Shown one piece after another: positions 1 to 64,000 of a stretch of DNA of 64,000 nucleotides (positions are counted from its first letter, which is position 1; each line of letters begins with the position of its first letter). The position numbers and the translations under genes are program-made. This DNA is from Magnetospirillum gryphiswaldense MSR-1 v2. GTDB lineage: Bacteria > Pseudomonadota > Alphaproteobacteria > Rhodospirillales > Magnetospirillaceae. Location of the stretch: the NCBI RefSeq assembly GCF_000513295.1, contig NC_023065.1, positions 1 to 64,000 on the forward strand, read 5' to 3'. Below the pieces are notes generated by a model. The model was not told the DNA's origin, ran no database searches, and worked only from the letters and a program-made list of their open reading frames with translations.

Positions 1-29
1 GTCTTGAGTCCAATGTTCGGGGGCATACG

Positions 30-1412
30 ATGATCAACGCCGAATGGGATCGGATCAAAGTGCGCTTGCGCGATGAGGTGGGCGACGCCGCCTATCGGTC
101 GTGGCTGCGCCCGATCACCCTGCATCAAGCCGCCGACGGCATGGTCCGCCTGGGGTTGCCCACCCGTTTCATGCGTGATTGGGTCGCCACCCATTATGGC
201 GAGCGCATCCGGGCGCTGTGGGGGGCGGAGAATCCGGCCTTGCACGCCATCGAGATCGTCGTCGCCAACCGGACTGGGCTGGAACCGGCGCCGGCCGCCG
301 CCGCTGCCGCCGCCAAGGCGGTGGCCAGCAATGTGACGCCGTTGCGTCCGCGCCCGGCGGCGCCTTGCGCCCCGGCGGACGTGGATGAGCTGGGGGCGCA
401 GTTGGACCCCCGCTTCACCTTCAAGAATTTCGTCGTCGGCAAGCCCAACGAATTCGCCCATGCGGCGGCGATACGGGTGGCCGAGGCCAGCGCGGTGTCG
501 TTCAACCCGCTGTTTCTCTATGGCGGCGTCGGCCTGGGCAAGACCCACCTGATGCACGCCATCGCCCATCACATCCGCGAACACAATCCGGCGCGGCGGG
601 TGCTGTATCTATCGGCGGAAAAGTTCATGTACCGCTTCATCCGGGCGCTCAGGTCGCAAGACACCATGTCGTTCAAGGAGCAGTTCCGCTCGGTCGACGT
701 CCTCATGGTCGATGACGTGCAGTTCATCGCCGGCAAGGACGCCACCCAGGAAGAGTTCTTCCACACCTTCAACGCCCTGGTCGACCAGGGTCGCCAGATC
801 GTCATCTCCGCCGATAAAAGCCCGTCCGACCTGGAGGGCATGGAAGACCGGCTGCGCTCGCGCCTGAATTCCGGTCTGGTTGCCGATCTGCATGCCACCA
901 CCTACGAGCTGCGCCTGGGCATCTTGCAGTCCAAGGCCGAGCAGATGGGCGCGGTGGTGCCGCAGAAGGTGATGGAATTCCTCGCCCACAAGATCACCAG
1001 CAATGTGCGTGAGCTGGAAGGTGCGCTCAATCGCGTCATCGCCCATTCGCAGCTGGTGGGCCGTTCCATCACCCTGGAAAGCACCCAGGACGTGCTGCAC
1101 GACCTGTTGAAGGCGTCGGACCGCCGCATCACCATTGAAGAAATTCAGAAGCGGGTGGCCGAGCACTTCAACATCAAGCTGGCGGAAATGTCCTCGGCCC
1201 GGCGGTCGCGTCAGGTGGCCCGCCCGCGTCAGGTGGCCATGTATCTGGCCAAGCAACTGACCAGCCGGTCGTTGCCGGAAATCGGGCGCAAGTTCGGTGG
1301 CCGCGATCACACCACGGTCATGCACGCGGTCAAGAAGATCGAGGAACTGCGGTCTTCCGATCAGGGCTTTTCCGAGGATGTCGAGCTGTTGCGGCGCATG
1401 CTGCAAGGGTAA
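30..1412 (+). CDS. dnaA: Chromosomal replication initiator DnaA
   Basis: Binds DnaA boxes at oriC, oligomerises with ATP and melts the origin. The 460-residue protein shows the family layout: an N-terminal helicase/DiaA interaction domain (about 1-85), an Ala/Pro-rich linker (about 86-125), an AAA+ domain with Walker A GGVGLGKT at 165-172 and Walker B LMVDD at 225-229, and a C-terminal DnaA-box-binding domain with the signature RDHTTVMHAV at 425-434. The ATG at 30 gives the expected N-terminus. Only 29 bases lie upstream, so an origin or promoter 5' of the gene would be outside the window. It is followed by dnaN, recF and gyrB on the same strand, the classic initiator neighbourhood. Confidence 0.98.
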   Translation: MINAEWDRIKVRLRDEVGDAAYRSWLRPITLHQAADGMVRLGLPTRFMRDWVATHYGERIRALWGAENPALHAIEIVVANRTGLEPAPAAAAAAAKAVASNVTPLRPRPAAPCAPADVDELGAQLDPRFTFKNFVVGKPNEFAHAAAIRVAEASAVSFNPLFLYGGVGLGKTHLMHAIAHHIREHNPARRVLYLSAEKFMYRFIRALRSQDTMSFKEQFRSVDVLMVDDVQFIAGKDATQEEFFHTFNALVDQGRQIVISADKSPSDLEGMEDRLRSRLNSGLVADLHATTYELRLGILQSKAEQMGAVVPQKVMEFLAHKITSNVRELEGALNRVIAHSQLVGRSITLESTQDVLHDLLKASDRRITIEEIQKRVAEHFNIKLAEMSSARRSRQVARPRQVAMYLAKQLTSRSLPEIGRKFGGRDHTTVMHAVKKIEELRSSDQGFSEDVELLRRMLQG

Positions 1413-1418
1413 AAGGGC

Positions 1419-1446
1419 TTTGCCGCCACATTCCCTGTGATATACT
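1419..1446 (+). promoter_or_regulatory. Possible dnaN promoter
   Basis: In the 67-base gap between dnaA and dnaN a TATACT at 1441-1446 is preceded, 16 bases upstream, by TTTGCC (1419-1424). This is a fair -10 with a weak -35, so an internal promoter allowing dnaN to be expressed apart from dnaA is possible but not certain. Confidence 0.3.
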
Positions 1447-1479
1447 GCCGGGCCATTTACGAGGGGTCCGTCCGTCGCC

Positions 1480-2598
1480 ATGAAACTGACCATTGAGCGC
1501 GCCCAGCTGCTGAAGTCTCTGGCCCATGTGCAAAGCGTCGTCGAGCGTCGCAACACCATTCCGATCCTGTCCAACGTCAAGCTGGAAGGCCGCCCCGGCA
1601 GCCTGAGCCTGAACGCCACCGACATGGACCTGGACATCATCGAGACGGCGCCCGCCGACGTGTCGCGTCCGGGGGCGACCACCGCGCCTGCCCACACCTT
1701 CTATGAGATCGTCCGCAAGCTGCCCGACGGATCCCAGGTGGAAATCGAGCACGATGCCGATACCGGCCTGATGACCCTGCGGTCCGGGCGGTCGAAGTTC
1801 ACGCTGTCGTGCCTGCCGGTCGAGGATTTCCCGGTGCTGTCGGGCGGCGAACTGCCGTTCACCTTCTGCCTGACCGCCGCCGAGTTGAAGGCGCTGGTGG
1901 ACCGCACCCGCTTCGCTATTTCCACCGAGGAAACCCGCTATTATCTGAACGGCATCTATCTGCACGCGGCGACCACGCCCGGCGGCGAGGTGCTGCGCGC
2001 GGTGGCCACCGACGGCCATCGTCTGGCCCGAGTGGAAGTGACCCTGCCGGAAGGCGCCGCCGGCATGCCCGGTGTCATCATTCCGCGCAAGACCGTGCAG
2101 GAAATGCGCAAGCTGATCGACGAGACCGAGGGCGAAGTCACCGTGTCGCTGTCGGAAACCAAGCTGCGTTTCGCCTTCGCCGACGCGGTGCTGACCAGCA
2201 AGCTGATCGACGGCACCTTCCCCGATTACGAACGGGTCATCCCCGCCGACAACGACAAGCAACTGGACGTGGACGTCAAGTCCTTCGCCCAGGCGGTGGA
2301 CCGCGTTTCCGCCATTTCCACCGAGAAAAGCCGGGCCATCAAGCTGTCCTTGGAAAAGGGCACGGTGACGCTGTCGGCCTCGAGCCCGGAAAACGGCAGC
2401 GCCACCGAGGAAATCGAGGCGCAGTACGAGTCGACGCCGTTGGAAATCGGCTTCAACTCGCGCTACCTGCTCGACATCCTGGGGCAGGTCGAGGGCGACA
2501 AGGCCTGCTTCTCCATGGCCGACGCAGCCAGCCCGACCGTGGTGCGCGATGGCGTCAACGCCGGAGCCATCTATGTCCTGATGCCCATGCGGGTGTGA
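1480..2598 (+). CDS. dnaN: DNA polymerase III beta sliding clamp
   Basis: Ring-shaped processivity clamp that tethers DNA polymerase III and other clamp-binding proteins to DNA. The 372-residue length is typical for three tandem clamp folds. The N-terminus resembles the family start and the C-terminus ends in the conserved MPMRV, where family members end in a similar MPMR-type tail near the peptide-binding pocket. Its stop overlaps the putative GTG start of recF (GTGA), which suggests translational coupling. It sits between dnaA and recF as in most proteobacteria. Confidence 0.98.
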   Translation: MKLTIERAQLLKSLAHVQSVVERRNTIPILSNVKLEGRPGSLSLNATDMDLDIIETAPADVSRPGATTAPAHTFYEIVRKLPDGSQVEIEHDADTGLMTLRSGRSKFTLSCLPVEDFPVLSGGELPFTFCLTAAELKALVDRTRFAISTEETRYYLNGIYLHAATTPGGEVLRAVATDGHRLARVEVTLPEGAAGMPGVIIPRKTVQEMRKLIDETEGEVTVSLSETKLRFAFADAVLTSKLIDGTFPDYERVIPADNDKQLDVDVKSFAQAVDRVSAISTEKSRAIKLSLEKGTVTLSASSPENGSATEEIEAQYESTPLEIGFNSRYLLDILGQVEGDKACFSMADAASPTVVRDGVNAGAIYVLMPMRV

Positions 2599-3746
2599 CC
2601 GGCGACAGCGTGGACCAACCTGAACTGTCGTCGCGTCTGGCGGTGCGCCGCCTGACCTTGACCGACTTTCGCTGTTACGTCCGCATGCGCACGGAAACCG
2701 ACAGCCGCCCGGTGGTGCTGACCGGCGCCAACGGGGCGGGCAAGACCAATGTGTTGGAGGCTTTGTCTTTCCTGGCCCCGGGTCGGGGCATGCGTCGGGC
2801 CGCCTTGGCCGAGGTCGGACGACACGGCAGCCTGTCGCCGGCCTGGGCGGTGGCGGCGGTTCTCGACGGTCCGGCCGGGCAGGTGGAAATCGGTACCGGG
2901 CGCGAAGGCGCTTCCGAGCGCCGGACCATCCGCATCGACGGCCAGCCGGCCAAGGCGCGTAATCTGGCCGGTCTGGTTTCAGCCCTGTGGCTGACCCCGG
3001 CGATGGATCGGCTGTTCATCGAAGGTGCCGGCGGTCGCAGGCGTTTTCTCGACCGGCTGGTGTTGGGGCAGGATGAAGGTCACGCGGCGCGGTCAGGCGC
3101 TTACGAACATGCCATGCGCGAACGCTCGCGGCTGTTGCGGGCCGGCGGTGCCGATGGCAAATGGTTGACGGTGCTGGAAGAGGGCATGGCGCGCCACGGT
3201 GTGGCGGTGGCCAAGGCCCGGGTGGCGGCGGTGACGCGTCTGGATGCGGCTTGCCGGTTGGGCATCGGCGCTTTTCCCGCTGCCCATCTCAGCCTGGGCG
3301 GCGAGATCGAGGATTGGGCGGCGACCCTGCCCGAGGCCGAGGCCGAGGAGCGTTTCCGCCAAGCTCTGGCGCGGCTGCGTGGGCGTGATACCGCCGCCGG
3401 CGGCGCCACCTTGGGGCCGCACCGTTCCGATCTGGCGGTGCGCCATGGCGGCAAGGATATGCCGGCGGGGCAATGCTCGACCGGGGAACAAAAGGCGGTT
3501 CTGGTGTCCATCGTCCTGGCCCAGGCCCGTGTGAGGACCGAATTAAGCGGCCTGGCGCCGCTTCTGCTGTTGGACGAGGTGGTGGCGCATCTGGACGAGA
3601 CGCGCCGTCTCGCCTTGTTCGACGAACTGGCCGGGCTCAATGCCCAAAGCTGGATGACCGGCACCGACGAATCCATGTTCGCCGGTCTGGGTGACAGAGC
3701 ACAGTTTTTCCGGGTGGCCGATGCCTCGGTCCAACCCGCAACCTAA
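2595..3746 (+). CDS. recF: DNA replication and repair protein RecF
   Basis: SMC/ABC-type ATPase that loads RecA at single-strand gaps with RecO and RecR. The protein has Walker A GANGAGKT (44-51), an ABC-like signature around CSTGEQKA, and Walker B LLLLDEVVAHLD near the C-terminus. The reading frame stays open far upstream inside dnaN, so the true start must be chosen. GTG 2595 overlaps the dnaN stop and gives 383 residues, close to the family length; GTG at 2610 and GTG at 2643 are alternatives. Position between dnaN and gyrB is conserved. Confidence 0.93.
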   Translation: MTGDSVDQPELSSRLAVRRLTLTDFRCYVRMRTETDSRPVVLTGANGAGKTNVLEALSFLAPGRGMRRAALAEVGRHGSLSPAWAVAAVLDGPAGQVEIGTGREGASERRTIRIDGQPAKARNLAGLVSALWLTPAMDRLFIEGAGGRRRFLDRLVLGQDEGHAARSGAYEHAMRERSRLLRAGGADGKWLTVLEEGMARHGVAVAKARVAAVTRLDAACRLGIGAFPAAHLSLGGEIEDWAATLPEAEAEERFRQALARLRGRDTAAGGATLGPHRSDLAVRHGGKDMPAGQCSTGEQKAVLVSIVLAQARVRTELSGLAPLLLLDEVVAHLDETRRLALFDELAGLNAQSWMTGTDESMFAGLGDRAQFFRVADASVQPAT

Positions 3747-6185
<2,439 letters not shown>

Positions 6186-6206
6186 TATCGGCATAATCGC
6201 CGCATG

Positions 6207-6240
6207 AAAAAGGAGGGTGGCGACACCCTCCTTTTTCTTT
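6207..6240. terminator. Bidirectional terminator between gyrB and the convergent reductase gene
   Basis: A perfect 13-bp stem (6207-6219 with 6224-6236) and 4-base loop GCGA. The arms begin with A5 and end with T5, so it works as a rho-independent terminator on both strands. It lies between the convergent gyrB and the minus-strand gene ending at 6239. Confidence 0.9.
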
Positions 6241-7579
6241 ACCGCATGGCAAACAATTCCTGATGGAAGCGCCGTTTCACCGCCAAGCCGTGATCCGCGA
6301 AATCCTGGCGCAGGGCTTGTCCGAACCCCGCCGGACCGCAAAACCAGATGCTGGCCTCGCGCCAGCCGGGCACCAACTGGCGGATGCGGTCACCGTTCAG
6401 GCGGCCATCACGGCCATCGACCAGCACATGCAGGCGGATGCCGGCGGCCTCGGCATCTTGGCTTAGCCGGGCAATGGCCTCGGCATCGTAATCGGCGGTG
6501 GTGTGGAACAGGTCGATTTCCTGGCGCTGGTCCGGGCGGCTGGCCGCCAGATGCTGCATGCGGGCGATGAACGGGGTGATGCCGATGCCGCCGCCCACCC
6601 AGATTTGCCGCGGGCAAGAATCGTCGAAGGTGAAGCAGCCATAGGGGCCCTCGATCTTGACCTCTTGCCCCACCTTTAGTGTCTGGCGCAGACGTTGGGT
6701 GTGGTCGCCCAACTCCTTGACGACGAAGCGGATGCGCGGCGCGGCGGGGTTCCAGGCAGAGGCGATGGTATAGGGATGGGCGCCTTCCGCTGTGTCGGAG
6801 GTGGCGAAGGCGAATTGCCCGGCCTTGTGCCCAGGCCAGCCCTGGGGGATGGCGATTTCGGCTTCCAGCACGCGGATGTCGGGGAAGTAATGCAAGGCGG
6901 CGATGCTACCCTTGACCTGCCGGTCCACCGCCACCCGGCGCAGCAAGACGATGACGGCCGCCCAACTGCCATAAGCGATCAGGGCCGCCATGATCAGGCC
7001 CAGGGGGGTGGTCCAATAGCTGAATTTGGTCAGCACCACCGCATGGAAGGCCAGGGCCAGATAGGCGACGGCCAGCAGGCGATGGGTCTTGAAGAACAGG
7101 CGATAGGGGAAGCGCTTGAGCAAGGCCAGCACGATCAGCAAGGCGGCGGCATAAAACACCCATTCGCCGACGCCTTCGGCGAAACCGCGCCAGGCGTTAA
7201 AGGTCTGCTCGATGAGCGTGTCGGGGATGGGGCGCGGGCCGCGCTGCGGACGCTCCAGCCAGCCCCAGCCCACCGCCCATTTGGTTCCCTGCGCCCACAG
7301 CCAGTGGATGATGGCGGCGACCAGACCGGTGATCCCCAGCCATTTGTGCAGGCGGTACATCTTGTCGAGGCCGCCCAGCCACTTTTCCGGCCAGCGTGGG
7401 CGCAGGGCCAGGATCATGGCCACGCTCATGGCCGCCATGGCGATGATACCGCTGTACTGCACCAGAAAGCCGCGCAGGGCGAAATAGCTGTCGGCGCTGA
7501 AGATTTGCGGCTCGATGGCCAGCCAGAGGGTGCTGGGCAGCAGCAGCAGGCCCCACAGCGCTAACCGAATGTTCTGCAC
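6239..7579 (-). CDS. Ferric-reductase-like transmembrane flavocytochrome
   Basis: A 446-residue protein with several hydrophobic segments in the first ~230 residues followed by a soluble ferredoxin-NADP-reductase-type module. The membrane part has paired histidines in helices (LHKWLG...IIHWLW and THRLLAV...FHAVVL), which in ferric reductase/NADPH oxidase families ligate two b hemes. The soluble part shows an FAD-binding HPYTIAS and a nucleotide-binding GGGIGITPF, and ends in a CGPAGFG-like motif. It likely moves electrons from NAD(P)H through FAD and heme across the inner membrane, but the acceptor (ferric iron, oxygen or a partner) cannot be told from sequence. The start is GTG at 7579 with a GAGAGG ribosome-binding site just upstream. 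An imperfect palindrome (7678-7696) about 100 bases upstream could be an operator. Confidence 0.82.
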   Translation of the reverse strand: MQNIRLALWGLLLLPSTLWLAIEPQIFSADSYFALRGFLVQYSGIIAMAAMSVAMILALRPRWPEKWLGGLDKMYRLHKWLGITGLVAAIIHWLWAQGTKWAVGWGWLERPQRGPRPIPDTLIEQTFNAWRGFAEGVGEWVFYAAALLIVLALLKRFPYRLFFKTHRLLAVAYLALAFHAVVLTKFSYWTTPLGLIMAALIAYGSWAAVIVLLRRVAVDRQVKGSIAALHYFPDIRVLEAEIAIPQGWPGHKAGQFAFATSDTAEGAHPYTIASAWNPAAPRIRFVVKELGDHTQRLRQTLKVGQEVKIEGPYGCFTFDDSCPRQIWVGGGIGITPFIARMQHLAASRPDQRQEIDLFHTTADYDAEAIARLSQDAEAAGIRLHVLVDGRDGRLNGDRIRQLVPGWREASIWFCGPAGFGQALRQDFADHGLAVKRRFHQELFAMR

Positions 7580-7740
7580 GTTCCCTCTCCCCGGATTGAT
7601 GACGTCGAATATTCCGGCGCTGCCGGATATCGGTCACCTTAGGCGACGATTGTAACGCGCCGATGTCGGTGGTCGCTACCTTCGGTAACGGAAGGTTTCA
7701 GCGTCAGCATAGAGGGGGGAGGCTGAACCGGGGCTGAACC

Positions 7741-7770
7741 AAAAAGGCCGCCCGGTGTCAGGCGGCCTTT
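7741..7770 (-). terminator. Terminator of the 93-residue gene
   Basis: A 10-bp stem (7743-7752 with 7761-7770) with an 8-base loop. Read on the minus strand it is followed by a run of T, and it starts about 20 bases after the stop of the gene at 7792-8073. Confidence 0.85.
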
Positions 7771-7791
7771 CATCGCCGTGTCCTGAAAGAT

Positions 7792-8073
7792 TCAGGCGGC
7801 CTTGCTGGCGATCACCGTGGTGAAAACCGTGAGGGCGGCATCGTAGACCTCGATCAGGGGGGCGTTACCATCCTGGCTGGCGGCGGCGCGCAATCCCTGG
7901 ATTTCCGCCTCGGCTTCCTTGGCAGCGGCAAAGGCTCCCTCACCCTTCAGTTCCTTGCTGCCCAGATTGAAAAAATCGTTGGTTCTGACCCGGGCTTCGG
8001 CCTGACGCTCGGCGCTGCTGACGCCCTGGCTGGCAACGATAAGGCGGTCGAAAAAGGCTTGGGATTTGCTCAT
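7792..8073 (-). CDS. Small protein of unknown function (93 residues)
   Basis: I do not recognise a family. The product is small, soluble, without a signal peptide or membrane segment, rich in Ala and Glu, and probably mostly helical (for instance the central FAAAKEAEAEIQGLRAAA). The start at 8073 is chosen because GGAGA lies 7-8 bases upstream; an in-frame ATG four codons earlier sits inside that site. A good terminator follows. Upstream is an AT-rich patch unlike the rest of the window. The clear ribosome-binding site, terminator and high-GC codon use argue that it is a real monocistronic gene. Confidence 0.6.
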   Translation of the reverse strand: MSKSQAFFDRLIVASQGVSSAERQAEARVRTNDFFNLGSKELKGEGAFAAAKEAEAEIQGLRAAASQDGNAPLIEVYDAALTVFTTVIASKAA

Positions 8074-8099
8074 GTCATTCTCCATGGCGCGTCATGTCG

Positions 8100-8335
8100 T
8101 TTATTGCGACAGACACACCGATCAGGCACAACATCATTGTATGCCGTCAATGACAGAGTATACGGTAAATATGCTTAGTACTATTAAATATAATAGTGCC
8201 AATTATTTGTATGCTTTGCCACAATTGTCGGAAACTGGACAATTGTTGTGTGGGTTATTTTTTTGGAAATGTGTGTTTTTGATATGTTGATTTTGGTGAT
8301 TTATTTTTCAGTGATGATCGGCGGATATTTGTGAT
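8100..8335. other. AT-rich, palindrome-bearing intergenic patch
   Basis: The 375 bases between the 93-residue gene and fusA2 contain about 230 bases of strikingly AT-rich DNA inside a GC-rich chromosome. It holds a 7-bp inverted repeat with 4-base loop (8180-8197) and a 9-bp perfect inverted repeat ACAATTGTC/GACAATTGT with 8-base spacer (8221-8246), whose arms each contain the self-palindromic ACAATTGT. Downstream is T-rich. I see no convincing gene. It could be a regulatory region for the divergent-looking small gene, a short insertion of foreign DNA, or a DNA-melting site; no consensus DnaA boxes were found. Confidence 0.6.
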
Positions 8336-8396
8336 TTCCCAATTTCCGCAACAGAGCTGAGCCGGGCTTCCGCTCTCCGGTGCTTCCCCAATGAAT

Positions 8397-8424
8397 TGGG
8401 CCCCGTTCTCGCGAACGGGGCCCA
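8397..8424 (-). terminator. Hairpin downstream of fusA2
   Basis: GC-rich stem of 11 bp (8398-8408 with 8413-8423, extended by one A-T pair) with loop TCGC, located 25 bases after the EF-G paralog stop. The minus-strand trailer is only moderately T-rich, so it may be a weak terminator or an mRNA-stabilising end. Confidence 0.6.
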
Positions 8425-8448
8425 TCCTCAGCTTTTCAGATCTCGAGA

Positions 8449-10596
8449 TTAGGAGGCGGTCGCCCCCGTATTCTTGGCGATGATCTCGTCGGCTACCTGC
8501 CTCGGCACCGGTTCATAGCGCGCGAACTCCATGGTGTAGGAGGCGCGGCCCGAGGTCATGCCACGGAGATGGCCGATATAGCCGAACATCTCGGACAGCG
8601 GCACGATCGCTTCGACGGCGATGTTGTGGCCGCGCTCCGACTGGCCCTGCACCATGCCGCGACGGCGGTTGATGTCGCCGATGATATCGCCCAGATAATC
8701 TTCGGACGAAACCACTTCGACCTTCATCATCGGTTCGAGCAGCACCGGCGCACAACGCTTGATGCCTTCACGGAAGCAGGCCTTGGCGGCGATTTCGAAG
8801 GTCAGCGCGTTGGAATCGACGTCGTGATACTTTCCGTCGACCAGGGTCGCGCTGAAATCGATGGTCGGATAACCGGCCAGCACGCCGTCTTCCTTCTGGA
8901 GCTCCAGGCCCTTACCCACCGACGGCACGTATTCCTTGGGGACCGAACCGCCAACCGTTTCGTCGATGAACTTGAAGCCCTCACCGCGTTCTTGCGGCGC
9001 GAAGGTGATCTTCACTTCGGCGAACTGGCCGGAACCGCCCGTCTGCTTCTTGTGGGTGTAGGTGTGGGTGAAGCTCTGGGTGATGGTTTCGCGATAGGCG
9101 ACCTGCGGCTTGCCCATGTTGCCTTCGACGCCGAACTCGGTCCGCATGCGGTCGAGGGTGACTTCGAGATGCAATTCGCCCATGCCGCGCAGGATGGTCT
9201 GACCGGTTTCACGGTCGGTTTCCAGGCGCAGCGAGGGATCGGCGCGGACCATCTTGCCGAGCGCCATGCCGAACTTCTCTTGGTCGTTCTTGGTCTTCGC
9301 CTCGACCGAGACGCTGATCACCGGCTCGGGGAAACGCATGCGTTCCAGGATGACCTGGTTCGAGGTATCGCACAGCGTGTCGCCGGTTTCGGTTTCCGAC
9401 AACGACACCAGCGCGACGATGTCACCGGCCCGGGCCTCTTCGATCGGATGGGGTTCCTTGGCGAACATTTCGACCATGCGGCCGATCTTCTCGCGCTTGC
9501 CGCGGGTCGAGTTCATGACCGAGGCGCCTTTGGTCAGCACGCCGGAATAGACGCGGATGAAGGTCAGCGCGCCATAGGCGTCGTTGATGACCTTGAAGGC
9601 CAGGGCGGAGAAGGGCTCGTCGTCCGAGCAGGTGCGTTCGCCATTGGGTTCACCGTCGACATCGACGGTCTTGATCGATTCGACGTCGGTCGGGGCCGGC
9701 AGCAGATCGACGACGGCGTCGAGAACCTGCTGAACGCCCTTGTTCTTGTAGGAGGAACCGCAGAGGACGGGGGTGAAGGCGCTGCTGAGGGTGCCCTTGC
9801 GGATGCAGGCACGCAGTTGATCCGGGGTCGGGTCTTCGCCGGTCTCCAGATAGGCCTCCATCAAGGCTTCGTCCTGCTCCAGCGCGGTGTCGACCAGTTC
9901 CTGGCGGAGCGCCGGAATGGCGGCCAGGCTGTCGAGGTCTTCCTTCACCGTGATGTTGAGTTTCTGGGCGAGGTCGTCGGTGACCGGCCAGACTTCCCAC
10001 TGGGCGTCCTTGTCGTCGGTGAACCAAACCAGGGCCTTCATCTCGACCAGGTCGACCATGCCGCGGAAATTGTCTTCCGACCCCAGCGGCACTTGGTAAA
10101 CCAGCGGGCGGGCGCCCAGGCGGTTACGAATCATATCGACGCAACGACGGAAATTGGCGCCGGAGCGGTCCATCTTGTTGACGTAGCAAAGGCGCGGCAC
10201 GTTGTAATTGTCGGCCAGCCGCCAATTGGTTTCGGATTGCGGCTCGACGCCGGCGACGCCGTCGAACACGACCACCGCACCGTCGAGGACGCGAAGCGAA
10301 CGGTTCACTTCGATGGTGAAGTCGACGTGGCCGGGGGTGTCGATGACGTTGATCTTCTTGTCACGCCAAAATGCAGAGACGGCGGCGCTCTGGATGGTGA
10401 TGCCGCGCTTTTGTTCCTGCTCCAGATAGTCGGTCGTGGTCGACGACTTCAGGTCCTTGGTGTCGTGAATGTCGACGATCGTGTGCTTGCGACCGGTGTA
10501 ATAGAGAATGCGCTCGGTCGTCGTGGTCTTGCCCGCGTCGACGTGAGCGATGATCCCGATGTTGCGGATGTCTTCAAGTGGGGTGGAACGGGCCAT
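8449..10596 (-). CDS. Elongation factor G paralog (divergent EF-G)
   Basis: GTPase of the EF-G family, 715 residues, with all five G-domain motifs ([32 protein letters not shown]) and the five-domain layout including [14 protein letters not shown] of domain IV and the C-terminal [11 protein letters not shown]. It is clearly different from the str-operon EF-G in this window (694 residues at 40515): for example [20 protein letters not shown]-type switch I instead of [20 protein letters not shown]-type. From memory these features recall EF-Gs of the spirochete/planctomycete/delta-proteobacterial (spdEFG) group; that assignment is inference. It is monocistronic, has high-GC codon use, and lies just outside the tRNA-Thr island. 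It may be a translocation-specialised or stress-specific factor. Confidence 0.93.
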
Positions 10597-10823
10597 AATT
10601 ATTCCAATGCGTTAAGGTCGAACACGACTCGGTTGGTGCGAAACTTACGGAAATATCTTCCGTTCCACAACCCAGCCGAGGTGGCTAATGCGGATTTAAA
10701 GATGGTGCAAGTGGTATTTTGGCGACATGGGGGTGGTGCGCGCTCCGAAATCGTCGCGGATCGAGCCATCTCTTCCGCCAAAGTTACCTAAGTTTTGTTA
10801 CCCTATATTGACCTCTGAAATGC
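10597..10823. other. Upstream region of fusA2, no gene seen
   Basis: This stretch carries the presumed promoter of the minus-strand EF-G paralog. Short reading frames here lack coding character. I could not settle on one promoter; a TTGCAC on the minus strand with 17-base spacing to a poor -10 is the best candidate. Confidence 0.4.
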
Positions 10824-10857
10824 TCAAGGACCTAGCGAATGAACGCTAAGCCCTTGA
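10824..10857 (-). terminator. Displaced terminator-like hairpin of tRNA-Thr
   Basis: Two 14-base arms (10824-10837 and 10844-10857) pair at 12 or more positions, including a G-U, around a 6-base loop. It lies 6 bases beyond the left copy of the tRNA-Thr 3' end and on the correct side to have terminated that tRNA before the island inserted. Confidence 0.5.
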
Positions 10858-10863
10858 AAAGCT

Positions 10864-10908
10864 TGGTGCCGGTTGCAGGGTTCGAACCCGCGACCCCCTG
10901 ATTACAAA
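10864..10908. repeat. Left attachment repeat (45-bp direct repeat of tRNA-Thr 3' end)
   Basis: The 45 bases are identical to 21508-21552, the 3' part of the intact tRNA-Thr gene from the anticodon loop through CCA. Immediately to the right the match ends, so this is a tRNA fragment, not a gene. Such repeats are the usual scar of site-specific integration into a tRNA 3' end. Confidence 0.9.
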
Positions 10909-11258
10909 ATCGAGGAACCGAACGATCACCTCATGCCCAAAGGGCATGACCACGAGCTGTGTTCTGCCGCGATCCTATGTATGCATCGGTCGGCTTGCCC
11001 CCCATTACCACACTGACCCTATTACCGTCCACCACCATCCCCCGGGGACTAGCCGGGGACCACACTCGGTTAGGGACTGAAAGACCCGCCATGACGAAAG
11101 CCGACATGGCGACCATGGCCATGGTCGAGAACGGCCTGAAAGGTCAGGGTTTGCTGCGCACCGGGCTGGTCCACAGCGAAAAATCGCCGTCACACTGCCC
11201 GGACCATGGGACGGTGCGTTTCTAGCTGTGGACCGCTTTCGGGGGAGGAAGGGGATGA
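10909..11258. other. Left arm of the island, no recognisable gene
   Basis: About 350 bases next to the left repeat. It contains an 8-bp inverted repeat with AAA loop (10931-10949). Small reading frames on both strands show no recognisable product; one on the minus strand (10931-11122, 63 codons) is possible but unsupported. No integrase fragment could be found. Confidence 0.4.
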
Positions 11259-11405
11259 TTAGGGCAGTTTGGGCTTGGTTGGGAAGAAGGGCGTCAGGTC
11301 CAGCAGGCTGGCTTCGGCCAGTTCCGGCACCAGGGAGGCGACGGCAGGGCTATGGTCGGCGTCCAGCAGGACGGGATGGCCCCCGTATCGGGTCATCATC
11401 TCGGA
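11259..11405 (-). pseudogene. C-terminal fragment of an unidentified gene
   Basis: On the minus strand a coherent C-terminus reads RYGGHPVLLDADHSPAVASL... to PFFPTKPKLP followed by a stop. Its codon use fits the host, but the frame is cut at about 11405, where IS701-type coding sequence begins on the other strand. It looks like the tail of a gene broken by insertion or deletion. I do not recognise the family. Confidence 0.35.
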
Positions 11406-11642
11406 CAGGTGGCGGTGACGCTGTCGGTAGCCAATGACCATGCCAGCCTGCCCATCGCCTACCGCCTCTATCTGCCCGAGGGCTGGGCATCGGACCCGGC
11501 GCGGCGCCACAGGGCGGGCGTGCCCGACGACGTCACATTCCGCACCAAGCCGCAGATCGCCCTGGAGCAGGTCCGCGCTGCCCTGGCCGAGGGCGTGGCG
11601 CCGGGAGTGGTGCTGGCCGATGCCGGATACGGCGTTGATACG
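11406..11642 (+). pseudogene. IS701-family transposase fragment
   Basis: About 79 codons match the DDE core of IS701-type transposases as I know them: QVAVTLSVANDHASLP, YRLYLPEGWASDPARR, the KPQIALEQ helix and the VLADAGYG motif. Both the N-terminal part with the first catalytic Asp and the C-terminal part are missing. The right end is cut exactly where the IS66-type sequence begins (GTAA at 11642), so an IS66 element probably inserted into it. Confidence 0.7.
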
Positions 11643-12150
11643 TAAGCGACAAGCTGACCGCACATTGATCGGGTTGTCGGCATCTGGCTGAATCGCCTCC
11701 CAGAGAGGGAGGATACGGTGGATTGTTACCCAAGTAATTTGCAAATTACTGAGCAAACTTGCCGTCGTGCCGAGGTTCTGACCGGCCCGGAGCGGCGTCG
11801 GCGCTGGACGCCTGAGCAGAAAGCGCGGATCGTTGCAGAGAGCCTGACGCCGAATGCGATGGTCAATGCGGTGGCGCGGCGGCATGGCCTGCATCCGAAC
11901 CAACTGTCCAGCTGGCGGCGAGAATTTCGGTCGGCGATGGGGGTGTCGGAGCCGCTGTCCGCTTTCGTGCCGATTACGGTGACGGCGGCGCCGGAGGCGA
12001 TCGTCGCCGCACCGCCGAGTGGGCCGATCGAAATTGTCATAGGTGTGGCGACAGTGCGGGTTCCGCCCCTGACCGATGAGGCAACGCTGCGCCGCGTGCT
12101 GGGCGCGGTTCGGAGCGTGGCGTGATCTCCGCGCGGACCGGGGTCCGGAG
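11642..12150 (+). mobile_element. Truncated IS66-family element
   Basis: The left end starts with GTAAGCGACAAGCTGACC, matching the usual GTAA-type terminus of IS66 elements. It holds a complete orfA (TnpA) and then about nine codons of orfB (VISARTGVR) from GTG 12122, after which similarity ends. The TnpB and TnpC parts and the right inverted repeat are absent, so the element cannot move on its own. Confidence 0.65.
11718..12125 (+). CDS. IS66 family accessory protein TnpA
   Basis: 135-residue helix-turn-helix protein encoded by the first gene of IS66-type elements. The N-terminal half has the diagnostic RRRWTPEQKARIVAES, then AVARRHGLHPNQLSSWRREF, a Tnp_1-type DNA-binding helix-turn-helix; the C-terminal half is Pro/Ala-rich and ends with a short conserved tail leading straight into orfB. 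GTG at 11718 is preceded by GGAGG. The protein is intact but its partners are lost, so it is likely non-functional in transposition. Confidence 0.75.
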   Translation: MDCYPSNLQITEQTCRRAEVLTGPERRRRWTPEQKARIVAESLTPNAMVNAVARRHGLHPNQLSSWRREFRSAMGVSEPLSAFVPITVTAAPEAIVAAPPSGPIEIVIGVATVRVPPLTDEATLRRVLGAVRSVA

Positions 12151-12348
12151 AGCTCGCTTCCCTCTTTTGACGGTGGGTGCCGTCAACTGCATCCCGCAAC
12201 GTTCCACGGCCCTTTCCCCAGCAAGATACACAGGCAGGCCTTGATCCTCATGGCGATCCCTGGTTCCCCCGGTTTCCGCGTACAGAGAGAGGCTGGCCGC
12301 CTGCTCCTGAGTGGGCCCGGATACCTTGCCCATGTGCAGGCCGGGGGC

Positions 12349-12384
12349 GGGGAAACCGGGGAAACCGGGGAAACCGGGGAAGCT
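12349..12384 (+). repeat. 9-bp tandem repeat
   Basis: Three perfect copies and one partial copy of GGGGAAACC. In one plus-strand frame they encode repeated Gly-Glu-Thr. Too short and without spacers to be a CRISPR array. Confidence 0.8.
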
Positions 12385-12463
12385 CAAATGGCGCCAGCAC
12401 AGCAGCCTCTTCCACCCGGGGGAAGGTCCGTGGAAATTCCTGGGGTGACGGTCAATATCCATC

Positions 12464-12493
12464 TTGACGGAGCTACGAGGTGCGTGCTTTAAT
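12464..12493 (+). promoter_or_regulatory. Possible promoter of the DUF927 gene
   Basis: TTGACG (12464-12469), 18 bases, TTTAAT (12488-12493). Good sigma-70-like match located 255 bases upstream of the chosen start. Confidence 0.4.
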
Positions 12494-12747
12494 GAATACG
12501 CAGCATTAAGATCGTTGCTTGAGCGACCAGATGTGTGCGTGGTTGGGCACCCTATTCTATTGGACGGCTGTCATCTCGCCAGTGGCGCCTTTGGCAAAGC
12601 TGGTGCGAACCCGAAAAAGATCCTTGCCGCCCCCCAAGCAACATCGTCAGCGGTGATCCCAGAGATCACACAGGTTTCGATCCGAGTGCAGCTTCTAGCC
12701 GCCGGCAATGCCGAGCGGACGATGGAACTCGACGGCAAGGATCACAC

Positions 12748-14547
12748 ATGCACAATCTCATCCCCACCGACATCACCCAGGCCATTACGCCTGCCGGCTT
12801 CACCGTCGCCTGTGACGGTGTTTACTACGATAAAAGCCGCATCACAGCGACCCCGACCATCGCTCTGGCAAGGGGGCGAGACTTCGCCAGCGAGAGTTGG
12901 ACCCTGTTGGTCGCGCACCTGAACCCGGACGGCATCTGGAAGACCCACCAGATTCCCTTTATCAGTTGGCTGAACCAACGCGAGTACGTGAGCCAGTTGG
13001 CCAACGGCGGCTTGATCATCGCCCCGGGCTCTCAAGGAATCTTTGCCTCCTATCTTGTGCAATGCGCTGCACTCGACGACCTGCCCATCGTGCGGATCAT
13101 GGACCGTCTGGGTTTGTTCAGCCATCCTGGCGCCAATGGCGAGGAGCGCCTCGGCTTCCTGCTGCCCGGAATTACACTTTACCCGAACGCCAGTGAGGCC
13201 GAACAGGTTGGACCCATCTTGTTCCAGCCGAAGATTACAACCCCTGCCCATAAAGCGTACGAACAGGCAGGCACTCTCGAAGAGTGGAAGGCCCACATCG
13301 CTGGTATGAAGGGCAACACAGGTCTGGTCCTGGCGTGCGTGGCGTCTCTCGGCGCTCCCTTTCTCAATGCTGCCGGGATCGATAACTTCGGCCTCAACCT
13401 GTATGGACCATCCTCCACCGGCAAAACCCTTGCCCTGCAAGGCTTCGCTTCGGTGTGGGGATGTGGATCCGACCCCCAGTATGGCGCTGGTCGCGCAGGG
13501 CTGATCGAGCGATGGAACAGCACAGCAAACGGCATGGAAGCGATGATGGCAGCCTACAACGGCATGGGCATGGCCATCGACGAACTGGGCTCCAACGTGG
13601 AAGCGGCCATCAGCATCTACAATTGCGTGGGCGGTCAAGGCAAGTTCCGCATGACCGAAACCGGGGAAGCACGGAAACAACACAAGTGGTCGACCCTGGT
13701 GCTGTCGTCTGGAGAGATCGGCATGGCGGAACGTATCCAGGAGGTGGAGCAGCGCACGGCCAAGACAGGCGAACTGATCCGTATGCTGGACGTCCCCGTG
13801 GGGGAGCTTCCCATCAGGGATAATCTCTCAGCAGATGAGCGGCGCACCCATGCTGAAGCCCTCAAGCAAAATCTGGGGAAGTGCTATGGCAGTGCCGGTC
13901 CGGCCTTCGCCCAAGAGATGCTGACGGCTTTCCAGACCAAGAAAACGCTCGAACAACACTTCGCCGATGATGTGAAGCACTACCACGAACTGCTTTTGGC
14001 TGATTTGGCTGAAAAAGGGTTCACCCTTACCCCAGCCACCAAACGCGCACTCCGCCGCTTCGGCTTTCTCTGCGGTGTTGGCCTTACCGCCATCGCCCTG
14101 GACATTCTGCCCTTAACGAACGACGAGTTCGTGATGGCACTGACCGATACCGTCGAAGCGTGGCTGACCAATATGCCGCGAGAATCGGACGAAGAGACGG
14201 TATTAGAGGGATTGCGCGACTTCGTTCTTCGGTACCGTAGCCAGATCATCAGCACCGATGCGCCGGCAGGGCAACCCAGGCGTGCTAACATGCCCCGTCG
14301 CGGCTTGTTGCATCGTGGCTTGCTGCTGCTGGACGAAGTTGGTATGCGCGAAGCGTGCGGAAACACCCCCATCAATCAAGCTGCCAAGGTCATCCGGTCA
14401 CACGGAATGTTGAGGACAGAAGCCCGCGACAAACTCACCTACCGGGTGACTATCGCAAGCATGAACATCACCAAGGGCAGGTTCTATGCTATCGACTATG
14501 GCCGCCTGATGGGTGCAAACCAGGCAGAAACAGAGGTGGCTGCGTAG
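12748..14547 (+). CDS. DUF927 domain protein (phage/plasmid-type ATPase)
   Basis: A 599-residue protein whose middle matches the DUF927 family as I know it: Walker A GPSSTGKT (220-227), an acidic Walker B-like MAIDELGS (about 275-282), and the conserved glycine-rich LSSGEIGMAE strand. DUF927 proteins usually lie beside primases in prophages, plasmids and integrative elements and are thought to act as replicative helicase-like ATPases, but the biochemical role is not established. The ATG at 12748 has AAGG seven bases upstream; the frame is open further upstream, but that part has no family character. No primase or integrase accompanies it here, so it is an orphan within the island. Confidence 0.75.
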   Translation: MHNLIPTDITQAITPAGFTVACDGVYYDKSRITATPTIALARGRDFASESWTLLVAHLNPDGIWKTHQIPFISWLNQREYVSQLANGGLIIAPGSQGIFASYLVQCAALDDLPIVRIMDRLGLFSHPGANGEERLGFLLPGITLYPNASEAEQVGPILFQPKITTPAHKAYEQAGTLEEWKAHIAGMKGNTGLVLACVASLGAPFLNAAGIDNFGLNLYGPSSTGKTLALQGFASVWGCGSDPQYGAGRAGLIERWNSTANGMEAMMAAYNGMGMAIDELGSNVEAAISIYNCVGGQGKFRMTETGEARKQHKWSTLVLSSGEIGMAERIQEVEQRTAKTGELIRMLDVPVGELPIRDNLSADERRTHAEALKQNLGKCYGSAGPAFAQEMLTAFQTKKTLEQHFADDVKHYHELLLADLAEKGFTLTPATKRALRRFGFLCGVGLTAIALDILPLTNDEFVMALTDTVEAWLTNMPRESDEETVLEGLRDFVLRYRSQIISTDAPAGQPRRANMPRRGLLHRGLLLLDEVGMREACGNTPINQAAKVIRSHGMLRTEARDKLTYRVTIASMNITKGRFYAIDYGRLMGANQAETEVAA

Positions 14548-14559
14548 ATCATGGCGCGC

Positions 14560-14582
14560 GGAAGGCCCTATCGGGGCCTTCC
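14560..14582 (+). terminator. Hairpin after the DUF927 gene
   Basis: 9-bp perfect stem (14560-14568 with 14574-14582) and 5-base loop, 12 bases after the stop. No T-run follows, so termination would be weak. Confidence 0.5.
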
Positions 14583-14732
14583 ACCTCACCAATTACGCCA
14601 TGCCGTCAACTTTGGCGAGGCCGGTGCCCCTCCGTCAGCGACATGTAGAAAGCAGACGTTTAGCCGCGGAGAGAATGATGCTCGCCGTTGCGTGCTTTGG
14701 CCAAGCCGATGTGGCTGGGACGGACGGTCTTA
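14583..14732. other. Gap between the DUF927 gene and IS630, nothing recognised
   Basis: 150 bases without a supportable gene; its right end is the TA target of the IS630 element. Confidence 0.4.
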
Positions 14733-14828
14733 GAGCGGTTTCACGCCGAGCGGAATCGGTAGAGGATTCCCCCTGAGGTCATTTTGTGATTCAACATCTT
14801 CGGTAACAACGCTCCCGAGGATGATGCG

Positions 14829-15224
14829 ATGACGTGGCGCTCAGGGCAGTCCTATTCTCAGGACTTGCGCGATAGAGTTTTGGCGGCTGTGGACAGCGGC
14901 ATGAGCGCCTACGAGGTGGCGCCGCTGTTCCGGGTGAGCGTTTCGTACATCTACAAGGCCCAAGGCCGCCGCCGGGCCACCGGCGAGACGACGGTGAAGC
15001 CACGGCCTGGGCGGCCAGGACAGAAGCTGGCGGCTCACCTTGAGGCGTTGCAGGCGCAGATCAAGGTCGAGCCCGATGCCACGCTGGCTGAGTTGCGCGC
15101 CTGGGTTCTGGCCGAATTGGGCGTGTCGATCAGCGTCGGCGGCCTGTGGAACACGCTTGAGCGGCTCGACCTCAGTCTGAAAAAAAGAGTGCGCATGCTG
15201 CCGAGCAGGAACGTCCCGACGTAG
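14829..15224 (+). CDS. IS630 transposase, N-terminal part (orfA)
   Basis: 131-residue product with paired helix-turn-helix DNA-binding regions: [18 protein letters not shown], then [14 protein letters not shown], and a second HTH around [17 protein letters not shown]. The typical IS630 linker [10 protein letters not shown] follows the first. Just before its end is A7 (15180-15186), where a -1 slip would join it to the catalytic frame; without the slip it stops at 15224. Lys-Lys codons read the slippery run. Confidence 0.85.
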
Positions 15225-15790
15225 CCGAAGGACGCATCGCCTGGCGAGCCGAGCAGCCGGCGCTGGACCCAACCCGCTTGGTCTTCCTTGATGAAACCGG
15301 GGCATCGACCAACATGACCCGGCGCTACGGACGGGCGCCGCGCGGTCAGCGGCTGCTGGCTGCGGTGCCGCACGGTCATTGGAAAATGACCACCTTCGTC
15401 GGGGCGCTCCGGCATGACGGAATCTCCGCCCCCTTCGTCATCGACAAGGCGATGAATGGCGCGATCTTCCTGGCCTATGTCGAGCAGGTCCTGGCTCCGA
15501 CCTTGCGGCCCGGCGACATCGTCGTAATGGACAATCTGCCCGCCCACAAGGTGGCAGGGGTCAAGCAACTCATCGAAGCCCGAGGGGCCACCCTGCGGTA
15601 TCTGCCGCCCTACTCCCCAGACCTCAATCCCATCGAGCTCGCCTTCGCCAAGCTCAAGAGCCTGCTGCGAAAGGCGCAAGCCCGCACCATCAACACCTTA
15701 TGGGACGTGATCGGAAAACTCATCGACCTGTTTCCGCCCGAGGAATGCGCCAATTTCTTCGCCCACGACGGATATGGACGCTCGATGTGA
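15188..15790 (+). CDS. IS630 transposase, catalytic part (orfB, by -1 frameshift)
   Basis: DDE endonuclease domain of the same transposase. Catalytic carboxylates appear in [17 protein letters not shown] and [15 protein letters not shown], the full D-D-E set of the family. The frame is open back to the A7 slip site at 15180-15186; the first internal ATG-type start would be near 15278, which would lose the segment joining the domains. Hence expression as an orfAB fusion by frameshifting is most likely. Confidence 0.85.
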
Positions 15791-15806
15791 AAATGCTCTA
15801 GACGGC

Positions 15807-15834
15807 AGCCCCAGCACCCGTCGGCGCTGGGGCT
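15807..15834 (-). terminator. Hairpin downstream of the 124-residue gene
   Basis: 9-bp stem AGCCCCAGC/GCTGGGGCT (15807-15815 with 15826-15834) with a 10-base loop, about 80 bases past the stop at 15913 on the minus strand. Confidence 0.55.
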
Positions 15835-15912
15835 CCATGTGATGTGGCGGTCTGGTCCTGCGTGCCTCTCGCGTCGGCCGACGGTCGGGCCCGGGACTGC
15901 CAACGGCCTGTT

Positions 15913-16287
15913 TCAGGCGTCTTGTCGTTCTCGGTTCCGACCTCGCCGGGCGGCCTCGCCCAGCAAGGCCAGGATGCGCTCGACCGGTGCGCCATCCATC
16001 AGCCCGCCCAGGGCGGCAACGGCCTCTTCGACGTACTCCCGCTCGACCATAGCCCCGCAATGCCCGTGGTGCGCCGCCGCACCCAGGACGCCCTGTGCGA
16101 CAAAGTGGCTGACCACGACCACCGGGCCGGTCGGTGTTGCCGCGCGGCGCACCTCAGGTCCGCCGGACAAGACGGCGGCGAAGTCGATGACGGTGACGCG
16201 GGGGGAGACGCCGGGGTCGCAGCACTTCGCCGCAAGCATAGCGATGGGCGGGGCGGCATCGCTGCCGTCCGGTGTGGGGGTGGTCAT
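15913..16287 (-). CDS. Protein of unknown function (124 residues)
   Basis: Not recognised. The product is small, Ala-rich, with no signal peptide or membrane segment; the last third (EREYVEEAVAALGGLMDG to GEAARRG) looks helical. The chosen ATG at 16287 starts after the terminator hairpin at 16310-16338; a longer frame from 16356 would run through that hairpin and is unlikely. It may belong to the original mobile element, since similar small unknown genes are common there. Confidence 0.4.
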   Translation of the reverse strand: MTTPTPDGSDAAPPIAMLAAKCCDPGVSPRVTVIDFAAVLSGGPEVRRAATPTGPVVVVSHFVAQGVLGAAAHHGHCGAMVEREYVEEAVAALGGLMDGAPVERILALLGEAARRGRNRERQDA

Positions 16288-16296
16288 GGCTTGGCT

Positions 16297-16338
16297 CCAG
16301 AAAAGCAAAAGCCCCACCGGTGTGAAACCGGTAGGGCT
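16297..16338 (-). terminator. Terminator of the bph operon
   Basis: 12-base arms (16310-16321 with 16327-16338) with one mismatch and loop GTGAA. On the minus strand it is followed by TTTTGCTTTTCT, a good rho-independent end. It is the first terminator-like structure after the last response regulator (stop at 16530). The 190 bases between contain no gene I can support. Confidence 0.7.
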
Positions 16339-16529
16339 GATTGGATCAATGGTCATCAGGCGGTTCTGGCGCCTGGATCATGGGAATCTTAAGGGTCTGA
16401 TGCGGGCGGGCGTTACCCCATTTTGCTGGTATCGGCGGTCAGGTGATCCGCTGGTTCCTCAACTTGGTGATCGCTTTGCTCAGGTCATCCAAATTCCATC
16501 AGGCGCGCCCACGGCTCCAATAGTTCGCT

Positions 16530-16931
16530 TCAGGGACAGTGTGGGCTGCTCGCCAAAACGCCCTTGATCTCGGCGAACAGACGCCTGACCGACGCGGTCT
16601 TGTTCAGGAAAATGTTGGCACCGGCTTCGAGCGCACGCCTTTCTGCGCTACCTGTGACCGCGGTCAGCATGACGATCGGCACGTTCGGATCGAGCCCGAC
16701 GACCGCTCCTGAGCGGATCACCCGCGTGCAATCAAATCCGTTCATACCGGGCATCATCCAGTCCATCACGACGACATCGACGTTGCCGCCCTGCAGGGCC
16801 GAAACCGCCGCGTCGCCATCGCCGACCTCTATGATGTCGGTGATCTCGAGCATCTCAAGGACTGTCCTGATGATGATCCGCATCTGCTCGTCGTCCTCGA
16901 CGACGACGGCGCGGCGGCCCGCTCCAGCCAT
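16530..16931 (-). CDS. Single-domain response regulator (CheY-like), second of pair
   Basis: 133 residues forming one receiver domain and nothing else. Acidic pocket E12, D13, D14 (VVVEDDEQ), phosphoacceptor D57 in VVVMDWMMPGMNG, Thr in VMLTAV and the conserved Lys in FLNKTAS (Thr where Pro usually follows). The start at 16931 is two bases after the stop of the preceding regulator; the frame continues upstream but only as an out-of-frame shadow of that gene. As the last gene of the bphO-bphP operon it is a likely phosphate acceptor from the phytochrome kinase. With no output domain it should act by binding a partner protein or by serving as a phosphate sink. Confidence 0.87.
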   Translation of the reverse strand: MAGAGRRAVVVEDDEQMRIIIRTVLEMLEITDIIEVGDGDAAVSALQGGNVDVVVMDWMMPGMNGFDCTRVIRSGAVVGLDPNVPIVMLTAVTGSAERRALEAGANIFLNKTASVRRLFAEIKGVLASSPHCP

Positions 16932-16933
16932 TG

Positions 16934-17326
16934 TCACCGCGCGGCCGCGAGCCCCAAAACCTTGGCCACGCCGGCATTCAGGCTTCTGAGGGAGAACGGC
17001 TTCTCCATGAAATGGTCGACTCCAGCCGCATAGGCGGCAGCCTCGGACTCCTTGCCGCCCATGGATGTTAGCAGGACGATCGGCAGTCGGGGGTTGATCC
17101 CGTCGATCCCCGCCCGAATGCGTCGGGCGCATTCGAGCCCGTCCATTACCTCCATCTTCCAGTCCATGATGACGATGTCGGCGCCGCCGTCCCTGAGCGC
17201 GGCCAATGCCTCCTCGCCGTTGCCGGCTTCGGCGATGTCGTCGATTCCGAAGCTGTTCAGTGCGATGTGGACCAGATCCCGGATCTGGCGAATGTCCTCA
17301 ACGATCACAGCCCGCTTCAAAGCCAT
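16934..17326 (-). CDS. Single-domain response regulator (CheY-like), first of pair
   Basis: 130 residues, a receiver domain only: acidic pair E10/D11 (AVIVEDIRQ), phosphoacceptor D55 in IVIMDWKMEVMDG, Ser/Thr in LLTSMGG and the conserved Lys in FMEKPFSL. ATG 17326 is chosen over one six codons upstream because AGGAGG (17335-17340) lies 8 bases before it. The gene follows bphP by 14 bases and is almost joined to the next regulator (2-base gap). The two regulators are paralogous but clearly different in sequence, which suggests distinct targets or an acceptor-plus-sink arrangement. Confidence 0.88.
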   Translation of the reverse strand: MALKRAVIVEDIRQIRDLVHIALNSFGIDDIAEAGNGEEALAALRDGGADIVIMDWKMEVMDGLECARRIRAGIDGINPRLPIVLLTSMGGKESEAAAYAAGVDHFMEKPFSLRSLNAGVAKVLGLAAAR

Positions 17327-17340
17327 ATCACTGTCCTCCT

Positions 17341-20300
17341 TCACTGTTCATTGCTGTCTATGGCGGCACGAATGGCACCGAGCGTGGGCACCAGAGTGGC
17401 CTCCAGGCGGTCAACTTGCTCGGCCACGCCAGCTGTTTCGCCGCCATCGATCGCCGCCTCGATCGCTGCGGCTAATACTTGGACCTCGCCGGCATCGATC
17501 ATCGCAGCCGCGCCCTTCAATGAGTGGGCTAGGCGGCTGGACCACTCCCGGTCGCCCTTGCCCAAGGAGCGACGCAGCCGCTCGACCACATCGGCCTGCT
17601 GGTCGGCAAAACTGCGCAGGGAACGAAGGTACAGCGCCCGCAGTCCCGCCACCCGGCGCAATCCGGCCCGGACGTTGAGGCCGGCAATGGAGGATGGGAT
17701 GTGCAGACCGCCACCCACCTGTGACCGGGTGGACGGCGTGTTGGCGAGCTCCCCATCGCCGACGCCAGTCACCCATTTCTGAATGATCGCATAGAGCTGG
17801 TCCGGGTCGAACGGCTTAGTGATAAAGTCATCCATGCCGGCGTCGTGGCATTGTCTCCGGTGTTGTCCCATGGCGTTGGCGGTCATGGCAATGATGGGAA
17901 GCTCGGCGAAGCGGGGCTGCGCCCTTAGCCGGGACGTCGCCTCCAGGCCGTCCATCACCGGCATATGCATGTCCATCAGAACGATCTCGTAGCCGGGGTG
18001 GTCCTCGACCATGGAAATGGCGGTAGCGCCGTCGCCTGCGATATCGACCGCCATACCCGCCGCCTCCAGTAGCCCCTTGGCCACGATTTGGTTGGTGGCG
18101 TCGTCTTCGACCAGCAGCACTTTGGTCCCGCCCAGAATGGCGAAGTCAGTGCCAAGGACGCCGGACGATGGGCCCCCCGGCTCGGCGGCCAAGTCTTCCT
18201 CGCTGCTGGCTTCCACTCGCACCGTGAACCAGAAGGTGCTGCCTTGGCCGGGGGCACTGCTCACCCCGACGGTGCCGCCCATCAGGATGGCCAGCTGCTT
18301 GGTGATGGCTAGTCCGAGGCCGGTGCCCCCGAAACGGCGGGTGGTCGAACTGTCGGCCTGCTGGAACGACTGGAACAGCCCTGCCTGCTGCTCCGCTGTG
18401 AGGCCGATGCCAGTGTCGCTCACCGACACCCGCAGCATGATGCCTGCGGCGTTCTCCTCTTCCATCTCCACGCTGATGGTGATCCGGCCAGCTTCGGTGA
18501 ACTTGACTGCGTTGTTGACGTAGTTGAGCAGCATCTGGCCAAGCCGCAACGCATCGCCGACGAGGCAGCGAGGCAGCGCCCGTTCGATCTGAAAGAAGAT
18601 CTTCAGGCCCTTCGCCTTAGCCCGGTCGGCGACCACGGCGACGGTGTCGTCGAGCAGGCGCTGAAGGTCAAACACGCCGCGATCGATCACCAACTGCCCG
18701 GCCTCGATCTTCGAGAAATCGAGTACATCGTTGATAATCCCCATTAGGCGCTGCGCCGAGCGCTGGATCGTCTCGATGTTTTCGCGCTGACGTGGCGGGA
18801 GTTCGGCTGCAAGGGCCAGATGGGTCATGCCGATGATGCCGTTCATCGGTGTGCGGATTTCGTGGCTCATATTGGCAAGAAAGCGGGATTTCGCCTCTGA
18901 ACTCTCGGCAAGTTGGGTGTTGAGCACGCGGATAGTGCGCATTTGCCGCAAAACCACGTCGTTCAGGGCGGTGCGCAGCGACCGGGCGATATCGATCTTC
19001 CATTGCGGCCAGGGCCGGGAATGGCCGCGCTGCTCAGTGACCCAGCGGGCGAAAGACTCGCGGGGAAAATAGTTGCCAGATTGCTTCTGACGGTCGACGT
19101 CGCTGGGTGTGGCGCCGGCCCACACTTTGACCAGAACTTGTTCCGGGCGGAACCACAGGATCATGTCCTGGCCAGCGTCTCCCACTGCGATGGCCAAGAC
19201 GCCGCTGGCGGTCGCGGTGTAGGCGGTGAACTCTTCCACTTCCATTGAGATGCACTGGCTGGCGAAGACCCCATCGACCGCATTGTCCTTGCAATAGCGG
19301 GCGAGGCGGGAGATGGCATCCTCCGGTGGGGCGTCCCCGACGGCGAGTATTTTTGTCGGAACGCTGTGGTCTTCCTCATAGATCACCGCAGCACCGCTGG
19401 AGGCGAAGAATACGTCAGTGAGCCTAACCGCCCCGTTTAACAGCGGCGTAATGAAATTTTCGGCACCGGCTATCTGCTCTAAAAGCCGGGCGTGCAACGC
19501 CACATGAACGGCGCGCGCTTCCTTTTCATCTATGGTTTCTGTGGCACGAAGGCGCATGCTAAAGGCGTCGGTCAGCATCTCGACTAGCGGCCGAATCCAG
19601 ATAGCCACCCGATGCGGGGCGCGGTGGTGCCCAACGATCAGGCCCCAGAGGTGCCCACCGTCGATGACCGAGGTCGACATGGATCCGTTGACGCCAAGGT
19701 TCTTTTGGTAGAGGCGGTGGATGGGAGAGAGGCTGCGGCAGTGGCACCGGCCGAGGTCGAATGGCCGGCCGTTTTCGGGATCCACCGCCGGCACCATATC
19801 GACCGGAACATAATCTCGGTCCGGTGCCAGCCTGGGCGGCGCCTCCAAATAGAGGGCACGGGCCTGAGGCGGAATGTCGGCGGCCGGGAAATGAAACGCT
19901 AGGAACTCTTCGTCCCAATCGGCGACCTTGCTCTCGCCGACCACCTCGCCATGACCCTCTTGGTCGAAGCGGTAGACCAGGATTCGCTCGAAGCCGGTTA
20001 TCCGACGAACCCCGTCGGCGACCAGCTTGGCCAAGGTTTCTAGCGTGGCGGCATCGCGGATCTCCGCGACAACCCGCTGGACAAAGGCGAGAAATTCCTC
20101 GAACTTGGCGCCCTCGGCGAGGACATCCACCGCCAGATGGGGTTCGATCTCGCAGAACACCCGATCCCCTTTGCGATGCACACTCACCCGCGCCCCGAAG
20201 GGGGGCAGCGCCCCACCTGGAAGCGACAGGGAGAGGTCAGCCGCGTGGAGTCCTTCGCCCCCCCAGCGACGGATGTTGGCGCATATCTCAACCGGCAGGC

Positions 20301-20487
20301 AATCATCCAGCGGCATGCCGGCCGTGGCGGGCCATCCCGTCAGGGCTGTGAAATTGGCGCTAGCCGCAAGGATAGTCAGATCGGCAGAGCGCAGACACAA
20401 CAGGGCGCAATGGGGCTGGATCTGTCCTGGCGCATGAATGGCTTCCTGCTCGCAGCGATCGGTTCGCTCAACGTTGGAAACAGTCAT
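17341..20487 (-). CDS. bphP: Bacteriophytochrome hybrid histidine kinase
   Basis: Red/far-red photoreceptor kinase of 1048 residues. Order: PAS (about 1-120) with biliverdin-binding Cys C12 in [19 protein letters not shown] (about 135-310) with ADIPPQAR and [11 protein letters not shown], whose H257 matches the chromophore-contacting His; PHY (about 320-515) with the tongue motif PRESF; HisKA with phospho-acceptor H542 in [10 protein letters not shown]; HATPase_c with DTGIGL and GGTGLGLAI; receiver with D839 in [11 protein letters not shown]; HPt with H988 in [10 protein letters not shown]. Thus it holds every step of a phosphorelay up to a final receiver. Its start codon overlaps the bphO stop (ATGA), so synthesis is coupled. 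An unusual Cys (C27) replaces Gly after IQPH, and C248/C250 sit next to the pigment pocket. Soluble, no membrane segment. Confidence 0.95.
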
Positions 20488-21089
20488 CGACTACCCCTGT
20501 GAATACAGTGCGGTTTGTCCACGGCCTCAAGACCAGCAAGCTGTGCGCCAATAGCAGAGAAAGTGGCAATGGCGGCCGACTCGGCTTCGCGGATCGCCAC
20601 GTTGTCGTCGACTATCCGCGCCAGCACCGTGCGAAACCGGATCCATTGCCCCCCGACGTCGTCACCATAGGGACTGTAGAAGGCGAGCGCCTCGGCGATG
20701 TCTTCACCGAAGTGCTCCACCAGCCGCCGTCGGATGACCTGACCGCCGAGGATCGATCCTTCGATCACGTAGAAGGCCCCGATGCGGGATGCCGACGATG
20801 GGTAGGCGGGTATCGGAACGGATGGCGGGAAGATTCCTGCGCCGCCGCTCAGCCGGACGAGACCGGAGACCAACAATGGTGAGCGGGGGCAATAGCCGAT
20901 TGCAACGGCCTCGGGGGTCCCGGCCAGCGCTGCCTCGAGCGGCTCATGGACGGCCAGCAGGCTGCGGAACAGCGCGGCTAGCTCATCACGGCGGTAATCG
21001 TCGGCGAACAGGCGGGCGAGCCGCGGCAAACGCTCCATCGCTTCGTGGGCACTTCGGGTGGCAGAGCGAAGTTGCAGCCAAGCATCCAT
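20484..21089 (-). CDS. bphO: Biliverdin-producing heme oxygenase (bacteriophytochrome-associated)
   Basis: Opens heme to biliverdin, the chromophore of the kinase encoded next. 201 residues, all-helical heme-oxygenase fold expected; the N-terminal [13 protein letters not shown] supplies the proximal heme ligand (H15), and [14 protein letters not shown] is the glycine-containing distal helix motif. ATG 21089 places the ligand helix at the normal distance from the start; the frame is open further upstream but without family similarity. The stop overlaps the bphP start. A promoter-like sequence lies 65 bases upstream. The bphO-bphP pairing is well known in proteobacteria; here it sits on a mobile island. 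Confidence 0.92.
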
Positions 21090-21507
21090 GTGCAACCTAG
21101 GCAGTAGTTTTGATGGAGCGTTGCAGGCTACCACTCCCCAGTGACGAGCGCAGATCATACGGCGAGGCCCTCGGCCTGGCAATAGACCTTTGTCAGCCGT
21201 CCTGCTCTCAAAAACTAGAACTAAAGGTGTTTAGTGCGAGATACCCACCGCCATTTGGGATGGCGAATGTGCAATGCCCCTGCTTGACAGTCTCGGAAGC
21301 CATGGCGCGCGGTGCCCTCTGGATGCCCGCTATGGGTCAGGTTCGGTCGCCTGCCATGACCGCGCCTTCGCGCGCAGCAGCGAAGCGCCCACCAGCCCAC
21401 CTACCCCAGCGCCGGGGCATAAAGGGGGACTGGCGGGGGACAAGGCGGCGCAACGCGCTTCAGGGCGCGGCCGCGCTGTCGCAACCCGTTGAAAAAATTA
21501 GGGGAAA
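21090..21507. other. Right arm of the island, no gene seen
   Basis: Holds the leader and promoter of the bph operon (21090-21182) and then about 320 bases up to the tRNA-Thr 3' end. Short reading frames here show no recognisable product. An integrase gene would be expected in one of the arms but is absent. Confidence 0.5.
21154..21182 (-). promoter_or_regulatory. Promoter of the bphO-bphP operon
   Basis: On the minus strand TTGCCA (21177-21182), 17 bases, TATGAT (21154-21159). Good sigma-70-like match with ideal spacing, 65 bases upstream of the bphO start. Confidence 0.6.
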
Positions 21508-21552
21508 TGGTGCCGGTTGCAGGGTTCGAACCCGCGACCCCCTGATTACAAA
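21508..21552. repeat. Right attachment repeat (tRNA-Thr 3' end)
   Basis: Identical to 10864-10908 over 45 bases and embedded in the intact tRNA-Thr gene, so integration left the tRNA functional. Confidence 0.9.
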
Positions 21553-21583
21553 TCAGGTGCTCTACCAGCTGAGCTAAACCGGC
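21508..21583 (-). tRNA. tRNA-Thr (anticodon TGT)
   Basis: 76 bases including encoded CCA. Acceptor GCCGGTT pairs with AACCGGC, D-loop with AGCTCAGCTGGTAGAGC, anticodon TGT in a CTGATTTGTAATCAG arm, T-loop GGTTCGAACC. Its 3' 45 bases are repeated at 10864-10908, marking it as the integration site of the island. Confidence 0.97.
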
Positions 21584-21617
21584 GCGGCGTCCAGACGACG
21601 CTAAAGGCGATGGGAAA

Positions 21618-22463
21618 TTAGTGGGAAGCGGGCGGCACTGCAAGGTCTTGATCGCGGGCCAGTTCGTAAAGCGAGATGGCGGCGGCATTCGACACGTTCA
21701 AGCTTTCCACCAGATCGCTCATGGGCAGTTTGACCAGATGGTCGCAATGTTCGCGCGTCAGCCGGCGCAGGCCTTCGCCTTCCGCCCCCATGACCAGGGC
21801 GATCTTGCCGGACAATTTGGCCTGGGCCAGGGTTTGCGTCGCCTCGCCGGCCAAGCCGGCGGTCCAGAAACCGGCCTCCTTCAACTGCTCCAGGGCGCGG
21901 ACCATGTTAGTGACGCGGACCAGCGGCATCACTTCCAGCGCGCCCGAGGCCGATTTGGCCAGGGTGCCGGTTTCCTCGGGGCTGTGGCGGTCGGTGACCA
22001 CCACCGCCAGGGCGCCGAAGGCGGCGGCGGAACGCAAGATGGCGCCCACATTGTGCGGGTCGGTGACCTGATCCAGCACCATCACCACCGCGTGATCACG
22101 ATTTTGCGCCAGCCGGCCGATGTCCTCGATGCCGGGACTGTCCAGGTGCTCGGCCAGAACGGCGATCCCCTGGTGCACGGCGCCGGGGGGGAGCAGGCGG
22201 TCCAGTTCCTGCCGCTCGGTCGTTTCCTCACCCGGCAGCGGACGCAAGGCGCGCGCGCGCTGTATGGAAGCCGCGTGGCTGCGCAGCGCCTCCGCCGTCA
22301 GCACGATGCGGCGGATTTTTCGCTCTTTATTGGCCAGGGCCGCTAACACCGCGTGCGCGCCATACAGCCAAAGCTGGTTTGACGGCAGTTTGGCGGGACG
22401 TTCGCCGCCTTTGGCCGGGTCGCGGCGCGGGGCGGATTTATGGCGGGATTCCCGGTGGTTCAT
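21618..22463 (-). CDS. rlmB: 23S rRNA (guanosine-2'-O-)-methyltransferase, SpoU family
   Basis: Methylates a ribose 2'-OH on rRNA with S-adenosylmethionine; the best-known member of this type, RlmB, modifies G2251 of 23S rRNA. 281 residues with an N-terminal substrate-binding domain beginning at LYGAHAVLAALAN and the C-terminal SPOUT knot: motif 1 DQVTDPHNVGAILRSAAAFG, motif 2 LVMGAEGEGL, motif 3 LNVSNAAAISLYE. ATG 22463 is chosen because the upstream part of the frame lacks family character. Its position beside the tRNA-Tyr/tuf cluster fits a translation role. RlmB rather than the tRNA enzyme TrmH is inferred from length and N-domain. Confidence 0.88.
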   Translation of the reverse strand: MNHRESRHKSAPRRDPAKGGERPAKLPSNQLWLYGAHAVLAALANKERKIRRIVLTAEALRSHAASIQRARALRPLPGEETTERQELDRLLPPGAVHQGIAVLAEHLDSPGIEDIGRLAQNRDHAVVMVLDQVTDPHNVGAILRSAAAFGALAVVVTDRHSPEETGTLAKSASGALEVMPLVRVTNMVRALEQLKEAGFWTAGLAGEATQTLAQAKLSGKIALVMGAEGEGLRRLTREHCDHLVKLPMSDLVESLNVSNAAAISLYELARDQDLAVPPASH

Positions 22464-22505
22464 GGTGTCTCCTTCGGAACAATCATGTAGCCTTACTTTT
22501 TCGTG

Positions 22506-22535
22506 TTGACAAGGCCGCGAAAATTCCCATATTTC
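22506..22535 (+). promoter_or_regulatory. Promoter of the tRNA-Tyr/tRNA-Gly/tuf unit
   Basis: Perfect TTGACA (22506-22511) followed after 18 bases by TATTTC (22530-22535; a 17-base spacing gives ATATTT), 41 bases before tRNA-Tyr. Confidence 0.55.
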
Positions 22536-22575
22536 GGCTCTCCCGTCGCCGCGGTGTAACAGCCAGCGACGGTGT

Positions 22576-22661
22576 GGAGGGGTGGCCGAGCGGTCAATGG
22601 CAGCAGACTGTAAATCTGCCGGGGTAACCCTACGTTGGTTCAAATCCAACCCCCTCCACCA
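22576..22661 (+). tRNA. tRNA-Tyr (anticodon GTA)
   Basis: 86 bases with CCA. Acceptor GGAGGGG pairs with CCCCTCC, anticodon GTA in GCAGACTGTAAATCTGC, a long variable arm as in bacterial type II tRNAs, T-loop GGTTCAAATCC. Confidence 0.97.
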
Positions 22662-22722
22662 TTCACTTCCGGGCCGGGCGATGGACTTTCGGGTCTGCCG
22701 CGAGGTGTGGGGCGCTTGCGAA

Positions 22723-22796
22723 GCGGGTGTAGCTCAATGGTAGAGCAGAAGCCTTCCAAGCTTACGACGAGGGTTCGATTCCCTTCACCCGCTCCA
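22723..22796 (+). tRNA. tRNA-Gly (anticodon TCC)
   Basis: 74 bases with CCA. Acceptor GCGGGTG pairs with CACCCGC, anticodon TCC, T-loop GGTTCGATTCC. Lies between tRNA-Tyr and tuf, an arrangement also found upstream of tufB in enterobacteria. Confidence 0.97.
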
Positions 22797-22869
22797 TTGA
22801 GGCGCGCCTTTCTCGGGTAAATTTCGGCACGACCAGCGCGGCTTCAGCCGCCGATCAGGTGGGTTTAAA

Positions 22870-24060
<1,191 letters not shown>

Positions 24061-24179
24061 TAATGTGAACAATCGGTGGCCAGCGCTGTTGCGTTGGTCA
24101 CCGACTGGCTGTATAAGGCGTGGCTTCGGCCAAGCCCGACCGCGCGAAACCCAGGTTTTTCCTGGATCGCATCGGTTGC

Positions 24180-24255
24180 AGGAGTGTAGCTCAACTGGTA
24201 GAGCACCGGTCTCCAAAACCGGGGGTTGGGGGTTCGAGCCCCTCCACTCCTGCCA
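24180..24255 (+). tRNA. tRNA-Trp (anticodon CCA)
   Basis: 76 bases with encoded CCA. Acceptor AGGAGTG pairs with CACTCCT, D-arm AGCTCAACTGGTAGAGC, anticodon CCA in CCGGTCTCCAAAACCGG, T-loop GGTTCGAGCCC. Between tuf and secE as in other alphaproteobacteria. Confidence 0.97.
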
Positions 24256-24304
24256 AGCCGAACGTTCATTTTAAGGCGCCCCGGCGCATCAACCGAATAA
24301 GAGT

Positions 24305-24505
24305 ATGATGGCTAAGACGTCGCCAGCCCAATTTGTAAAGCAGGTGCGGCAGGAAGCCGCCAAGGTCACTTGGCCCAGCCGCAAGGAAACCACGGTTTCC
24401 ACCATGATGGTTTTTGTCATGGTGGTTTTAGCCGCTGTCTTCTTCCTGCTGGTGGATCAGGTGTTCGCCACCGCCGTCAAGTTCGTCTTCGGTTTGGGAG
24501 GCTGA
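24305..24505 (+). CDS. secE: Preprotein translocase subunit SecE
   Basis: Small essential clamp of the SecYEG channel in the inner membrane. 66 residues: an amphipathic N-terminal part with the conserved [10 protein letters not shown] motif, then a single membrane segment (about 32-57). This short one-helix form is usual outside the enterobacteria. Two consecutive ATG codons (24305, 24308) are possible starts. It is followed 2 bases later by nusG, the invariant order. Confidence 0.95.
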
Positions 24506-24507
24506 GT

Positions 24508-25041
24508 ATGGCGACCGCCCGCTGGTACGTGGTTCACGTTTATTCCGGTTTTGAGAAGAAGGTTTCGCAGTCGATCCGCGAACAGGCCGAGCAAAAAGGC
24601 ATGGCCGAGATGTTCGAGCAGATCCTGGTGCCGACCGAAGAGGTGGTTGAAGTCCGCCGTGGCACCAAGGTCAATGCCGAGCGCAAGTTCTTCCCCGGCT
24701 ATGTGCTGGTGAAGATGGAATTGACCGACGATTCCTGGCACTTGGTCAAGAATACGCCCAAGGTCACCGGCTTCCTCGGCGGCAAGGGCCGCCCGGTGCC
24801 GATCACCGAGCGTGAGGCCGAGCGGATCATGCAGCAGGTGCAAGAGGGCGTCGAACGTCCGAAGCCCTCGGTGGTTTTCGAAGTGGGCGAGCAGGTTCGC
24901 GTGTGCGATGGCCCGTTCACCTCGTTCAACGGCATGGTGGAAGAAGTCGACGAAGAGCGCGCCCGCCTCAAGGTGGCGGTGTCGATCTTCGGTCGCTCCA
25001 CCCCGGTGGAATTGGAATACGCCCAGGTCGAGAAGGTCTGA
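24508..25041 (+). CDS. nusG: Transcription termination/antitermination protein NusG
   Basis: Binds the beta-prime clamp helices of RNA polymerase and links it to Rho or ribosomal S10. 177 residues with the NGN domain starting [15 protein letters not shown] and containing [10 protein letters not shown], then a KOW domain with [17 protein letters not shown] 24508 directly follows secE; the frame is open upstream only as a shadow of secE. Confidence 0.97.
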
Positions 25042-25106
25042 GGCATCAAGGTTTCGGAAGGCGCCGTCGGCCAGTCATGGTCGGCGGTATCTTCCGTTTT
25101 CGCCGT

Positions 25107-25165
25107 GGGGATGGTCCCCAAGGCGTGAAAAGCGGTGGGAGGCTCGAGCCATGGGCCGGACCACC
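25107..25165 (+). promoter_or_regulatory. Putative L1-binding leader of rplKA
   Basis: Between nusG and rplK the mRNA can form GGGGA/TCCCC (25107-25119) and a second element in which GGTGG (25134-25138) pairs with CCACC (25161-25165) around a GGCTCGAGCC palindrome. In bacteria L1 represses rplK-rplA translation by binding a leader that mimics its 23S rRNA site; the GTGGGAGG...GGACCACC pattern fits that kind of site from memory, but binding is inferred. Confidence 0.4.
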
Positions 25166-25193
25166 AGCTTCTGTCGACCAGAGGTAGGGTAAA

Positions 25194-25622
25194 ATGGCAA
25201 AGAAAGTCATTGGCTATATCAAGCTTCAGGTGCCGGCCGGCAAGGCCAATCCGTCGCCGCCGATCGGTCCGGCGCTGGGTCAGCGCGGCCTGAACATCAT
25301 GGAATTCTGCAAGTCCTTCAACGCTGCCACCCAGCAGCTGGAAGCCGGCATGCCGATTCCGGTGGTGATCACCGCCTTTTCCGACCGCACCTTCACCTAT
25401 GTCACCAAGACCCCGCCGGTCACCTACTTCCTGAAGAAGGCCGCCGGCATTCAAAAGGGTACCACGACGCCGGGCAAGGCGACCGTGGGTCAGGTGACCA
25501 TGGCTCAGATCCGTGAGATCGCCGAAAAGAAGATGGTGGATTTGAACGCAGTCGACATCGACGGCGCCGCCAGCATGATCGTCGGTTCGGCCCGGTCCAT
25601 GGGCCTCAAGGTGGTGGAGTAA
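25194..25622 (+). CDS. rplK: 50S ribosomal protein L11
   Basis: Part of the GTPase-associated centre, stimulating EF-G and sensing stalled tRNA for stringent factor. 142 residues, normal length, with the conserved proline-rich [20 protein letters not shown] and C-terminal [16 protein letters not shown]. First gene of rplKA; rplA follows after 4 bases. Confidence 0.98.
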
Positions 25623-25626
25623 TCCC

Positions 25627-26322
25627 ATGGCCAAGCTCGGTAAGCGTCTGAAGTCCGCCTATGAAGGCGTCGACTCCAACAAGTTCTACACCCTTGAAGA
25701 AGCGGTGAAGCTGATCAAGTCCGGTGCCAAGTCCAAGTTCGATGAAACCATCGAAGTGGCCATGAACCTGGGTGTTGATCCCCGTCACGCCGACCAGATG
25801 GTCCGCGGCGTCGTCGAACTGCCCAACGGCACCGGCAAGACCGTGCGCGTGGCCGTGTTCGCCAAGGCCGACAAGGCCGAGGAAGCCCGCAAGGCCGGTG
25901 CCGACATCGTCGGTGCCGAAGACCTGGCGGAGCAGATCCAGGGCGGCATGATGGATTTCGATCGCTGCATCGCCACCCCCGACATGATGGGTGTCGTCGG
26001 TCGTCTGGGTAAAGTCCTGGGCCCGCGCAACCTGATGCCCAACCCCAAGCTGGGCACCGTCACCCCCAACGTGACCGAAGCCATCCGCGCCGCCAAGGCC
26101 GGTCAGGTGCAGTTCCGCGTTGAGAAGGCCGGTATCATTCATGCCGGTGTCGGCAAGGCCTCGTTCGACGAAGCCAAGCTGGTGGAAAACATCAAGGCTT
26201 TCATCGACGCCATCAACAAGGCCAAGCCGGCCGGCGCCAAGGGCACCTACGTCAAGAAGGTGTCGTTGAGCTCGACCATGGGCGTCGGTGTCAAGCTGGA
26301 CATCGCCAGCGTTAACGCGTAA
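25627..26322 (+). CDS. rplA: 50S ribosomal protein L1
   Basis: Forms the mobile L1 stalk at the E site and acts as translational repressor of rplKA. 231 residues, normal length; signature [21 protein letters not shown] and the conserved [18 protein letters not shown] are present. Ends 297 bases before rplJ, a gap filled by a structured leader. Confidence 0.98.
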
Positions 26323-26335
26323 AAGTTAGCGCTTT

Positions 26336-26619
26336 TCAAAAGTTACCCCCGTTTCGGCGGGGGGAACGGGGGTTTCCGGTGACGGAAACTCCCAACCTGT
26401 CCGAGACCGTCGGTGCGATGAACGGCTTGCCGCTCACCGCTTAAAGGGAAGTTCCCCGCCCACGCAGACAGAGGTGAACCCGTTTCAAGCCCGTTTTGGG
26501 AATGTTTCGGCTGAAAGCTTCTGGGACAGGCCACCGGTTTTATCGACGGTTCGCCGTCGATGAGACCACAGGGCAATGTTCCGGCGGAATGTCCGCCGGA
26601 TCGCTGTTTGGAGACGAAA
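26336..26619 (+). promoter_or_regulatory. Structured rplJ leader (putative L10 leader)
   Basis: The untranslated stretch before rplJ contains four clean hairpins: CCCCCG/CGGGGG (26346-26363), GTTTCCG/CGGAAAC with GTGA loop (26372-26389), an 8-bp stem with TTCG tetraloop (26542-26561) and a 9-bp perfect stem with 3-base loop (26580-26600) ending 10 bases before the GGAG ribosome-binding site. In many bacteria the L10-L12 complex represses rplJL by binding such a leader; assignment here rests on position and structure. Confidence 0.5.
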
Positions 26620-27135
26620 GTGGACCGGACACAAAAGAAAGAGTGGGTCGGGTCGCTGCATGGAACTCTGGAAGGGGCCGGTCTGGTCGTCGTCACCCAT
26701 TATTCGGGTCTGACGGTTGCCGAGATCACCGCTTTGCGGGGCAAGATGCGCGCGGCTGGCGCCAGCTTCAAAGTGACCAAAAACCGTCTCACCAAGCTCG
26801 CCCTTGAGGGTACTGCGTACGAGAACATCGCCGATCTGTTCACCGGCCCGACCGCTATCGCCTTCTCGGCGGACCCGGTCGCCGCCGCCAAGATCGCTGC
26901 CGAATTCGCCAAGACCAACGACAAGCTGAAGATCCTGGGTGGATCCTTGGGCGGTCAGCGTCTCGACGTTGCCGGCATTCAGGCTCTGGCCACTCTGCCG
27001 TCCTTGGACGAGCTGCGCGGCAAGCTGCTTGGCATGATCTCCACGCCCGCTACCCGTATCGCCGGTGTGCTGCAAGCCCCCGCTGGCCAGTTGGCCCGGG
27101 TGCTCAAGGCCAAGGCGGACAAGGACGCCGCGTGA
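26620..27135 (+). CDS. rplJ: 50S ribosomal protein L10
   Basis: Base of the L7/L12 stalk, and with L12 the translational regulator of its own mRNA. 171 residues with DRTQKKEWV near the N-terminus, VVVTHYSGLTVAEI, KVTKNRL and the C-terminal helix binding L12 dimers (LDELRGKLLGMISTPATRIA). Start is the GTG at 26620, seven bases after GGAGA; the upstream ATG-initiated frame would run through the leader hairpins. Confidence 0.95.
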   Translation: MDRTQKKEWVGSLHGTLEGAGLVVVTHYSGLTVAEITALRGKMRAAGASFKVTKNRLTKLALEGTAYENIADLFTGPTAIAFSADPVAAAKIAAEFAKTNDKLKILGGSLGGQRLDVAGIQALATLPSLDELRGKLLGMISTPATRIAGVLQAPAGQLARVLKAKADKDAA

Positions 27136-27186
27136 GCGTTTAAGTAAACACATCCCAGAACTCAAGCTGAATATTAGGAGTATCAA

Positions 27187-27561
27187 ATGGCTGATCTCGC
27201 TAAGCTCGTTGACGAGCTGTCCGCCCTGACCGTGCTGGAAGCCGCCGAGCTGTCCAAGCTGCTGGAAGAGAAGTGGGGCGTTTCCGCCGCCGCTCCGGTT
27301 GCCGTCGCCGCTGTTGCCGGTGCCGCTGCCGCTCCGGCCGCTGAAGAGCAGACCGAATTCGAAGTCGTTCTGACCGAAGCCGGTGAGAAGAAGATCAACG
27401 TGATTAAGGAAGTCCGCGCCATCACCGGCCTGGGTCTGAAGGAAGCCAAGGACCTGGTCGAAGGCGCTCCGAAGACCGTCAAGGATGGCGTGTCCAAGGA
27501 CGAAGCCGAAAAGATCAAGAAGGTTCTCGAAGAAGCCGGCGCCAAGGTTGCCGTCAAGTAA
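27187..27561 (+). CDS. rplL: 50S ribosomal protein L7/L12
   Basis: Multi-copy stalk protein that recruits and activates translation GTPases. 124 residues: N-terminal dimerisation part, a flexible Ala-rich hinge (about 35-55) and the C-terminal factor-binding domain with [20 protein letters not shown]. Strong AGGAG ribosome-binding site eight bases upstream fits its higher copy number. Confidence 0.98.
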
Positions 27562-27586
27562 TCGAGGCCAGTCAGGTCTTGTCATA

Positions 27587-27628
27587 GGGCCGGGAGCGGT
27601 GACGGAAAACGTCGCCGCTACCTGGCCC
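27587..27628 (+). promoter_or_regulatory. Hairpin in the rplL-rpoB gap
   Basis: Outer pairing GGGCC/GGCCC and an inner 10-bp stem AGCGGTGACG/CGTCGCCGCT with GAAAA loop, 26 bases after rplL. It may be the counterpart of the attenuator or RNase III site found between rplL and rpoB in enterobacteria; there is no T-run. Confidence 0.45.
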
Positions 27629-27757
27629 AATGGCGCTTATACGTGCCTACGGGCACTTAAATAAGTGACGTTAAATGCCCCAAGCGCTGGCAACAGCCGG
27701 GCGGAGACATTATTTCCGCCATATTCCGTGGGCAGTCATTCGTTTGTTTTTTTCCCG

Positions 27758-27779
27758 GGGACGGGATTTGACCCGTCCC
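27758..27779 (+). promoter_or_regulatory. Hairpin upstream of rpoB
   Basis: 8-bp perfect stem GGGACGGG/CCCGTCCC with 6-base loop, preceded by a T-run (27743-27753). It lies 49 bases before the rpoB start and could modulate read-through or rpoB mRNA end formation. Confidence 0.4.
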
Positions 27780-27827
27780 TCGGCCCTAAATCCAGGGTCG
27801 AAACCGACATGAGGACGAGGAGCGGCA

Positions 27828-30800
27828 ATGGCTAAATCCTACACAGGAAGGAAGCGTGTTCGCAAAAGCTTCGGGCGCATTCCCACCGTGGCCCCGATGC
27901 CCAACCTGATCGAGGTACAAAAAAGTTCCTACGATCACTTCCTGCAAATGGAGACATTGCCGGAAAAGCGCACCAATGTCGGCCTTCAGGAAGTCTTCAA
28001 GTCGGTTTTCCCGATCAAGGACTTTTCCGAACGCGGCACGCTTGAGTTCGTCAAGTACGAGCTGGAACAGCCCAAATACGACGTGGAAGAATGTCAGCAG
28101 CGCGGCATGACCTTCGCCGCGCCGTTGAAGGTGACCCTGCGCCTGGTGGTGTGGGATATCGACGAAGACACCGGTGCGCGGTCCATCCGCGACATCAAGG
28201 AGCAGGACGTCTATATGGGCGACATGCCCCTGATGACGGCCAACGGCACCTTCGTCATCAACGGCACCGAGCGCGTCATCGTCTCGCAGATGCACCGTTC
28301 CCCCGGCGTGTTCTTCGACCACGACAAGGGCAAGACCCATTCGTCGGGCAAGTACCTGTTCGCCGCCCGCGTCATTCCCTATCGCGGGTCGTGGCTGGAC
28401 TTCGAGTTCGACGCCAAGGATCTGGTCTATGTGCGCATCGACCGGCGCCGTAAGCTGCCGGTGACCACGCTGCTTTACGCGCTGGACAACAACGCCACCC
28501 AGGATTTGCGCGCGTCGCGCAAGGCCGACAGCCGTCCGGTCGACCTGACCGAGCTGAAGGGGATGACCTCCGAGGACATCCTCAACTATTTCTACGAAAC
28601 CACCGTCTATACCCGTGGCCCCAAGGGCTGGAAGACGGCTTTCGCCCCCGAACGCATGAAGGGCATCAAGCTGGTCTATGACCTGATTGACGCCAAGACC
28701 GGCGAGAAGGTGGCCGAGGCCGGCGCCAAGATGACCCCGCGTTTGGGCAAGAAGCTGCGCGAGCAGGGCGTCGAGGATATCCTGGTGCTGCCGGAAGATC
28801 TGGTCGGCCAGTATGCCGCCGAGGATCTGATCAACGAAAAGACCGGCGAGATCTATATCGAAGCCGGTCACGAGCTGACCGCCGCCGTGCTGGCCGATCT
28901 GGAAAAGCTCGGCGTCACCGAGTTGCCGTGTCTGGCCATCGACCACATCAATGTCGGCCCGTACATCCGCAACACCTTGTCGGTGGACAAGAACTCGTCG
29001 CGTGAAGAAGCGCTGATCGACATCTACCGCGTCATGCGTCCGGGCGAGCCGCCGACCTTGGAAACCGCCGAGGCGTTGTTCCAGGGTCTGTTCTTCGACG
29101 AAGAACGCTATGACCTGTCGGCGGTCGGTCGCGTCAAGATGAACTCGCGTCTGAACTTCACCGAAAAGGACGTGCCCGATACGGTGCGCGTGCTGCGGCG
29201 TGACGACATCCTGGCGGTCATCAAAATCCTGGTCGAACTGAAGGACGGCAAGGGTGAGATCGACGACATCGATCACCTGGGCAACCGTCGTGTCCGTTCG
29301 GTCGGCGAATTGATGGAAAACCAGTATCGCGTCGGCCTGCTGCGTATGGAGCGCGCCATCCGCGAGCGCATGTCGTCGGTGGACATCGATTCGGTGATGC
29401 CGCACGATCTGATCAATGCCAAGCCGGCGGCTGCCGCCGTGCGTGAATTCTTCGGCTCGTCGCAGCTGTCGCAGTTCATGGATCAGACCAACCCGCTGTC
29501 GGAAATCACCCATAAGCGCCGCCTGTCGGCCTTGGGCCCGGGGGGCTTGACCCGCGAGCGCGCCGGCTTCGAAGTCCGCGACGTGCACCCCACCCATTAT
29601 GGCCGCATCTGCCCGATCGAAACCCCCGAAGGTCCGAATATCGGTCTGATCAACTCGTTGGCCACCTATGCCCGCGTCAACCAGTACGGCTTCATCGAGG
29701 CGCCGTACCGTAAGGTGATCGACGGCAAGGTGACCGACGAAGTCCAGTACATGTCGGCCAACGAGGAAGGGCGCTACACCATCGCCCAGGCCAACTCGAC
29801 CCTGGATGCCGAGGGCCGGTTCGTCCACGATCTGGTGTCGTGCCGTCAGGCCGGCGAATTCGTCATGGTTCCGCCTGGCGAAATCACCATGATCGACGTG
29901 TCGCCCAAGCAATTGGTGTCGGTTGCCGCTGCGCTCATTCCGTTCCTGGAAAACGATGACGCCAACCGCGCCTTGATGGGGTCGAACATGCAGCGTCAGG
30001 CGGTTCCGCTGATCCGCGCCGAGGCGCCCCTGGTGGGCACCGGCATGGAGCAGGCGGTGGCGCGTGACTCGGGCGCGGCGATCACCGCCAAGCGTACCGG
30101 CATCGTCGATCAGGTTGACGCCACCCGCGTCGTTATCCGCGCCACCGAGGACATGGCGGCGACGGAATCGGGCGTGGACATCTACAATCTGTTGAAGTTC
30201 CAGCGTTCCAACCAGAACACCTGCATCACCCAGAAGCCGCTGGTCAAGGTGGGCGACATCATCCGCAAGGGTGACATCATCGCCGACGGCCCGTCGACTC
30301 AGCTGGGCGAGCTGGCCTTGGGCCGCAACGTTCTGGTCGCGTTCATGCCCTGGAACGGCTACAACTTCGAAGATTCGATCCTGATCTCGGAACGCATCGT
30401 CCGCGACGACGTGTTCACCTCGATCCATATCGAGGAATTCGAGGTCATGGCCCGCGATACCAAGCTGGGTCAGGAAGAAATCACCCGCGATATTCCCAAC
30501 GTCGGTGAAGAAGCCCTGAAGAACCTGGACGAGGCGGGCATCGTCTATATCGGCGCCGAGGTCAAGCCGGGCGATATCCTGGTGGGTAAGGTCACCCCCA
30601 AGGGTGAAAGCCCGATGACCCCGGAAGAAAAGCTCTTGCGCGCCATCTTCGGCGAAAAGGCCTCGGACGTGCGCGACACCTCCTTGCGTCTGCCTCCGGG
30701 CGTGGCCGGCACCATCGTCGAAGTTCGCGTCTTCTCGCGCCGTGGCGTCGAGAAGGACGAACGTGCCCTGGCCATCGAACGGTCGGAAATCGAACGTCTG

Positions 30801-32009
30801 GCCAAGGACCGTGACGACGAACGCGGCATCCTGGAACGCTCGTTCATGGCCCGTCTGCGCCAGTTGCTGGTCGGCCAGAAGGTGGTTTCCGGCCCCAAGG
30901 GCGTCAAGGCCAACGCGGCCCTGACCGAGGAAATGCTGGCCGAGCTGCATCTGTCGGCGTGGCGCAACATCGCCGTTGAGGACGACGCGGTGATGAGCGA
31001 CGTCGAGCAGTTGAAGCGCGCCTTCGACATGGCGGTCGAGCGTCTGCAGGACCGCTTTGAGAACAAGGTGGAAAAGCTGCAGCGCGGCGACGAATTGCCG
31101 CCCGGCGTGATGAAGATGGTCAAGGTGTTCGTGGCGGTGAAGCGCAAGCTGCAACCGGGCGACAAGATGGCCGGTCGTCACGGCAACAAGGGCGTCATCT
31201 CGCGCATCATGCCGCTTGAAGACATGCCTTATCTGGAAGACGGCCAGCAGGTCGATATCGTCTTGAACCCGTTGGGCGTGCCGTCGCGCATGAACGTCGG
31301 TCAGATTCTGGAAACCCATCTGGGCTGGGCTTCGGCCGGGCTGGGCCAACAGATCGGCCGCGTGCTGGAAGGCTATCGCCACAACACCGCCACCGTCGAG
31401 GACTTGCGCGGCACGCTCAAGAACTTCTACGGCGACGACATCTACAGTGACGAAATCGCCGACCTCAAGGACGACGAAGTGCTGGAACTGGGCAACAACC
31501 TGCGTCCCGGCATTCCCTTCGCCACCCCGGTGTTCGACGGTGCGCGCGAAAGCGACATCTGCGACATGCTGGACAAGGCGGGACGTCATCGCTCCGGTCA
31601 GGTCACCTTGTTCGATGGCCGTACCGGCGATCCCTTCGACCGCAAGGTCACCGTCGGCTACATCTATATGCTGAAGCTGCACCACTTGGTGGACGACAAG
31701 ATCCACGCCCGTTCCATCGGCCCGTACTCGCTGGTCACCCAGCAGCCGTTGGGCGGTAAGGCGCAGTTCGGTGGCCAGCGCTTCGGTGAAATGGAAGTGT
31801 GGGCGCTGGAAGCTTACGGCGCGGCCTATACGTTGCAGGAAATGCTGACGGTGAAGTCGGACGATGTGTCCGGTCGCACCAAGGTCTACGAAGCCATCGT
31901 CCGCGGCGACGACAATTTCGAGGCCGGCATCCCCGAATCCTTCAACGTGCTGGTCAAGGAACTGCGCTCGCTCGGCCTCAATGTCGAGCTGACCCAGCGC
32001 GATTTCTAA
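27828..32009 (+). CDS. rpoB: DNA-directed RNA polymerase subunit beta
   Basis: Catalytic partner of beta-prime in RNA synthesis. 1393 residues, a usual alphaproteobacterial length. The rifampicin-pocket region reads [20 protein letters not shown] and [20 protein letters not shown], with the wild-type residues expected for rifampicin sensitivity. Conserved [10 protein letters not shown] and the C-terminal [20 protein letters not shown] are present. It begins 266 bases after rplL, with two hairpins in the gap. Confidence 0.99.
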
Positions 32010-32069
32010 TCATATCCGGGGCGGATGGGATTTTCCCGTCCGCCCCACCCCAGCTTTATGCGGGAGTAG

Positions 32070-36560
<4,491 letters not shown>

Positions 36561-36593
36561 ATCCCGATCATCACAATCGTGATGTAGAAAACA

Positions 36594-36630
36594 CCCCCTT
36601 CACCGTTTGTGGTGGAGGGGGTTTTTCTTT
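36594..36630 (+). terminator. rpoBC terminator
   Basis: 11-bp stem CCCCCTTCACC/GGTGGAGGGGG (36594-36604 with 36611-36621, one G-U) with 6-base loop, followed by TTTTTCTTT. Strong rho-independent terminator 34 bases after rpoC. Confidence 0.92.
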
Positions 36631-36691
36631 GACGGTCGTCGTGGCACGGCGTTTAATTATCAACCCGGCATTCCGGGGAAGGGGGGATTGG

Positions 36692-38365
36692 GTGGCCAAG
36701 TCGTGGCGCCGTCGGTTGCGGCCAAAGTTTGTACTATTGCTGCTGTTCGCCCTGTGCTTTGCTGGTGGGGTGGGCGCTGCCGGGGCCTTGGTGATGGCCG
36801 ATTATCGCGACAGCCGCGCCGCCGCCGAGGCCGCCACCCGTCACCAAGCCCGGCTGTTGCAGGAATTCGTTGCCCGCACCTTGGATGCCACCGAATTAAT
36901 GGTGCGCCGTCTGGGCGACCAGTTGACCACGCCGCCGGTCGGGTCATTGAATGCCGAGCAAAATGCGGCGTTGCGCGCCGCTCTGGCGGCGTCGCCGCAT
37001 CTGGCCAATCTGGTGGTTGTCGATGGTCGGGGACAGGTGGTCACCGATGGTTTGGCCAAGCTTCCCGCCGCCACCTCGTTGGTTCAACACGAATGGGTGC
37101 GGGCGGTGTTGGGGGGGGAGACGTCCAGCCTGTCTTTGTCCCAGGCCGGCTTGGATGAGGCCAGCGGCAAGGTGGTGTTCTCGGTGTCCCTGGCCTTGCG
37201 TGACGTCAGAGGGCGGTTGCTCGGTGCCGTCGCCGCCCTGGTCGACATTCAGACCCTTGCCGCCTTGATCGATGAACAGGACATGGCAGCGGCCCGTCCC
37301 AGCCTGGCCTTATATCGTATGGATGGCGCCTTGCTCGCCGCGCATCCGCTGAGTGCGGCGGATATGGGCCGCAACATGTCGGGCTTGCCGCTTTTTTCCA
37401 CCCACCTGCCCGAAGCCGCCAGCGGTACATTTGCAACCAGCCCCAGCGAAGGGGATTTGCGCATCGTCTCCTATCGCACTATCCCCGGTCGCAATCTGGT
37501 GGTTTGCGCCAGCGTCAGTCAGGATGAGGCCATGGCGCCGTGGCGCCAGCGGTCGTGGGCGACCCTGATCACTGCCGTCCTGGTGCTTGGTCTGTTGGCG
37601 GCGCTCAGCCGGGTCATGGCACGGGAAATCCGACGTGATCGCATGGTCAACCAAGCCTTGCGTGCGGCCAACCGTGATCTCAGCCGCTCCAATGCCGACC
37701 TTGAGCAATTCGCCTATGTGGCGTCGCATGATCTGAAAGAGCCGCTCAGGAACATCGCCAGCTATGTGCAATTGCTGCAACGGCGCTATCAGGGCCGGCT
37801 GGACGAGGATGCCGACGCCTTCATCGGCTATACCGTCGACGGCGTGCGGCGCATGCAGATGATCATCAACGAATTGCTGGTCTATTCACGCATCGGTACC
37901 GGCCCATTGACACGTGGGGCGGTACAGACCGGGGTACTGGTCAGCACCGCCTTGGCCAATCTGAAGGCGGTGATCGCCGAGGCCGGCGCCGTGGTCGAGG
38001 TCAAGGGACCGTTGCCGGTGGTGGTGGGCGATGCCGGCCAGCTTTCCAGCGTGTTTCAAAATCTTATTTCCAACGGGTTGAAATACCGGCGTGACGATAT
38101 TCGCCCGGAACTGACGGTTGCCGTCGCCGAGCAGGGCGAATTCTGGCGCTTTTCCATTATCGACAATGGCATCGGTATCGACCCGCAATATCACCGACAG
38201 ATTTTCGAGCTGTTCAAGCGCCTGCATGCGCGGGACCGTTATACCGGCACCGGCATCGGTCTGGCGGTATGTCAGCGGGTGATCGAGCGCCATGGCGGTG
38301 AAATCTGGGTGGAATCGGTGCCGGGGCAGGGGGCGTCCTTCCACTTCACCCTACCGAAAAACTGA
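36692..38365 (+). CDS. Membrane sensor histidine kinase
   Basis: 557 residues if started at GTG 36692, which follows a GGGGGG-rich ribosome-binding site; an ATG at 36629 lies in the rpoC terminator T-run and is less likely. Layout: membrane segment (about 12-35), periplasmic Cache-like sensor (about 40-270, with VVDGRGQVVTDG and FSVSLALRDVRGRLLG), second membrane segment (about 287-305), HisKA with phospho-acceptor H346 in SHDLKEPLRNIASY, HATPase_c with FQNLISNGLKY, IDNGIGIDP and GTGIGLAV. The HDLKEPLRN box is typical of phytochrome-like HisKA domains. There is no receiver domain and no adjacent regulator gene, so its partner is unknown. Confidence 0.9.
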   Translation: MAKSWRRRLRPKFVLLLLFALCFAGGVGAAGALVMADYRDSRAAAEAATRHQARLLQEFVARTLDATELMVRRLGDQLTTPPVGSLNAEQNAALRAALAASPHLANLVVVDGRGQVVTDGLAKLPAATSLVQHEWVRAVLGGETSSLSLSQAGLDEASGKVVFSVSLALRDVRGRLLGAVAALVDIQTLAALIDEQDMAAARPSLALYRMDGALLAAHPLSAADMGRNMSGLPLFSTHLPEAASGTFATSPSEGDLRIVSYRTIPGRNLVVCASVSQDEAMAPWRQRSWATLITAVLVLGLLAALSRVMAREIRRDRMVNQALRAANRDLSRSNADLEQFAYVASHDLKEPLRNIASYVQLLQRRYQGRLDEDADAFIGYTVDGVRRMQMIINELLVYSRIGTGPLTRGAVQTGVLVSTALANLKAVIAEAGAVVEVKGPLPVVVGDAGQLSSVFQNLISNGLKYRRDDIRPELTVAVAEQGEFWRFSIIDNGIGIDPQYHRQIFELFKRLHARDRYTGTGIGLAVCQRVIERHGGEIWVESVPGQGASFHFTLPKN

Positions 38366-38369
38366 GGGC

Positions 38370-39326
38370 TCAGCTTTCGCTATCCAGCGCGTCGATGATG
38401 CCGCGCAAGGTGACCTGATCGGCGCGGGTGGCGTTGACCGCTGGCGGCAGACGCACGGGGAAGGTTCCGGATTCCGGCGCGGCGGAGCGGTTGATGGCCA
38501 CCGGGAAGGTGCCGTACTGACTGAGGTCGAGACGGGGGGGAGCTGGCTGTGGCGGCGGCGGTTCGGCGGCGGCCAGGGTCAAGGTGGTGGTCGCGGTCTC
38601 GTTCTGCGGGCGCGCTTCGGGGCGCAGTTCAGCCAGGTCAATGGTGGGGCGATTCAGGCTTTTGGCGACCTGCGCTGCCTTGGCCATGGAACGGCGAAAG
38701 CGGCTTTCGACGCTGGCGTATAAATCGTCCACCGATTTGGCCTCGCCGTCGTCTTGATGGTGGAACACTTCCGGGTTGGCCTTGGCCGCTTCGGGCAGGA
38801 TGCCGGCGGCGGAGGTCTGCTGATCGCCACCCATTTCCTGCAATACCTTGAGGGCGCCGCCGGCCCCCAGAAAGTGGGCCAGATACAAATCGTGGGTCGA
38901 TGCCTTGCGGCCCAGCTTGGCCTCCAGCACCTTGCCGTTGTCGGAGGCGTATTCTCCTGCCATCAGCGAGGAAATACGCGGGTCCTTGCGCAGGTTCAGG
39001 ATTTCCGCCTTCAATTCCTTGTCGGCCACATTCCACTTGCCGTCACGGCCTTTGGTGATGGCATCGGCATAATTACCCAGACCGTGATCGGCGCCATGCT
39101 TCTTCACCATTTCCAGCCAAGTGCCGGCGGTGAACTGGTAAAGCCCCATGGCCGACGACCTTTGGCTGGCGGCGTTGGGGTCCATGCGGCTTTCGGTATT
39201 GGCTTGGGCCAGCAGGTAGTCGAAGGGAACACCGGTCACTTCCGCCGCCGCCCGGATCTGGCGGGCGACACGCTGATGGCGCGATTCGGGCGCTTCGATC
39301 AGCACGGTCGGGGGGGCGGTGGTCAT
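38370..39326 (-). CDS. Lytic transglycosylase (SLT-type) domain protein
   Basis: 318 residues. The N-terminal part (about 15-150) has a lysozyme-like lytic transglycosylase fold: catalytic Glu E45 in QANTESRMDPNAAS and the signature SAMGLYQFTAGTWLEMVKK, later YLAHFLGAGGALKVL. Such enzymes cut the MurNAc-GlcNAc bond of peptidoglycan to release anhydro-muropeptides. The C-terminal third is Pro/Ala-rich and low complexity. No signal peptide is visible at the chosen start, which is unusual for an enzyme acting in the periplasm; either export is by another route or it acts with a secretion or flagellar assembly. It converges with the kinase gene, the stops being 4 bases apart. Confidence 0.82.
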   Translation of the reverse strand: MTTAPPTVLIEAPESRHQRVARQIRAAAEVTGVPFDYLLAQANTESRMDPNAASQRSSAMGLYQFTAGTWLEMVKKHGADHGLGNYADAITKGRDGKWNVADKELKAEILNLRKDPRISSLMAGEYASDNGKVLEAKLGRKASTHDLYLAHFLGAGGALKVLQEMGGDQQTSAAGILPEAAKANPEVFHHQDDGEAKSVDDLYASVESRFRRSMAKAAQVAKSLNRPTIDLAELRPEARPQNETATTTLTLAAAEPPPPQPAPPRLDLSQYGTFPVAINRSAAPESGTFPVRLPPAVNATRADQVTLRGIIDALDSES

Positions 39327-39646
39327 GGGGGCTCCGATGTGGAAGGCGCTTACCGAAAAGAGTCTAACATTAAATGGTTACCAGGGGTTTGATGGCAAGG
39401 GTCCGCGTGGTGGCGGTTCGACTCTTTCTCTTGACGTGGGGGGTGCGGATAAATAGGATGCGGCGCTCTCGGAAGACTGGCTGCGGGATTGTGTCCGTTG
39501 CCTGTTGCACCGCGACTATCTGAAACACTTTGGTGACGCCAGACGGGTGGGCGACCGGCATCCGATGGAGACCCCGATGCATTCGCATCGGACGGTTTTC
39601 GTCTTTCCGGTAACCCGATGTTTGTGCCTCAGGGAATGAGTAAAGA
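39327..39646. other. Upstream region of the str operon
   Basis: No gene. It carries the presumed transglycosylase promoter (-), the rpsL promoter at 39431-39459 (+), and in the rpsL leader a 7-bp perfect hairpin CCGATGC/GCATCGG with ATTC loop (39574-39591) followed by a short T-run that may act in attenuation. Confidence 0.55.
39431..39459 (+). promoter_or_regulatory. str operon promoter
   Basis: TTGACG (39431-39436), 17 bases, TAGGAT (39454-39459). Ideal spacing and a strong -35, about 190 bases before rpsL. Confidence 0.55.
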
Positions 39647-40018
39647 ATGCCCACGATCAACCAATTGATCCGTAAGCCGCGCCAGCCCTTGGCGACGCGC
39701 AATAAGGTGCCGGCTCTGGAAGCCTGCCCGCAGAAGCGTGGTGTTTGCACCCGTGTTTATACCACCACCCCGAAGAAGCCCAACTCGGCGCTGCGTAAGG
39801 TTGCTCGCGTGCGCCTGACCAATGGCTTCGAAGTGACCAGCTACATTCCCGGTGAAGGCCATAACCTTCAGGAGCACTCGGTGGTGATGATCCGCGGCGG
39901 CCGTGTGAAGGATTTGCCCGGTGTTCGCTACCACATCATCCGCGGCACTCTGGATACCCAGGGCGTCAAGGACCGTAAGCAGCGTCGTTCCAAGTACGGC
40001 GCGAAGCGTCCGAAGTAA
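39647..40018 (+). CDS. rpsL: 30S ribosomal protein S12
   Basis: Decoding-centre protein controlling accuracy. 123 residues with [17 protein letters not shown]-type streptomycin loop (here [12 protein letters not shown]) and [12 protein letters not shown]; both lysines linked to streptomycin response are the sensitive type. Starts the str operon rpsL-rpsG-fusA-tuf. Confidence 0.98.
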
Positions 40019-40501
<483 letters not shown>

Positions 40502-40514
40502 CAGAGAAGGCAGC

Positions 40515-42599
40515 ATGGCCCGAACAACGCCTCTCGAGCGCTATCGTAATATCGGCATCATGGCTCACATCGATGCCGGTAAGACGACTACGACCGAGCG
40601 TATCCTCTACTACACCGGAAAGTCCTATAAGATCGGCGAAGTGCACGAAGGCACCGCCACCATGGACTGGATGGAGCAGGAACAGGAGCGCGGTATTACC
40701 ATCACTTCGGCCGCGACCACCGCGTTCTGGAATGATCACCGCATCAACATCATCGACACCCCCGGCCACGTGGACTTCACCATCGAAGTCGAACGTTCGC
40801 TTCGCGTGCTCGATGGTGCGGTTACGGTGTTCGACTCGGTCGCCGGCGTCGAGCCTCAGTCCGAAACCGTGTGGCGTCAGGCCGACAAGTACGGCGTGCC
40901 GCGCATTTGTTTCGTCAACAAGATGGACCGCATTGGCGCCAATTTCTATCGCTGCGTGGATATGATCATCGACCGTCTGGGTGCTCGCCCGCTGGTCATG
41001 CATCTGCCCATCGGCGAGGAAAGCGGTTTCGTGGGCATGGTCGACCTGCTGCGCAATTGTGCGGTGATCTGGAAGGACGAATCGCTGGGCGCCCACTTCG
41101 AGGACGCCCCGATTCCCGACGATCTGGTCGAGAAGGCTGCCGAATACCGGGCCCAGCTCATCGAAACCGCCGTCGAAATGGACGACCGGGCGATGGAGCT
41201 GTATCTGGGCGGTAAAGAACCCAGCCTGGACGTGCTCAAGGCCTGTATCCGCAAGGGCACCCTGGCCCGCGTGTTCGTCCCCGTGCTGTGTGGTTCGGCG
41301 TTCAAGAACAAGGGCGTGCAGACCCTGCTCGACGCCGTTGTCGATTATCTGCCGGCGCCGGTCGACATTCCCGCCATCAAGGGCGTGAAGTACGGCACCG
41401 AAGACGAGATCGCCAAGCACTCCACCGACGACGAGCCCTTCGCCGGTCTGGCGTTCAAGATCATGAACGACCCCTTCGTCGGCTCGCTGACCTTCGTTCG
41501 TGTCTATTCGGGCGTGGTCGAGGCCGGTTCCTACGTGCAGAACACCGTCAAGGAAAAGCGCGAGCGCGTCGGTCGTATGCTGCTGATGCACGCCAACTCG
41601 CGTGAGGAAGTCAAGGAAGCCCGCGCCGGCGACATCGTCGCTTTCGCCGGTCTCAAGGACACCACCACCGGTGATACCCTGTGCGATCCGACCCCCAGCG
41701 CGCTGGTGATCTTGGAACGCATGGAATTCCCCGAGCCGGTGATCGAAGTGGCGGTGGAACCCAAGTCCAAGGCCGACCAGGAAAAGATGGGCATGGCCCT
41801 GGCTCGCCTGGCCGCCGAAGATCCGTCGTTCCGCGTTTCCACCGATGCCGAATCCGGTCAGACCGTGATCAAGGGCATGGGCGAATTGCACCTGGAAATC
41901 CTGGTCGATCGCATGAAGCGTGAGTTCAAGGTGGAAGCCAACGTGGGCGCCCCGCAGGTGGCCTATCGTGAAACCATCTCGAAGGCCGCCGACGTCGATT
42001 ACACCCACAAGAAGCAGACCGGTGGCTCGGGCCAGTTCGCCCGCGTCAAGATCCGCTTCGAACCGGCGGAGAAGGGCGAAGGCTTCGTCTTCTCCAACAC
42101 CGTCATCGGTGGTTCGGTTCCCAAGGAATACGTGCCGGGTGTGGAAAAGGGTATCCGGTCGGCCATGGATAACGGCGTCATCGCCGGCTTCCCGCTGATC
42201 GACTTCAAGGCCACCCTGACCGACGGCGCCTACCACGACGTTGACTCATCGGTTCTCGCCTTCGAAATCGCCGCCCGCGCCGCCTTCCGTGAAGGTATCG
42301 CCAAGGCCGGTCCGAAGCTGTTGGAACCGATGATGAGCGTCGAAGTCGTCACCCCCGAAGATTACATGGGTGACGTCATCGGCGATCTGAACAGCCGTCG
42401 CGGCCAGGTCAATGGCATGGATCAGCGCGGCAACGCCCGCGTGATTTCCGCCATGGTACCGCTGGCCAATATGTTCGGGTACGTGAATACTCTGCGCTCC
42501 ATGTCGCAGGGGCGCGCCCAGTACACCATGACCTTCGACCACTATTCGGAAGTTCCGAACAATGTGGCCGAAGAAATCCGGGCCAAGCTGAACGGCTGA
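40515..42599 (+). CDS. fusA: Elongation factor G (str operon copy)
   Basis: Canonical translocase, 694 residues, with GTP motifs [32 protein letters not shown] and domain [15 protein letters not shown]. The switch I segment [21 protein letters not shown] is of the standard bacterial type, unlike the paralog at 8449-10596. 13 bases after rpsG and before tuf, the standard order. This is presumably the housekeeping EF-G. Confidence 0.98.
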
Positions 42600-42751
42600 T
42601 CCCTTCCGGTGCACTCTCTCCGAGGCCCGTTCGCGGGTTTAGGGGAGGTCACTAAATCGTTGAATCGTGTGGTGATACCGAAGTTCGCAGACAATGCGCA
42701 CTTCGGTATCACCACACTGGTCAAACCTATTTCGAGGACGGAGTAGAACCC

Positions 42752-43942
<1,191 letters not shown>

Positions 43943-43970
43943 TCCTTCGGGATCGCTTGACTGGGATTTC

Positions 43971-44003
43971 GGCGTCCGGGTAACCGGGCGCCGATTTCTT
44001 TTT
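43971..44003 (+). terminator. str operon terminator
   Basis: 9-bp stem GGCGTCCGG/CCGGGCGCC (43971-43979 with 43984-43992, one G-U), loop GTAA, then GATTTCTTTTT. 28 bases after tuf copy 2. Confidence 0.88.
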
Positions 44004-44022
44004 GGCGGGCCAGAGACTCTTC

Positions 44023-44051
44023 TTGCACCTGCTACCGAGTCTCTGTATAAA
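44023..44051 (+). promoter_or_regulatory. S10 operon promoter
   Basis: TTGCAC (44023-44028), 17 bases, TATAAA (44046-44051). One of the best sigma-70-like matches in the window, giving an rpsJ leader of roughly 130 bases. Confidence 0.7.
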
Positions 44052-44189
44052 ACCGCCTTCGGCACTACGCCGTTCCCGCAAGAGCCGCTGTACACGGCTG
44101 ACTGCGGGAGGTTCTTTGAACCAAACCGAGTTTCACTGATCGGCGTCTCGACAGCGGGGCGCCGATCCGATTTAACGGATGACGTGAAT

Positions 44190-44498
44190 ATGGAAAGCCA
44201 GAACATCCGTATCCGCCTCAAGGCGTTCGACCATCGCGTGTTGGATCAGTCCACCCGCGAGATCGTCAACACCGCCAAGAGGACTGGTGCGCAGGTGCGC
44301 GGACCGATCCCGCTTCCCAGCCGGATCGAGAAGTTCACCGTCAACCGCTCCCCGCACATCGATAAGAAGTCGCGTGAGCAGTTCGAAATTCGCACGCATA
44401 AGCGTCTGTTGGACATCGTTGACCCGACCCCGCAGACCGTGGACGCGCTGATGAAGCTCGACCTGGCCGCCGGCGTCGACGTCGAGATCAAGCTGTAA
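44190..44498 (+). CDS. rpsJ: 30S ribosomal protein S10 (NusE)
   Basis: Head protein and transcription antitermination partner of NusB and NusG. 102 residues starting [19 protein letters not shown] and containing [20 protein letters not shown]-type loop (partly quoted) and the conserved [15 protein letters not shown] 44190 gives the family length; a GTG two codons earlier is a minor alternative. First gene of the S10 cluster. Confidence 0.97.
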
Positions 44499-44508
44499 GG
44501 ACTTAATG

Positions 44509-45201
44509 ATGCGATCCGGTCTCATCGCCCAGAAGGTCGGCATGACGAGGATCTTCACCGAGGACGGCACTCATGTGCCCGTCACCGTGTTGAAGGTCGA
44601 CACCGTTCAGGTGGTCTCGACCCGCTCTGTGGAAAAAGACGGCTACACCGCCGTTCAGCTCGGTGCCGGCACCGCGAAGGTCAAGAACGTTGCCAAGGCG
44701 CAGCGTACCACCTTCGCCAATGCCAAGGTCGAGCCGAAGAAGAAGCTCGTCGAATTCCGCGTTGCCCCCGAGAACGTTCTCGAGGTTGGCGTGGAGCTGT
44801 CGGCTGCCCATTTCATCCCCGGCCAGTTCGTGGATATCACCGGCACCACCATCGGCAAGGGTTTTGCCGGCGGCATGAAGCGCTGGAACTTCCGCGGCCT
44901 CGAAGCCACCCACGGCGTGTCGGTCTCGCACCGCTCGCACGGTTCCACCGGTCAGCGCCAGGACCCCGGCAAGGTGTTCAAGGGCAAGAAAATGGCCGGT
45001 CATATGGGTGACGAGCAGGTCACCACTCAGAACCTCAAGGTGGTTTCCACCGATGTCGAGCGCGGTCTGATCCTGGTTAAGGGTTCGGTTCCGGGTTCCG
45101 AGGGTTCCTGGGTTCTGGTCAAGGACGCGGTGAAGCGCAAGCTGCCTGAAGGCGTGCCGTTCCCGGCCGGCCTCAAGGCCGCCGCCGAAGCCGGCGAGTA
45201 A
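44509..45201 (+). CDS. rplC: 50S ribosomal protein L3
   Basis: Early-assembly protein near the peptidyl transferase centre. 230 residues with the N-terminal [13 protein letters not shown] and signature [33 protein letters not shown]. Of two adjacent ATG codons the second (44509) is preferred, seven bases after AAGGA; the first at 44506 is only four bases away. Confidence 0.97.
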
Positions 45202-45213
45202 GGAATCACGGCG

Positions 45214-45831
45214 ATGAAGACTAAGGTTATCAGCCTGGACAATCAGAGCGTCGGCGAGATCGATCTCTCCGACGACGTGTTTGGCCTGGCGGTTCGCAAC
45301 GATTTGCTGCACCGCATGGTCAGCTATCAGCTGTCGAAGCGTCGGTCCGGCACTCACAAGACCAAGGGGATCAGCGAGATCTCCGGTACCACCAAGAAGC
45401 CCTTCAATCAGAAGGGTGGCGGTCGTGCACGTCAGGGTTCTCTGCGTTCCGCGCAGTTCCGTGGCGGCGCCACCATTTTCGGCCCGGTCGTGCGTTCCCA
45501 CGCTTTCGACATGCCGAAGAAGGTGCGCAAGCTGGCCCTGAAGGTTGCCCTGTCGGCCAAGGCCGCCGAAGGCAAGCTGGTGGTGCTGGACAACGCTACC
45601 GCCGCCGCTCCCAAGACCAAGGCTCTGGCCGCGCAGTTCAAGGCGCTGGGTTGGGCTTCGGTTCTGGTCATCGACGGTGCCGTTGACGGCAATTTCGCCC
45701 TGGCGTCCCGCAATATCCCCCATGTGGACGTGCTGCCGGAAGTCGGCGCCAACGTGTACGACATCCTGCGTCGTGACACCCTGGTGTTGACCAAGGACGC
45801 TGTCGCCGCCCTGGAGGCTCGCCTGAAATGA
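45214..45831 (+). CDS. rplD: 50S ribosomal protein L4
   Basis: Lines the exit tunnel with its extended loop; in E. coli also the autogenous repressor of the S10 operon. 205 residues with [17 protein letters not shown] and [20 protein letters not shown]-type loop rich in Gly/Arg. The stop overlaps the rplW start (ATGA). Confidence 0.97.
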
Positions 45832-46136
45832 GCAAGGTCATCGTCTCGAAGGAACGGATGTTCGACATCATCCGCGCGCCCGTGATCACCGAAAAGGCGA
45901 CCATGGGTTCCGAGCACAATCAGGTCACCTTCAAGGTGCCGCTGAACGCTTCCAAGCCCGAGATCAAGGCCGCCGTCGAAGGCGTGTTCGGGGTCAAGGT
46001 CACCGCGGTGAATACCCTGGTGGCCAAGGGCAAGGTCAAGCGCTTCCGTGGCCGTATCGGCGTCCGCAATGACGTCAAGAAGGCGGTCGTGACGCTGGCC
46101 GAAGGCCAGTCCATCGACGTGACGACGGGAGTCTGA
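45828..46136 (+). CDS. rplW: 50S ribosomal protein L23
   Basis: Rim-of-tunnel protein that docks SRP and trigger factor. 102 residues with [13 protein letters not shown] near the N-terminus and [19 protein letters not shown]. Overlaps rplD by four bases, implying coupled translation; rplB follows after 4 bases. Confidence 0.97.
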
Positions 46137-46140
46137 CGCC

Positions 46141-46968
46141 ATGGCTTTGAAGAACTACAAGCCCACGACTCCGGGCCGTCGTCAGCTGGTGACGGTTGAC
46201 CGCTCGGAATTGTGGAAGGGCAAGCCCGAAGCGGCGCTGACCGAAGGTCTGCGCAAGAAGGGTGGCCGTAACAATCTGGGCCGCATCACCGTCCGCTTCC
46301 GTGGCGGCGGGCACAAGCGCCGCTATCGTATGGTCGACTTCAAGCGCGACAAGTTCGATATGCCCGCCACCGTGGAACGGTTGGAATACGATCCCAACCG
46401 GACCGCCTTCATCGCCCTGGTGGTGTATGAAGATGGCGAAAAGCGCTACATCCTGGCCCCGCAGCGCCTGGCCGCCGGTGATATCGTCATCTCCGGTGAA
46501 AAGGTCGACATCAAGCCGGGCAACGCCCTGCCGCTGAAGAATATTCCGGTCGGCACCGTTGTTCACAATGTCGAGCTGAAGGTCGGCAAGGGTGGCCAGA
46601 TGGCCCGCTCCGCCGGTACCTTCGTCCAGCTGGTCGGCAAGGACCAGGGCTATGCCCAGCTTCGCCTGTCTTCGGGTGAACTGCGCGTCGTCCGCGGTGA
46701 ATGCATGGCCACTGTCGGCGCCGTTTCCAACCCTGACCAGCAGAACATTTCGCTGGGCAAGGCTGGTCGCAAGCGTTGGCTGGGCTTCCGTCCGCACGTC
46801 CGTGGCGTTGCCATGAACCCCATCGACCACCCGCATGGTGGTGGTGAAGGTCGTACCTCCGGGGGCCGTCATCCGGTTACCCCGTGGGGCAAGCCGACCA
46901 AGGGTAAGAAGACGCGTTCCAACAAGAAGACGGATCGGCTCATCATGCGCCGCCGTCAGGCTCAGTAA
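46141..46968 (+). CDS. rplB: 50S ribosomal protein L2
   Basis: Conserved primary rRNA binder close to the peptidyl transferase centre. 275 residues; the near-invariant [14 protein letters not shown] with its critical His and the Lys/Arg-rich C-terminus [13 protein letters not shown] are present. Normal length. Confidence 0.98.
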
Positions 46969-46980
46969 GGAGGGACGGGA

Positions 46981-47259
46981 ATGGCTCGTTCCGTATGGAA
47001 GGGTCCGTTTGTCGACGGGTACCTGCTCAAGAAGGCGGATAAGTCGCGTGCCAGCGGCCGCAACGAGGTCATCAAGATCTGGTCGCGTCGCTCCACCATT
47101 TTGCCGAACTTCGTGGGCTTGACCTTCGGCGTTTATAACGGCCAGAAGTACATCCCCGTTCTCGTTACCGAGAACATGGTTGGTCACAAGTTCGGTGAAT
47201 TCTCGCCGACCCGTACCTACTACGGTCACGGCGTCGACAAGAAGGCGAAGAGGAAGTAA
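46981..47259 (+). CDS. rpsS: 30S ribosomal protein S19
   Basis: Head protein near the A-site finger. 92 residues with [34 protein letters not shown] and [20 protein letters not shown]. Normal length, 12 bases after rplB with AGGAGG upstream. Confidence 0.98.
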
Positions 47260-47262
47260 GCC

Positions 47263-47649
47263 ATGGGCAAGAAGCCTGCTGAGCGCGTTCTGGCGGATAT
47301 CGAAGCGAAGGCGTTCTCGTCTTCCATCCGCACCAGCCCGCGCAAGCTCAACCTGGTGGCTGCGTCCATTCGCGGCCTGAAGGCGGAGACCGCCCTGCAC
47401 CAGCTCACCTTCTCCAAGCGCCGCATCGCCGGTGTGGTGAAGGTGGTGTTGCAGTCGGCCATCGCCAATGCCGAGAACAACCACCAGTTGGACGTTGATC
47501 GTCTGTATGTGGCCGAAGCCTATGTGGGCAAGGCCATGGTGATGAAGCGCTGGCGTGCCCGTGCTCGCGGTCGTGTCGGTCGGATCGAGAAGCCGTTCTC
47601 GAACCTGACCGTCATCGTGCGCGAACGCGAAGAAGCGACCGGGGAGTAA
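47263..47649 (+). CDS. rplV: 50S ribosomal protein L22
   Basis: Exit-tunnel protein whose beta-hairpin contacts L4. 128 residues; [18 protein letters not shown] and the tunnel hairpin region with [20 protein letters not shown] are recognisable. Three bases after rpsS. Confidence 0.97.
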
Positions 47650-47653
47650 GACT

Positions 47654-48340
47654 ATGGGTCAGAAAGTCAATCCGATCGGCCTGCGCCTCGGCATCAACCG
47701 CACCTGGGATTCCCGTTGGTTCGCCGACGGCGACTACGCCAAGATGCTGCACGAGGATCTGAAGCTGCGTGATTACCTGCGCAAGAAGCTGGCTCAGGCC
47801 GGCGTGTCGCGGGTGATCATCGAGCGTCCGGCCAAGAAGGCCCGCATTACCATTCACACCGCCCGTCCGGGCGTGGTGATCGGTAAGAAGGGTGCCGACA
47901 TCGAAGTGCTGCGCAAGACGCTCAGCAAGATGACCGGTGGCGAAGTTCATCTGAACATCGTCGAAATCCGGAAGCCGGAACTGGACGCTCAGCTGGTGGC
48001 CGAGTCCATCGCCCAGCAGCTGGAACGTCGCGTGTCCTTCCGCCGCGCCATGAAGCGTGCGGTGCAGTCGGCCATGCGTCTGGGCGCCCAGGGCATCCGT
48101 ATCAACTGCTCGGGCCGTTTGGGCGGCGCCGAAATCGCTCGCATGGAATGGTACCGCGAAGGCCGCGTGCCCCTGCACACCTTGCGCGCCGACATCGATT
48201 ACGGTATCGGCACCGCCAAGACCACCTATGGTACCTGCGGTATCAAGGTGTGGGTGTTCAAGGGCGAGATCCTGGCTCATGATCCCATGGCTCAGGACAA
48301 GCGCGCCGCCGGCGAGTCCGCTCCCGTCGACCGTCGCTGA
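47654..48340 (+). CDS. rpsC: 30S ribosomal protein S3
   Basis: mRNA entry-channel protein with helicase role. 228 residues, starting [19 protein letters not shown]-type with a KH domain ([14 protein letters not shown]) and the C-terminal [20 protein letters not shown]. Four bases after rplV. Confidence 0.98.
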
Positions 48341-48357
48341 TTTGAGAGGGGAGAGAG

Positions 48358-48771
48358 ATGCTTTCGCCCAAGCGTACTAAGTTCCGTAAGCAGCATAAGG
48401 GCCGCATCCATGGCGATGCCAAGGGCGGTTCCCAGCTGAATTTCGGCGCCTTCGGCCTCAAGGCCATGGAGCCGGAGCGTATCACCGCTCGCCAGATCGA
48501 AGCGGCCCGTCGCGCCCTCACCCGTCACCTGAAGCGTCAGGGCCGGGTGTGGATCCGGATTTTCCCGGACGTGCCGGTTTCGACCAAGCCTGCCGAAGTC
48601 CGCATGGGCTCCGGTAAGGGTACCCCCGAATTTTGGGTGGCCCGGGTCAAGCCCGGTCGCGTAATGTTCGAGGTCGATGGCGTGCCGGAAGATCTGGCCC
48701 GCCGTGGTTTTGAACTGGCCGCTGCCAAGCTGCCGATCAAGACCAAGTTCATCGTTCGTATCGGGGAGTAA
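48358..48771 (+). CDS. rplP: 50S ribosomal protein L16
   Basis: A-site tRNA-contacting protein. 137 residues with [32 protein letters not shown] and [18 protein letters not shown]. Preceded by a GAGGGGAGAGAG ribosome-binding region. Confidence 0.98.
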
Positions 48772-48775
48772 AGTC

Positions 48776-48985
48776 ATGGCGAACAAGTCCAGCGATCTGC
48801 GCGCCAAGACCGACGATCAGCTCAAGGAATCGCTCCTGGCGCTGAAGAAGGAGCAGTTCAATCTGCGTTTCCAGAAGGCCTCGGGCCAGCTGGAAAACAC
48901 TGCCCGGGTGCTGACGGTGCGCCGCGAAGTTGCGGCCATCAAGACCATTCTCGGCGAGCGCCTCCGCGCCGCCAAAGCCGCCTAA
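48776..48985 (+). CDS. rpmC: 50S ribosomal protein L29
   Basis: Small two-helix protein at the tunnel exit. 69 residues with [21 protein letters not shown] and [19 protein letters not shown] 48776 starts 4 bases after the rplP stop; the frame is open upstream only as a shadow of rplP. Confidence 0.97.
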
Positions 48986-48997
48986 GGAGCGTTACTA

Positions 48998-49234
48998 ATG
49001 CCGAAGCGCATTCTCCAGGGCGTGGTCGTCAGCGACAAGATGGACAAGACCGTGGTGGTCAGCGTCGAACGGCGCGTCATGCACCCGATCTACAAGAAGT
49101 TCATCCGTCGTTCGAAGAAGTATCACGCCCACGACGAGAACAACCAGTTCAAGACCGGCGACACTGTCCGCATCTTGGAGTGCCGTCCGATCTCGAAGAC
49201 CAAAACCTGGGAAGTGATCGTAGAGCAGGCCTAA
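48998..49234 (+). CDS. rpsQ: 30S ribosomal protein S17
   Basis: Primary 16S rRNA binder, OB fold. 78 residues with [20 protein letters not shown] and [21 protein letters not shown]. Preceded by AAGGAGC. Confidence 0.98.
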
Positions 49235-49279
49235 GGCCGGTTCTGACGATATCAACCTGGAAAAGAAGGAAAACTCGAC

Positions 49280-49648
49280 ATGATCCAGATGCAAACCAAC
49301 CTGGACGTCGCCGATAATTCGGGTGCCCGCCGGGTGCAGTGCATCAAGGTTTTGGGCGGTTCGCACCGCACCATCGCCAATGTGGGCGACGTTATCGTCG
49401 TCTCCATTAAGGAAGCGATTCCCCGCGGCAAGGTGAAGAAGGGTGACGTGCATCGCGCCGTCATCGTCCGCACCGCCAAGGAAATCCGCCGGGCTGATGG
49501 TACCGCGATCCGTTTCGATACCAATGCCGCCGTGCTCATCAACAAGCAGGGCGAACCGATCGGCACCCGTATTTTTGGCCCGGTCACCCGTGAACTTCGC
49601 GGTAAGAAGTTCATGAAGATCATCTCGCTGGCTCCGGAGGTGCTCTAA
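49280..49648 (+). CDS. rplN: 50S ribosomal protein L14
   Basis: Intersubunit bridge protein; first gene of the classical spc segment. 122 residues with [19 protein letters not shown] and the [17 protein letters not shown] strand. The stop shares one base with the rplX start. Confidence 0.98.
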
Positions 49649-49968
49649 TGGCCGGTCTTAACGTCAAGAAGGGCGATCAGGTTGTCGTGATCGCCGGCAA
49701 GGACAAGGGCAAGAAGGGCGAAGTCATCGCCGCTTACCCGAAGGAAGAACGCGTGGTCGTTCAGGGTGTGAACAAGGTCAAGCGCCATGTTCGTCCCTCT
49801 GCCGCCAACGCGGGTGGCATCGTCGAACAGGAAGCCGCCCTGCACGTGTCCAATGTCGCCCACGTCGATCCCAAGGATGGCAAGCCGACCCGCGTCGGCG
49901 TGAAGGTCCTGGAAGACGGTCGCAAGGTCCGCGTCGCTAAGCGGTCCGGCGAAGTCATCGACCGGTAA
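49648..49968 (+). CDS. rplX: 50S ribosomal protein L24
   Basis: Assembly initiator with a KOW motif. 106 residues: [21 protein letters not shown] and [15 protein letters not shown]. Overlaps the rplN stop (TAATG), so translation is coupled. Confidence 0.97.
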
Positions 49969-49985
49969 TGGGGGAGCAACAGACC

Positions 49986-50528
49986 ATGACCGCGCGTTTG
50001 CGTAATCACTACGACACCAAGGTCCGCCAGGCCCTGCAGGAGGAGTTCAACTACTCCAATCCCATGCAGGTGCCGAAGCTGGAAAAGATCGTCATCAACA
50101 TGGGCGTGGGCGAAGCTGCCCAGGACGCCAAGAAGATCGACGCCGCCATCGCCGAAATGACCCTGATCGCGGGTCAGAAGCCGGTGGTGACCAAGGCCAA
50201 GAAGTCCATCGCTCAGTTCAAGCTGCGCGAAGGCCAGGTTGTTGGCTGCAAGGTCACCTTGCGCGCCGAACGCATGTATGAATTCCTCGATCGTCTGATC
50301 ACCATTGCGCTGCCCCGCGTCCGCGACTTCCGCGGCGTTCCCGGCAAGAGCTTTGACGGCCGCGGCAATTATTCGCTCGGCCTGAAAGAACAGCTCATTT
50401 TCCCGGAAATCAACTACGACAAGGTTGATACGACCCGGGGCATGGACATCATTTTCGTCACGACGGCCAAGTCCGATGCGGAAGCCAAGGCGCTTCTCAA
50501 GGGCTTCGACATGCCGTTCGCTGGCTGA
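49986..50528 (+). CDS. rplE: 50S ribosomal protein L5
   Basis: Central-protuberance protein binding 5S rRNA. 180 residues from ATG 49986, which has GGGGAG about ten bases upstream; an ATG at 49968 overlapping the rplX stop would add six residues. Conserved [34 protein letters not shown] and [19 protein letters not shown]. Confidence 0.96.
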
Positions 50529-50543
50529 TGGGAGTTAGCAGCA

Positions 50544-50849
50544 ATGTCTAAGATCAGCTCTGTCGAGCGCAACAACAAGCGCGCGAAGCTGGCCAAGCAG
50601 ATGGCAGGCAAGCGCGCCCGCCTGAAGGCTCAGGTCATGGACCGCGAGGCTTCGCCGGAAGAACGTTTCAATGCCGCCTTGAAGCTGGCGGAAGTTCCCC
50701 GCAACTCGGCCAAGAATCGTGTTCGCCTGTTGTGCGAACTGACCGGTCGTCCGCGTGGTAACTACCGTAAGTTCAAGATTTGCCGCAACAAGCTGCGCGA
50801 GCTTGGGAATCTGGGTCAGATTCCTGGGCTGGTGAAGTCGAGCTGGTAA
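50544..50849 (+). CDS. rpsN: 30S ribosomal protein S14 (zinc-independent form)
   Basis: 101 residues, the long form lacking paired CxxC zinc ligands. The C-terminal signature [20 protein letters not shown] is intact. Absence of a zinc site means zinc limitation should not require an S14 substitute. Confidence 0.97.
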
Positions 50850-50862
50850 GGGAGGCCATACA

Positions 50863-51261
50863 ATGTCTATGACCGATCCGCTCGGCGATATGCTCGCCCG
50901 CATCCGCAATGGTCAGCGCGCGAACAAGTCGTCGATCACCTCGCCCGCTTCCAATCTGCGCGTCAACGTGCTGGAAGTCCTGAAGCGTGAAGGCTACATC
51001 CGTGGTTATGCCAAGTCCGAAGTCCGCGCCGGCGTGTCCGAGCTGACCATCGAACTGAAGTACCACGAGGGTAAGCCGGTGATCACCAAGATCGCTCGCG
51101 TCTCGACCCCCGGTCGTCGCGTTTATTCCAAGATTTCCGATCTGACCCGCGTGGCGAATGGTTTGGGCATCTCTATCCTCTCGACTCCTCGCGGCGTCAT
51201 GAGCGATACCGAAGCCCGCACCGCCAATGTGGGCGGTGAAGTTCTCTGCCAGGTGTTCTAA
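50863..51261 (+). CDS. rpsH: 30S ribosomal protein S8
   Basis: Central-domain 16S binder, and spc operon repressor in E. coli. 132 residues with [19 protein letters not shown] and the C-terminal [20 protein letters not shown]. Confidence 0.98.
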
Positions 51262-51275
51262 GGAGGGACTGACAG

Positions 51276-51809
51276 ATGTCGCGAGTCGGCAAATATCCCG
51301 TGCCGGTGCCGTCTGGAGTCACTGTCCAGATCGCCGGTACCGAATTCATCGCCAAGGGCAAGCTGGGTGAGTCCCGGATGCCCCTGTCGGACGAAGTTGA
51401 AACCACCATCGAAGGCTCCGAAGTTTGGGTCAAGCCCAAGTCGGATTCCAAGCGCGCGCGCATGATGTGGGGCACCACCCGCGCCCTGATCAATAATTTG
51501 GTCAAGGGCGTGTCCGACGGCTTCACCGTCAACCTGGACATCAACGGCGTGGGTTACCGCGCCGCTGTCGAAGGGAAGAATTTGAAGCTGGCCTTGGGCT
51601 ATTCTCATGATATCGACTATCCGATTCCGGATGACGTCACCATGAAGTGCGAAAAGCCCACCTCGATTTCCATCACTGGCCGCGATAAGCAGATCGTCGG
51701 GCAGCTTGCGGCGGAGATCCGGTCGTTCCGTGGTCCCGAGCCCTACAAGGGCAAGGGCATCAAGTACTCGACCGAGACCATCCTGCGCAAGGAAGGCAAG
51801 AAGAAGTAA
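51276..51809 (+). CDS. rplF: 50S ribosomal protein L6
   Basis: Stalk-base protein near the sarcin-ricin loop. 177 residues with [14 protein letters not shown] and the C-terminal [15 protein letters not shown]. Confidence 0.98.
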
Positions 51810-51820
51810 GGGGCTCTGCC

Positions 51821-52183
51821 ATGATGACGCCGAAAGAATTGTTCGAGCGCCGCAAGCGGCGCGCCCGGGCCAGCATCGCGAAGAAGTCGGGTGGACGTAT
51901 CCGCCTGTCGGTTTTCCGCTCTGGCAAGAATATCTATGTCCAGGTTATCGACGACGTGCAGGGCAAGACCCTGGCGGCTGCTTCGACGCTCGACAAGGAG
52001 CTGAAGGGCTCCTTGAAGACCGGCGCCGACACTGCGGCGGCTGCCGCTGTCGGCAAGCTGATCGCCGAGCGGGCCAAGGCGGCGGGCATCACCGAGGTGG
52101 TGTTCGATCGCGGCGGTTACATCTATCACGGTCGGGTGAAAGCCCTGGCCGAAGCGGCCCGCGAAGGCGGCCTGTCGTTCTAA
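51821..52183 (+). CDS. rplR: 50S ribosomal protein L18
   Basis: 5S rRNA-binding protein. 120 residues with [20 protein letters not shown] and [24 protein letters not shown]. Two consecutive ATG codons (51821, 51824) are possible starts. Confidence 0.97.
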
Positions 52184-52195
52184 GGGAAAAAGACT

Positions 52196-52840
52196 ATGGC
52201 ACGTACTCCCAATTCCGAGGGAACCGAACAGCGTCGCGGCCGTGGCCGTGGCGGTGAAGGCGGCGAACGTGACGGTCGTGGTCGCGGTCGTGGCGGCCCC
52301 GAGGCCGCCCGGCCCGAGCGCGAAGAGAACGAATTCGTCGATAAGCTGGTCCACATCAACCGCGTGGCCAAGGTGGTCAAGGGCGGTCGTCGCTTCGCCT
52401 TCGCTGCCCTGGTGGTGGTTGGCGACGCCAAGGGTCGCGTCGGTTACGGCTCGGGCAAGGCCCGTGAAGTTCCCGAAGCCATCCGCAAGGCGACCGAACA
52501 GGCCAAGCGCAACATGATCAAGGTGAACCTGCGTGAAGGTCGCACCCTGCATCATGACGTCACCGGTCACTTCGGTGCCGGTCGTGTTGTTCTGCGCGCC
52601 GCTCCGGCCGGTACCGGCATCATCGCCGGCGGCCCGATGCGCGCCGTGTTCGAGACCATGGGCGTGGCCGACGTCGTCGCCAAGTGCCTGGGCACCTCGA
52701 ACCCGCACAACATGATCAAGGCGACCTTCGACGCCCTGGTGTCCTTGAACAGCCCCCGCTCGGTGGCTGCCAAGCGTGGCAAGAAGGTTGGTGACATCAT
52801 CGGCCGCCGTGATGGCGCCGCTGCTGCCACCGCCGCGTAA
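52196..52840 (+). CDS. rpsE: 30S ribosomal protein S5 with RG-rich N-terminal extension
   Basis: Decoding fidelity and mRNA entry protein. The core (from [20 protein letters not shown]) matches the family, including [20 protein letters not shown]. Total length 214, against about 167 in E. coli, is due to about 47 extra N-terminal residues rich in Arg, Gly and Glu with RGRGRGG-type repeats. Alphaproteobacterial S5 often has a charged extension; this one appears long. Confidence 0.97.
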
Positions 52841-52851
52841 AGGAGGCTGGA

Positions 52852-53037
52852 ATGGCTGACAAGAAGACCGTTCGCGTCACCCAGGTGCAAAGCCCCATCG
52901 GCCGCGAGGGCGACCAGCGCGCCACCCTGATCGGCCTGGGTCTGAACAAGATGCATCGTACCAAGGAGCTGGAGGATACTCCGGCCGTCCGTGGCATGAT
53001 CCGTAAGGTTCAGCACCTGGTTCGGGTTGAAGACTAA
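52852..53037 (+). CDS. rpmD: 50S ribosomal protein L30
   Basis: 61 residues with [23 protein letters not shown] and [18 protein letters not shown]-type C-terminal half. Small, normal length, between rpsE and rplO as expected. A weak CCCCGCCTCGGCGGGG hairpin (53049-53066) lies between it and rplO. Confidence 0.96.
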
Positions 53038-53088
53038 TCTTTCGTTCGGTCCCCGCCTCGGCGGGGACCGGATACGAGGAATGAAGAG

Positions 53089-53568
53089 ATGACGAAGCTC
53101 AACGATCTGCGCGACAACGAAGGCGCCCGCTACAAGTTCAAGCGCATCGGCCGCGGCATTGGTTCGGGCAAGGGCAAGACCTCGGGCCGTGGCGTCAAGG
53201 GCCAGGGTTCCCGTACCGGTGTCGCCCTGCAAGGTTTTGAAGGCGGCCAGATGCCCATCTACCGCCGCCTGCCCAAGCGCGGTTTCAAGAACATCAACGC
53301 CAAGGAATTTGCCGTGATCAATCTCGGCAAGCTCCAGGCCGCTATCGATGCCGGCAAGCTCAACGCCGCCGAAACCATCACTGCCGACATCTTGGCCGCT
53401 GCCGGCCTGGTCGGTAAGATCGGTGACGGCGTCCGCCTGCTGGGCCGTGGCGAACTGACCGCCAAGGTGACCATCGAAGTCGCCGGCGCCTCCGAAGCGG
53501 CGGTCGCCGCCGTGGAAAAGGCTGGCGGTTCGGTGAAGGTTTCCGGTGCGGAAGCGGCCCAGGGCTGA
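53089..53568 (+). CDS. rplO: 50S ribosomal protein L15
   Basis: Assembly protein of the large subunit. 159 residues with [22 protein letters not shown]-type Gly/Arg/Lys loop and [16 protein letters not shown]. Ends 34 bases before a terminator-like structure that separates it from secY. Confidence 0.97.
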
Positions 53569-53601
53569 TTAGCCCTCGGTTTTTCCGTAGCGATCCTTTA
53601 T

Positions 53602-53668
53602 AAAGCGCCCCAGGGCCCCCGGACCTGATGCCAAAAGCCAGGCAAGGGACTGGGGCGCTTTTTTCTTT
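53602..53668 (+). terminator. Attenuator/terminator between rplO and secY
   Basis: A perfect 12-bp stem AAAGCGCCCCAG/CTGGGGCGCTTT (53602-53613 with 53650-53661) encloses a 36-base GC-rich loop and is followed by TTTTCTTT. It looks like a true rho-independent terminator in the middle of the ribosomal cluster. Confidence 0.75.
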
Positions 53669-53734
53669 GTGAACTGGTGCCGCCGGATCAATCGGCTGGT
53701 GCCGTCGGGTAACACCATAACCGGAGCCTTTGGC

Positions 53735-55084
53735 ATGGCCTCTGCTGCCGAGCAGCTTGCCGCGAACCTGAATTTTGGCGTTCTGGCGAAAGCCACCGAA
53801 CTCAAGAAGAGGATCTGGTTCACCCTGTTGGCCCTGGTCGTTTATCGACTGGGCACCTGGATTCCCATTCCCGGCGTCGATCCGCATGTGATGGCGGAAA
53901 TGTTCAAGCAAAGCGGCAGCGGTCTGCTCGGCATGTTCGACATGCTGGCCGGCGGCGCCTTGCAGCGTATGACCATTTTCGCCCTGGCGATCATGCCCTA
54001 CATCTCGGCCTCCATCATCATCCAGCTGATGACGACCATCGTCCCCAGCCTGGAAGCGATCAAGAAGGAAGGCGAGTCGGGCAAGAAGAAGATCAACCAG
54101 TACACCCGCTACCTGACCGTCGTCATCGCCACGTTCCAGGCCTACGGCATCGCCGTCGGTCTTGAAGGCATGAGCGGTTCCATGGGCTCGGCGGTGATCA
54201 TGGACAATCATCTTCTGTTCCGCTTCTCCACCGTCGTCACCCTGGTGGGCGGCACCATGTTCCTGATGTGGCTGGGTGAGCAGATCACCGCGCGCGGCAT
54301 CGGTCAGGGCACCTCGCTCATCATCATGGCCGGTATCGTCGCCGAATTGCCCAGCGCTCTGGCCGGCACCCTGGAACTGGGTCGGACCGGCGCCCTGCCG
54401 GTGCTGCTGATCATCTTCCTGCTGATCATGGCGGTGGTGATCATCGCCGGTATCGTCTATTTCGAGCGGGCCCAGCGCCGGATCATCGTCCAGTATCCAA
54501 AGCGCCAGGTCGGCAACAAGATGTTTGGTGGCGAATCCAGCCATCTGCCCTTGAAGCTCAACACCTCGGGCGTCATTCCGCCTATCTTCGCCAGCTCGCT
54601 GTTGCTGATGCCCATGACCGTGGCGCAGTTCTATGCCGGCGGCGGCGGTCCCGAGTGGCTGACCACCTTCACCGCCCTGATGGGCCGTGGACAGCCGTTG
54701 TATCTGGGCATCTATACCGCGCTGATCGTCTTCTTCGCCTTCTTCTATACCGCCGTGGTGTTCAATCCGGTGGATACGGCCGATAACCTGAAGAAGAACG
54801 GCGGCTTCATCCCCGGTATCCGTCCGGGCAAGAATACCTCGGATTATCTGGATTATGTCCTCACCCGTCTGACCGTGTTGGGCGCCATCTACCTGACCGC
54901 CCTTTCGGTGTTGCCGGAACTGCTGATCTCGCGCTTCTCGGTCCCGTTCTATTTCGGCGGTACCTCGCTTTTGATCGTGGTGACGGTGACCATGGACACG
55001 GTGTCGCAGATTCAATCGCATCTGCTGGCGCATCAGTACGAAGGTCTGATCAAGAAGTCCCGTCTCAGGGGGCGTCGCGGCTGA
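53735..55084 (+). CDS. secY: Preprotein translocase subunit SecY
   Basis: Channel-forming subunit of the Sec translocon. 449 residues with about ten membrane segments; conserved RLGTWIPIPGVD (TM1), LGIMPYISASII-type motif (ALAIMPYISASIIIQ), and the C-terminal cytoplasmic QSHLLAHQYEGL. ATG 53735 gives the family N-terminus, with GGAG about ten bases upstream; the upstream frame runs into the terminator. Confidence 0.97.
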   Translation: MASAAEQLAANLNFGVLAKATELKKRIWFTLLALVVYRLGTWIPIPGVDPHVMAEMFKQSGSGLLGMFDMLAGGALQRMTIFALAIMPYISASIIIQLMTTIVPSLEAIKKEGESGKKKINQYTRYLTVVIATFQAYGIAVGLEGMSGSMGSAVIMDNHLLFRFSTVVTLVGGTMFLMWLGEQITARGIGQGTSLIIMAGIVAELPSALAGTLELGRTGALPVLLIIFLLIMAVVIIAGIVYFERAQRRIIVQYPKRQVGNKMFGGESSHLPLKLNTSGVIPPIFASSLLLMPMTVAQFYAGGGGPEWLTTFTALMGRGQPLYLGIYTALIVFFAFFYTAVVFNPVDTADNLKKNGGFIPGIRPGKNTSDYLDYVLTRLTVLGAIYLTALSVLPELLISRFSVPFYFGGTSLLIVVTVTMDTVSQIQSHLLAHQYEGLIKKSRLRGRRG

Positions 55085-55115
55085 ACCCATTAATAATAAA
55101 GGGGAGAACAACAAG

Positions 55116-55769
55116 ATGAATCTGGTTCTGTTGGGGCCGCCGGGCGGCGGCAAGGGTACTCAGGCCAAGCGCCTGATGGACAAGTACGGTCTGGTGCAAT
55201 TGTCCACCGGCGACATGCTGCGCGCCGCCGTCGCCTCGGGCTCGGATATCGGCAAGAAGGCCAAGGCGGTGATGGATGCCGGCCAACTGGTGTCCGACGA
55301 CATCGTCATCGGCATCATCGATGACCGCCTGGACCAACCCGACACCAAGAACGGAGTCATCTTCGACGGCTTCCCCCGGACCGTCGCCCAGGCTGAAGCC
55401 CTGGATGCCATGATGGCCAAGAAGGGCAAGCAGCTGGATTTCGCCATTGAAATCCGCGTGCCCGACGCCCCCATCGTCGAACGCATCACCGGGCGCTACA
55501 CCTGCGCCAAGTGCGGCGCCGGCTATCACGACAAGTTCCAGCAGCCGAAAGTCGCCGGAACCTGTGATTCCTGCGGCGGCACCGAGTTCACTCGGCGCGC
55601 CGATGACAATGCCGAAACCGTGAACAAGCGCCTTGCCGCCTATCACGATCAGACGGCCCCCCTGCTGCCCTATTATCAGGCCAAGGGGAATTATCATCTG
55701 GTGGATGGTACCCAGGATATCGCCGTGGTCACCACGGACCTGGAAGTCATCCTCGGAAAGGCCGGGTGA
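55116..55769 (+). CDS. adk: Adenylate kinase (zinc-lid type)
   Basis: Interconverts ATP + AMP and 2 ADP. 217 residues with P-loop GPPGGGKGTQAK, FDGFPRTVAQAEAL and a long LID carrying four cysteines C130, C133, C150 and C153, consistent with a structural zinc. Follows secY by 31 bases with GGGGAG upstream, a common order in this cluster. Confidence 0.97.
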   Translation: MNLVLLGPPGGGKGTQAKRLMDKYGLVQLSTGDMLRAAVASGSDIGKKAKAVMDAGQLVSDDIVIGIIDDRLDQPDTKNGVIFDGFPRTVAQAEALDAMMAKKGKQLDFAIEIRVPDAPIVERITGRYTCAKCGAGYHDKFQQPKVAGTCDSCGGTEFTRRADDNAETVNKRLAAYHDQTAPLLPYYQAKGNYHLVDGTQDIAVVTTDLEVILGKAG

Positions 55770-55978
55770 GATTGCGGATGGATGGATGGAGAGTCCCGTT
55801 GACTCTTCATCGATTCACCCTATAATCGCGCACCTTCGGTTTCCCCCATCCGGGCGAGGCCCGGATTGGTTTTATGTGTCGCCGTGGCGGATTTCCGCCG
55901 TGGTTCGTGTAACGACTTGGCGTGGGCAGTGGGCGTTTGGCCGCTTCCCAGATCACCTGTGTGAAGGAGTATCCAGCT

Positions 55979-56356
55979 TTGGCCCGTATCGCTGGCGTCA
56001 ATATCCCGACCAACAAGCGCGTTGTCATCGCGCTGACCTATATCACTGGCATCGGCCGGACCAAGGCTGCCGAGATCTGCACCAAGCTGAGCATCCCCGC
56101 CGAGCGCCGGGTCAATCAGCTGACCGACGATGAAGTCCTGAAGATCCGCGAAATGATCGACAGCGATTACACCGTCGAAGGCGATCTGCGTCGTGAAGTT
56201 GCCATGAACATCAAGCGTTTGATGGATCTGGGCTGCTATCGCGGTCTGCGTCATCGTCGTGGCCTGCCGGTCCGTGGTCAGCGCACCCATACCAATGCGC
56301 GTACCCGCAAGGGTCCGGCCAAGCCGATCGCCGGCAAGAAGAAAGCCACCCGGTAA
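55979..56356 (+). CDS. rpsM: 30S ribosomal protein S13 (TTG start)
   Basis: Head protein bridging to the 50S. 125 residues beginning [20 protein letters not shown], which fixes the start at TTG 55979, preceded by AAGGAG (55964-55969) at 9 bases; no ATG or GTG fits. C-terminal [15 protein letters not shown] is normal. TTG initiation probably tunes the level of this protein. Confidence 0.95.
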
Positions 56357-56388
56357 TTTAGACCGACGTAAGCTAAGGATCACCTCAC

Positions 56389-56781
56389 ATGGCAAAGCCT
56401 GCTGCCGCTCGTCCGCGTCGTCGCGAGCGCAAAAACATCACCTCCGGTGTTGCTCACGTGAACTCCACGTTCAACAACACCATGATCACCATCACCGACG
56501 CCCAGGGCAACACCATCTCGTGGTCGTCCTCGGGTATGCAGGGCTTCAAGGGCTCGCGCAAGTCGACCCCGTACGCCGCCCAGGTGGCTGCCGAAGACGC
56601 TGGCCGCAAGGCCATGGAACACGGCATGCGCACCCTGGAAGTGGAAGTCAAGGGTCCGGGCGCTGGTCGTGAAAGCGCCTTGCGCGCGCTGCAGGCGGTG
56701 GGCTTTTCCATCACCTCGATCCGCGACGTCACTCCGATCCCGCACAACGGTTGCCGTCCGCGCAAGCGTCGTCGCGTCTGA
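56389..56781 (+). CDS. rpsK: 30S ribosomal protein S11
   Basis: Platform protein near the E-site codon. 130 residues with [20 protein letters not shown] and the C-terminal [19 protein letters not shown]. Normal length. Confidence 0.98.
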
Positions 56782-56883
56782 TCGGGTATTTGTTTCAGTG
56801 TTGCCGTCATCTTCCCCGCGATGCGGGTGAAGGTGGCGGTTGCGCCGTTCCGGACCCATTGGTCCTAGCATGAGGTCACGCTC

Positions 56884-57900
56884 GTGATTCAGAAGAACTG
56901 GCAGGAATTGATCAAGCCCTCCAAGCTCCAGGTCGAGCCCGGTGCCGACGCTGCCCGCGTCGCTACCGTGATTGCCGAACCCCTCGAACGCGGCTTCGGC
57001 ATGACTTTGGGCAACAGCTTGCGCCGCATTTTGCTGTCCTCGCTTCAGGGTGCCGCGGTTACCGCCATCCAGATCGAGGGTGTGCTGCATGAGTTTTCGT
57101 CCGTTCCGGGTGTGCGGGAAGATGTCACCGACATCATCCTGAACATCAAGAATTTGGGCCTGCGCATGCATGGCGAAGGGCCGAAGCGTATGCAGCTGCG
57201 GGCCTCCGGCCCCGGCGAAGTCAAGGCCGGCATGATCGAAGCGGGTCATGACATCGAGATCATGGACCCCGATCTGGTGCTGTGCACCTTGGATCAGGGC
57301 GCCAAGCTGAACATCGAATTCACGGTGGAAACCGGCAAGGGCTATGTGCCGGCGTCGCAGAACCGCACCGAGGATTCGCCCATCGGCCTGATCCCCATCG
57401 ATGCCATCTTCTCGCCGGTGAAGAAGGTCGCCTACAAGGTGGAAAACACCCGCGTCGGCCAAGTCACCGATTACGACAAGCTGTCCATGGTGCTGGAAAC
57501 CAACGGCGCCGTCACTCCCGATGACGCGGTGGCTCTGGCCGCCCGCATCCTGCAGGACCAGTTGCAGCTGTTCATCAACTTCGACGAACCGACCCATGTG
57601 GTCGAGGAAGAGAAGAAGGACGAACTGCCCTTCAACAAGAACCTGCTGCGCAAGGTGGACGAGCTGGAATTGTCGGTTCGTTCGGCCAACTGCCTGAAGA
57701 ACGACAACATCATCTATATCGGCGATCTGGTGCAAAAGACCGAAGCCGAGATGCTGCGCACCCCGAACTTCGGCCGCAAGTCCCTGAACGAGATCAAGGA
57801 AGTGCTCTCGCATATGGGTCTGCATTTGGGCATGGAAATTCCCAATTGGCCGCCGGAGAACATTGAAGATCTGGCTAAGAAGCTGGAAGAGCCCTACTGA
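56884..57900 (+). CDS. rpoA: DNA-directed RNA polymerase subunit alpha
   Basis: Dimer scaffold of RNA polymerase. 338 residues from GTG 56884: N-terminal assembly domain with [20 protein letters not shown], then the C-terminal promoter/activator-binding domain with [20 protein letters not shown] and [13 protein letters not shown] 102-base gap before it carries no obvious terminator. Confidence 0.98.
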
Positions 57901-58054
57901 GCTCTGAGATTGATCGCGTGACCGTGGGATGCCCACGGTCACGCGTTTGTTTTAAAGGACCAATCCGGTCCGCCCCGAGCGTGCTTCCTTTCAGAGGGCG
58001 CTTCGGGAGTGCCATCGGTTCTCGCCCGGCGAGGCCAAGCTCAAGGAGAGTGTC

Positions 58055-58474
58055 ATGCGTCACGGAATGTCCGGTCGTAAGCTGAATCGTACCAGCTCGC
58101 ATCGTAAGGCCATGTTTTCCAACATGGTTACTGCCCTGCTGAAGCACGAGCAGATCAAGACCACCCTGCCCAAGGCCAAGGATCTGCGTCCGATCGCCGA
58201 AAAGATCATCTCCCTGGGCAAGTCGGGCACCTTGCACGACCGTCGCCGCGCCTTCGCCATCCTGCGCGACGACGCCGTGGTCGCCAAGCTGTTCGCCGTC
58301 ATCGGCCCGCGCTACAAGGATCGCAACGGTGGTTACACCCGCGTGCTCAAGGCCGGTTTCCGTTACGGTGACTGCGCCCCCATGGCGGTGATCGAGCTGG
58401 TTGACCGCGATCCGGCGGCCAAGGGCACCGATTCCGGCCCGACTGCCGAGAAGAATGCCGAATCCGAGGAATAA
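58055..58474 (+). CDS. rplQ: 50S ribosomal protein L17
   Basis: Surface protein near the tunnel exit; last gene of the alpha segment. 139 residues with [21 protein letters not shown] and [22 protein letters not shown]-terminal tail beyond residue 120 is Ala/Glu-rich. The 154-base gap after rpoA holds no gene. Confidence 0.98.
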
Positions 58475-58493
58475 GCCCCGCGGATTTCACGAT

Positions 58494-58524
58494 AAAGGCG
58501 CCGTGCGAACGGCGCCTTTTTTGT
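58494..58524 (+). terminator. Terminator of the ribosomal supercluster
   Basis: 11-bp stem AAAGGCGCCGT/ACGGCGCCTTT (58494-58504 with 58509-58519), loop GCGA, then TTTTG. 20 bases after rplQ. Confidence 0.92.
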
Positions 58525-58555
58525 TGTCGGCGATCTGGGCGCTCAAGAGGGAGTG

Positions 58556-59593
58556 TTATTGCGCGGCGATGCGGGCGGCGTTGGCATTGGCGGCGGCACG
58601 GGTGTTGGGGCGGCCCATGGCGCTGACATTGGCCTCGACCGTACGGGCCAGAGAGTTGAGGTCCATGCGTGAGGTGACGTTGCGGGTTTTCAGCCGCTCG
58701 GCGAAGGCCTTGACCGTATCGGGGCTGCCCGGTTTGCCGAATACCTGAGCGAAGCTGGCGCGGCCCAGACCCTGGTAGCATTTGGTCATCAACACCGCGC
58801 CTTGGAACAAGGACAGGCTGAAGCCGCCCAGCAAGGTGGTGCGGGTGGCTTCCGAGATGCTGCAAAAGGCGGCGGTCAATTCGCGCTTGTCGTTGTCGGA
58901 CAAGGGACCCAGGGCATTGCGCACCTGCGGGTCGTTGAGGGTCTCCCACCAGAAATCGTGCTCGCGCGAATTGTTCTCCACCAGGATCGGCTCGGGGGCT
59001 GGGGGCGCGAGCGCCTTGACCGTGGCCTTGCCGTTGGTGCCCTTGCTGTTGGTGATGGGGGTGCCGCCGGCGGCGACCACGGCCGCGTCCACTTCGTCAG
59101 CGGTCTTCAAATCCAAGAGCGCCGGACCCAACTCGCGCATCTTCGCCGCCGGCATGGGGGCGTAATGGGCGACCAGTGGCACTTGCCATTCGTGGATCAG
59201 ATATTCGTTCATGGCGGCATAGAGCCGGCCCGCCTTGCTGGCCGCATCATTGGGGTCGCCGCCCAGGCTTTGACGAAATTGGCGTTTGGCGTGGGTGCGT
59301 ACGATCATGGCGATGATGTCATGCACCGACCGACCGCAGCGCAGGCGGACGAAATCGTCATTGACCAGACGCCCCTTGTCGTCCACCAGCAGATGATCGA
59401 AAGCCTCGCGCCGTTTGCGGAAGATCAGCAGGCAGCCATGCAGCATGTCGGGACTGGCTAGCACCGCATCATAGAATGCGTCGCCCTTGAACTCGCGGAA
59501 GGCGGGAATCAATTCGCGATAGACATCAGCCACCGGACCCTTCAGGGCCTCGGTGATGCGTTTGACCGCACTGTTGTGGTCTATCTCGCTCAA
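58556..59593 (-). CDS. Protein of unknown function (345 residues)
   Basis: Not recognised. Soluble, no signal peptide or membrane segment. An N-terminal helical part (VKRITEALKGPVADVYRELI) leads into a charged region with an FRKRREAFDHLLVDDKGRLV-like stretch; a Pro-rich linker (about 205-220) separates it from a C-terminal part that ends in an Ala/Asn-rich tail. The start is uncertain: TTG 59593 with AGAGG upstream is preferred; the longer frame from 59644 starts in a C-rich spacer. It lies alone between the rplQ terminator and the divergent thiC riboswitch, with host-like codon use. Confidence 0.6.
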   Translation of the reverse strand: MSEIDHNSAVKRITEALKGPVADVYRELIPAFREFKGDAFYDAVLASPDMLHGCLLIFRKRREAFDHLLVDDKGRLVNDDFVRLRCGRSVHDIIAMIVRTHAKRQFRQSLGGDPNDAASKAGRLYAAMNEYLIHEWQVPLVAHYAPMPAAKMRELGPALLDLKTADEVDAAVVAAGGTPITNSKGTNGKATVKALAPPAPEPILVENNSREHDFWWETLNDPQVRNALGPLSDNDKRELTAAFCSISEATRTTLLGGFSLSLFQGAVLMTKCYQGLGRASFAQVFGKPGSPDTVKAFAERLKTRNVTSRMDLNSLARTVEANVSAMGRPNTRAAANANAARIAAQ

Positions 59594-59777
59594 CGCACAC
59601 CTCTGGAAGCAATTCTGCTCCCCCCCCGACTTGGACGGCCCCATCCCCTCCTAAAGTCGCAATTGATGATAATGAGCGATAAGCTCGGGCAAAGCAAACG
59701 ACACAATGTGACAAAGCCGCAGAATGCGTGGGGTTGACTTCCGGGGGCGCTTGGTCCCATGGTCACAACACTGTACC

Positions 59778-59872
59778 GAAGGGGGGTCTCGACGAGCGAG
59801 GCTGAGAGGCCGGGGCTAGTGCCGGCGACCCTTTGAACCTGATCCGGGTCATGCCGGCGAAGGGATCGGACC
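59778..59872 (+). ncRNA. TPP riboswitch (THI element)
   Basis: Conserved core CTGAGA (59802-59807) and the second arm ACCTGATCCGGGTCATGCC...GCGAAGGGA (59837-59865), the hallmark of thiamine-pyrophosphate riboswitches. It lies about 50 bases before thiC, so TPP should shut off thiC expression. Confidence 0.95.
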
Positions 59873-59911
59873 GCAACTCCGCCATTCGTCCAGCATCCCC
59901 GTCCATTTTGA

Positions 59912-61741
<1,830 letters not shown>

Positions 61742-61747
61742 GCCGCC

Positions 61748-62230
61748 TCAATGAATGGTGCGAAGCTCCCCCACGGGAGCTTCGCCCATCTCGCCCATGG
61801 CGGCGATGATGGCGTCGCTGGTGGCCGGGCAGATGGTTTTGTCGGTGTCGGGAATTTCGATCTCGATGAAACTGGTGCCGTTGCCATCCTTGCGCAGTGA
61901 TGGCATGAAGCCGGACTCCCGCAACAGCCGCAAGGCGCCCTCGGGCTGTTCCAGGGCGGTGATCACCGCCTGGGTCAGCGGGTGGGGCAGGGCCGGCAGC
62001 ACATCGAAATACAGCCGACCGATGCTGACGTGATCACCCTGGGCGATATGGCGCAGGATCGTTTCCGCCCGCGCGGCCACCGCCATCATCACCCGGCGCG
62101 GCTGGGCGTGCGCGGCATCGGCGTGCAGGGAACGGCACAGATCATCCAGGCCGTGGTGCCAGTGCGGATTGCGTAGGATGATCGCCACTAATTGGCGGGA
62201 CATGTATTCCACATCGTCGTGGCGGGCCAT
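61748..62230 (-). CDS. Protein of unknown function (160 residues)
   Basis: Not recognised. Soluble, probably helical (RQLVAIILRNPHWHHGLDDL, RRVMMAVAARAETILRHI), with a C-terminal TSFIEIEIPDTD strand. It converges with thiC (stops 7 bases apart) and lies 48 bases downstream of the diguanylate cyclase stop in the same direction, so the two may be cotranscribed. Confidence 0.55.
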   Translation of the reverse strand: MARHDDVEYMSRQLVAIILRNPHWHHGLDDLCRSLHADAAHAQPRRVMMAVAARAETILRHIAQGDHVSIGRLYFDVLPALPHPLTQAVITALEQPEGALRLLRESGFMPSLRKDGNGTSFIEIEIPDTDKTICPATSDAIIAAMGEMGEAPVGELRTIH

Positions 62231-62278
62231 GGTCTTTCTCCGTCGGTACCTGAAGCTGATACGGACGATGACGGCAGG

Positions 62279-63910
62279 TCAGGCGATGGATTTATGCTGG
62301 CCCTTGACCTCGTACATGGCGTGGTCGGCATGGCGCAGCAAGTCGCCGGCGCTGCGCCCGTCGAAGGGGTAGCAGGCAATGCCGATGGACAGGTCGACAC
62401 GTAATTCGGTGTCGCCCCAGTTCAGCGGTTGACGGGCCGCATTGCGGCATTGTTCGGCGATGCGGCTGGCAGTGGGGGCGGGCTCATCCAGATCGGTCAG
62501 CAGGATGGCGAATTCGTCGCCGCCGATACGGGCCACCGTGTCGGTTTGCCGCAACTGGCTGGTCAGGCAATCGGCCACGTGGCGCAGCATGGCATCGCCG
62601 GCCTGATGACCCTTGCTGTCGTTGATGGGCTTGAAGCCATCCAAATCCACATAGAGCAGGGCGAAGCCCTGGCCCTGGCGTTGCGCCCGCATCAGCGCCT
62701 GATCCAGCCGATCCTCGAACATGGCGCGGTTGGGCAGGCCGGTCAGCATGTCGTGATGGGCCAGATGGCTCATGCGGGCTTCGCTTTGGCGCAGGGCTTC
62801 TTCCTTTTCCCGCAAGACGCCGAGCAGGAAGTTGAAGCCCTTGGCCACCTCGCCCACCTCGTCATCGCTGTGGATGGGCAGCGAGCGGATTTCCTGCTCG
62901 CCACGAGCCATGCGGTGCAATTGCCGCGCCGCCTGGGTCAGTGGGCGGAACAGGCGCGGCAGCATGATCAGCAAGACGGTGATGACGGTGACCGACACCA
63001 CGATACTGCCGCGGATGACCAGGGTCATGATGTGCTCGACCGGCTGCAAGGCCTCGACGGTGGGGAGGCGGGCGACCAGGAACCAGCCCGGCGTCGGCAC
63101 CGAGGCGATGGCCGACAATTCCTCGACACCCTTGAGGTTGGTGGTGATGCCGGTACCGCGAAAGCCGGCCATGGCCCGGTCATGCAGCGGGTTCAGCCCC
63201 GGTGCCGGCAGCGGCTTCAGTGCCCGATCGGAATCGGTGGCGGTGATGAACAGGCCATCGCGCGGATCGACCAGCAGAAAGCCGCCGGTTTCCCCCACCC
63301 TCTTTTCCGCCAGCTGATAGAGGAAATTGGGGGAGTTGATGGCGCTGGTCCCGGTCAGGATGGCGGTCACCGCACCGGCCTGATCGCGGACCGGCACCGC
63401 CATGGTCAGCACTGCCGTGCCGTCTTCGCCGTGGCGGTAGGGCTTGCCGATATGGGCGGCGCCGGTGGCGGGAACCGCCTTGAACCAGTCGCTGTCGACA
63501 ATGGAAATAAGTGGGAGGTCGGGGCGCGAGGTGGCCAACATGGCGCCATCGGACGCCCGGATCAGATGCAGGCCTTGCGAGAAGAACGGCAGGGCGGCGT
63601 GGCGCTCGGTCAGCCAGGCATTCAGCCGTTGCGGCCCGGCCAGTCCGGCCATCGGCAGGCCATTGGCCAGATTGGTCAATAGCTCCAACCGCAACCGCAC
63701 TTTGTCTTCGACATCGCGGGCGGCGTATTCGGCGATGGACAATTGATGGGCCGCCGACAAAGCGACCACGTCCTCGGTCAGCAGAGTGCGCAGCATGGTG
63801 AAGCGGGTGACGAAGCCCATGGCCACCATGATCAGGGCCAGGGTCATCAATTTGAAGATGATGCTGCGGCTTAGGCGTTTCAACCTGGCCGCCACTCGGT
63901 CAAAGCCCAT
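62279..63910 (-). CDS. Membrane-anchored diguanylate cyclase (GGDEF) with Cache-like sensor and HAMP
   Basis: Makes c-di-GMP from two GTP. 543 residues from ATG 63910, preceded by AGGGG (an ATG 18 codons upstream lacks a site). Layout: short cytoplasmic N-terminus, membrane segment (about 18-38), periplasmic Cache-like sensor (about 45-285 with FFSQGLHLIRASDGAMLAT and FLLVDPRDGLFIT), second membrane segment (about 290-315), HAMP (RLFRPLTQAARQLHRMARGE), then GGDEF domain: LTGLPNR, VDLDGFKPIND and the active GGDEF at 463-467. An inhibitory-site RxxD (RQTD) five residues upstream of GGDEF suggests product feedback. No EAL domain. Confidence 0.95.
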   Translation of the reverse strand: MGFDRVAARLKRLSRSIIFKLMTLALIMVAMGFVTRFTMLRTLLTEDVVALSAAHQLSIAEYAARDVEDKVRLRLELLTNLANGLPMAGLAGPQRLNAWLTERHAALPFFSQGLHLIRASDGAMLATSRPDLPLISIVDSDWFKAVPATGAAHIGKPYRHGEDGTAVLTMAVPVRDQAGAVTAILTGTSAINSPNFLYQLAEKRVGETGGFLLVDPRDGLFITATDSDRALKPLPAPGLNPLHDRAMAGFRGTGITTNLKGVEELSAIASVPTPGWFLVARLPTVEALQPVEHIMTLVIRGSIVVSVTVITVLLIMLPRLFRPLTQAARQLHRMARGEQEIRSLPIHSDDEVGEVAKGFNFLLGVLREKEEALRQSEARMSHLAHHDMLTGLPNRAMFEDRLDQALMRAQRQGQGFALLYVDLDGFKPINDSKGHQAGDAMLRHVADCLTSQLRQTDTVARIGGDEFAILLTDLDEPAPTASRIAEQCRNAARQPLNWGDTELRVDLSIGIACYPFDGRSAGDLLRHADHAMYEVKGQHKSIA

Positions 63911-64000
63911 TTCGGTCCCCTTGTGCGTCTGCACACATGGCCACAGGCCATGGCGGGTTGTCAAAGGGGTGTGCTGATAATTAGCCGAAAACGGCAGTAT

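Follow-up and report, generated by a model that had tools for sequence, protein, structure and literature searches.

A putative NifA-type control region without a sigma54 element upstream of a lineage-restricted orphan gene in Magnetospirillum gryphiswaldense

Why should a patch of some 236 bp, very low in GC and beset with inverted repeats, lie in the GC-rich chromosome of Magnetospirillum gryphiswaldense MSR-1 v2? The window analysed here is the whole stretch of 64,000 nucleotides at the start of contig NC_023065.1. The GC content is 0.347 across the patch and 0.31 across 8150-8320, compared with a genome mean of 0.63, and a value of 0.347 or below was found in only 5 of 8,451 sampled overlapping 236-bp windows of the genome. 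The low GC content recorded in the initial annotation is thus borne out, both of the inverted repeats that it described are present (Table 1), and the end of the gyrB-like ORF, at 6185, lies ~1.9 kb off, close to the 2 kb that had been given. This ORF was named by reading, as were dnaA, dnaN and recF with it at the start of the window; Pfam bears out the identity of a ferric-reductase-like gene and of fusA. The patch is flanked by a gene of 93 codons and by fusA (8449-10596, minus strand), and therefore constitutes the DNA directly before the start of the 93-aa gene. A long GC-rich palindrome (GGGCCCCGTTCTCGCGAACGGGGCCC, 8397-8424) directly after fusA is terminator-like and has no T run.

From sequence comparison, we read the patch as control DNA conserved upstream of an orphan gene of restricted distribution, with sites of the NifA type but without sigma54. 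The probability that it comprises a promoter and a regulator-binding region, in which NifA or a regulator with the same code would act on a sigma70-like promoter, is in our estimate roughly three in four. An unexplained AT-rich patch is in this way turned into a testable hypothesis, that of a conserved small protein which, in Magnetospirillum and its relatives, is connected to the nitrogen-fixation code.

Table 1. Features of the patch and of the adjoining gene, in window coordinates
Feature	Position	Strand	Remarks
Orphan gene, 93 aa	7795..8073	-	patch lies upstream; four helices predicted
Likely ribosome-binding site GGAGA	8078..8082	-	in 11/12 orthologues; GGAGT in L019
Second predicted leader hairpin	8086..8119	-	from single-sequence folds
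AT-rich patch	8100..8335	.	~236 bp; stretch at a like place in 12/12 orthologues
First predicted leader hairpin, imperfect dyad GGCATACAATGATGTTGTGCC	8124..8145	-	conserved block
-10-like element	8155..8162	-	TACTCT at -87 or TATACT at -89
7-bp inverted repeat ACTATTAAATATAATAGT	8180..8197	.	13/18 bases kept in G005, 5' arm changed
Proximal dyad TGTGGCAAAGCATACA	8208..8223	-	TGT-N10-ACA
26-bp inverted repeat ACAATTGTCGGAAACTGGACAATTGT	8221..8246	.	its ACAATTGT words are dyad borders (ACA-AT-TGT)
Distal dyad TGTCCAGTTTCCGACA	8226..8241	-	9/10 to TGTCG-N6-CGACA

The patch and the gene that it accompanies

Counting its own genome, the 93-aa gene has orthologues in 4 of 13 genomes of the genus, 12 of 55 of the family and 12 of 317 of the order, and none beyond these 12 were found among 385 genomes sampled from the class. 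Named genomes with an orthologue are M. sulfuroxidans J10, a Phaeospirillum MAG and a MAG labelled Stygiobacter. The record of the last (titled Stygiobacter sp.; L024, VBWB01000038.1) seems to be mislabelled, and a contig of the same-genus genome G005, which carries the 93-aa gene and fusA, matches it in length. The 12 orthologue sequences share 18 invariant columns. In G005, the nearest relative found, the protein is 84% identical, and the 93 codons show 8, 8 and 13 changes at positions 1, 2 and 3, respectively. The protein has no match in Pfam (up to E 5) or NCBIfam (up to E 1). Its AlphaFold2 model consists of four helices with a mean pLDDT of 83.7, for which Foldseek returned a designed protein as the best target (E 0.18). 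VIA-align returned the same designed bundle (Z 11.2, 88 aligned, rmsd 2.6), a score that, according to the tool, may reflect merely a shared arrangement. A profile search of solved structures yielded nine matches, mostly coiled-coil fusions, with a best E of 0.056. A literature search via guessed locus tags of the gene returned no paper, and the gene was not met in sections of the expression study PMC9549626 or in a term search of its text. At 72,000-73,200, where that study puts a TPP riboswitch, none reached the cut-off here, so that the numbering or the strain may not be the same.

The AT-rich stretch travels with this gene. In all 12 orthologues, the poorest 100 bp upstream have 22-32% GC and start 186-246 bp before the ATG, as compared with their own 1.5-kb upstream flanks, which have 55-65% GC. 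The gene neighbourhoods, assigned by reading, vary among the genomes inspected and include a periplasmic-receptor-like gene and a response regulator in J10, and thioesterase-like and CoA-ligase-like genes in G001. Homology of G005 to the patch stops near 8280. A restriction-modification-like gene of 1156 aa (by reading; L010:3743-7213, minus strand) lies there between the patch and fusA, and the dyads described below are kept despite this intervening gene. The patch is thus not missing from close relatives, an outcome that the initial annotation had taken to speak against a function, wherever the gene is present; the gene itself is missing from 9 of the 13 genus genomes.

The low GC of the patch, the patchy occurrence of the gene (12 of 55 family genomes) and the restriction-modification-like gene beside the patch in G005 would all be expected of foreign or decayed DNA, such as a mobile-element scar, or of a target of nucleoid silencing. 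We regard this reading as very improbable. The like placement of the AT-rich stretch in all 12 orthologues speaks against a mobile-element scar, which we rejected, the dyads are conserved at base level, and the GC content of the gene is normal. Nor is the silencer-protein binding site that had been proposed called for, as the position of the stretch tracks the 93-aa gene, which has a GC content of 62%.

An origin-like melting element had also been suggested, and the patch is indeed AT-rich and located ~7 kb after dnaA. A scan with the E. coli DnaA box consensus, TTATCCACA, allowing at most one mismatch, found no box, either in the window up to 12 kb or in the 16 kb that precede it. The GC skew turns from negative to positive elsewhere, between 3.08 and 3.32 Mb (G000:C1; a coarse sample of 20-kb pieces about every 220 kb), which suggests that replication starts far from dnaA. 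Moreover, the AT-rich stretch follows the orphan gene even where dnaA and gyrB are not seen as neighbours. With neither DnaA boxes nor the skew minimum found at the patch, we rejected this reading, which is scarcely credible.

Dyads, spacing and leader

The initial annotation had singled out two ACAATTGT words as an operator pair. A search for ACAATTGT-N10-ACAATTGT returned a single place in the 4,365,796 bp of the genome, and none for the reversed control. The two words, however, are 18 bp apart, which corresponds to ~1.7 helical turns, and thus do not lie near the same face of the DNA as had been supposed. The proposal was right in kind, and the candidate operators are two TGT-N10-ACA dyads instead of the ACAATTGT words. 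These dyads sit between and beside the words and share their code with the NifA-type sites found elsewhere in this genome. Read on the gene strand, the order is ACA-AT-[TGTCCAGTTTCCGACA]-AT-[TGTGGCAAAGCATACA], so that each ACAATTGT is a border and not a site. One form of the NifA site is TGT-N4-T-N5-ACA, which the distal dyad fits.

The dyads are conserved. In the region from -225 to -126 of the 12 orthologues, we counted 21 TGT-N10-ACA dyads, distributed over 11 loci. Shuffling this region 1000 times with dinucleotides preserved gave a mean of 0.42 dyads, and no shuffle reached 21, a comparison made with shuffled sequence, for a motif, window and spacing picked after inspection and for orthologues that are not independent of each other. 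In 11 of 12 loci, the best site agrees with TGTCG-N6-CGACA at 8-10 of 10 positions. The exception among the TGT-N10-ACA dyads is J10 (L014, G006), which has none upstream of its 93-aa gene and carries another palindrome, ATTACATTCATGTAAT, roughly where the distal dyad would be and 74 bp ahead of its -10. Compared with G005, 33 of 34 bases are kept in the dyads and 29 of 30 in the -10 region, as against 65 of 76 in the leader and 35 of 53 further upstream. The 7-bp inverted repeat, of which 13 of 18 bases are kept, is poorly conserved and probably without function.

A TAnnnT element is found at -85 to -89 in the orthologues, with L015 placed at -75 by alignment, so that all 12 are covered. Since a single TAnnnT between -110 and -60 occurs in only 4 of 12 orthologues, the choice of the -10 rests on alignment; for L015, the alternative choice breaks its dyad spacing. 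Measured from the chosen TAnnnT, the spacing of the dyads is near-fixed. A dyad centre lies at 76-79 bp in 9 of 12 loci (the member from L015 being an 8-of-10 site without TGT) and at 73 bp in this genome and G005, while L014 has no dyad. A second dyad follows at 55-58 bp in 10 of 12 loci, and is TGT-N10-ACA in four, a near-type in L021 and TGA-N10-TCA in five, where simple shuffles predict 0.35 of the latter. Six loci have a dyad at 109-118 bp. The distances step by ~20 and 40 bp, and half-site positions 4 and 5 are C and G in 26 of 42 cases each. The TGA-N10-TCA dyads (for example the palindrome TGAAGGAAATCCTTCA) belong to L015, L016, L017, L019 and L023, are located 56-58 bp before the -10-like element, and occupy the place of the proximal TGT-N10-ACA dyad of this genome.

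Support for a two-hairpin leader is moderate. Single-sequence folds gave two separate hairpins in 10 of 12 leaders, and the fold of the leader in this genome has a z of -3.05. The leader energy was reached by at most 2 of 200 shuffles in 4 of the 12 leaders, and by 7 to 93 in the other eight. For the first hairpin, the leader alignment contains six consensus pairs, three of which show two-sided changes in at least one sequence; the second was not recovered from the alignment in this covariation check. A known RNA family was rejected, the search for one having returned two matches, both far below their gathering scores.

These elements can be arranged into a mechanism. The two adjacent 16-bp dyads (TGT-N10-ACA, at best TGTCG-N6-CGACA) would be candidate sites for NifA or a regulator with the same code, and would lie ~67 and 85 bp before the putative transcription start. 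A regulator bound there would act on the sigma70-like promoter to which the -10-like element would belong, presumably by activation rather than repression, and the AT-rich DNA may provide an upstream region that is easily bent or melted.

A site code shared with nif promoters

According to the accessible text of a NifA regulon reconstruction, the NifA code is TGT-N10-ACA, and NifA activates only together with RpoN (PMC4999443). The dyad is shared with the nif promoters of this genome. TGTC-N8-GACA occurs 28 times in the genome, compared with 10 times for the reversed control, and 8 of the 28 fall within 348-398 kb, the nif region, in which nifH occupies 381616-382440. Within this region (75 kb), 7 of 32 sigma54-like sites have TGT-N10-ACA within 250 bp upstream, as opposed to 2 of 157 in 360 kb of control DNA, and the seven sites with dyads have scores of 13.7-15.2.

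The tandem pattern is found at 13 distinct places in six of the 12 gene-bearing genomes, and its reversed version at none. Four of these places belong to the 93-aa gene, three to nifH and three to nifB, and one sits between NifA-like and nifE-like genes; the other two include one that is apparently inside a coding region. Gene names were assigned by reading, except for nifH, by match, and the NifA-like gene, by 41% identity. The tandem places of this genome are those of nifH and the 93-aa gene, with no others. The pattern has no match anywhere in five g7 genomes and G001, and none at the 93-aa gene in G158 and J10. As the proximal site is TGA-N10-TCA in five of the six genomes formed by the g7 group and G001, the array may be a target for more than one protein. 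Among four relatives, the single perfect dyad TGTCG-N6-CGACA barely exceeds its reversed control in two (G018, 6 versus 4; G153, 7 versus 3), the values for the other two being 6 versus 0 (G142) and 9 versus 0 (G155).

What the orphan gene lacks is the sigma54 element. A -24/-12 element, defined as GG-N10-GC of the TGGCACG-N4-TTGCW type, was found upstream of none of the 12 orthologues, the best score being 10.5 of 15.2, and five of the 12 have no GG-N10-GC at all within 140 bp. The three nifB places, on the other hand, have it 44-45 bp after the tandem dyads, and the three nifH places have it at 70 bp on the nifH side and at 44-49 bp on the opposite side. The NifA-like gene of G157 has no -24/-12 element on its side within 300 bp. 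The nifE-like gene facing it does have one, and the dyads there may therefore serve the nifE-like gene. The 93-aa gene thus resembles the NifA-sigma54 promoters of nifH and nifB in having the same dyad, in tandem with few bp between, but differs from them in having a sigma70-like -10 at a near-fixed distance in place of -24/-12. It follows that the array, unlike the promoter, is of the NifA kind, and that NifA cannot act here in the known way. With nif-type paired sites and no matching promoter, the gene probably has an unusual link to nitrogen fixation. A promoter of this layout would be passed over by at least the reconstruction cited above, in which a NifA site was counted as true only with a downstream sigma54 promoter (PMC4999443).

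That NifA itself binds the dyads, either through a degenerate sigma54 promoter or by acting at the sigma70 promoter, for example as a repressor, is a serious possibility at somewhat less than even odds. It is favoured by the enrichment of same-code dyads at sigma54-like sites of the nif region, by the fact that seven of the nine other tandem places are nif places, and by the presence of nifH in the four gene-bearing genus genomes (just below the cut-off in G001, and in two pieces in G005). The split match in G005 (G005:C51:14510-15224) runs over two frames and reflects an assembly error or a broken gene. The absence of -24/-12 from every orthologue argues against NifA, as does J10, which retains the tandem dyads at nifH and has none at the 93-aa gene. 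Furthermore, nifH is above the cut-off in nine genus genomes, seven of which are without the 93-aa gene, and nifH alone fails to predict its presence.

Candidate regulators and the comparison with cowN

The layout at the orphan gene is also that of a class-I promoter of the CRP type, in which an activator bound upstream acts with sigma70. Common to both are dyads ~67-91 bp upstream together with a sigma70-like -10, and a distance of about two turns between dyads in most orthologues (18 bp here); in contrast to such promoters, no CRP-family binder has been identified for the dyads of the 93-aa gene. A member of the CRP/FNR family with a CooA-like code, which may have nifA promoters among its targets, is a possible but rather doubtful binder. 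The CooA site is given as tGTCg-N6-tGACa in the accessible part of PMC8047169, and TGTCG-N6-CGACA fits it. The C and G preferences at half-site positions 4 and 5, the steps of ~20 and 40 bp, and the fixed distance of a 16-bp dyad from a sigma70-like -10 (chosen by alignment) are all in line with this proposal.

The nifA promoters bear on it as well. None of the six examined has a sigma54 element (the count excludes two of the eight NifA matches, with 41-42% identity), and three of the six carry a single dyad at -104, which favours a CooA-like binder. The dyad, TGTC-N8-GACA, is found in three genus genomes (L029:13408, L137 and L140). In J10, the corresponding nifA stretch appears degenerate by eye, and dyads are missing there as at the 93-aa gene, while the nifH tandem is intact. 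Against a CooA-like protein stands G142, with dyads at the 93-aa gene and none at nifA. In addition, the Crp HTH model gave 13 hits in this genome, two of which, both under the cut-off, are by eye not CRP, and none of the 13, read by eye, was a clear CooA. Comparison with solved structures covered two of the hits. For the first, CooA (1ft9) matched weakly and ranked far behind other structures, and for the second, CooA was not among the best 60 of 137 structure matches.

A further proposal, which we consider unlikely, is that a second transcription factor reads the NifA code at sigma70 promoters, those of the 93-aa gene and, in part of the genus, of nifA itself, with the orphan protein serving as a nitrogen-fixation accessory in the manner of CowN. 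One DNA word would then be used by two regulators. The cowN promoter has overlapping CooA and NifA sites, as reported in the accessible part of PMC8047169, and the two genes are alike in that each encodes a small protein of a diazotroph with four predicted helices and has an upstream dyad fitting both codes. The 93-aa protein and CowN agree in size and helix count, as far as that part describes CowN (PMC8047169). Unlike CowN, however, the 93-aa protein has no match to the CowN family, Pfam PF20543 (up to E 5). Each of the 12 gene-bearing genomes has one CowN match elsewhere, compared with none of 14 controls, and we therefore rejected the 93-aa protein as CowN itself. Within 350 bp upstream of cowN, none of 10 loci (of 12; L087 and L096 were left out) contains TGT-N10-ACA, and L088 has an 8-of-10 near match. 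In this genome, cowN is preceded by a neighbouring gene of like orientation that was named PAS-LytTR-like by reading (L091:1921-2694, minus strand) and that we take to be possibly a CO sensor of the RcoM type.
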